Assembly: GCA_903820735.1 (NCBI GenBank)
Contig: CAIJIZ010000711.1
Span: 1-38,328 of the forward strand
Reading direction: 5' to 3'
Source: an uncultured Pirellula sp.
GTDB taxonomy: Bacteria; Planctomycetota; Planctomycetia; Pirellulales; Pirellulaceae
DNA length: 38,328 bases
Positions 1 to 38,328 of the stretch are shown here, piece after piece. The translations under genes were made by a program, and so were the position numbers. The notes under the pieces are model-generated. The model did not search any database. It saw only the letters and a list, made by a program, of their open reading frames with translations, and was not told the origin of the DNA. Numbering within the stretch: position 1 is the stretch's first letter; each line of letters starts with the position of its first letter.

Positions 1-2
1 CA

Positions 3-117
3 CACCAATGGTAACCCGAACCGTCAGGGAGGAAGCTGCAGTGCACGCTCCATCGCCCATCAGCACGTTCCGCGTAAGATCCACCCCTCAATAATCCGCT
101 AAACCTTGGTAACTGCG
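3..117 (+). repeat. Dispersed repeat, family A copy
   Basis: This copy opens with the core ACCAATGGTAACCCGAACCG, continues through a CATCGCCCAT box, and ends in the tail with CCACCCCTCAATAATCCG and CTTGGTAACTGC. The same order recurs three times in tandem at about 6643-6980. It is a single copy here and carries no convincing reading frame. The element may continue to the left of the window. Confidence 0.85.
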
Positions 118-148
118 ACTAATGTAATACGCCAGCAATCCGCTCCTG

Positions 149-190
149 CCTCGTTGACACTTCGGGTTACCATTGCGTGGCCAACGGCCA
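149..190 (-). repeat. Inverted copy of family B repeat core with hairpin
   Basis: The reverse complement of 149-174 reads AATGGTAACCCGAAGTGTCA followed by ACGAGG, which is the family B core seen at 24250-24560. Next to it, 178-190 forms a small hairpin (TGGCC, loop AAC, GGCCA), like the GGCC-AAA-GGCC hairpins of the family B tails. A family A copy and an inverted family B core therefore face each other upstream of the first gene. The rest of 191-365 shows nothing I can name beyond the purine-rich stretch before the start at 366. Confidence 0.75.
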
Positions 191-365
191 TTTCACGCCC
201 CTCGCCGCTGACGCTCACTTCAAGGGCACTTCAGACCAACAAAGCCCACCTTTGGGGGTGTGGATGACCAACCAACCACGATATACTTGAACAATCCAGT
301 CGGGAGATACGAATCCAATCTACATCCCCTTTCACTGCTATTTTTAACCAAAGGACATTGGGAAC

Positions 366-1181
366 ATGGCAACTCCTAACGATGACTTCGCACGCAACTC
401 GGGCGACGCCCAAGAGAATATGCCCGCCCTGCGCGCTCGTGTCCCCGATAACGTCGCTCGCGGTGAGATCAGCACGGGGGTGATTGTGGTCACCGGAGGT
501 ACGGAATTCCTACTGGACTTTGTGCGAAACCTACCTCGCCCAAGCGCCGTGGTGGCTCGTGTAGTAATGCCCCATACCGTTATGCCTCAATTCATCGACG
601 CCTTGGCGAAAAACGTCGAACTCTATCGCCAACGATACGGCGAACTTCCTGGCTCAATAGCCAATCCACAGCCAGCACACAACCTTCCCCCGAACTCCAT
701 GCCGGGTACCCCCAACCCAGCTCCAAGCAGTACCCAGCAACATCCCAACGCAAGCGACCTGCACAGCCAAGTCCTGCATGCAGGCTCGAACATACCCGAG
801 CCGATACAACCGAATCCAACCGCCAACACTGGGGCTGGTTCAAACGATTCCCATTCATCGCCGAACCACTCTGCCAACAACCCACAAGCCGGTGCACCGG
901 TCCCGCCTCCAAAAAAACAATCGCCCCAAGAAATCTACGACGAACTTAAACTGCGCGATGAGATCCTCAGTGGCTCCTACGCAAACGCCGTCATGATCGG
1001 ACACGGCCCCTACGAATTCAGTTTCGATTTCATCACGAACTTCTATCCTCAGTCCGCCGTCTCCTGCCGCGTATACCTCGCTTGCGGACACATACCACGC
1101 ATGCTCGACTCCCTAAAACAATCCTGGGAGCAACTCCGCCCACGACTCGGGTATCCACCACCTCCCGGATTCCCTCAATAA
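366..1181 (+). CDS. Tandem DUF3467-domain protein
   Basis: A 271-residue soluble protein of unknown function. Two copies of what looks like the DUF3467 fold are visible. The first is at residues 34-95, with a GTEFLLDFV strand followed by ARVVMPHTVMPQFIDAL. The second is at about 200-265, with GPYEFSFDFI followed by CRVYLACGHIPRMLDSL. A low-complexity linker of about 85 residues rich in Pro, Asn, Ser and Gln joins them. DUF3467 proteins are usually single-domain and about 100 residues, so this is a duplication with divergence. There is no signal peptide or membrane segment. The start at 366 is preceded by an AAAGGA/GGGA stretch. Maf follows on the same strand after 80 bp and may be cotranscribed. 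Confidence 0.75.
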   Translation: MATPNDDFARNSGDAQENMPALRARVPDNVARGEISTGVIVVTGGTEFLLDFVRNLPRPSAVVARVVMPHTVMPQFIDALAKNVELYRQRYGELPGSIANPQPAHNLPPNSMPGTPNPAPSSTQQHPNASDLHSQVLHAGSNIPEPIQPNPTANTGAGSNDSHSSPNHSANNPQAGAPVPPPKKQSPQEIYDELKLRDEILSGSYANAVMIGHGPYEFSFDFITNFYPQSAVSCRVYLACGHIPRMLDSLKQSWEQLRPRLGYPPPPGFPQ

Positions 1182-1261
1182 ACATCAATTAAACCACAAC
1201 TCATAGGCATGTTTCGAAACTAGAACAGCCACCTTACAGCCACACTAATTAAACAGAATCG

Positions 1262-1888
1262 ATGAACGAGCCTGGATCTAACGACGTGTTCCTACCTCCT
1301 GTCGGATTTCAAGCCGATCCAAGGCCATTTATCCTTGCAAGCTCCTCTCCGCGCCGAAACCAACTGATGAAAACCTTCGGGTATCGGTACGAAGTCATCG
1401 AGCCAGATCCGCTGGCTGAATGCGGCGTGTGTTCAAGGGAAACGCCACCCGAACTCGTCGCTCGATTAGCCTACCAAAAAGCAGCCGACGTCATCCAAAA
1501 AATCGACATCGACGAACGCGTCGTCGTCGCTTGCGATACCGTCGCTGAACACCGCGGATTAGTCCTCGGAAAGCCCAACGACGTGGACCACGCCCGAGCG
1601 ATGCTTCTGCGTTTGCGCGGTCAAGAACACCGCGTATACTCGGGACTATGCCTATGGAGCCGAGCAACTGCCAAACGCTGCGTTCGTGTCGACTGCTCGA
1701 TCCTTGTTCTCAAGAACTTCAGCGACGCCGAACTCGAGCAATACCTCGAAAGCGATCTTTGGATCGGCAAAGCCGGATCGCTCGGCTTCCAAGACGGGCC
1801 GCCTTGGCTCACCCTCCTAAGCGGCTCTCCAACCAACGTCGTCGGCCTCCCAATGGAACTTCTCCACGAAATGCTTGAGCAGTTCTAA
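1262..1888 (+). CDS. maf: Maf family nucleoside triphosphate pyrophosphatase
   Basis: Maf proteins hydrolyse non-canonical or methylated nucleoside triphosphates to monophosphates in the cytoplasm. The diagnostic N-terminal ASSSPRR motif is at residues 27-33. It is followed by the CDTVAEHRGLVLGKP region, corresponding to the family's DTxV...LGKP motif, and the C-terminal SGSPTNVVGLPMELL block, which matches the usual GSxxNVVGLPL. Length 208 is normal for the family; the 26 residues before the motif are slightly longer than usual, so a later start is possible. It lies downstream of the DUF3467 gene and converges on the ABC operon. The last 18 bases, including the stop codon, are duplicated just downstream. 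Confidence 0.9.
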   Translation: MNEPGSNDVFLPPVGFQADPRPFILASSSPRRNQLMKTFGYRYEVIEPDPLAECGVCSRETPPELVARLAYQKAADVIQKIDIDERVVVACDTVAEHRGLVLGKPNDVDHARAMLLRLRGQEHRVYSGLCLWSRATAKRCVRVDCSILVLKNFSDAELEQYLESDLWIGKAGSLGFQDGPPWLTLLSGSPTNVVGLPMELLHEMLEQF

Positions 1889-1906
1889 ATGCTCCAGCAG
1901 TTCTAA
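1871..1906 (+). repeat. 18-bp tandem duplication over the maf stop codon
   Basis: ATGCTTGAGCAGTTCTAA at 1871-1888 is followed immediately by ATGCTCCAGCAGTTCTAA at 1889-1906. The two differ at two positions. The second copy lies after the stop and looks like a replication-slippage duplication. Confidence 0.85.
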
Positions 1907-1985
1907 ATAACCGAGCGACGAAGTTTCAACTTCTAATCCACAGATTACAGCGGCCAAGCTCTCTCACCCCACTCGGCGATCTCGC

Positions 1986-3362
1986 TCAACCGCCACTCTT
2001 GGCTAACTTGGCTTGCGCCATCAACTTTCGCTTGTTCCCAACAATGCGGATGACTTCATCGGTAAGCACCGCTGCCATCAGCGCAATGGCAACAATTATA
2101 AACTCCCAACTCTTCGGAATGCTCAACGCCGCAATCGATAAAAATAACGACCGCATCACCGCCGTACCGAACACCACCCCAACGATCGATCCAGAACCAC
2201 CTCGCAAGGAACATCCACCGATCACCGCAGCAGCCACCGCATACATCTCGTAGATGCTACCTGTCTGTGAAGGTTCGATCGTGTTGAAGTCAAACACGAG
2301 AAGTATCCCCGTAAGCCCCGCCAACAACGAACAAATCACATACGTTGAAATGATGATCTTGTCTGTCGCAATCCCGCTGAACTTGGCGGCTTGGACATTG
2401 TTTCCCAACGCCATCAAATACCGGCCAAAGACCGATCGGTTGATTGCAATCCACAATGCCATAGCCACGATCACAAGAAGAACTGCTGTGGTTGGAATCT
2501 CAATCCACGAGAACAACGGAACGCTTTGTGTAGCACCATTAGCGTCCAAAATCGCTTCATTCTTCTTCCCATCCCACAAAACCGAGTGCCACCTTCCTTG
2601 ACTAACATAAGGCAAAAACGGCACAGGAAGCTTAAACGAGACACCGTTAATCCACTCCTTGATCGTTACCAGAGTACTGCCAAGCCCCTTGGACTGTTCG
2701 CCCGCAAGCACCCGACCTATTCCACGATAAGCCAGCAAACCACACATAGTGACAACAAACGGTTGCAATCCAACTTTGGTGACTAAGTAGCCGTGAAACA
2801 ATCCCAACAGTGCAGAACCAAGTAACACGACCGGAATGACAAACCATATCGGTCGATGCTGAAACTGGAACCATTGCACTTCCGCGTCGACTGGAAAATT
2901 CGCATTGGGCTCTCGCAAAATGACCGATATCCCTTCAGTCCCCTTCTCTACCGAAACGACACTCCCCTGCACCGGTTGGCCAAATGAATTGACGAACCTT
3001 AACTGATCATCGGTACGAATCGTCCAATCCGATGTCCCCAAAGTCACCTTGGGTAACTGATTGTTTTTCATCGGTACCTTTTCGACCTTGAGCACCTTGG
3101 TCTTCTGCTGGGAATCAACATGCTGCTGATTGAGCAACATCAGCATGCAAACCCCTGCGAGCGCAATGACAGACCCGATCGACAAGTCGATACCACCGGT
3201 CATGATGACCAGCGACATCCCCAACGAAATAAACCCAAACAAACTCGTCCACCGAATGATCGACTTGACGTTCTCATCCGATAGGAAGGAAGGGTTCAGC
3301 CAACCGGTCACGAGCAAAATTGCCAGCAACAACAACACAACGCCAATGCTTTTGATTTGCAT
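1986..3362 (-). CDS. Sugar ABC transporter permease, RbsC-like, with extra domain
   Basis: Inner-membrane permease of a ribose-type (CUT2) importer. The family signature MTGGIDLSIGSVIAL is at residues 54-68. GLQPFVVTMCGLLAYRGIGR (198-217) and the C-terminal block with AAVIGGCSLRGGSGSIVG (378-395) also match RbsC proteins. The usual length is about 320 residues, but this one has 458. About 90 residues (80-170) are inserted between the signature helix and the next membrane segment. They are polar and probably beta-rich, and could form a small extracytoplasmic domain. A second insertion of about 45 residues lies near 240-290. The start is 14 bp after the ATPase stop, so the three genes form one operon. 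The sugar cannot be deduced. Confidence 0.88.
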   Translation of the reverse strand: MQIKSIGVVLLLLAILLVTGWLNPSFLSDENVKSIIRWTSLFGFISLGMSLVIMTGGIDLSIGSVIALAGVCMLMLLNQQHVDSQQKTKVLKVEKVPMKNNQLPKVTLGTSDWTIRTDDQLRFVNSFGQPVQGSVVSVEKGTEGISVILREPNANFPVDAEVQWFQFQHRPIWFVIPVVLLGSALLGLFHGYLVTKVGLQPFVVTMCGLLAYRGIGRVLAGEQSKGLGSTLVTIKEWINGVSFKLPVPFLPYVSQGRWHSVLWDGKKNEAILDANGATQSVPLFSWIEIPTTAVLLVIVAMALWIAINRSVFGRYLMALGNNVQAAKFSGIATDKIIISTYVICSLLAGLTGILLVFDFNTIEPSQTGSIYEMYAVAAAVIGGCSLRGGSGSIVGVVFGTAVMRSLFLSIAALSIPKSWEFIIVAIALMAAVLTDEVIRIVGNKRKLMAQAKLAKSGG

Positions 3363-3376
3363 GTTCCAGAATCACT

Positions 3377-4885
3377 TTAGTGAACTACTGCGGTAGCTTC
3401 GGTGCGTCCGAAAGCCAATTGCATGATACTCTGCTCGGTCATCTGTTCGCGAGCCAACTCACCCTTTACTCGCCCTTCGTGCATCACGTACGTCCGATCT
3501 GCCATCCCGAGGATCTCTTCCATCTCACTCGACACGAACAGAATCGCCGTACCTCGCTGAGCCAACTGCTCCATCAATCCGTAAATTTCTTGCTTGGCTC
3601 CGATATCGACTCCCCGCGTCGGCTCATCCAATAACAGGACCTTGGGATTCCTCATGATCCATTTGCCGAAAACGATCTTCTGCTGATTCCCTCCGGAAAG
3701 GAAAGCGGAAACTTGATTTAAGTGAGGTGTCTTTATCCGCAAAGCATTGACTTGCTCCTGGCCAGCTTTCTGCTCCGCTGCTCGCGAGAGTATCCCGTAA
3801 CGACTGACGTTTTCCATCGAAGCGAGTGTCAAGTTATCGCCGACGCTCATGGAAGTAACTAAACCCGTGTGACGACGGTCTTCGGGAACCAAAGCCAATC
3901 CGGAAGCGATCGAGGTTCGGATATTACTCGATGGAATTGCAACCCCATCGACTTGAATCTGCCCACCTAATACAGGTCGCATTCCCATGATCGATTCAAG
4001 CACTTCGGTCCGCCCTGCGCCGACCAAGCCTGCCATACCGACAATTTCACCAGCACGCACTTCGATGTTTACCGGATGCTCGGCTCTACCGAACACACGC
4101 ACATCCTTGAGCCGCAAGCGAACCTCGCCGGGCTCCTTAGGCACGTGCGGAAAATATCGATTCAACTCGCGTCCGACCATCGCATGCACCATGCGATCAT
4201 GCGTGATCTCGTGCTTCTGCAACGTCGCTGCATTCTGCCCGTCACGAAGCACTTCTACGCGATCGGACAATTCAGCGACCTCCGCTAACCGGTGAGAAAT
4301 GTACACAATCGACACCCCCTCCGATTTCAATTGCCGTATCAACTGAAAGAGCTTCTCCGACTCGTGTGCTGAGAGACTGCTCGTCGGCTCATCCATGATG
4401 ATCATGTTGGCATCTGTCGAGAGCGATTTGGCAATCTCCACCATCTGACGCTGCGCGATCGATAGCTTCTGCAACGAAGTACTCGACGGGATTTCAAGCC
4501 CCACACGTTTGAGAAACTCGTCGGCTCGCTGTCGCATCTGCCGCGATTGGATCATCCCCCAACGCGTCGGCTCGCGCCCAAGAAAAATATTCTCGGCTAC
4601 GGTTAAGTTATCCGCGAGATTCAACTCTTGGTGAATAAGCGAAATCCCAGCCGAGATCGCTTCGCTCGGATTCGCAAACCGTACCTGGCTACCCTTCCAC
4701 CACAACTCGCCAGAATCTTGCCCCTGAACCCCCGCAAGGATCTTCATCAAGGTGCTCTTACCCGCTCCGTTCTCGCCGATAACGCTCAAGACTTCGCCGG
4801 GCTCAACGTGCAGACTCACTCCCCGAAGCGCTTTGACTCCGGGGAATGATTTGGTGACATTTTCAACTCGCAGAATGCTTTCCAT
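3377..4885 (-). CDS. Sugar ABC transporter ATPase, RbsA/MglA-like, two domains
   Basis: Cytoplasmic ATPase energising the importer, with two fused nucleotide-binding domains in 502 residues, the normal RbsA/MglA size. Domain 1 has Walker A GENGAGKST at 37-45, the signature LSIAQRQMVEIA and Walker B MIIMDEPTSSLS. Domain 2 has a degenerate Walker A (GLVGAGRTE), the signature LSGGNQQKIVFGKW and Walker B VLLLDEPTRGVD. This pattern, with only the first site likely catalytic, is standard for the family. The ATG overlaps the stop codon of the binding-protein gene by one base (TGATG), which suggests translational coupling. The permease gene follows after 14 bp. Confidence 0.95.
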   Translation of the reverse strand: MESILRVENVTKSFPGVKALRGVSLHVEPGEVLSVIGENGAGKSTLMKILAGVQGQDSGELWWKGSQVRFANPSEAISAGISLIHQELNLADNLTVAENIFLGREPTRWGMIQSRQMRQRADEFLKRVGLEIPSSTSLQKLSIAQRQMVEIAKSLSTDANMIIMDEPTSSLSAHESEKLFQLIRQLKSEGVSIVYISHRLAEVAELSDRVEVLRDGQNAATLQKHEITHDRMVHAMVGRELNRYFPHVPKEPGEVRLRLKDVRVFGRAEHPVNIEVRAGEIVGMAGLVGAGRTEVLESIMGMRPVLGGQIQVDGVAIPSSNIRTSIASGLALVPEDRRHTGLVTSMSVGDNLTLASMENVSRYGILSRAAEQKAGQEQVNALRIKTPHLNQVSAFLSGGNQQKIVFGKWIMRNPKVLLLDEPTRGVDIGAKQEIYGLMEQLAQRGTAILFVSSEMEEILGMADRTYVMHEGRVKGELAREQMTEQSIMQLAFGRTEATAVVH

Positions 4886-6105
4886 CAGTTTGCCGCAGTT
4901 TCAAAACCTGGTGGCAATGGCTTGTCCGCCAACTCATCAATCACACCCCGCGATCGCTCTTGAGCATTGAGCACTTCAAGCTTCCCGACGAATATCATGA
5001 CCTTGCCTCCCTCGGGAATCGCTTGCTTGACAAGCTTCCCAGCTGCACGGCCGGCCAAGTAATTGCTAGTCCCCAAGTAAAACTTACGGTTCGACTTTGG
5101 AGCATCAGAATCTTGGCAAACTACCGCCATCTTCTCCGCTGCCATGTTCAACATGTCGACTTGATTCTCGGGATTGATCGGGGAAATCGCCAATCCATCG
5201 AACCCATTGTTCACCGCTTGCTCAATCGCTTGCTTCTGCTCGTCGACCGTTCCTTGGCTCGGGAAAGTCACTGCAGTGGTCGTGTTGAAAACGCCATCGG
5301 CCTTCTCGCAACCCTTTTGTGCTAAAACCCAAAACAAGTCAACGCTGTTGGTGATAAACGCTAACTTCGTCGCTTTCGACGTGTCATACGATTCGGAATC
5401 CGACTTGGGGATCGGTCCGTTCCCATCGCGGATCGCTTGAACTCCCGCATTGAACTCTTGAATGTTGTCGGCGGTTACGACCGAGTGAGGTACGTAAATC
5501 ATCTTGCTCTCAGGGACTTTGACCTCTTGGTTGCGAGCCATCGCTGCCAAGTATTCCACACTCTTGAAACCGAACAAATAGGGTTGCTGAGCAATCGTAC
5601 CGATAATCTTTCCATCGGCGATTCCCGCGAGCGTCGCTGGATGCTCGTCAAAACCAACAATCTTGACCTTGCCCGCCAATGAACGTGCTTCCAATGCCGA
5701 CAGAATCGCTGGAGGATTGTACGCCCACAATCCAACCATGCAGTTCACATCCGGATTCGAAACCAAAGCCGACTCGGCATTGCTCTTGGCAATCGCGTCG
5801 TCTTTGTTGTCGGTCATAATGTTGAGCACTTCATACTTGCCAATCTTCGCTGGCATCGAATACCCCACCCCAGGGATCACCGCTCCGGCACTCGCCGAAA
5901 CCACCGGCGCTGATTGCTTGGTATCAAACCCACCCGGCGCTCCATCCGCCGAACTAGGGACCTTCGCCGGCGGCTTAGATCCACTGTCACAACCCGCAAA
6001 CGGCATCGCAATTCCCGCAAACAATGCCAAAGCAACCCCGGCCCGCTTTTTGTTCAAGGCAGCCCAATCGGTTTTCCTGGAGTCTGTCACTACTGCTTTT
6101 TTCAT
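4885..6105 (-). CDS. Sugar-binding lipoprotein, RbsB-like, circularly permuted
   Basis: Periplasmic-binding-protein family 4 component of the importer, 406 residues from the chosen ATG at 6105. That start gives a basic MKKAVV N-terminus, a hydrophobic stretch and a lipobox-like MPFAGC with Cys39; an upstream ATG at 6231 would add 42 residues that do not look exported. The order of the two halves is unusual. Residues 88-228 (GKYEVLNIMTD..., GLWAYNPPAI, IVGFDEHP, GTIAQQPYLFG) correspond to the C-terminal half of RbsB. Residues 245-393 (KLAFITNS..., DGLAISPINPENQVDM, VVCQDSDAP, MIFVGK, AQERSRGVIDEL) correspond to the N-terminal half. By eye the ligand-position equivalents Asn130, Asp153, Gln173 and Asp332 are kept. 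The stop overlaps the ATPase ATG. Confidence 0.85.
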   Translation of the reverse strand: MKKAVVTDSRKTDWAALNKKRAGVALALFAGIAMPFAGCDSGSKPPAKVPSSADGAPGGFDTKQSAPVVSASAGAVIPGVGYSMPAKIGKYEVLNIMTDNKDDAIAKSNAESALVSNPDVNCMVGLWAYNPPAILSALEARSLAGKVKIVGFDEHPATLAGIADGKIIGTIAQQPYLFGFKSVEYLAAMARNQEVKVPESKMIYVPHSVVTADNIQEFNAGVQAIRDGNGPIPKSDSESYDTSKATKLAFITNSVDLFWVLAQKGCEKADGVFNTTTAVTFPSQGTVDEQKQAIEQAVNNGFDGLAISPINPENQVDMLNMAAEKMAVVCQDSDAPKSNRKFYLGTSNYLAGRAAGKLVKQAIPEGGKVMIFVGKLEVLNAQERSRGVIDELADKPLPPGFETAAN

Positions 6106-6421
6106 TTGAGGTACCTGCCGGATGATAGAAAGGAAAAACGTAAACGATTCAATGATCAAAACCACCGGGTTCGAATCCACAGATTCTAAGTGGAACAGCC
6201 ACCCACGCAACATCGGCCAACGGAAAAACACCCCGCGAAACCAGATTTGTGGCGTGAAACTGCTCCTTATAATTTACCAAGCCGAATAAGTTTCCAGGTA
6301 TTGCCCCACCATTGCAGTCCCAAGCCTTTTAATGCAATCAATCCAGACACAAAATAAAAAGCCAACTCCAAGCCCACGCCCCACCAGAAATCCTTGAACT
6401 CCAGATCCCCCTCGAAACCCC
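6106..6421. other. Intergenic region upstream of the ABC operon
   Basis: This 316-bp stretch separates the divergent binding-protein gene and the PSCyt1 remnant. I see no clear promoter hexamers or operator palindrome. The minus strand has a tryptophan-rich open frame ending at 6267 that I do not accept as a gene. Confidence 0.4.
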
Positions 6422-6610
6422 ATGCCCAATACCCCACCTGCAATTCTATCCCTTTCAGCCTCCCAGCTCTTTCTTTCAGCCTCCCAGCAACGATTGGTAT
6501 TCGCCATCCTAGCAATTCTCCTGGGATCCGACTCCTGGCAATCCAACAATTGCCAAGCCCAAGTCACGCTGGATTACAACCGAGATATCTGGCTGACGAT
6601 GGCCGGCGCA
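6422..6610 (+). pseudogene. Truncated PSCyt1-type (DUF1549/DUF1553) gene, 5' remnant
   Basis: From the ATG at 6422 the frame encodes a plausible export signal (QQRLVFAILAILLGSDSW, then NCQAQ). It is followed by VTLDYNRDI at about 6566-6589. LDYNRDI is the usual start of planctomycete PSCyt1 domains, where it continues as RPIL...CxxCHG. Here it continues as WLTMAGAP and runs straight into the dispersed repeat near 6606. No haem-binding CxxCH or downstream DUF1549/DUF1553 sequence follows in any frame before the HAD gene. The frame stays open to 6742 only because the repeats lack stops in it. I infer a gene cut down to its first 55-60 codons. The short motif is the only homology evidence. Confidence 0.55.
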
Positions 6611-7011
6611 CCAATGGTATCCCCAACCGTCAGGGAGGAACGCACCAATGGTAACCCGAACCGTCAGGGAGGATGCTGCAGTACACGCTCCATCGCCCAT
6701 ACGCACGCTCCGCGTAAAACCCACCCCTCAATAATCCGATAAACCTCGGCAACGCACCAATGGTAACCCGAACCGTCAGGGAGGATGCTGCAGTACACGC
6801 TCCATCGCCCATCAGCACGCTCCGCGTAAGATCCACCGCTCAATAATCCGATAAACCTCGGCAACGCACCAATGGTAACCCGAACCGTCAGGGAGGAAGC
6901 TGCAGTACACGCTCCATCGCCCATACGCACGCTCTGCGTAAGATCCACCCCTCCATCATCCGATAAACCTCGGTAACTGCAACCAATGGGAACCCGATCC
7001 GTCAGCGAGGA
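6606..7011 (+). repeat. Tandem array of family A repeats
   Basis: Five cores of the type CACCAATGGTAACCCGAACC are present: a 35-bp partial copy from 6606, full copies from 6643, 6754 and 6867, and a degenerate copy from 6980 (CCAATGGGAACCCGATCCG). Spacing between full copies is 111-113 bp. Each full copy carries the CGTCAGGGAGG box, a GCTGCAGTACACGCTCCATC segment and a tail with CAATAATCCGATAAACCTCG. Several frames stay open through the array on both strands, but none shows protein-like character or a credible start. No transposase or terminal inverted repeat is visible within it. Confidence 0.9.
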
Positions 7012-7075
7012 AACCGTACCGATTCAGAGCATGCTTCTCGACGAGGAGATGCACCGATAAACAATAAGGCAAAGA

Positions 7076-8110
7076 CTATTCTTCGAAGACCCTACCCCAA
7101 TCGGACTTCATGTCCACCACAAACCAGCCCTGCGCCGAAGCTTCCTGCAGTCCGACAACCAACTTACCTGTACTCTTCGGTGCAACATCATAAGCGTACT
7201 CGCGCTCGGCATCCGTGTGATGAATGATCGCCCCGAAACTCGCACGAGGATTGCCGATGGTGGTGTATTGCAGCATTTCATAATCGCCATCACTATTACC
7301 AAAGCAGACCACAGGCCTGCGACCGATCCCCATCTGAATCCCAACCGGCTTCCCCGCTTTGTCATCGACAAACAGGTTATCCAAAGTTTTAATCAACACG
7401 GGTTTTCCATCCCGCATCTCGAATCGCATCCGCGCCGCAGAACCGATGACTTGCTCCGGTGAAATACCATACACCCGCTCGGACCAAACACGCATGAAAT
7501 CGGCTCCACCACCCGAAACAATGTACGTTTTGAATTCGTTTTGACGTAGACACCTCAAGACCTCCTGCATCGGTACATACGTTAACTTGTCATACCCACG
7601 ACCATAACGAGGATGCTTGCTCGTCTGTATCCAATCCGAAACGCTTTTGCCGAACTCTTCTGTACTCATCCCCGCATGGGTCATCGCAAAAACCTGCAAT
7701 AACCCCTCATGCTTCGGCCCCGCAGTCAAGGTCGCGATGTCTTTATTGAGTACCGCTTGAACCATCGGTTCTTTGGCAAACTCCAAATCGTTTGCTGCAC
7801 GTTTCGTGACAATATCGAAAGCGTAAGCCAATTGAAAAGGGATAGGATTCTCAGGCCAGAGCGTCCCGTCGTTATCAAACACCGCTATCCGCTCGGGAAC
7901 CGGCACAAAGTCCTTATGATTCGGATTGCTCACACGCCCCACATATTCCACCAAAGCTCGCTTCGTCGGGCAATCATTCCAACTCTCAAGCCAAACATTC
8001 TCGTTCGTTTGCCCCAATATTCCATTCGACTCCGCGACGAGTGCGACTACGAAAACGCACAAACACCACAGATGCAACAAACTACGAATGGGAGACGTCA
8101 GGATATTCAT
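7076..8110 (-). CDS. Exported HAD-family phosphatase
   Basis: HAD-superfamily hydrolase of the phosphoserine-phosphatase-like type, 344 residues. Motif I is FDNDGTLW with the nucleophile pair Asp79/Asp81. Motif II is the VSGGG stretch, a conserved Lys lies in FVDDKAGKP, and motif IV is FGNSDGDYEM. The start at 8110 gives a signal peptide (LLHLWCLCVFVVALVAESNG), so the enzyme is probably periplasmic; the frame is open upstream to 8233, but that extension overlaps the DUF1559 3' end and is not signal-like. The substrate is unknown and is probably a small phosphate ester. The gene follows the DUF1559 gene on the same strand. Confidence 0.85.
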   Translation of the reverse strand: MNILTSPIRSLLHLWCLCVFVVALVAESNGILGQTNENVWLESWNDCPTKRALVEYVGRVSNPNHKDFVPVPERIAVFDNDGTLWPENPIPFQLAYAFDIVTKRAANDLEFAKEPMVQAVLNKDIATLTAGPKHEGLLQVFAMTHAGMSTEEFGKSVSDWIQTSKHPRYGRGYDKLTYVPMQEVLRCLRQNEFKTYIVSGGGADFMRVWSERVYGISPEQVIGSAARMRFEMRDGKPVLIKTLDNLFVDDKAGKPVGIQMGIGRRPVVCFGNSDGDYEMLQYTTIGNPRASFGAIIHHTDAEREYAYDVAPKSTGKLVVGLQEASAQGWFVVDMKSDWGRVFEE

Positions 8111-8226
8111 ACTAAATAACGACCTCGATAAGGGTTTGGTGATCAGAGAATCAAATCGTCCACTATGGATCGCAAAATGCAATGCGCAAACGCCACAATC
8201 ATAATCCAAATAGCACAATAGCCAAA

Positions 8227-9246
8227 TCACCAATCCTCTTGAACCACTTCACCACCGGATCGCGTTCCGAGCGCCTTCCAAGCCCCTGGCGAGATACCCT
8301 GAGAGACAAACCGTACCGAACCGTCCATCAACAAACTGTTGACTCCTCCGACATGATAACTGCGACTTGTAACTACCGCATAAGTCGGAACAGTCGCACT
8401 GCGCCCCTCACGCATCGAATTAAAATCGATGTCATAGGGAATCCCATTGTGCAAGTACGGGACTCGCTGATTTGGTGGGAAGGTCGTAGTAAATCCGGTT
8501 TGATGCGATCGCGCATCTACCCACTCCGTATGTCCCGAATCCGCTTTGAACTCACCACCAAACCCAGCGACATCTTCCGGTCGCACCGGAACCGGCGTAT
8601 CGCTTGCCGGATTCCCCCCATCTCGTAAATAAGGGGTAAACGCCTTGACCTCGCTCATACCCAACGTGTTGCTTGTGCCGTCGGTGATCCCCGCGAGCTT
8701 CATCTCCTGATTGACAAGAAACACGCCGGTCCCCTTGCCCTGAGGTGGCTGCATAATCAACCACTCTCCAACATTGATCGCATAGTTCAAAGGATAATGG
8801 ACAAACGTCGGACCATCTGGACGCTCCTTGTCATTGATCTCGCTCGGGCAAATCAAAAAGGGAATACGTATCCTTGCAACCTGAGGTTGCTGCGCAATCG
8901 GCTTAGTGTAGTCGATCAACTGATGCACGGTCGAAGATTCCGCATAAGGCAACAGCCGAGTCTGTGCGCTCCAATAAACCGCCGTACCATTGGTCTGATA
9001 GTCTCCCTGCGTAGGAAGCTTCTTTCTGGCAGATTCGAAATTGTGCAAACACAACCCAAGTTGCTTAAGGTTGTTCTGACAAGACATCCTGCGAGCCGCT
9101 TCGCGGGCCCCCTGTACGGCTGGTAATAACAGACCGACCAACACTCCAATAATGGCGATGACTACCAGTAACTCCACAAGAGTAAATGCTCGTCGCCCAA
9201 CCACCATCGCTATTCGCAACACTTGACTTGTCCCGATCGATTCCAA
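8227..9246 (-). CDS. DUF1559 protein with prepilin-type N-terminus
   Basis: A planctomycete hallmark family present in many paralogues per genome, of unknown function and probably surface-exposed or pseudopilin-like. The N-terminus has the type IV prepilin methylation motif: RRAFTLVELLVVIAIIGVLV, with cleavage expected before the Phe. It is followed by the family's LLPAVQGAREAARRMSCQNN segment. The C-terminus carries the H-x9-DG motif (HVGGVNSLLMDG) just before the end, and the 339-residue length is typical. The start at 9246 is the first ATG; ATG at 9207 (MVVGRRAFTLVE) would also leave an intact prepilin motif and may be the real one. The 172 bp upstream to the M48 gene hold nothing I recognise. 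Confidence 0.92.
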   Translation of the reverse strand: MESIGTSQVLRIAMVVGRRAFTLVELLVVIAIIGVLVGLLLPAVQGAREAARRMSCQNNLKQLGLCLHNFESARKKLPTQGDYQTNGTAVYWSAQTRLLPYAESSTVHQLIDYTKPIAQQPQVARIRIPFLICPSEINDKERPDGPTFVHYPLNYAINVGEWLIMQPPQGKGTGVFLVNQEMKLAGITDGTSNTLGMSEVKAFTPYLRDGGNPASDTPVPVRPEDVAGFGGEFKADSGHTEWVDARSHQTGFTTTFPPNQRVPYLHNGIPYDIDFNSMREGRSATVPTYAVVTSRSYHVGGVNSLLMDGSVRFVSQGISPGAWKALGTRSGGEVVQEDW

Positions 9247-9418
9247 AGCACCAGTGCTTCAACATTCACACTGCCGGAATCACTTAGCTCCGGACGCCCA
9301 TTGCTCCACTTGGATCACTTACTGAAAGTATGAAGCAACCGGATCGAGGCACAAGTCAGCAGTAAATGAATAATCGGTAAAGTTTAGCGTATAGGAGCGT
9401 CTCCCAAGCTCGCTCTAC

Positions 9419-10264
9419 TCAGACCAATTGCTCGCCACGACCATAGCGATTCGCAGTGGTTTGATAGAGGTTCAAAGCATCGGGAAGCTTGTTCGCAAGA
9501 TCGGTAGCACGACGCTCGTCGCTTGGGTGAGTAGAAGCCCACTCGGCAGGCTTATTCGCTCCACCAGTCACTTTGCCGAACCGCCCCCAAAACAACGGGG
9601 CTTCCGACGGATCATAACCAGCCTTGGCCATCAACGTCAGTCCGATCGCATCGGCTTCGCTCTCGTGATGACGACTATAAGGAAGCAATAGCCCATACTC
9701 CGCTCCAGTACCAAAAGCTCGCATCGCAAGATCACGCGTGGCAGGTGTCGTATCGCTAATCGCCCATCCTAGCACCGCACCAACTCCCTGAACCCCCGCT
9801 TGCTGACTCATCCGCTCCGCTCCATGATGCGCCAATGCATGCGCAATCTCATGGCTCATTACCACCGCCAAGCCCGCCTCATTCTCACACAACGGCACGA
9901 TCCCTTCATAGATCGCGACCTTGCCACCCGGCAGACAAAAAGCATTCTGTGTGTCGCTAGCTAACAACCGAAAATCCCACTGAAACCCTGGTGCATTGGC
10001 AACAGAGGCAATCCGCTCTCCCGTCCGACGTACCGCATCCGTCCAACGCCCATTTTGCGACGGAGTCGACTTCGAGATCACATCCGCATAACTCTGCTCC
10101 CCAAGCTGCATCTCCATCGACTTGGGTATGAATCGCAATTGAGGACGCCCCGTAAGAGGCGTCGAACGACATCCACAGCACGAAGCGATTCCGAATGCCC
10201 CTAGTCCAAGCAACACGTCCCTTCGATTTCGGCGCTGCGCCGGTAACTGCTCTTCAAGTTTCAT
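9419..10264 (-). CDS. M48-family metalloprotease, probable exported lipoprotein
   Basis: Zinc endopeptidase resembling LoiP/BepA-type periplasmic proteases that act in envelope quality control. The catalytic HEIAH motif is at residues 138-142 and the downstream ESEAD zinc-ligand motif at 201-205. The sequence between has the usual HHGAERM segment. The N-terminus has paired arginines (RRNRRDVLLGLGAFGIAS) followed by a Cys-rich CCGCRS. This suggests export, possibly by the Tat route, and lipid attachment at one of the Cys residues. Length 281 fits a single M48 domain with no TPR extension. It is divergent from the sialidase gene (162 bp between starts) and lies upstream of the DUF1559 gene. Confidence 0.9.
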   Translation of the reverse strand: MKLEEQLPAQRRNRRDVLLGLGAFGIASCCGCRSTPLTGRPQLRFIPKSMEMQLGEQSYADVISKSTPSQNGRWTDAVRRTGERIASVANAPGFQWDFRLLASDTQNAFCLPGGKVAIYEGIVPLCENEAGLAVVMSHEIAHALAHHGAERMSQQAGVQGVGAVLGWAISDTTPATRDLAMRAFGTGAEYGLLLPYSRHHESEADAIGLTLMAKAGYDPSEAPLFWGRFGKVTGGANKPAEWASTHPSDERRATDLANKLPDALNLYQTTANRYGRGEQLV

Positions 10265-10426
10265 ACTTCGCTCTCTGATCGCCCCAAGGTCGAAAACTCA
10301 ACCCAGCGAAAATACCCGAACCGATCCCCCAATTCCAAGACCGATTTCACATACCAGCATCGCTAGCATTGTTCGGCTAAAATGGCTTGAGTCCCCGATG
10401 CCCCTGAACGCTAATCCCTGAAAATC

Positions 10427-11722
10427 ATGTCTTTATCAACCACCGCCATTGAATTCAGCACCATGTCGAACCACCCTGTTATCCCCCAGAAACTTCTCCC
10501 CGTCTGCAATCGGATCGGCTTGCCAATGCTGCTTATCGGGATCATGTTGATGCATTCCTTAGGGATTGCCCAAGAGCCACAGGCACGCAAGTCACCAACC
10601 GAAGCGATCCATCGCGAAGAGCTCATCTTTCCACTTCATCCGCAACATAATCACGCCCCAAGCATCGTTGCGTTACCCGACGGCTCGCTGCTCGCATCTT
10701 GGTACAGGGGCTCAGGGGAACGCAAAGCCGATGACGTGGCGATCTACGGAGCAAGGCTTGGCAAAGACTCCACGAATTGGTCGGCCCCGTTTTTGATGGT
10801 CGACACCGCAGGATTCCCTGATGGCAACACCGCCATGCACGTCGACACCCAAGGCCGACTGCATTTGTTCTGGCCATTGGTTTTGGCTAACACATGGGAA
10901 TCGTGCATCACCCAACAACTCATCTCCGACACGCCATCAGGTCAGGGGGAGATTCGATGGACAAAACAACAAAGCTTGTGGCTCAAACCAGAGGACTTCA
11001 GTCAAGAAGCCAACACGAAGCTGGATCGTTTCATCGCAAGCTTACCGAGTGGGTTACCTGCGGAGTTTGAAAAAGAAGTAACCGAGGTACGCGCACGACT
11101 TGCCGACAAACTCTTCCAGCGGCTTGGTTGGCAAACGCGATGCAAACCTACGGTACTCAAATCTGGACTCAAATCTGGACGTTGGCTCCTACCTCTTTAT
11201 ACCGATACTTACTCCTTCTCCTTGATGGCTATCAGCGACGACATGGGTCATACATGGAAGGCATCGAAGCCGCTGATCGGGTTTGGTAACATTCAACCGA
11301 GCGTGCTTGAACGTCGCGATGGATCGCTTGTAGCGTACATGCGAGAAAACGGAGTTACAGGCAAGATCCGCATGTCGGAATCCTTCGATGCTGGCGAGAG
11401 CTGGGGAGATGTCAGCTCGACAATCTTGCCCAATCCCGGCTCGGGACTCGATGCCGTGGTACTGCAGAACGGACATTGGGTATTAATCTACAACGACACC
11501 GAAAAGGGTCGTAATCGCTTGGCCGTCTCAGTTTCGCTTGACGAAGGAAAGACTTGGACAACCACCCGTTACCTCGAAGAGCACCCAAGCGGAGCGTACC
11601 ATTACCCCGCGATCATCCAAACTCAAGACGGACACTTACACGCGATCTACAGCTACTTTGTCGAGGGTGGCAAGAGCATGAAACACGTCGAGTTCAACGA
11701 AGCTTGGATCGGTCAGAAATAA
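10427..11722 (+). CDS. Sialidase/BNR-repeat family secreted protein
   Basis: Six-bladed propeller protein of the exo-sialidase-like family, 431 residues. Three Asp-boxes with S-x-D-x-G-x-[TS]-W spacing are visible: SDDMGHTW at 270-277, SFDAGESW at 319-326 and SLDEGKTW at 370-377. Near the N-terminus, HNHAPSIVALPDGSLLASWY matches the first blade of planctomycete sialidase-like proteins. A hydrophobic stretch around residues 30-46 (IGLPMLLIGIMLMHSLGIAQ) implies export. The start could be 10427 or the ATG at 10463, which gives a more compact signal peptide. True sialidase activity is not assured, since many family members act on other sugars. It stands alone, followed by a tRNA on the other strand. 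Confidence 0.85.
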   Translation: MSLSTTAIEFSTMSNHPVIPQKLLPVCNRIGLPMLLIGIMLMHSLGIAQEPQARKSPTEAIHREELIFPLHPQHNHAPSIVALPDGSLLASWYRGSGERKADDVAIYGARLGKDSTNWSAPFLMVDTAGFPDGNTAMHVDTQGRLHLFWPLVLANTWESCITQQLISDTPSGQGEIRWTKQQSLWLKPEDFSQEANTKLDRFIASLPSGLPAEFEKEVTEVRARLADKLFQRLGWQTRCKPTVLKSGLKSGRWLLPLYTDTYSFSLMAISDDMGHTWKASKPLIGFGNIQPSVLERRDGSLVAYMRENGVTGKIRMSESFDAGESWGDVSSTILPNPGSGLDAVVLQNGHWVLIYNDTEKGRNRLAVSVSLDEGKTWTTTRYLEEHPSGAYHYPAIIQTQDGHLHAIYSYFVEGGKSMKHVEFNEAWIGQK

Positions 11723-11746
11723 GCTAACTGAAATCCCATCGCCCAA

Positions 11747-11820
11747 TATCCTCGGCGGGGGTCGAACCCACAACCTCAGGCTTCGGAGGCCTGCGCTCTA
11801 TCCAGTTGAGCTACGAGGAC
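11747..11820 (-). tRNA. tRNA-Arg(CCG)
   Basis: The reverse complement folds as a standard 74-nt tRNA. The acceptor strands GTCCTCG and CGAGGAT pair with one terminal G-U. The anticodon stem is CAGGC/GCCTG with loop CTCCGAA, giving anticodon CCG. The T arm is GTGGG-TTCGACC-CCCGC, and the discriminator base is A. CCA is not encoded. Confidence 0.95.
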
Positions 11821-12144
11821 AAAATCGCCTGTGCTTGTTATATCCACACCGAATTCGATTGCCAAGTTGCCCCGCTGAGCACATTCGCACAACTCGCTCG
11901 TACTGAGCAAGCAACGCGGTACTCGCCCCCACTTTATGATCTATATTCTCGGCTCCAAAAAAACGCGGCGTGCCCTCGCTGTTGCCCCTTTACACTGGCC
12001 TGATTACACTTTACTTGTTTCTACCGGCTCGTCTGCGTTCCTAGAACACACCGCCGTATGTTCACGCAATTGAATCAATCGATCGAACTTAGGCATCTGA
12101 ACTCTCATCTTGCATCTACACCATTAGACATCGCGGAACCTTGC
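11821..12144. other. Intergenic region, tRNA-Arg to HAF-repeat gene
   Basis: About 320 bp with no convincing gene. It holds the promoter side of both the minus-strand tRNA and the plus-strand secreted protein. A short frame that overlaps the tRNA end is not protein-like. I see no repeats or strong hairpins. Confidence 0.4.
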
Positions 12145-13251
12145 ATGTTTTCATCAAACCTCCACACGACACTCTGTTCTTACCATTCCCTTCTCCGGTC
12201 GATAGCCTCGCTGTGGATGATCAGTCTGGCGATCGTAGCCCACGCCCAGGGCACACCGACCTCCTACCGACTGAACCCTGTTCCTGTACTAGCCAAGTAT
12301 TCCTCGGGATATCCGGTCGGAATCAACGATGCTGGAGATGTTTCAGGGTACTGCCAACCGGCTGTCGAAGGCAACAGTTACGAAGGATTCGTTTTTCGAA
12401 ACGGCGTACTATCCGCAGTCGGTAAGTTGCCCAAAAAAGGAAACTACTCCTCAGCTGCGTACGTATCGCCTACCGGTGTTATCGTCGGTTCGGCTGACAC
12501 CGGTGATTTCCGACCTCAAGGATTTGTTAAGACCGGCGCGAGCATGATCAATGTGTTCCCTAACAATGGTGGCAATACGCATGCTCTGCGTATCGATGCT
12601 ACTGGTCGTGTTTATGGGTACTTCATCGGTGGTCGCAGCGCTGGTTGGCAAGGTGCGGTATGGACTCCTACCACCCGAGCAGGCGTCTATACCCAAACCA
12701 TTCTGCCCGGCGCAGCTATGCCCGTGGCTTTCAATGCGCTTGGCCAAGCGGCCGGTTATACGAACACCAGCCCACAAACCGCTACGTTCTGGTCACACCT
12801 CGGAACCAGACCCATCAACATCCTCCCTAGACTTCCCTCCTGGGGAACTTCCGTCGCTTACGGAATTGCAGACAACGGCGATGTCGTCGGATCAGCTCAC
12901 CCGGCTTTCAGCTCACTGCCTGTCGTCTGGAGAGCTTCCACGCGACATCTACCGGAACTTCTACCGTTTCTTGCTGGAGACAACTACGGACAAGCCACCG
13001 CTGCAAACCAAACCGGTGTGATCATCGGATTCGGCGCATTCGGCCAGCCAGGAACTTGGAATATCGGCCCACGTCACCCAGTGGTCTGGCACGGCACAAT
13101 CCCTCATGACCTCAACTCCTTGCTCGATCCGGTGACTTCCGCCGGATGGCAAATCGTAAGCTTGGTCCAAGTCAACAACTCGGGTGCAATCCTCGCCGCT
13201 GCTACTTTCGAAGGACGGCGTCGCGCTGCGGTACTCACGCCGATTCCTTAA
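12145..13251 (+). CDS. Secreted HAF-repeat protein
   Basis: A 368-residue exported protein built of beta-propeller-like repeats of the 'probable extracellular HAF' type. The repeat hallmark is [IV]N/D-x-x-G-x-V-x-G. It occurs as GINDAGDVSGYC, VSPTGVIVGSA, IDATGRVYGYF, FNALGQAAGYT, IADNGDVVGSA, ANQTGVIIGFG and VNNSGAILAAA, about seven copies spaced 45-55 residues apart. The ATG at 12145 gives a good signal peptide (LLRSIASLWMISLAIVAHAQ); the frame extends upstream to 12058 but would bury it. There is no PEP-CTERM anchor at the C-terminus, so it is probably released or non-covalently attached. Function is unknown. It converges on the lipoprotein gene 61 bp downstream. Confidence 0.8.
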   Translation: MFSSNLHTTLCSYHSLLRSIASLWMISLAIVAHAQGTPTSYRLNPVPVLAKYSSGYPVGINDAGDVSGYCQPAVEGNSYEGFVFRNGVLSAVGKLPKKGNYSSAAYVSPTGVIVGSADTGDFRPQGFVKTGASMINVFPNNGGNTHALRIDATGRVYGYFIGGRSAGWQGAVWTPTTRAGVYTQTILPGAAMPVAFNALGQAAGYTNTSPQTATFWSHLGTRPINILPRLPSWGTSVAYGIADNGDVVGSAHPAFSSLPVVWRASTRHLPELLPFLAGDNYGQATAANQTGVIIGFGAFGQPGTWNIGPRHPVVWHGTIPHDLNSLLDPVTSAGWQIVSLVQVNNSGAILAAATFEGRRRAAVLTPIP

Positions 13252-13312
13252 ATGTTCAAACGCCTCGGTTCTAACCGATAACACTTATTCTTCGCAGCAG
13301 AAGCACCACGCT

Positions 13313-14272
13313 CTAGCGTACAACCGGCCCGTCCCAGGGAACCCCTCGATAAGCCGTCGGAGGGACCGAAGGGGGCAACGCCGGTGCGACTTGCACGGGC
13401 GTGACCGCTTGAGGTAACCCTTGATTGAACTGCACTAGGTTCACAACCTCATACCCATTCTGGTTCGGCAACTCGAATCCAGCCGGCTGATTCGCATCCA
13501 ATCCATTGATGACATATCCTCCAATCGTCACGTCGATCTCGGTTGGCGGATCCATCACAGGTACCAATTGCATTAACACCCGATGGGGTAAGGATAAACC
13601 AACAGAAGCGTAGTAATTGTGCTCGCTCTGCGCTGCACTGGCTACCAATCGTCCAGATGGGTCCCTAAGCAAAATCTGGCGCGTATACCCAAATTTCGGA
13701 TCGATAACCATCGTCCGAGTGTAAGTCCCGGTTGCCGTCGGAGCCATCGTCGATAACTCCATCATCCCATCGGGGCGATTCACTGGAGGACCAAGCACCC
13801 GATAGGGATCGAGCTCGCTGATCCCAAGCGCTTCTAAAATCCATAACGGTGAGACCGGCAGTATGCGCCTTACACCCTGCGACTCAAATTCATCATGCCT
13901 AGCAAAAAATAGCTGGGGACGCGACCCATCCCGCACCGTCATCCAAAAATACTGATCGTTGCTGCCTACCTCAAAATTGTTTCCAAGCATCCTGGAGATC
14001 CCTCCAGATAATTTGAATTTGCGATCGCGAACCCAGACCAACGAAGCATCGAGATTCCGCATGCGATTCGGGTTAACCGTCACAAAATTCGACTGCAACG
14101 ATTGAATCGAACGAGACCGATTGATCACTTCGACCAACTGATCCGGGGTCGGAGGAGCGGTGAACAAAGCCTTGGGCTGAAACTCTGCATTGGGACGTTT
14201 CGGTATACAAGTCGCCCCGGAGGAGGCGAAAAGAATTGCGATGATTGCCCACGGGCCTATGCGTTCCATCAT
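13313..14272 (-). CDS. LolA/DUF4292-like exported protein
   Basis: A 319-residue exported protein. The N-terminus (WAIIAILFASSGATCIP) is a signal peptide with a possible but non-canonical lipidation Cys. The middle resembles the LolA/LolB-like fold of planctomycete lipoprotein-sorting-like proteins. The features are a QSLQSNFVTVNPNRMRNLDA strand, KFKLSGGISRMLGNNFEVGS, a DQYFWMTVRD strand, LSPLWILEALG-like wording, and later YTRQILLRDPSGRLVASA. The C-terminal 40 residues are Pro-rich. Its ATG overlaps the stop codon of the upstream gene (ATGA), so the two are probably cotranslated and may act together. Assignment to the LolA-like group is by overall pattern only. Confidence 0.6.
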   Translation of the reverse strand: MMERIGPWAIIAILFASSGATCIPKRPNAEFQPKALFTAPPTPDQLVEVINRSRSIQSLQSNFVTVNPNRMRNLDASLVWVRDRKFKLSGGISRMLGNNFEVGSNDQYFWMTVRDGSRPQLFFARHDEFESQGVRRILPVSPLWILEALGISELDPYRVLGPPVNRPDGMMELSTMAPTATGTYTRTMVIDPKFGYTRQILLRDPSGRLVASAAQSEHNYYASVGLSLPHRVLMQLVPVMDPPTEIDVTIGGYVINGLDANQPAGFELPNQNGYEVVNLVQFNQGLPQAVTPVQVAPALPPSVPPTAYRGVPWDGPVVR

Positions 14273-14772
14273 GCCTCGCTAAATAACAACTGATCCAACT
14301 CCTGCTGCAGACTCTCCATCCGCCGCACTTCGGGTTGACATATCGGTACGACAAATTCGCGATTCGAACCCCCATGGGTCAAGTGCAATAGCGAGGAATC
14401 CATCGGTTCCTCTTCGGAATTCAATTGCAATCCAATCGGTTCGCTTAAAACTCTCCTGCGAATCAGCAGAAGCGTGAGAAGATAGGTAAGCTCACCTTTG
14501 AGGGGATCTTCGAGCAAGACCTCCAATGCCGCAAGCAGAACGTGCACCGGAGCCGGCTTCGGACGCCCTAAACGCTTCTGCGGAACGGTGCTAACCCACC
14601 ACCCAACTACCCCACCAGGACGATTCCGCTCCCAAATCTCGTCGGAAAAGTCTTGCCGTAACAAAGAACTACCCTGGGCAATCAGTGCAGAATAATAGCT
14701 TTCACCGGGCACAAACTCCCGATCCGAAACATGGCAACGACGATTCGACCTCTGAATGGTATATTCTTGCAT
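14269..14772 (-). CDS. Conserved planctomycete protein of unknown function
   Basis: A 167-residue cytoplasmic protein. The ATG at 14772 begins [20 protein letters not shown], a start I recognise from planctomycete proteins of unknown role. It continues with PGESYYSAL and RQDFSDEIW, then a [13 protein letters not shown] stretch. The single Cys and the [14 protein letters not shown] pattern resemble a small treble-clef-like element with ligands missing, but this is a guess. The frame is open upstream to 14913 but would run through the purB start region. It forms a translationally coupled pair with the LolA-like gene (ATGA overlap) and is divergent from purB, with 91 bp between the chosen starts. 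Confidence 0.7.
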
Positions 14773-14863
14773 TCCCACTCCATACACGTTCGAGCCGGCG
14801 GTGGGAAGCCAGATTTCAATCCAACCATCCCCATATCCACTCGAGAAAAACAGAAAGCATCCC

Positions 14864-16306
14864 GTGTCCGATTCTGCAAGCCCCTTGCCAACGTACGAAA
14901 ACCCCCTGATCACCCGCTATGCTTCCCGCGAAATGGCGAGCTTGTTCAGCACGGAACACCGAATTGGACTCTGGCGAGAACTCTGGATCACCCTCGCAGA
15001 AACACAGCAAGAACTCGGACTGCCAATCACCCAAACCCAAATCGAACAACTCAAAGCTTTCCGCAATCGACTCAACCTCGATGTTGCCGACGAATACGAA
15101 CGGAAACTCCGCCACGATGTGATGGCCCAAGTCCACGCCTACGGCGATCAATGCCCCGATGCACGCCCGATCATTCACCTCGGTGCAACGAGTTGTTACG
15201 TTACGGATAACTCAGACTTGATGATCTATCGCGACGCCCTCCGAACCATCCGACAACGACTCATCCGATGTATCCGAGCCCTATCGCAATTTGCGAAAAC
15301 CTACGCCCCACTCCCATGCCTTGCCTACACCCACCTGCAACCCGCTCAACCGACCACCGTCGGAAAACGAGCTACCCTCTGGACTTACGATCTAGTACTC
15401 GATCTTGCCGAAGTCGATCACCGACTCTCCACGCTCCAAGCTCGCAGCGCCAAAGGAACCACCGGAACGCAAGCAAGTTTCCTGCAACTCTTCGACGGAG
15501 ATCACGCCAAAGTCCGCGAACTTGAACGCCGTATCGCCACAAAACTCGGGTTCGCATCCCCTTACGCCGTAAGCGGACAGACCTACTCTCGAAAAGTCGA
15601 TGCGTTCCTTACCGACACCCTCAGCGCAATCGCTACTTCGATTCACAAGATCGCAACCGACCTGCGAATCCTCGCTAACAAAAAGGAAATGGAAGAGCCT
15701 TTCGAGAAAAACCAAATCGGATCCTCCGCCATGGCCTACAAACGAAACCCCATGCGCAGCGAAAGAATGTGCTCCTTGGCACGGTTCGTAATGAGCCTCC
15801 AATCAAGCCCTGTGATGACCGCCGCCACCCAGTGGATGGAACGAACACTCGACGATAGCGCTAACCGACGACTCGTCATGCCCCAAGCCTTCCTGTCCGT
15901 CGACGCTTGTTTGATCCTCCTGCAAAACGTGTCCGAAGGACTCGTCGTTTACCCAAAAACCATCGCGAAAAACCTAGCCGAAGAACTCCCATTCATGGCC
16001 ACCGAATCCCTCATGATGGCCGGTGTCGCTGCCGGTGGAGATCGCCAAGAACTCCACGAAGTGATCCGAGTACACAGCCAAGCCGCCGCACTTCGAGTCA
16101 AACAAGAAGGTCTCCCTAACAACCTGCTCGAACTTCTTTCCCAAGACCCAGCTTTTGCCAAAGTCAACGTCCAAGATGTACTCGCACCCGAACAGTACAC
16201 CGGAAGAGCCGAGCAACAAGTCTACGAGTTCCTCGACGAAGTCATCGCACCAATCCTGGAAGCCAACACGCAAAACGACTCGATCTCCTCGGAAGTCCGC
16301 GTATGA
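14864..16306 (+). CDS. purB: Adenylosuccinate lyase
   Basis: Catalyses two steps of purine synthesis: SAICAR to AICAR plus fumarate, and adenylosuccinate to AMP plus fumarate. It is a homotetrameric fumarase/aspartase-superfamily enzyme. The superfamily signature [10 protein letters not shown] is at residues 287-296, followed by [11 protein letters not shown] as in the animal-type ADSL group. [16 protein letters not shown] and [15 protein letters not shown], which bears the catalytic His, are also present. I chose the GTG at 14864 (480 residues, the usual length), because the ATG at 14756 would overlap the divergent gene and add 36 unrelated residues. The next gene overlaps by 4 bp (ATGA). 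Confidence 0.93.
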
Positions 16307-17463
16307 TCCCGCGATTTCTCACCTGTCTCCTGCTCGCTATCCCCCTGTTTAGTACCAAAAGCCTTCAGGCCCAAAACCCAATCACCAGCGATCCAATCAG
16401 CGATCCAAGTAGTACGCAGCCAATCAACCCAGCACCTATTCCTTCCGAATCGGACGAACAAGACGATCAAGGAGCATTGCTTGATATGATCCAAAACAAC
16501 GGCCGGTTTCTCAACATCGAACTTCCTACCCTCGGTGGCAAGCAGTTCTGGACCGATCACCGTTGGTGGAACGGCTGGCGAATTCAGTACAACCATACCC
16601 TCGACCACTGGAGATTGATCGACGATCGATCAATCCGCCGAGCTTGGGGAAGCAAAGAAGCGATGCTCGAAGCCCTCGAAGAGGCTAAGCAAAAAAAACC
16701 AGAACACAAAAACCCGGAACAAAAAAAACTCGACGACGCTGAAAAAAAGGCGAACGAAACTCAAAACCAACCAAGCCCCCCGCCCGAGGAAGTTGTGATC
16801 TTGCTCCACGGCTTGATGCGCACCTCATCGAGTATGCGCCCCATCGAAATCAAACTCAGCGAAAAGTATGCAGCCACCGCAAAGCGTACTCCACAAGTCA
16901 TCCGGTTTTCGTACGCAAGCACCCGGGCACCGATCACCTCGCACGCCGAAGCTCTCCGCGAACTCGTGGAAAATCTTCCGGGAAAACCACGTATTAAAAT
17001 CGCCGGACATAGCCTCGGAAATATCGTAACCAGACTTGCAATCGCCCAATGGTCCACCAAAGGGGACCCGCAAGGGGTACTAAGTCGAATCGAACGGGTC
17101 GTCATGCTCGGACCACCGAACCAAGGCTCCTCGTTCGCCAAACGACTCTCCCAACTCGGACTATTCGAAACCATCACCGGAAAATCAGGAATGCAACTCG
17201 GCCCCCAATGGGACGGCTTTCAAGAAAACCTCGGGATCCCACCCTGCCCCTTCGCAATCCTCGCAGGGGATCTGTCGGGCTCTTCCATCCAAAACCCGTT
17301 GCTCGATGGCCCTAACGATGCGGTTGTCACTCTGGACGAAGCGAAGCTCGAAGGGATGAGCGAATTCAAAACCTACCCAGTTCTGCATTCGTTCCTCATG
17401 CAAGACCCAAGATGCGTCGAAGACGCAGTGGACTTCCTGATGCAACCAACTGTTACGAAATAA
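16303..17463 (+). CDS. Exported alpha/beta hydrolase, lipase-like
   Basis: A 386-residue alpha/beta hydrolase resembling triacylglycerol lipases or PGAP1-like esterases. Residues 1-23 form a signal peptide. The hydrolase core starts at [15 protein letters not shown] (164-178, oxyanion HG). The nucleophile elbow is GHSLGN with Ser237, followed by [15 protein letters not shown], typical of lipases. Asp335 or Asp339 in [10 protein letters not shown] and His362 in VLHSF complete a likely triad. Residues 125-160 are a Lys/Glu/Gln-rich linker with A-tract codons. It probably works in the periplasm. It overlaps the 3' end of purB by 4 bp, so it is cotranscribed with an unrelated housekeeping gene. 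Confidence 0.85.
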
Positions 17464-17668
17464 ACCCAATGCAAGGACCTAAACTGCTGCAAACCGCACC
17501 CAAAACGGGGGGGAATCGCTCTGCTAAGTCAAAAATACGCTGGTTCATTGCCGTTTTTTAACGGAATTGACGCTAGGCACACACGGCAATCTAGGTAATC
17601 TTACGACAGCCTTTGCGCCAGCTGACTTTAGCCTGTTAAGTGATCAGCATAATCTCTCTCTGCGGTTT

Positions 17669-19690
17669 ATGAATATACATCAATGCTCAGCATCCTTTTA
17701 CGTCCGTCAATTCACCCTTAACTCAGTCTTCCTGCTGCTGATAGCTGCTTGGTTCTCCACCAACAACATCTACAGTTTGGCACAAGACCGCACAAAACTA
17801 CCCCCCCTAAAACCTCTTTCCCAAGTTCCTGTACCGACACCCAGTAACCTCGGTGATTTCATCGCGGACTACGATGCTGCGCTGATCTTGGGCAAAGCTC
17901 TTTTCTGGGATATGCAAGTTGGTAGCGACGGAGTGATGGCTTGCGCAACCTGCCACTATCATGCCGGCGCAGACAACCGATCGAGGCACCAAGTCGCACC
18001 GGGGCTCCTCCGGTGGTTTGCCAACGGAGCGCCCAATCCCGACCGCACCTTCCAACTCGCAGGCCCAAATTACTCGTTGAAAGCATCGGACTTTCCGCTT
18101 CGAAAACTGCGGAACGCAAACGATGCAAAGTCCGCTGTAATTTCAGACCGCAACGACATCGTTAGCTCCCAAGGAATCTCCTTGCGCAAGTTCATCGAGT
18201 GCGATGATTACGGGAACGAAGTCCAGCGTTCTCAAGCAGACGCGGTATTTTGTGTCGGGCGACTTACGACCCGCCGCGTCGAACCTCGCAATACCCCTAC
18301 GGTCATCAACGCCGTTTTCAATCAACGCAATTTTTGGGACGGACGTGCGACGGATATTTTCAACGGAGTTAATCCATTTGGACTTCGAGATGAAGACGCC
18401 CGTGTTTTCTATTCCGAGGACGATGATGACATTCGCGCGGTCTCAGTCGCTATCAATAACGCTAGCCTTGCATCCCAAGCCGTTGGGCCCCCTCTGAGTA
18501 CTTTTGAAATGTCTGCTGCTGGAAGAACCTTTCCAGACATCGCCAGGAAACTCCTAAAGAAGCGGCCACTCGCCCGCCAAATGATCGATCCTACCGATAG
18601 TGTGCTAGGAACGTGGGCCAGAGGTGACAAAGCTGGTCTTATTTTCGATGACTACGAAGAACTAGTACAGCACGCCTTTCGCCAAGAATGGTGGCAATAC
18701 AAAGGCAAAGTGCCAATGCCAAGTCGCTACGGTACGGCAGGCGGTACGGCTCACGCCAACTCCCTTCCATCCCTGGCTCGCGTGACTCCATCGATGTCTC
18801 CTTCCTCGAATACCACCGGGGAGTATACGCAAATCGAAGCGAACTTCAGCCTTTTCTTTGGCCTAGCTGTGCAACTCTACCAAGCAACATTGGTATCTGA
18901 TCAAACCCCCTACGATCGATTCGCTGCCGGGGATTCCACCGCAATGACAGCCTTGCAACGCCAAGGCTTGTTCTTGTTTTTCACCAAAGCAAAATGTGCA
19001 GACTGCCACAGCGGTCCGGAATTCACCTCGGCATCGGTAAACAACATCGAGAACCTTCGTGTTGAACCAATGGGATTCGGTCGAGAAGGCAGATTCGTCT
19101 ATGACGCAGGTTTCTACAACATTGGAGTAAGGCCAACACTTGAAGACATCTCCATAGGTGATACCGATCCCTTTGGTTACCCATTCTCCGAAGCACGTTT
19201 GCTGAGCACTTTCGGTCCCAATGTTTACCGGCGAGTTGTCGGCCACCCAGCCCCCATGCCCATCAACGGCGATGAAGTTGTTGTTTCCGATGGCTTGTAC
19301 AAAACTCCATCCCTGCGAAACGTTGATATGACGGCCCCATACTTCCATAATGGTGGATTCCGCACGCTCAACGAAGTCGTCGATTTCTATAACCGAGGGG
19401 GCGATTTTCACCAGCAAAATGAGAAAGACGTGCACCCATCAATGGTACCTTTGGGACTAACCTCTACCGAAAAGAACGCTCTAGTCGCGTTCCTCAAAGC
19501 ACTTACCGACGAACGCGTACGCTACCACCGTGCTCCCTTCGACCACCCTCAACTGTTCATCCCCAACGGACACGTCGGTACAACTGCATCCTCACGCGAT
19601 AACGGCCTCGGACACGCAGTCGACGTCACCGTCGAACTCCCTGCAACCGGTCGTACCGGCGGACGACCCCTTCCCAATTTCTTGGAATAA
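17669..19690 (+). CDS. Diheme cytochrome c peroxidase / MauG-like protein
   Basis: Periplasmic diheme peroxidase family. Two CxxCH haem sites are present: CATCH at residues 92-96 and CADCH at 443-447. The phrase ALILGKALFWDMQVGSDGVM before the first site and FHNGGFRTLNEVVDFYNRGG near the C-terminus are typical of MauG/CcpA proteins. At 673 residues it is much longer than classical bacterial peroxidases (about 320-450). The extra sequence lies between the two haem sites. The start at 17669 gives a signal peptide (FTLNSVFLLLIAAWFSTNN); the frame upstream to 17567 is not signal-like. Substrate may be peroxide or a protein side chain. It stands alone and converges on nusB. Confidence 0.85.
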   Translation: MNIHQCSASFYVRQFTLNSVFLLLIAAWFSTNNIYSLAQDRTKLPPLKPLSQVPVPTPSNLGDFIADYDAALILGKALFWDMQVGSDGVMACATCHYHAGADNRSRHQVAPGLLRWFANGAPNPDRTFQLAGPNYSLKASDFPLRKLRNANDAKSAVISDRNDIVSSQGISLRKFIECDDYGNEVQRSQADAVFCVGRLTTRRVEPRNTPTVINAVFNQRNFWDGRATDIFNGVNPFGLRDEDARVFYSEDDDDIRAVSVAINNASLASQAVGPPLSTFEMSAAGRTFPDIARKLLKKRPLARQMIDPTDSVLGTWARGDKAGLIFDDYEELVQHAFRQEWWQYKGKVPMPSRYGTAGGTAHANSLPSLARVTPSMSPSSNTTGEYTQIEANFSLFFGLAVQLYQATLVSDQTPYDRFAAGDSTAMTALQRQGLFLFFTKAKCADCHSGPEFTSASVNNIENLRVEPMGFGREGRFVYDAGFYNIGVRPTLEDISIGDTDPFGYPFSEARLLSTFGPNVYRRVVGHPAPMPINGDEVVVSDGLYKTPSLRNVDMTAPYFHNGGFRTLNEVVDFYNRGGDFHQQNEKDVHPSMVPLGLTSTEKNALVAFLKALTDERVRYHRAPFDHPQLFIPNGHVGTTASSRDNGLGHAVDVTVELPATGRTGGRPLPNFLE

Positions 19691-19750
19691 GCCCTGTTTG
19701 ATCGAGGTGGGTTTGATCGAGGTACAGTTGGAAAACCGCCCGCCAAGAAC

Positions 19751-19779
19751 TTCAGCCCCGTACTCGCTGCGGGGCTGAA
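19751..19779. terminator. Strong hairpin between convergent genes
   Basis: TTCAGCCCCG at 19751-19760 and CGGGGCTGAA at 19770-19779 form a perfect 10-bp stem with a 9-nt loop. It lies 60 bp after the peroxidase stop and 37 bp after the nusB stop. It has no long T-tract on either side, so it is probably a bidirectional stop signal of imperfect intrinsic type. Confidence 0.7.
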
Positions 19780-19816
19780 AACAACTGTACGACTACTCTT
19801 AAGATTATTAGCCTGG

Positions 19817-20239
19817 CTAGCTAGCAGCGTCAGCGGCTTTGTGGTCCTTAAACATTCGGTCGAGGATCCCGTTGACGAAAGCACCGGAATTCAAACTGCC
19901 ATACCGCTTGGCAATGTCGATCGCTTCGTTGATCGCAACGCGACCCGGCGTCTCGCCGTAGAGCATCTCATAAGCAGCAATCCGCATCACGTTCCGATCG
20001 CTTGTAGCCATCCGCTTAATCGACCAGTTCGCCGAATACTTCGACAACAACTTGTCGATCTCGGCACGATGGGCCCGGACACCCACCAAGATTTCCTTGG
20101 CAAAATCAATCAAACTATCGTTGTACGACAATCGCTTGAACAAAAAATCCATCGCGATCTGTTCGTCACGCATCGGATGCAAGTCCTCTTCGAATAATAC
20201 TTGCAGAACTATTTCGCGAGCGCGCCTGCGTGTGGTCAT
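19817..20239 (-). CDS. nusB: Transcription antitermination factor NusB
   Basis: NusB binds boxA RNA with S10 (NusE) and supports rRNA antitermination. The 140-residue length is normal. It starts with RRRAREIVLQVLFEEDLHP, the typical helix 1. The conserved C-terminal block MRIAAYEMLYGETPGRVAINEAIDIAKRYGS...FVNGILDRM is clear. The gene lies 57 bp downstream of the CrtI-like oxidoreductase on the same strand. Planctomycete nusB is often next to ribE or ftsY, and neither is seen here. Confidence 0.95.
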   Translation of the reverse strand: MTTRRRAREIVLQVLFEEDLHPMRDEQIAMDFLFKRLSYNDSLIDFAKEILVGVRAHRAEIDKLLSKYSANWSIKRMATSDRNVMRIAAYEMLYGETPGRVAINEAIDIAKRYGSLNSGAFVNGILDRMFKDHKAADAAS

Positions 20240-20296
20240 GAATATTAATACTAGCGTCTAGAGATTGGTAACTGAGTAAAGAAAGATTTCGGTTGG

Positions 20297-21739
20297 CTAC
20301 TGCGGTACTGCTGGAAGCCCGGTGTTACTGGTAAGCATTGAATCGACTTCGTTGGAAACAATCACCCCATAGTTGATCGCTCCAAGCCAACCGGACATGA
20401 TGATCCCAACGCTACCAGCATGATAAAGCCCTCGTATCTGCTGCGGTAATCCGCGAGAAACTCCAAGCCCCTCGAACTTCGTACCAAAGCTTGCACCACT
20501 TAAATGCTTCGTGTAGTGATGGAAAGTCCTCGGAGTGGCCGCTTCAACCCACTCGATTTTCTCTCGGCAGTTCGGCACGTATTTTTCAAGTGCGTCAAGC
20601 GTCGTCTCGATCAACTCTTGCTTGCTCGCCGCGTAAGCTTCCTCGCTCAAATCCGCCCAGTCCTTCCAGTGTGCATTGGTGCTGCTGACGATCGCATGCC
20701 GCTGCTTACCATCTGGCCGAGTACGCGGGTAGTAGAAACTAAAAGTTCTCGAAGTGATGTTGCGATCGAGCAACAAGTCGGTGCGAAATTCATTTGCCGT
20801 CGAACAAAACAACAAATCACCCGTCGACTCCGGAATCTCCACACCAGGCTTGATCGCCATGTAAACCTGCGTGCTGCTGTTATTCAACCGAACACCGCGA
20901 GCCTCCTCGACGAACTTTGGATCAAAATGCTCTTCGCCTACCAACTTGAAAATGGTCGAACGCAAATTCGAATTGCTGACCACCGCTCGGCAACGAATCT
21001 CACGCCCATTGACTTCCACCCCACGCACACCGCGACGATCCACCAAAATCTTGGTTACATCACACTTGATCCGTGTATCTACCCCATTGCGGACCATCTC
21101 GGCTTGCATCTTGCTCACCAAATCATCGGTACCACCCTCATAGATGTAGACCCCTTTGGCCATGAAATTCGAAAACACGATTCCATAAGTGATCGCTGGA
21201 TCTTCTAACGTCGAACCGTTCGCATACGTGATGGGCTCCAACAACAAGCGAACAATATCCGATCGGCCGGGGAAAAACTTTTCGAATAACTCCCGGGTAC
21301 TCATCGACTGATCGTCGTAGAAATTCATACCCCGAGCAGTGTCAAAAAAATCGCTGACGGTCTGCCTCGCCACCCCAAATTGAGTCGCTAATAAATCGGT
21401 GAAGTCCTCCCGATTGTAGGTCGTCATCAACGAAAACATCGGGTTATCAAACCGAATATTTTTCAGCTGAACGATGTTCGAAGCGATCTCATCGTTCCAA
21501 TATCGCTTGCAACTCTTCAGCATCCCATAGGGAAAGCCATGCAACGAAATGTCAAACGTGTGCCCACCAGGACGCTTGAACCACGTAGCCAAGCCACCGA
21601 ATTTGTAGTGTTGCTCTAACAACAGTACACGATGCCCTGCCCTCCCAAGAATATTGGCGGAGGTCATCCCAGCCAATCCACTACCAATCACTACAACATC
21701 GTACTCTGCTTGAATACCAGCTAGGAAGTCTTTTGGCAT
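20297..21739 (-). CDS. CrtI/phytoene desaturase-family FAD oxidoreductase
   Basis: A 480-residue flavoprotein of the phytoene desaturase / retinol saturase group. The N-terminal FAD Rossmann motif is [20 protein letters not shown], followed by the acidic end of strand 2 ([11 protein letters not shown]). The C-terminal FAD/substrate segment [20 protein letters not shown] is in the usual place. The substrate is probably a polyene or other lipid, but no carotenoid genes lie nearby, so I leave the reaction open. There is no export signal. It may be cotranscribed with nusB. The start at 21739 ([19 protein letters not shown]) is a good distance before the FAD motif. Confidence 0.85.
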
Positions 21740-21788
21740 CTGAAAGATCGTTCAACGTTCAAAGAGCAGTGGGATTACTTACTCGCAA

Positions 21789-21878
21789 TGCGGATGAGAG
21801 GGGTCGAACCTCCACGGCCGTATGTATTAGGCCACTAGATCCTGAGTCTAGCGCGTCTGCCAATTCCGCCACATCCGC
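21789..21878 (-). tRNA. tRNA-Leu(CAG)
   Basis: The reverse complement is a class II tRNA of 90 nt with a long variable arm. The acceptor strands are GCGGATG and CATCCGC. The anticodon stem is CTAGA/TCTAG with loop CTCAGGA, giving anticodon CAG. The T arm contains GGTTCGACCCC, and the discriminator is A. It lies just upstream of the CrtI-like gene on the same strand. Confidence 0.95.
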
Positions 21879-21986
21879 AAGTCCAAAGGAGAATAGTACA
21901 AATCCCCTCAATGGTCAAGTCTTCTGAGTTCAAGGCTTCCCGGGCGCAGCGATATGTGCAACGCCCTTAGTCCATTACCGGGGCAA

Positions 21987-23387
21987 CTACCGGGGCAACT
22001 TGCCAAAAACCGGCGTCGGACGGTACTCGTGATCCCGCTTGCTCAACACTTTGGCTCGAATGATCGAATCAGGACGCAACTCCGGATTCTTACGCTCCTC
22101 CTCATCGGTCAAATTCAACACCTTGAACATCCCCATGACCTCCATCCCCGTTTCAATCCTCCCGAATACGGTGTGCCGACCATCAACAAGAGGTAATGGC
22201 AAGAACGAGAAGTAAAATTGGGCCCCGCCGGAATTAAAATCCACTTGCTGCGTCTGTGCATTGACTCCGATGGGGACCGCAAGCGAACCGCGAAAATGAC
22301 TTCGGCGAGTGGACTCCTGGGCTTCGCTCTTGATCGTAAACCCTGCGCTACCCTTCCCGTCCCCCTTCTCACAACCCGTCTGCGCTAACCAATGCTGCTT
22401 GACCAAAAAAATCGGCTTGCGGGTGTAGTATCCGTTCTCCACCAAATAGATGAAATTGGCAACTGACTCCGGTGCGTCATCTTCGAATAACTCCACAACC
22501 ATCGTACCCTTTGTGGTCATGAGCTCGACTCGTGGGTTGTTCTTGGTCTTATCCTCTTCGCGACGCGCAAGCTCGTTCTTCCATGACTCGGAAATAGACG
22601 GAAGTTCACTCAGCATCCGAGTCTCTTGATCACCAAGCTTCCCTGCCTGTGACAAGCTTCCCCAAGCCATTTCCGCCAGCTCAAAATCGCAGTTCATAAA
22701 ACCCGCGTAACCAGCGTACAACAAGACGTCCTCATCTACCAATTCCTTCGCTTCGAGCAACGCTTTGACCGGCCCGACCCAATCATCCAACCGATCCAAT
22801 GCCCCGTCCGTGAGCAACATCTCACGCAACAACAGCCCTAAATTCTGATACTTCGTCGGATCGCTGGCGTATAACTTCGCTATGCTCTCTCGCCACTTGA
22901 CCAACGTCCTATAAGCGGCCTGCAATCCAACCAACCATTTCTCCCGTGAGTCATTCTCTATCGCTTCACCCATTCGATACTGAATGCGAGCATGCGCATC
23001 GGCATAATCCACCAAGGCATCCTTAAAAGCAGCAAAAGCCTTGCGATACTCGAGAGCCAACGGACTCTGATCCTCCTCAGGCAACACCCCATACGTGTTG
23101 ATTCTCATCTGCTCGGCTTGCATTTGCTCTAACTCTTTCGCCTCGCGGCGCCGCTGCCGCTCCTCAGGAGTCAGCTTGCTCGCCGATGGCTGCGCTGCAC
23201 CTGAAGCTTTCCCCCCAATTCCCCCCCCAACGCCACTAGACGGCCCAACCTCCTGCGACCACACTCTGGCATCCCCAAATCCATGGAAGCCCTCCAACAA
23301 ACCAGAACTCAATCCAGAACAACCGAAAAACACGGAACACCCTACGCCCCAACTTTTGAACCACCTGCTCTTCAACGCGTTTTTCAT
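21987..23387 (-). CDS. Exported cyclophilin-like protein with long N-terminal region
   Basis: A 466-residue exported protein. Residues 1-40 form a signal peptide from the ATG at 23387. A helical, charged region then includes a Lys/Arg/Glu coiled stretch (TPEERQRRREAKELEQMQAE). The C-terminal third is a cyclophilin-type peptidyl-prolyl isomerase domain: VELMTTKGTMVVELFEDDAP, ESVANFIYLVENGYY, GGAQFYFSFLPLPLVDGRHT, VFGRIETGMEVM. The catalytic Arg usually found in FHRVIPGFM is absent, since this segment reads IFLVKQHWLAQTG. Activity may therefore be reduced or lost, and a scaffold or chaperone role is possible. The frame upstream to 23531 would hide the signal peptide. It is divergent from rsmD. 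Confidence 0.82.
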   Translation of the reverse strand: MKNALKSRWFKSWGVGCSVFFGCSGLSSGLLEGFHGFGDARVWSQEVGPSSGVGGGIGGKASGAAQPSASKLTPEERQRRREAKELEQMQAEQMRINTYGVLPEEDQSPLALEYRKAFAAFKDALVDYADAHARIQYRMGEAIENDSREKWLVGLQAAYRTLVKWRESIAKLYASDPTKYQNLGLLLREMLLTDGALDRLDDWVGPVKALLEAKELVDEDVLLYAGYAGFMNCDFELAEMAWGSLSQAGKLGDQETRMLSELPSISESWKNELARREEDKTKNNPRVELMTTKGTMVVELFEDDAPESVANFIYLVENGYYTRKPIFLVKQHWLAQTGCEKGDGKGSAGFTIKSEAQESTRRSHFRGSLAVPIGVNAQTQQVDFNSGGAQFYFSFLPLPLVDGRHTVFGRIETGMEVMGMFKVLNLTDEEERKNPELRPDSIIRAKVLSKRDHEYRPTPVFGKLPR

Positions 23388-23543
23388 TACCCTACCCGCC
23401 CCTGTTCTGCATACCATTCGCGACTCTACCAGCCATGACTTATCATAGTACCCCAAAGATACCACAATCCTAATCGACCGACCGATTACCAAACATCGCG
23501 ACTTACCAAGATTCCTAATTCTCTTAACCAACGCAAATCAACC

Positions 23544-24191
23544 GTGAAAAAAACTCCACGCGAAGTCGTCACGCTTCGAATCATCGCCGGCTCCCTCCGC
23601 TCCCGACGCCTTCAATTCGAATGCGACCCTCGAACTCGTCCAATGAAAGACCGAACTCGTGAAGCGGTGATGAACCTTCTAGGTGGTACGCTCGAAAACC
23701 ATCTCGCGTTCGACCTTTTTGGCGGGTCGGGCGTCATGGCTTTCGAAGCCATTTCGCGAGGAGCCTCGCATGCCTTCACCTGGGAAATCCTCAAATCAGG
23801 CGCACAAGCGATCCAAAACTTCGCACAAACTCTTCAAATACAATCTCAAATCACCGTGCTGCACGAAGATGTCCTGCGATGGTCCAACAACCTCGAACAA
23901 AACCTAGAATTCCTCGACCTACCATCCATCCCGCCATCCTCCATACCTACTGCCGAACAACCAACAACCGCCCCCTGGGTCCTTTTCTGCTGCCCCCCCT
24001 ATGCCTTGTGGGAAACCCAAGGACAAGAAATAAAGGACATGATCAAGAAATGGATACAAGCCGCTCCTGCTCGCTCCCTTTTCGCCATCGAACTTGAAGT
24101 CAACACCGACCTGCAATGGCTCCCGACCGACTTAGAGTGGGACATGCGAAAATACACCCCAGCCCTGATCGCCATCGGACAAAAAGATTAG
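23544..24191 (+). CDS. rsmD: RsmD-family 16S rRNA (guanine-N2)-methyltransferase
   Basis: RsmD methylates G966 (E. coli numbering) of 16S rRNA using S-adenosylmethionine. The family signature RIIAGSLRSRRLQFE...RTRPMKDRTREAVMNLL is at the N-terminus. SAM motif I is AFDLFGGSGVMAFEAISRGA. Motif IV, usually DPPY or DPPF, reads CCPPY at residues 149-153, so the polar first residue has become Cys. Length 215 is close to the usual 190-200. The start is GTG at 23544. It is divergent from the PPIase-like gene. The assignment is good, though with the altered motif I would not claim normal activity. Confidence 0.85.
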   Translation: MKKTPREVVTLRIIAGSLRSRRLQFECDPRTRPMKDRTREAVMNLLGGTLENHLAFDLFGGSGVMAFEAISRGASHAFTWEILKSGAQAIQNFAQTLQIQSQITVLHEDVLRWSNNLEQNLEFLDLPSIPPSSIPTAEQPTTAPWVLFCCPPYALWETQGQEIKDMIKKWIQAAPARSLFAIELEVNTDLQWLPTDLEWDMRKYTPALIAIGQKD

Positions 24192-24210
24192 CAAACTGCT
24201 AAAAGAGAAA

Positions 24211-24312
24211 GCCTGTCTAAATGGTAACCCGAACCGTCAACAAGGCCTGTCTAAATGGTAACCCGAAGTGTCAACGAGGCCTGACTAAATGGTAACCCGA
24301 AGTGTCAACGAG
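24211..24312 (+). repeat. Three 34-bp tandem repeats (family B core)
   Basis: Three 34-bp units start at 24211, 24245 and 24279, each opening GCCTGTCTAAATGGTAACCC (GCCTGACTAA in the third). The first has the ACCGTCAACAAG variant, and the other two have AGTGTCAACGAG. The third unit leads directly into the first long family B copy. They lie just 19 bp after the rsmD stop. Confidence 0.9.
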
Positions 24313-24676
24313 GGAGCTACAGCACACGCCCCATCGCCCATCGGCGCGGCCAATAATCCGCAACCACCTCGCTCACGCGTCGGACAGCCTTTCCGTGGCC
24401 AAAGGCCACGTCAACCAATGGTAACCCGAAGTGTCAACGAGGGAGCTACAGCACACGCTCCATCGCCCATAAGAAACCAACCATCAAACCGCTACTACCT
24501 CGCTCACGCGTCGGACTACCATTCCGTGGCAAAGGCTACGTCAACCAATGGTAACCCGAAGTGTCAACGAGGGAGCTACAGCACACGCTCCATCGCCCAT
24601 CGGCGCGGCCAATAATCCGCAACCACCTCGCTCATGCGTCGGAAAAACCATTCCGTGGCCAAAGGCCAGGGAAGCG
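24279..24676 (+). repeat. Three ~130-bp family B repeats with hairpins
   Basis: Three copies of the core AATGGTAACCCGAAGTGTCA start at about 24288, 24417 and 24547, so the period is 129-130 bp. Each is followed by GGAGCTACAGCACACGC and a CATCGCCCAT box, then a tail containing ACCTCGCTCACGCGTCGGA. GGAGC/GCTCC can pair at 24442-24461. The tails hold hairpins: CGTGGCC-AAA-GGCCACG at 24394-24410, CGTGGC-AAAG-GCTACG at 24525-24540 (one G-U), and TGGCC-AAA-GGCCA at 24656-24668. The rest of 24192-24795 carries no gene. Confidence 0.9.
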
Positions 24677-24778
24677 ACCATGGATCGACGGATAAATAGG
24701 CAAAGAAATGGCCAAACCAAGAATTTGGCCAATCACCAAGAAAACGAACTATCCAGCGAATGAATCAACCAGCGAATA

Positions 24779-24797
24779 AATCAGGAAACGCCTGATT
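24779..24797 (-). terminator. Hairpin at the ferredoxin 3' end
   Basis: On the minus strand AATCAGG and CCTGATT form a perfect 7-bp stem with a 5-nt loop (24779-24797), overlapping the ferredoxin stop codon. The sequence after it is AT-rich (TTTATTC). It is a plausible weak intrinsic terminator. Confidence 0.5.
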
Positions 24798-25074
24798 AAG
24801 AATCCGCCAAAGGCTTCTTCTTCTCTGTAATTACCTTCGACTGCGGCGACATCTCTGCATTGAGTTCGATGTAGCTCTTCCACTCAGCCGGAACGTTATC
24901 CTCATGGAAAATCGCTTCCACTGGACATTCGGCAACGCACGCTTCGCAGTCGATGCACTCTTCGGGGTGGATGTAAAGCATCTTGTCCCCTTCGTAAAAA
25001 CACTCAACAGGACAAACTACGACGCAATCTGTATAGCGGCATCCTACGCAAGGTTGAGTAACAACGTGAGCCAT
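24796..25074 (-). CDS. fdxA: 7Fe (3Fe-4S/4Fe-4S) ferredoxin
   Basis: Small cytoplasmic electron carrier of the FdxA type, 92 residues. The N-terminal block VVTQPCVGCRYTDCVVVCPV has Cys9, 12, 17 and 21. The second block, ECIDCEACVAECPVEAI, has Cys40, 43, 46 and 50. The arrangement matches 7Fe ferredoxins with one [3Fe-4S] and one [4Fe-4S] cluster. The start at 25074 (MAHVVTQPC) is the family's usual start; the open frame to 25209 is not part of the protein. It is divergent from the region-2 sigma gene. Redox partners cannot be deduced from the context. Confidence 0.93.
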   Translation of the reverse strand: MAHVVTQPCVGCRYTDCVVVCPVECFYEGDKMLYIHPEECIDCEACVAECPVEAIFHEDNVPAEWKSYIELNAEMSPQSKVITEKKKPLADS

Positions 25075-25265
25075 GGCTGCGAGAACCTCTCCAACACTCG
25101 GAAACAATAAACAAAGGAAACGGAGGGCATGGTAGGCCCCAAGCCCTACAATGTCAAGGAACACTCGACCGTTCTGCCCCCGCTCGCTTGCTGTCGACTT
25201 ACCTTGCATCTAGAATTTAATCAATCCGCAAGTCCACTTCGGGTTCCACCCAAATTTCGCACCCC

Positions 25266-25281
25266 AAGGAACGCTCCGTTG
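25266..25281 (+). promoter_or_regulatory. Ribosome-binding site deciding a TTG start
   Basis: AAGGA at 25266-25270 lies 8 bases before TTG at 25279. This start gives (M)ALSDLDRGL, which matches how planctomycete region-2 sigma-like proteins begin. The upstream ATG at 25129 would add 50 residues without domain character. Confidence 0.55.
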
Positions 25282-25680
25282 GCTCTCTCCGACCTCGACC
25301 GAGGACTCATCGACGCTTGCCTCTCAGGCGACCAACTAGCCTGGAAAAACCTCTGCGATCGCTTCGCGGGTCTCATCCTCGACGTGGTAACGGACTCGAT
25401 GAGCCTTGCAAAACAACCCGTGAATTACAATCAAACACCACCCGGGCAAACCCTCGCTAGCCAGAGTCTCTCTGACGCGAATCAACCCTCAATATCCAGC
25501 AAAAACGCTCAGACGGAATCGCTCGTAGAAGACTTTTTTCGCTCCCTGAGAAGCAATCAATTTCAGCTGCTGCGTGACTTTCGACAAAAAAGCTCACTCG
25601 CTAGCTATTTAGCCGTCGCCGCTCGAAGACATACTCTGCTCGCACTCGCCAACCAACAACGATCGAACTCCCATGGCTAG
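25279..25680 (+). CDS. Sigma-70 region 2-only protein
   Basis: A 133-residue protein resembling region 2 of ECF-type sigma factors. LSDLDRGLIDACLSGDQLAWKNLCDRFAGLI matches the first helices. LVEDFFRSLRSNQFQLLRDF and SSLASYLAVAARRHTLLAL match the -10-binding helices (compare SSLATWLxxVARR). An insertion of about 45 polar residues (SLAKQPVNYN...KNAQTE) separates them. Region 4, which would bind the -35 element, is missing. The 3' end overlaps the site-2 protease ATG by 8 bp, suggesting coupled translation. It may work as a partial sigma factor, a decoy, or a regulator of another kind. I chose the TTG start from the ribosome-binding site and family pattern. Confidence 0.65.
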   Translation: MALSDLDRGLIDACLSGDQLAWKNLCDRFAGLILDVVTDSMSLAKQPVNYNQTPPGQTLASQSLSDANQPSISSKNAQTESLVEDFFRSLRSNQFQLLRDFRQKSSLASYLAVAARRHTLLALANQQRSNSHG

Positions 25681-26773
25681 CGAACCTTCCGATTCCCCCT
25701 CGCAGAGCAACTCGTCGAACCCAAATCAAAATAGGACACCTGAACCTACAGATCCCAAAAAATATCCCGACTTGAAACTTCCCGGTAGCACCCAATCCCC
25801 GACCGCAATCCTCTACCGACGCTGGAAACTTCCTGTCCTGCTACTGCTCGCCTCCATTGTCTCGATGACCTGGGCAGGGCTTACTGTCTGGGCACCAGTA
25901 GAAACCCTCGAAACCGCGTTTCTCAATGGCTCGATGTTCGAAGTCCGACGTAGCATCCTAGCGAACTGGTTCCCAGGCCTGCTGTTCTCCCTGGCCCTTA
26001 CCGCTATCCTCGGCTCGCACGAACTCGGCCACTATATCGCGACCCGACTCTACCAAATTCGTTCAACTCCCCCACTGTTTATCCCTTTCCCCATCAGCCC
26101 AATCGGCACCTGCGGGGCTGTGATTCTCATGGACGGTCGCCAAGCCGACCGGAAACAAATCTTCGATATCGGTATTGCCGGCCCTATCGCCGGACTCATT
26201 GTTGCTATCCCGATCGCAATCGCCGGCCTGCTTATCGAACTACCACTGCGCTCCGGAGGTATCCCCTCCTACACCTTCGGTCAACCTTTGCTAATCCAAG
26301 CCCTCGAAGCCATTCTCGGACACTCCGCTGCCATCTCAAAAACACCAACCCCCATTCCTTCCACCGACTGGCTGGGCCTTTGTCCAGAATGGGTCGAAGG
26401 AGTCCAAAATATCGATATGAACCCACTCCTAATGGCCGCCTGGGTCGGCTTGCTGGTCACCGGCCTGAATATGATCCCCATCAGCCAACTCGACGGCGGT
26501 CACGTGATCTTTGGCCTGCTCGGCAAAAAATCTCACCTGTTTTCTCTCCTCGCATACGCTTCTTGCATCGCCTACGTAATCTTCGGCGCCTTGGTATTCG
26601 GCCAAGGCATGTTCGTCCTGATGCTCGTGCTTGTGACCATCATGGGGATCAAACACCCCCCGAGCCGCAACGATGCCGTCGAACTCGGATTGTTTCGAAC
26701 GCTCCTGGGCTGGGCGACATTGTGCCTACCCCTTTTGTGTATCCCCCTGCGACCCGTTACCCTTATCCAGTAA
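25673..26773 (+). CDS. Site-2 protease-family (M50) membrane metalloprotease
   Basis: Polytopic membrane protein of 366 residues related to the S2P/EGY1-like intramembrane proteases. The zinc motif HELGH is at 116-120 within a membrane helix (FSLALTAILGSHELGHYIAT). The third ligand region is NMIPISQLDGGHVI, with Asp274. PLFIPFPISPIGTCGAVILM and the FDIGIAGPIAGLIVAIPIAI helix are characteristic of this subgroup. About 50 cytosolic residues rich in Ser, Pro and Asn precede the first helix. Such proteases cut membrane-embedded substrates, often anti-sigma factors. The 8-bp overlap with the region-2 sigma gene is suggestive but proves nothing about its substrate. Confidence 0.88.
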   Translation: MASEPSDSPSQSNSSNPNQNRTPEPTDPKKYPDLKLPGSTQSPTAILYRRWKLPVLLLLASIVSMTWAGLTVWAPVETLETAFLNGSMFEVRRSILANWFPGLLFSLALTAILGSHELGHYIATRLYQIRSTPPLFIPFPISPIGTCGAVILMDGRQADRKQIFDIGIAGPIAGLIVAIPIAIAGLLIELPLRSGGIPSYTFGQPLLIQALEAILGHSAAISKTPTPIPSTDWLGLCPEWVEGVQNIDMNPLLMAAWVGLLVTGLNMIPISQLDGGHVIFGLLGKKSHLFSLLAYASCIAYVIFGALVFGQGMFVLMLVLVTIMGIKHPPSRNDAVELGLFRTLLGWATLCLPLLCIPLRPVTLIQ

Positions 26774-26863
26774 GCTTTCCACAGATGATCCTTACAGCCG
26801 ATACAGTATGCATTGAAGTTGTTAAAGATCCGCCCCACCAGTGTCCTATGGCTTAAGTAACCT

Positions 26864-27535
26864 ATGGCTACTCTGCGAAAACGTAATTTCCGAGCCTTCT
26901 CCTCCATCGGACTCGTCATCGCGTCCTCAATCTTGGCTCTGGTCGCCTCGGGCCTGAAAGCCTACAACGATGTCGTCTACTCCGGGCTCCACTCCTTCGC
27001 GTTGATCGTGATGCTCTTCGCCTTCATCTTCTTCATCGTGGTCTTCATGAACCAACGGGGAAAACCTGTCCCGGAACTGAGCCTTCACAGCACAACCCCC
27101 CATACGACCATCGTCGCTCCTTGCTCTTCGAGAAACTTCCTCCTTGTCGATCCGCAACAGTCATTTCACGGTAAGCAACCCAGTGCATCTAGTACACACG
27201 ACTCAGAACCTAAACAAAACTTTCCAGTCTTCGGAATGCTTTCCCCCGCACGTCGGAGAGAAATTCGTGTAGCAATCATCCGCAATACCCTCGTCGATAT
27301 CAATCTCCTTGAACTACTCGTTCGCCTTCCGAACCTCACACTGATCGACTTGCAGCACTGTCGCATCGCCCCAGAGACGTGGCACTCCTTCAGCGAATTC
27401 GACAAACTTAAACACTTGGCCGTCTATGCCACCGCCGATCCAAGCGAAGAAATTGAATTCACTTACACCCTTCCCGAAATCAAAACAATCTTTGAGCGGA
27501 CAGAGTTTATCCCCTCGCAACCCAAAGATCTCTAA
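26864..27535 (+). CDS. Two-helix membrane protein with leucine-rich C-terminal region
   Basis: A 223-residue protein I cannot assign. Two membrane helices (about 14-32 and 42-62) are followed by a soluble region. Residues about 145-190 contain a leucine-rich-like stretch (LLELLVRLPNLTLIDLQHC) and a KLKHLAVYA element, so one or two degenerate leucine-rich repeats are possible. Topology suggests a short loop between helices and a cytosolic C-terminal domain, but the charges do not settle this. It lies 90 bp after the site-2 protease on the same strand. A short direct repeat (CCTATGGCT) sits just upstream and includes the start codon. Confidence 0.6.
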   Translation: MATLRKRNFRAFSSIGLVIASSILALVASGLKAYNDVVYSGLHSFALIVMLFAFIFFIVVFMNQRGKPVPELSLHSTTPHTTIVAPCSSRNFLLVDPQQSFHGKQPSASSTHDSEPKQNFPVFGMLSPARRREIRVAIIRNTLVDINLLELLVRLPNLTLIDLQHCRIAPETWHSFSEFDKLKHLAVYATADPSEEIEFTYTLPEIKTIFERTEFIPSQPKDL

Positions 27536-27651
27536 AGTCGTATAAAATACCCCGTCGGTTGCTCAACCATTCTTTTCGTCGGACATTGCACCTCTTCACT
27601 CGCATCAGCACCTTGCATCACAACCCCCAACGCTGAATCGGGAGTCTTATT

Positions 27652-30600
27652 TTGCCTAACGCCAAAGCCCCCAATTCAAGCCCCCGGGCACCAGAATCGA
27701 ACCGAACAAAACGTCGCTTGATCGGGATTTTCGCAAGCCTGTTCGCGATGCTCGCCGCAGCAGCAATCGTCTATACAGCATGGAAATACCAACGCGACAA
27801 CGACCCGATCCAACGCACCAAAACGTCCGATGAACGCTTCGAACAACGCGTTCGCGCCGCCGCTTTCCTCGAAAATGTCCAATATGATCGCGCTCTGGAA
27901 ATCTACGACGAACTACTTCAAGACGAACCTAAATCACTCCCCATCCTCCGCAACCGCGCCATCGCTTCCCTTGCCAACGTCAAATACCACGTCGACCTGG
28001 CCCAAGACCAACAAGCCCAGGAGGTCGAAAAAATCCGAGCCATGCTCCCCGGCCTCTTCGACGCTTCTGCCACCGCAATCGCCGAATTCATCGCCGTCGC
28101 ACCCGAGGATCCAATCGGATACCAACTGAGCATCCTTCGCGATATCCGCTGGATCTCCGTACTCGCCGCCGCAAACCCGATCATCGCAGATGAAGAACAA
28201 GCACGACTATTCGAGAAACTTCAAGAATACGTCGGGAAATTCCCCAGCAACACATTTCTCGTTACCCAATTCTCCAACGCTGCCGAAAGCCTCAGCGCCG
28301 TCAATCAAAACGCTCTCGAACAAACCATCGAACCCCTAAAAACCGCCCACCAAGCCCACCCCAGAAACCTCTACCTGCTGTGCGTATTGATCCAACGACT
28401 CGTGCAACTGAAAAATCCCGCCGCTCTCGATTACGTCGAACCACTCGCCAAACTCCTCGAACCCTTCGAATGGAAATGGAAAATGGAACGTCGCCCAAGA
28501 GACCTCAGCGATCTACGCCGCGCCACAGAAATCGGTAAATCCAACGTCGAAAACGCTATGTCAATCCTCATCGGTTGGGTCGGAGAAGCTAAGTCGACCG
28601 AAGGAAGCCTCGTCGATGCCAAAAGTATCGATGTCAATGAACTGGCCTTCCTCGACCTGAGCGACATTCAAAAAATCCTTCAAAGCCCCCCACCAAAAAA
28701 TGCTCCTGCACCTCCCCCAGCCCCAACCCTGACCTCCATCGAACTCCCCGAACCCCAATCTTCCACCACCCTCGGCACAAAATTCTACGATTGGAACGTC
28801 GACACCCAACCCGAAATACTACTCTGGTCAGAGAAGCAACTCACACTCGGGGCACTCGACCCAAACCACTCCTGGACCACCCTCGCCTCCCTCGACCTGC
28901 CCTGGACGCCAACGAACCTTCTCGCCGCAGATCTCTTCGCCGTCGATGCTCACCGCGGCACGCCGGTACCCCGTTCTCCAGCAAACCGTTCCCCGTCAAC
29001 CCGCTCCCCGGATTCCGATCTCGCCTCCGCCATGCGACACGAAACCATTCGCGACCTGATTCTCTTTGGCAAACAAGGTATCGCAATCGTGTTGATCGGC
29101 CCCCCAAATGAAAACAAACCAACTTGGTCCATCCTCAACGAAAACATCGGCCTGGAAGATCTTAAGAACGTCTCTGAAATCTGCCCGATCGACTGGGAAT
29201 CCGACGGCGATCTCGATCTTGCTATCATCGCCGATGGCAATCTCGTACTGCGCGAGAACACAGGCAACCGAAAATTTCGCGATGTCGGCGCACTGAGCCT
29301 TCTGCCCGAACCGAACCAATCCATAACCGCCCTATGCGCCGTTGACCTCGATCGAGATGTCGACCTAGATCTTGTCGTATCCTCAAAAGACTCCTGCGCA
29401 ATCCTCGAAAACATTCAGCACGGCCAGTTCCGATTTCGCGAACTCTTTAAACAAAGCAATCAGCCGGATCCATCAAACCCTTCACCTCTTTTGGCCAATG
29501 CAAACTCGTTATGCATCGCCGACGTAAACGGCGACTACTCCTGGGATATCCTCGCTGGATCGAATGCCGCACCAGCCCAAATCGCCCTAACCTCCACCGA
29601 CTTCGGACAAATCGCCCGATTGAAAAACTCCTATAACCTGACCGATTCACCCGCAAAAATACTCGTTGGGGACTGGAATAACGACGCCCTGATCGATGCC
29701 TTCGCCTTGTCCGACTCGAACCTGACTCTGTTGCTCAATCAAGGCAACAGCAAATTCACCCCCATCCCGCTGCTCGATCCAACAACATCAAGCGTATCTG
29801 CAAACAACCGCTTTGATCTAGGAGATTGGCAAGCCGACGGGTGGCTCGATCTGCTTACTATCTCCAACGGCAAACCAGTCCTAATCTCCTCAACTCCTAT
29901 CCCCGACCACTACTTTCTTACCTATCGCGTCAAAGGGATCAGCGATGCAAACGGCGGCGGACGAAACAACCAATACGCCGTAGGTTCCACCGTCGAAATC
30001 TACGGACCCTTCGGCTACCAAGCTCGAATCATCCAAAACGACTCGGTGCACTTCGGACTCGCAAACCATCCTGCCTACTCCCTGCGAACCATCTTCGTCA
30101 ACGGGCTTACCCAAGGAATCATCGATCCAAAACCGAACGAAATCCTCGAAGAAAAGCAAGTTCTCATCGGCTCATGCCCATTTCTATACGGTTTCAACGG
30201 CACCAATTTCGAACTGGTTACTGACCTTCTTTGGAATGCTCCACTAGGACTGCAAATCGCCAAAGGAAAAGTACTCCCCGACCGCCGCTGGGAATACTTG
30301 AGCCTCCCGCGAAACTTAATGCTGCCTCACAAAGAAGCCTACGAACTGCGCATCACCGAAGAACTATGGGAGTCGGCATACTTCGACCACATCTCCCTAC
30401 TCGCGATCGATCACCCACCCGAACTCGAATGGATCTCAAACGAAAAAGTTGGCCCGCCAAACATCGCTCAACCTCTGCTCTGGGGCTTCGATAAAACCTA
30501 CCCTCCTCAAAGCGTCACCGATGCTCACGGCATTAATTGGCTCGAAGCAACCCTCGCACACGACGGCACATTCGCTATCCCCTTCCAGAAACAACTCAAA

Positions 30601-31530
30601 CAAGGACTCGTCGAACCTTCCTACCTCGAACTCGACTTCGGCTCCATCGATCTATCGAAACCAGCACAACTCATCCTCACCGGATGGATCTACCCCACCG
30701 ACACCTCACTGAATATCTCCATCGATCAAAACGATGACCTCGATCCACCTGCCCCATTGGCGATCTGGACTGCCGATTCCAATGGCTCGTTTCAACCCTC
30801 GATCCCATTCACCGGCTTTCCCGGCGGAAAACCAAAAACAATCGTTATCCCTCTCGATAAAGCGTTCCTCTCCGAGGACCATCGCATCCGATTGGTCCAC
30901 TCAAGTCAAATGTACTTCGACCAAATCCGACTCGGATACGGAAAAACCCTTCCGATCGCACAACGCGATGACCCTCAAAAACCTAGCGCAATGGAATCGC
31001 ATACCTCCGAAGCCGCTTCACTTCCAACCAAACTCCACTGGCTACCTATCCTGTCTAGCGAACTTCACTACCGAGGATTCAGCCTCGAACTGCCGCGTTC
31101 TGCACACTCGCCTCATTGGTACGACTACAACACACGCACACTCGGCCCGGCCTGGCCACCGCTTCGTGGTAAATTCACTCGATACGGGAATGTCCTAGAC
31201 CTGATCTCCTTCAACGACGACACCCTAGTTGTCATGGCTCCCGGCGATGAAATGATCGTCCGATTCGAACTCCCAAAAACACCCATCCCCGAAGGCTGGG
31301 TCAGAGACTTCGTCCTTCACAGCGTAGGCTGGGATAAAGACGCTGCAATGAATACTCTCGAAGGCCAAAGCAGCTTGCCCCTACCCTTCTCTACCATGCA
31401 ACAATACCCACCCGGTCAAAACGATCGCCCCGAAGCCGCACGTATCGATCGCATCCATCGCGATACCCTCACTCGAGAACAACAACCCGCTGAATTCTGG
31501 CGATACAAGTCGCTCGGCCCACCGCAATAA
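27652..31530 (+). CDS. Large FG-GAP/TPR membrane-anchored protein, CRTAC1-like
   Basis: A 1292-residue protein with an N-terminal membrane anchor (LIGIFASLFAMLAAAAIVYTAW, about 23-45). It has a TPR-like region at 58-130 (YDRALEIYDELLQDEPKSLPILRNRAIA). A central beta-propeller of FG-GAP/VCBS-type repeats follows: DWESDGDLDLAIIADGN, DLDRDVDLDLVVSSKD, ADVNGDYSWDILAGS, GDWNNDALIDAFAL, GDWQADGWLDLLTIS, each with DxDxDGxxD-like calcium motifs. The next segment (YFLTYRVKG..., GSTVEIYG) resembles the ASPIC/UnbV C-terminal domain. The last 400 residues are a further beta-rich region. It is probably extracytoplasmic. The start codon is TTG after a GGGAG box. It overlaps the tetrapyrrole gene by one base. 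Confidence 0.8.
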   Translation: MPNAKAPNSSPRAPESNRTKRRLIGIFASLFAMLAAAAIVYTAWKYQRDNDPIQRTKTSDERFEQRVRAAAFLENVQYDRALEIYDELLQDEPKSLPILRNRAIASLANVKYHVDLAQDQQAQEVEKIRAMLPGLFDASATAIAEFIAVAPEDPIGYQLSILRDIRWISVLAAANPIIADEEQARLFEKLQEYVGKFPSNTFLVTQFSNAAESLSAVNQNALEQTIEPLKTAHQAHPRNLYLLCVLIQRLVQLKNPAALDYVEPLAKLLEPFEWKWKMERRPRDLSDLRRATEIGKSNVENAMSILIGWVGEAKSTEGSLVDAKSIDVNELAFLDLSDIQKILQSPPPKNAPAPPPAPTLTSIELPEPQSSTTLGTKFYDWNVDTQPEILLWSEKQLTLGALDPNHSWTTLASLDLPWTPTNLLAADLFAVDAHRGTPVPRSPANRSPSTRSPDSDLASAMRHETIRDLILFGKQGIAIVLIGPPNENKPTWSILNENIGLEDLKNVSEICPIDWESDGDLDLAIIADGNLVLRENTGNRKFRDVGALSLLPEPNQSITALCAVDLDRDVDLDLVVSSKDSCAILENIQHGQFRFRELFKQSNQPDPSNPSPLLANANSLCIADVNGDYSWDILAGSNAAPAQIALTSTDFGQIARLKNSYNLTDSPAKILVGDWNNDALIDAFALSDSNLTLLLNQGNSKFTPIPLLDPTTSSVSANNRFDLGDWQADGWLDLLTISNGKPVLISSTPIPDHYFLTYRVKGISDANGGGRNNQYAVGSTVEIYGPFGYQARIIQNDSVHFGLANHPAYSLRTIFVNGLTQGIIDPKPNEILEEKQVLIGSCPFLYGFNGTNFELVTDLLWNAPLGLQIAKGKVLPDRRWEYLSLPRNLMLPHKEAYELRITEELWESAYFDHISLLAIDHPPELEWISNEKVGPPNIAQPLLWGFDKTYPPQSVTDAHGINWLEATLAHDGTFAIPFQKQLKQGLVEPSYLELDFGSIDLSKPAQLILTGWIYPTDTSLNISIDQNDDLDPPAPLAIWTADSNGSFQPSIPFTGFPGGKPKTIVIPLDKAFLSEDHRIRLVHSSQMYFDQIRLGYGKTLPIAQRDDPQKPSAMESHTSEAASLPTKLHWLPILSSELHYRGFSLELPRSAHSPHWYDYNTRTLGPAWPPLRGKFTRYGNVLDLISFNDDTLVVMAPGDEMIVRFELPKTPIPEGWVRDFVLHSVGWDKDAAMNTLEGQSSLPLPFSTMQQYPPGQNDRPEAARIDRIHRDTLTREQQPAEFWRYKSLGPPQ

Positions 31531-33122
31531 TGACCCCACCGATCCAGGACCCTACGCCCAACGCTGCAACAAACGCTCAATCCGGATCACCCTCAGGATC
31601 CGTCGCCCTCGTCGGCGCCGGACCAGGTGACCCATGCCTTATCACCCTCGCAGGAAAACTTGCGATCGAACAAGCCGATGCAGTTCTCTACGACGGGCTG
31701 GTCAATCCTGTGATCCTGCAATGGGCTCCAACCCACGCCGAAAAAATATGCGTCGGAAAACGAGGACACGGCGGCTCATGGAAACAATCCGAAATCGACG
31801 ACCTAATCGTCAAACATGCCCGCCTCGGACAACGCGTCGTTCGACTCAAAGGTGGTGACTCTGCAATCTTCGCCCGATCCTGCGAAGAAATCGAACGCCT
31901 TGAACTCGAAAACATCCCCTACCGACTCATCCCCGGCATCTCCGCCGCTCTCGCCGTACACGCCTACGCCGGTATCCCTCTTACACATCGCGATTGGGCC
32001 TCAAGCCTCGCTCTGGTCTCCGGCCAACTCCAACTCTCCGACGCAAATGCCGACCACGAAGAACGGATCGATTGGACATCCCTCGCTACCTTCCCAGGCA
32101 CCCTCGTCCTCTACATGGCTCTTCACTCCGCCCCCACCTGGAGCCATGAGTTAATCCAAGGTGGCAAATCGCCAAACACCCCCGTGGCTCTCATCCGACA
32201 CTGTAGCTTGCCCGATCAAGAAGTCCTGTTTTGCGAACTCTCCCAAGTCCCCCACACGCTGAACCAAAACCCTAAATTCACCCCACCAGTACTGGTCGTC
32301 ATCGGTGATGTCCTCCGCGCAAAACACCTTCCACCAAAACCAGAACTACCTTCAAAAGCAAAGCTGCCCCTAGCAATTGAAAACATTCTGGTCACCTCCC
32401 CACCCGAGCCAGCCGACCGACTCCCTCAAGCCCTCCGCAATCTCGGTGCGAATGTTATCGCTCAACCAGCTATCGAGATCCATCCCGCAAACCCCGAACC
32501 GATCCTGTCAATCATAGATCGCCTCGATCAATTCGACTCGCTGGTATTCTCCAGCCGACACGGTGTGCACCACTTCCTCTCTCTCCTGATGAAATCCTCT
32601 CGCGATGCTCGCGCATTGGCTCACCTGAAAATCGCCGCCGTCGGCAACGCGACCGCGCAAGCCCTCCTGGAATTCGGACTGCGCCCCGATTGGTGCCCCA
32701 CTCATAATGCCGGCGCTGACGCTCTCCTTGATCAATGGCTACCCCACATGGCAGATCAACGTGTATTGCTCATCCAAACCCCAACAGGAAAAAACACCCT
32801 GCAATCAACCCTACAACCGATCTGCAAATCGATCACCACCCTCGACGCCTATCTTCAATCTCCAGTCCCCGCTTGGCCAACCTCCCTATCCGCCAACCTA
32901 CCCCGAAATACCATCGTCACAGCAACCAGTAGCAACATCGCAACGGAGTCTTTCCGACTCCTCGGTCCCATCGCAAAAGAACTTCGATGGATCTCAATCT
33001 CCCAAGCTGTCACCGAGACCCTGACCAAGCTCGGTGCGACACAAGTCTATACCGCTCTACATCCATCCTACGATGGGATATGCCAAGCCTCACTGGCCAT
33101 GGCACAACGATTGGAAGAATAA
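31530..33122 (+). CDS. Uroporphyrinogen-III C-methyltransferase / synthase fusion
   Basis: A cytoplasmic bifunctional enzyme of 530 residues. Residues 24-270 are a SAM-dependent uroporphyrinogen-III methyltransferase (CobA/SUMT): VALVGAGPGDPCLITLAGKL, DAVLYDGLVNP, RVVRLKGGDSAIFARSCEE and PGISAALAVHAYAGIPLTHR. Residues about 285-525 resemble uroporphyrinogen-III synthase (HemD): ILVTSPPEPADRLPQALRNL, FDSLVFSSRHGVHHFLSLL and IAAVGNATAQALLEFG. CobA-HemD fusions are known. The usual GGDPxxFGRGxEE motif has become GGDSAIFARSCEE, a change near the SAM site. The gene starts on the last base of the previous stop codon (TAATG), and its stop codon abuts the convergent SRPBCC gene. Confidence 0.9.
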   Translation: MTPPIQDPTPNAATNAQSGSPSGSVALVGAGPGDPCLITLAGKLAIEQADAVLYDGLVNPVILQWAPTHAEKICVGKRGHGGSWKQSEIDDLIVKHARLGQRVVRLKGGDSAIFARSCEEIERLELENIPYRLIPGISAALAVHAYAGIPLTHRDWASSLALVSGQLQLSDANADHEERIDWTSLATFPGTLVLYMALHSAPTWSHELIQGGKSPNTPVALIRHCSLPDQEVLFCELSQVPHTLNQNPKFTPPVLVVIGDVLRAKHLPPKPELPSKAKLPLAIENILVTSPPEPADRLPQALRNLGANVIAQPAIEIHPANPEPILSIIDRLDQFDSLVFSSRHGVHHFLSLLMKSSRDARALAHLKIAAVGNATAQALLEFGLRPDWCPTHNAGADALLDQWLPHMADQRVLLIQTPTGKNTLQSTLQPICKSITTLDAYLQSPVPAWPTSLSANLPRNTIVTATSSNIATESFRLLGPIAKELRWISISQAVTETLTKLGATQVYTALHPSYDGICQASLAMAQRLEE

Positions 33123-34058
33123 CTACCGAAGTGGCAGATAGATATCTGTCTGCAACAACGCTTCAGGTGTCTGCGGCGGAATTGTAGTATAGATCTCATA
33201 AGTCCCCGTCCTGCACTGCTTAAGCTTCTTATACCGCGCAATTTGGTTCGCGACACTCCAAGCGTTCCCAAGATGGCGATAACTTCCGATATGCTCCACA
33301 TGCAACGCACGACCCGCCCTCTGCCGCCAGTCACGCAACGAAGAATGGGTAGGCAAAATCAAACTCTCGGGAATCATATATCCCATCAGATACTCAAAGA
33401 CTCCTTCTTTGATCAAAAACTTAGTGTAAACCGCAATCATCGGTCCACTCGTCGGTAACCCTTCCCGCTCAAACTCCGCATTAACCTGCTGCAAAGTTTC
33501 CTCCATGGCTTCTGATACCGAATCGACGGAACATCGACCCGACAATCCTGCCATACGCACAGCCGCGACTTGCTCAACCCCGCGAACGCTCGTCTTCGAA
33601 TCTATACGCCCCTTCTCTACCAAATCCTTGAGCATATTAAGACCACGCTGGTAATCCATCCCCACCATCCGCTTGATCGTCGGAATCATCCAAAACAAAA
33701 ACCAAGGCAAAGTCGCATCCATCGTCCATGTGACTTCCGTCCCCTCACCGTGCGACTGAAAAAACAAGGCTGTTTTACAAGTCGTCTTCATCGGCTTGAG
33801 AAACCGCAACTCGTCTTCAACCGACTTGCCAGGCTCCAACCGCAAATGCTCTAACTCCCCCTCCCCAACCACCGCTCCTTGCCAGTGATACGTCGAACCG
33901 ACAGCGTCGGGAATCTCGCTGACCTTGGTACTCGCTTCCGGATCCGCGATAAGCCACGGGGACCAAGTCGTCCAGGTTCGGTAATCGCTAACCGCCTCAT
34001 AAACCTTCGATGCAGGTGCCTCGATGTAGACCTTCTGCGTGACGTTCCAAGCTGGCAT
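33123..34058 (-). CDS. SRPBCC (polyketide-cyclase-like) and GyrI-like effector-domain fusion
   Basis: A 311-residue cytoplasmic protein of unknown ligand. Residues 1-150 form an SRPBCC/START-like fold: VTQKVYIEAPASKVYEAVSD, WTTWSPWLIADPEA, and a KRMVGMDYQRGLNMLKDLVE C-terminal helix. Residues 160-311 resemble the AraC/GyrI-like effector-binding domain: KTSVRGVEQVAAVRMAG, RALHVEHIGSYRHLGNAWSV and YEIYTTIPPQTPEALLQTDI, the latter being the usual YLPL end. No DNA-binding region is present, so it is more likely a small-molecule binder than a transcription factor. It follows purL after 72 bp and converges with the tetrapyrrole gene, the two stop codons being directly adjacent. Confidence 0.8.
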   Translation of the reverse strand: MPAWNVTQKVYIEAPASKVYEAVSDYRTWTTWSPWLIADPEASTKVSEIPDAVGSTYHWQGAVVGEGELEHLRLEPGKSVEDELRFLKPMKTTCKTALFFQSHGEGTEVTWTMDATLPWFLFWMIPTIKRMVGMDYQRGLNMLKDLVEKGRIDSKTSVRGVEQVAAVRMAGLSGRCSVDSVSEAMEETLQQVNAEFEREGLPTSGPMIAVYTKFLIKEGVFEYLMGYMIPESLILPTHSSLRDWRQRAGRALHVEHIGSYRHLGNAWSVANQIARYKKLKQCRTGTYEIYTTIPPQTPEALLQTDIYLPLR

Positions 34059-34130
34059 CTTCTATCCCCCCCAAATCAAAGTCGAGTACGAAAAGATGCC
34101 CACAAGGCAACTTGCAAAACAAACGGTAGG

Positions 34131-37076
34131 CTAAGCAAAGTCCAATGGAGATCGCCACACGTCGCGCAACGCACTCCACGAAACATCGATCAATGTTCTC
34201 TCATCGGAACGAATCGTTACATTCGTGCCACCGCTGACCTGTCCGATACACGCACAAGGCAACTCACTGAAAATCGATTCGAATTCCGCACACTTGTCTT
34301 CTCGTACCTCCACCAACAAGCGACTGTTGGATTCCGAAAACAACGCTGTGCTGGCATCGACGAAATTGCTTGATCGCATCTGAGTAATATCCAAATCGAC
34401 TCCAAGCTCGCCAGCGAATGCCATCTCCGAAGCGGCTACTGCTAAACCACCTTCGCTAAGGTCATGGCATGCCAACACAAACTTGGATTCAATCGCTCGA
34501 TGCATGGCTTGGTAACAACGCATCGCGACCACCGCGTCCACCTTCGGAACCGCACCTCCAGCTTTACCCAACAGCATCGCCGCATAAGATCCACCGAGCT
34601 CGTTTCGGGTGACCCCGACCAAGTACAACCGGCTACCCTTACGCTTCAAATCCATCGTCACCGCATCGCTTGCCCGGTCAATCTGACCCATCGCGCTGAT
34701 TAGCAACGAACAAGGTATCGCGATCGACTGCTTGTTCCCCTGCGGGTCAAACCAAGTGAACTCGTTATTCAAGCTGTCTTTACCGCTGATAAAAGGGGTC
34801 TTCCAAGCGATCGCGAGATCGTAACAAGCGATCGCAGCCCGAACCAAAGTCCCCAAGGTTTCAGGACGGTCCGTGTTCCCCCAACAGAAATTATCCAAGA
34901 TCGCCAGCCGATCAGGTCGAGCCCCGACGCACACCGCATTGCGCACCGCTTCGTCAATGGCACTCGTGGCCATGTGATAAGGATCCAAATCCCCATAACG
35001 TGGATTCATTCCACACGAAAGCACAATCGCTCGCTGCGATTGCAACTTCGGACGCACAACCGCCGCATCGCTGGGCCCCATGCACGAAGGACCCACCAAC
35101 GGCTTAACCACGCTGCCACCCTGCACTTCATGATCGTACTGACGAATGATCCAGTGCTTGCTCGCTATCGAAGGATGACCCAAGATGCCCTTGAGCAAAC
35201 CTTCGCTGTGGATCTGATCTAGCGAACCGAGCTGGCAATCTAACTCCTCTTTCGGCTCATACACCGCCTTGCGAACCACCGGTGGCCTGCCACCATGGAG
35301 AAACTCCATCGATATCAAACCGACTTGCTCGTCGCGGTACATCAACCGTAAATCGCCAGTCGCGACAAACTTACCGATGACTGCTAACTCGACGTCTTCC
35401 TTCTTGCAGATTGCCCCAAGCCGCTCTAAGTGCTCGGGTGGAACTGCTAACACCATCCGCTCTTGGGATTCACTGATCCAGATCTCGGTGTAACTCAAGC
35501 CCTCGTACTTCAATGGGGCGCGATCAAGCCACACTTCGGCGCCGAGCTCTTCTCCCATCTCGCCAACAGCACTGCTAAAGCCACCTGCTCCGCAATCTGT
35601 TACAGCATGATAAAGCCCCTCATCGCGAGCTTGCAAAATCACCTCTTGAACCATCTTTTCGGTGATCGCATTCCCAATCTGAACCGCACCACCAGAAATC
35701 GATTCGCTCTCGTGAGTCAACTCCACCGAACTAAAAGTCGCTCCGTGGATACCATCACGACCCGTTCGCCCACCCAACGCCACAATCCAATCTCCAACCT
35801 GTGGCTGCTTCTCTACCTTGTCTACCGGCAACAACCCGGCATTCCCGCAATACACAAGGGGGTTTCCCAAGTAGCGGTCATCGAAATACACCGCTCCATT
35901 GATGGTCGGAATCCCCATCCGGTTTCCGTAATCTCGCACCCCAGAGACAACCCCATTCATCACCCGTCGCGGATGCAACACCCCCGGAGGTAACTTCTCC
36001 GGCGGATAATTCGGAGACGCAAAACAAAAGACATCCGAAGAACATATCGGCTTGGCACCAAGACCAGTTCCAAGCGGATCTCGGATCACACCCCCAAGCC
36101 CTGTATTCGCTCCCCCATAAGGCTCCAACGCCGATGGGTGATTGTGCGTCTCGACCTTGAAGACCACGTGATGCTCGTCGTCAAAAGTCACAACCCCAGC
36201 GTTGTCTTTGAAGACGCTCACACACCAATCTTCTTTACCCAACTCTTCGCGGATCTTCTTCGTCGCAGCAAAGATCGTCTCTTTGAGCATGCTCGTATAG
36301 TTTCGAACTCCCTGCTCGTCGCGATACTCAATGCGTCCCCCAAGCGTCTTATGAGAACAATGCTCACTCCACGTTTGAGCAATCGTCTCTAACTCGATAT
36401 CCGTAGGATCTCGACCCAACTCACGGTAGTACTTCTGGATTGTTTGCATCTCCGGAAGTGTAAAATACAACTGCCCCTCTTTGCTTAACTTCAACAACGC
36501 TTCGTCGCTGAGCCCATCAAGCCGAACAGAGGTCAAACGAAAAGCATAGGGAGCCCCGAGCGATAAACTCTCTGTCTGCAATGGGCCGATGACTACTTGC
36601 TCAATCGAATCATTCGATAAAACTCGCTTGGCTAACCGCTCGATCGTCGCCCCATCGACTCCTCTCGCATCGCCGCTCTGATCGCTAATCCAGTATTTGC
36701 GGAACGTCCGAACAGCCTCGACATCGCAACCCAACCCACCAAACATCCCAAGGGTGCTCTGCGCGACCGGATCCATCACACCTGGCTTGTAAAGCACATG
36801 AAGCAATTTGCCCGAATGATCTCGCCCGGAATCCAAAAGACTCGCATCCCCAACCTTGGCAACTACCACCCGCTGAGCAATCGGATCGGCAAGATACTCC
36901 CTAGCCCAAAGGCTAGCGGACTTCGCGTCGCAACGCGATTGAATCAAAAATCCTTGAACTCCAGCGACCCGCAATCCATCTGCGATCCCTAATTCCCGTG
37001 CAGCAACTTCCGCATGAGACCCTAACGTATCCGGCTGACCCTTAGCCGGATGTATGTCGACTTGCCACAGATTCAC
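34131..37076 (-). CDS. purL: Phosphoribosylformylglycinamidine synthase, PurS-PurL fusion
   Basis: ATP-dependent enzyme converting FGAR to FGAM in purine synthesis. The 981-residue protein has an N-terminal PurS-like domain (VNLWQVDIHPAKGQPD..., residues 1-80), an inserted region, and the PurL core. The core starts with LPEMQTIQKYYRELGRDPTD and the EHCSHK signature at 238-243. AIRS domain pairs follow: DNAGVVTFDDEHHVVFKVET, HNHPSALEPYGGA, and later LIDVSWSAL. There is no C-terminal glutaminase domain, so a separate PurQ is expected. I chose the GTG at 37076 (VNLWQVDIHP) because it matches the family start; the ATG at 37166 would overlap tyrA by 125 bp. The retained overlap with tyrA is 35 bp. 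Confidence 0.93.
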   Translation of the reverse strand: MNLWQVDIHPAKGQPDTLGSHAEVAARELGIADGLRVAGVQGFLIQSRCDAKSASLWAREYLADPIAQRVVVAKVGDASLLDSGRDHSGKLLHVLYKPGVMDPVAQSTLGMFGGLGCDVEAVRTFRKYWISDQSGDARGVDGATIERLAKRVLSNDSIEQVVIGPLQTESLSLGAPYAFRLTSVRLDGLSDEALLKLSKEGQLYFTLPEMQTIQKYYRELGRDPTDIELETIAQTWSEHCSHKTLGGRIEYRDEQGVRNYTSMLKETIFAATKKIREELGKEDWCVSVFKDNAGVVTFDDEHHVVFKVETHNHPSALEPYGGANTGLGGVIRDPLGTGLGAKPICSSDVFCFASPNYPPEKLPPGVLHPRRVMNGVVSGVRDYGNRMGIPTINGAVYFDDRYLGNPLVYCGNAGLLPVDKVEKQPQVGDWIVALGGRTGRDGIHGATFSSVELTHESESISGGAVQIGNAITEKMVQEVILQARDEGLYHAVTDCGAGGFSSAVGEMGEELGAEVWLDRAPLKYEGLSYTEIWISESQERMVLAVPPEHLERLGAICKKEDVELAVIGKFVATGDLRLMYRDEQVGLISMEFLHGGRPPVVRKAVYEPKEELDCQLGSLDQIHSEGLLKGILGHPSIASKHWIIRQYDHEVQGGSVVKPLVGPSCMGPSDAAVVRPKLQSQRAIVLSCGMNPRYGDLDPYHMATSAIDEAVRNAVCVGARPDRLAILDNFCWGNTDRPETLGTLVRAAIACYDLAIAWKTPFISGKDSLNNEFTWFDPQGNKQSIAIPCSLLISAMGQIDRASDAVTMDLKRKGSRLYLVGVTRNELGGSYAAMLLGKAGGAVPKVDAVVAMRCYQAMHRAIESKFVLACHDLSEGGLAVAASEMAFAGELGVDLDITQMRSSNFVDASTALFSESNSRLLVEVREDKCAEFESIFSELPCACIGQVSGGTNVTIRSDERTLIDVSWSALRDVWRSPLDFA

Positions 37077-37896
37077 GTGTTGTTTTTCCCGCTTGTAGAA
37101 GTTCCTCGACGCGATCGAAGTCTGATCGCTCCAATGCGTCGATCCATGATTCACAGATTGTCGCAAACTTCTTCATCGCGTGTAGGGCCGGTCCGTGGTT
37201 TTCTTCCAGGATCTGTCGCCATAACTGCGGATTGCTCCCGGCGATCCGCGTCGAGTCCATCCACCCCTTCCCAACGAATTGAAGCAATTCATGAGGCGTG
37301 CTAATCGAGAGGGCCGAAGCCACCATATGAGGTAGATGACTCGAAATTGCTAACGCTTGATCGTGCGCCTCAGGATCAAGAAGACTGATTTTCGAGCCCA
37401 TCGACTCCCAAAAACCGACCATTCGGTTCAAAAGCTCCGGGCAAGTCGCCGATGTTGGGGTTAAAACGACCATGGCGCTGTCAAGCAACGTCCCGACCGC
37501 ATGCTCCACCCCTGAATGATGCCCGCCTGCTATCGGATGACTCCCCAAAAACTGCTTGTCCGAAAGCCTGCCTGCCGCAGCCCGCACAATCGTCTGCTTC
37601 GTACTCCCCACATCTGTCAACATCGCGTCGGGCTTCGCCACCTGCGCTGCGGTCTCCAAAGCCCCGACAATCGACTGAATCGGAACGCAAGCGATCACCA
37701 AATCGGCGTCCTTGGCTCCCACCAAAATATCGTCGGTCGCTTCATCGATCGCACCACGCCGAATAGCTGTATCAAGCTTCGATATCGTTCGGCCAACTCC
37801 AACCACTCGCTGAGCAAGCCTCTTGCGATGAAGTGCTAAACCGATGGACCCCCCCAATAACCCAACACCAATAATACAAACACGTTCAAAAGCCAT
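37042..37896 (-). CDS. tyrA: Prephenate dehydrogenase
   Basis: NAD-dependent prephenate dehydrogenase of tyrosine synthesis, 284 residues from the ATG at 37896. The NAD-binding Rossmann motif is VCIIGVGLLGGSIGLAL near the N-terminus. MLTDVGSTKQTIV and FLGSHPIAGGHHSGVEHA, the latter carrying conserved His and Gly residues at the active site, are clear. The C-terminal helical region (HDQALAISSHLPHMVASAL) is typical. There is no ACT or chorismate mutase domain. The frame extends upstream to 37941 through a GTG, but the ATG at 37896 puts the Rossmann motif at the usual position. It lies between proC and purL, overlapping purL by 35 bp. Confidence 0.92.
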   Translation of the reverse strand: MAFERVCIIGVGLLGGSIGLALHRKRLAQRVVGVGRTISKLDTAIRRGAIDEATDDILVGAKDADLVIACVPIQSIVGALETAAQVAKPDAMLTDVGSTKQTIVRAAAGRLSDKQFLGSHPIAGGHHSGVEHAVGTLLDSAMVVLTPTSATCPELLNRMVGFWESMGSKISLLDPEAHDQALAISSHLPHMVASALSISTPHELLQFVGKGWMDSTRIAGSNPQLWRQILEENHGPALHAMKKFATICESWIDALERSDFDRVEELLQAGKTTRESVASRHTSG

Positions 37897-37988
37897 GAGG
37901 AAGTGGTGTGGTGGATTCGGGGGATTTTTCAGAGGACCCACAGCCAGGGCTACCGGCCGCGATAGGGAATCTATAGTGTACTAGAACT

Positions 37989-38328
37989 TTATGAATTGCG
38001 TACCGCAGATGCCAATTCTTTCGAACGATTCGTCGCAGCCAGAACCGCTTCGATGAAACTCGAACGCACCCCTCCCTTTTCCAGTACTTTCAATGCTTCA
38101 ATCGTCGTCCCCGCCGGACTGGTTACCTGCTCTCGTAACACCGCTGGATGTACTCCCGTCTGCTGAACCATCGTCGCTGCACCCAATACCGTCTGAGTCG
38201 CTAATTGCAGGGAAACCTCACGGGACAACCCCGCCGCCACCCCCCCATCACTCAACGCCTCGATCAATAGCAATACATACGCCGGCCCCGAACCGGACAC
38301 CCCTGTGACCGCATGCAACTGCTCGTCA
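37989..38328 (-). CDS. proC: Pyrroline-5-carboxylate reductase, C-terminal part (partial)
   Basis: The C-terminal part of ProC, which makes proline from pyrroline-5-carboxylate with NADPH. The gene enters from the right edge, so its N-terminal Rossmann domain is outside the window. The visible 113 residues contain the dimerisation domain: [40 protein letters not shown], and the signature [20 protein letters not shown], followed by [15 protein letters not shown]. It lies 92 bp upstream of tyrA on the same strand, and the two are probably cotranscribed. Confidence 0.95.

Follow-up and report, generated by a model that had tools for sequence, protein, structure and literature searches.

The repeats dispersed through the window, the 38,328-nucleotide stretch of DNA analyzed here, are, with a probability of roughly 0.88 as judged from sequence, paired REPs, non-autonomous elements of the BIME/REPIN type that belong to a planctomycete class 3 REPtron, with its protein as the likely mover. 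The window is contig C711 of the assembly designated G000 (5.9 Mb in 842 contigs). An earlier note on this DNA had taken the repeat for a REP-like, non-autonomous element amplified both across the genome and locally in tandem; sequence comparisons argue for that view and suggest the movement that it implies, so that the elements are probably mobile. The kind of enzyme involved is known, and this branch of it is hardly studied.

Copies and anatomy of the element

A search of the window with the core pattern, allowing up to three mismatches, yields 12 matches (Table 1) compared with none in 100 dinucleotide shuffles, and the CACGCTCCATCGCCCAT box, with up to two mismatches, is found seven times compared with a chance mean of 0.01. 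The core repeats and arrays described in the earlier note are thus real. The A array has a period of 112 bp (3.3 copies at 6639-7011) and its units match one another at 93%; the B array has a period of 130 bp (2.9 copies at 24288-24668) with 85% matches overall. The tails, which had been described as constant within each family, are so only roughly, given that the middle B unit deviates, with 63% ungapped identity. Both arrays open with 34-bp units that consist of the core without a spacer (2.0 copies at 6607-6673 and 3.0 copies at 24211-24313), which may be a trace of the way the arrays started or of erosion. An Rfam scan of the window returned two tRNAs.

The core is by no means confined to the window. 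A wide version of the pattern finds at least 178 copies in G000, on both strands, compared with a single match of the reversed pattern, used as a control, in 27 genomes. G000 contains 66 exact copies of the 14-mer AATGGTAACCCGAA (44 forward, 22 reverse), on 29 contigs, and none of its reversed control. Contig ends are close to the cores in most of the 30 sequences sampled from G000, those that contain the exact 14-mer: in 28 of them a core is found no more than 250 bp from such an end, and 98 of their 130 cores are at most 500 bp away. This crowding indicates that the assembly breaks at the repeats, so that the counts are lower bounds and underestimate the number of copies; more copies lie on contigs beyond the sample, for example, C276, C402, C552, C701 and C781.

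The complete element at the left end of the window consists of an A core, a spacer with the CACGCTCCATCGCCCAT box and an inverted B core, and its 14-bp perfect terminal repeats are AATGGTAACCCGAA. Full-length copies of it are found on G005:C463 (92% identity), G000:C304 (88%) and G000:C458 (87%), and the near-full-length matches elsewhere range from 74% to 92%. The cores at 1-60 and 149-174, originally counted as two dispersed copies, are genuine but constitute the two ends of one element; likewise, A and B, originally regarded as separate families, are instead the left and right ends of this paired element. Beyond the B end, a linker, mostly with a GGCC-NNN-GGCC hairpin, leads to the next A core. 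The B array is built to the same design: its tails hold degenerate inverted partner REPs with GC stems, located between the B cores (Table 1). The tail hairpin that had been reported to be kept by a G-U pair is present, and the first B unit carries its fully paired version. In the sampled G000 sequences, the core starts of 32 convergent pairs are spaced by 70-72 (13 pairs), 131-133 (13 pairs), 97-99 (5 pairs) or 81 (1 pair) positions. As in BIMEs and REPINs, the repeating unit comprises two inverted REPs, with 59 inverted neighbors within 200 bp. The GT[AG]G foot of canonical GTAG REPs is absent from the window copies, in which the bases preceding the hairpin are GGTAACCCGA; the core patterns used for the broader counts already include this foot.

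Table 1. Repeat features of the window (positions are those of the whole stretch)
Feature	Positions	Strand	Basis
Complete paired element, A end to inverted B end, 168 bp	7-174	+	full-length copies elsewhere
A-type REP core with CC/GG inner stem and GTCA loop	7-32	+	pattern match
Right end of the element, a B-type REP core with GT/AC inner stem	149-174	-	pattern match
Linker hairpin TGGCC-AAC-GGCCA just beyond the B end	178-190	.	read from sequence; similar linkers elsewhere
A-type core of the first 34-bp unit, 2 mismatches	6613-6638	+	pattern, tandem repeat
A-type core, array unit 1	6647-6672	+	pattern, alignment, tandem repeat
A-type core, array unit 2	6759-6784	+	pattern, alignment, tandem repeat
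A-type core, array unit 3	6871-6896	+	pattern, alignment, tandem repeat
Degenerate A-like core closing the A array	6985-7010	+	pattern, 2 mismatches
Core of a 34-bp unit, inner stem broken (CC/AC)	24220-24245	+	pattern, stem count
B-type core, 34-bp unit	24254-24279	+	pattern, tandem repeat
B-type core, 130-bp unit 1	24288-24313	+	pattern, alignment, tandem repeat
Inverted partner REP hairpin with GC/GC stem and GTGA loop; GGTAACC upstream of it altered	24367-24383	-	
Linker hairpin CGTGGCC-AAA-GGCCACG	24394-24410	.	sequence, predicted fold
B-type core, unit 2	24417-24442	+	pattern, alignment
Inverted partner REP hairpin, GC/GC	24498-24514	-	
Linker hairpin with one G-U pair	24525-24540	.	sequence
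B-type core, unit 3	24547-24572	+	pattern, alignment
Linker hairpin of unit 3, shortened	24656-24668	.	sequence

Hairpin covariation and the pairing of inverted neighbors

The core itself is a covarying hairpin that consists of a CCGA foot, a 2-bp inner stem, a GTNA loop, a bulge and an outer CC:GG pairing. The inner stem comes in four versions (GT/AC, CC/GG, GC/GC and AC/GT) and is Watson-Crick paired in 115 of the 120 copies that were picked from the 30 G000 sequences by the anchor GGTAACCCGA only, with no selection for the stem. A hairpin-shaped pattern retrieves 130 cores, 128 of them paired (55 GT/AC, 54 CC/GG, 14 GC/GC and 5 AC/GT) and 2 unpaired. In the scanned loci of the genus, 29 distinct cores account for 210 occurrences, of which 204 are paired; the occurrences include some double counts from a few overlapping loci (for example, L042/L085, L051/L090 and L056/L074), which leave the 29 distinct cores unaffected. 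Among these 29, the fraction of paired cells (97.4% compared with 86.0% after shuffling), the number of cells with both-sided changes (14 compared with 3.7) and the covariation score (0.386 compared with 0.158, with slid versions at 0.222 or less) were each matched by none of 500 shuffles. The two remaining measures are at the shuffle level because only two pairs vary: there are 2 pairs with a both-sided change, compared with 1.7 after shuffling (a value reached in 365 of 500 shuffles), and 5 further pair types, compared with 3.9 (reached in 101 of 500). Single 29-nt ends fold no better than shuffled sequences (z of 0.11 and 0.69), and because local folding energy alone fails to support the short hairpin, the case for it rests on covariation. 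The complete element does fold better than shuffles (z of -3.0; 4 of 200 as good), owing to its 14-bp outer arms, and the swapped inner-stem bases are unpaired between the arms and the GTCA step. The structural conservation anticipated across copies is thus found in the core. For the tail hairpins the picture is mixed: among 27 linkers inspected by eye, L027 and L031 show both-sided changes from G-C to A-T, but L010 and one of those in L017 break that pair.

Inverted neighbors avoid sharing an inner stem. Within 200 bp in G000, none of the 59 inverted neighbors have the same inner stem, compared with a mean of 21.8, and never fewer than 10, in 2000 shuffles of the labels, whereas same-strand neighbors share the stem in 32 of 33 cases (shuffle mean of 12.2). 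In a second species, G001, where the count took in 100 of the 102 copies, the respective values are 0 of 48 (shuffle mean of 22.5, never below 9) and 15 of 16 (mean of 7.5). The effective sample sizes are smaller than 59 and 48 because array units descend from each other. This heterodimer rule holds in G000 and G001 but is not general, as homodimers were seen by eye elsewhere in the genus, among the REPs beside the G014 gene and the listed CACGACGCG REPs of G023.

A strict rule of no shared stem between inverted neighbors looks like a new point. According to the accessible text of PMC3733652, many REP families favor heterodimers, for which there is 'no obvious explanation'; shielding from SbcCD and similar enzymes has been suggested. 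A possible, if rather doubtful, interpretation is that the stem swap is a code, that is, a means of having a two-ended unit with ends that the enzyme could tell apart and that would not make up a single, perfect palindrome exposed to cutting by the cell. Each end would still offer the class 3 enzyme a hairpin of its own, and internal loops in the end-to-end stem would result from the swap. If this is the case, class 3 would be a real intermediate between the two-ended IS200/IS605 elements and single REPs. The strictness of the rule should allow the reason for homodimer avoidance in REP pairs to be tested cleanly.

The transposase and the REP types of the genus

The earlier note had expected a REP-associated transposase. 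A search of G000 with the Y1_Tnp profile (PF01797) detects one gene at E ≤ 0.001 (C304:16533-17006, 158 aa), which sits among the copies, flanked by elements on both sides. The match is borderline, at 23 bits in one search and 22.9 compared with a cut-off of 23 in another, and the NCBIfam transpos_IS200 model scores 19.7 bits against a cut-off of 55. In an alignment of the gene with 23 relatives, H87, H89, Y147 and Q152 are invariant, so that both histidines of the HuH motif (NHMH in the G000 protein) and the Y----Q motif are present in all 24 rows, and the tyrosine motif of the Y---NP type is not found. The alignment includes 22 of the 27 rows of the genus search and two of three further loci, the excluded sequences being fragments or broken copies (L067, L071, L073, L074 and L076) and L090, apparently the L051 gene a second time. 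The three relatives for which a name was obtained are metagenome assemblies of Planctomycetaceae or Planctomycetota.

The predicted model of a relative with 75% identity (pLDDT 69.3, pTM 0.67, built from three sequences) has the Y1 transposase fold of the IS200/IS605 family. Foldseek places it nearest to the ISDra2 transposase (2xm3, E of 1.2e-4), with 4er8, a RAYT bound to a REP hairpin, at E of 6.2e-4; a second structure aligner gives Z scores of 13.1 for a Sulfolobus transposase, 13.0 for IS608 (2vju) and 9.7 for 4er8. A profile search of the PDB gave no sequence match up to E of 1. By its sequence, the G000 protein appears to fit the published class 3 TnpA-Y1 group (PMC6006769) and not the classical GTAG RAYTs.

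Relatives of the transposase are encoded in 18 of the 27 genomes of the genus, and the type of REP follows the clade of the protein. The G000 gene falls within a nine-gene clade (clade 1; support 100/99), and each of these nine genes, but none of the 15 others, has a CCGA core at a distance of 600 bp or less. Cores with a CC[G/C]A foot are found on both sides of six clade 1 genes and only downstream of L054, L055 and L092. The flanking CnGA foot that characterizes class 3 is found in clade 1, and it fails, as judged by eye, in some other clades of the genus. A CACGACGCG core adjoins all three genes of a second clade (support 100/98) and none of the 21 others. Both patterns were drawn after the flanks had been seen, so that presence within the own clade is partly by construction and absence elsewhere is the telling part. 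Two REP types that track two protein clades within one genus make recognition testable by partner swap.

Kinship between genomes ignored, all 16 genomes with the core have a relative of the transposase, the nine genomes without a relative have no core, and G013 and G040 have a relative without the core. The five highest core counts (38-178) belong to genomes with a clade 1 gene. Clade 1 cores are also present where no clade 1 gene was found (36 in G020, 24 each in G007 and G023, 10 in G002, 6 in G024, 5 each in G005 and G015 and 1 in G003), and G041 has one core and a broken gene. Similarly, CACGACGCG cores occur in genomes in which no gene of the corresponding clade was found (163 in G020, 8 in G021 and 1 each in G006 and G014). 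Such cores may be relics, or they may reflect gaps in the assembly or the misplacement of contigs. Matches to the second REP type, CACGACGCGNNAGCNAGTG, number 636 in G023, where the listed inverted neighbors are often identical, and 163 in G020, in which a gene of the matching clade was not found. By eye, the flanks of other transposase clades (L057-L072) contain additional REP-like types, the stems of which are longer and rich in GC, such as those around GGGCGCNAGCCC or GGCGCTAGCCGCC.

Genomic placement, alternatives and known systems

The 24-kb array lies between two convergent genes, one of the Cons_hypoth95 family (23544-24191) and one encoding 4Fe-4S domains (24796-25209). In nine other genomes (those with both genes on the examined stretch, among the 24 others that match the query gene), the gap between the same genes is 9-325 bp long and contains no core, compared with 610 bp and six cores in the window. 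The array is absent from the matching gap in these nine relatives, which are too distant to show the exact target. Only 1 of 130 cores is located inside an ORF of at least 150 aa, although such ORFs, counted where not cut by contig ends, occupy a fraction of 0.78 of these sequences. The comparisons revealed neither an excision product nor a target site, nor any insertion that was new between strains.

In each unit a spacer lies between an A REP and its inverted B partner, and linkers with a third hairpin join one unit to the next. Under the preferred reading, binding, cutting, choice of strand, movement and array growth would proceed as follows: the class 3 HuH/Tyr protein encoded on C304 would bind the folded single strand, and its conserved tyrosine would cut near the foot and rejoin the ends; cut-and-rejoin reactions would copy or move pairs into intergenic DNA, and recombination or slippage between units would then generate the tandem arrays. 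It is conceivable, at very low odds, that the elements are MITEs, with the 14-bp AATGGTAACCCGAA repeats serving as duplex terminal inverted repeats for a DDE transposase and the Y1 gene as a passenger: the two ends of the element at 7-174 are 83% complementary over 30 nt, and the whole folds as one long hairpin. However, the ends differ at the inner-stem bases and yet each keeps its own pairing (the 115 of 120 copies above), so that the local hairpin, rather than end-to-end identity, seems to be under selection; moreover, the REP type tracks the clade of the Y1 protein, and inspection by eye of this one element revealed no evident direct repeat at its ends.

That the host maintains the elements, as terminators, mRNA ends or sites for nucleoid proteins, with the Y1 gene linked to them only historically, is likewise highly improbable. 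Such roles of REPs are named in the accessible text of PMC3733652, and the near-exclusion of cores from ORFs, the position of one array between convergent genes and the linker hairpin within the predicted fold would all fit them; against this stand the lack of the array in the corresponding intergenic gap of nine relatives, the 9 of 27 genomes with neither the gene nor the core, and the concentration of the top five core counts in genomes with a clade 1 gene. A secondary host role might nevertheless exist. Tandem duplication and gene conversion alone, from a few founding sites and with no transposition, has a negligible probability: arrays are common and the A units are closely matched, but 178 copies on both strands, with the exact 14-mer alone on 29 contigs and a cluster around the sole transposase gene found, are hard to derive in this manner.

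As far as the accessible text of Quentin et al. 2018 (PMC6006769) goes, class 3 TnpA-Y1 proteins are described as REPtron-like (putative) and share with the system examined here the HuH motif in the form NHxH, the Y----Q motif, the occurrence in Planctomycetes, atypical flanking structures with a 5' CnGA foot and a high copy number. The pairing rule, the covariation and the match between REP type and clade within the class are absent from that text, which considers class 3 rare (<0.3% of species), in contrast to the 18 of 27 genomes with a relative in this genus. A word search of the available main text of PMC12306157 did not find Planctomycetes named, and no later paper on class 3 was found in the open-licence literature. 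The class 2 RAYT/REP systems, with their BIMEs and REPINs, resemble the present one, in the parts of PMC2817692, PMC3116915 and PMC8266576 that are accessible, in the usually single, REP-flanked gene, the inverted pairs, tandem arrays made of two alternating REP types (PMC3116915), an irregular stem in one group and the coevolution of RAYTs and REPs (PMC2817692); the E. coli protein cuts single-stranded REPs and there requires a bulge in the stem (PMC8266576). Unlike class 2, the elements described here have no GTAG or GTGG foot, a Y----Q instead of a Y---NP motif and an inner stem of only 2 bp. The predicted protein fold is shared with IS200/IS605 elements (IS608 and ISDra2), and the Y----Q motif is related to class 1 according to the accessible text of PMC6006769; unlike these elements, the many copies found here are devoid of a gene and have inverted REPs as their two ends. 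The CGTC-tagged REPs, as presented in the accessible text of PMC3733652, also have short stems and inverted dimers, with heterodimers favored in some families, and some of the cores contain GACG, which by our own reading is CGTC on the opposite strand; CGTC REPs are reported to lack a dedicated transposase, unlike the present cores, which have one adjoining.

For the 6.6-kb array, synteny through the gene at 4885-6231 yields distant matches, the best of which, in G022 and G024, span part of the protein at 39-41% identity; the same query also matched a 27-residue piece at 96% on G005:C463. On that contig (L038, 274-4123), a PSCyt1/PSCyt2/PSD1 gene and the gene downstream of it, presumably DUF1501-like, are both whole and are followed by an A array of their own; the contig may be misplaced in its bin. 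At 6422-6606, the window retains only the 5' stub of the PSCyt1/PSCyt2/PSD1 gene, fused to ∼20 bp of the downstream gene and then to the A array, and the two sequences are 93.7% identical over the 441 bp aligned before the break. In the window, a deletion seems to end at the A array.
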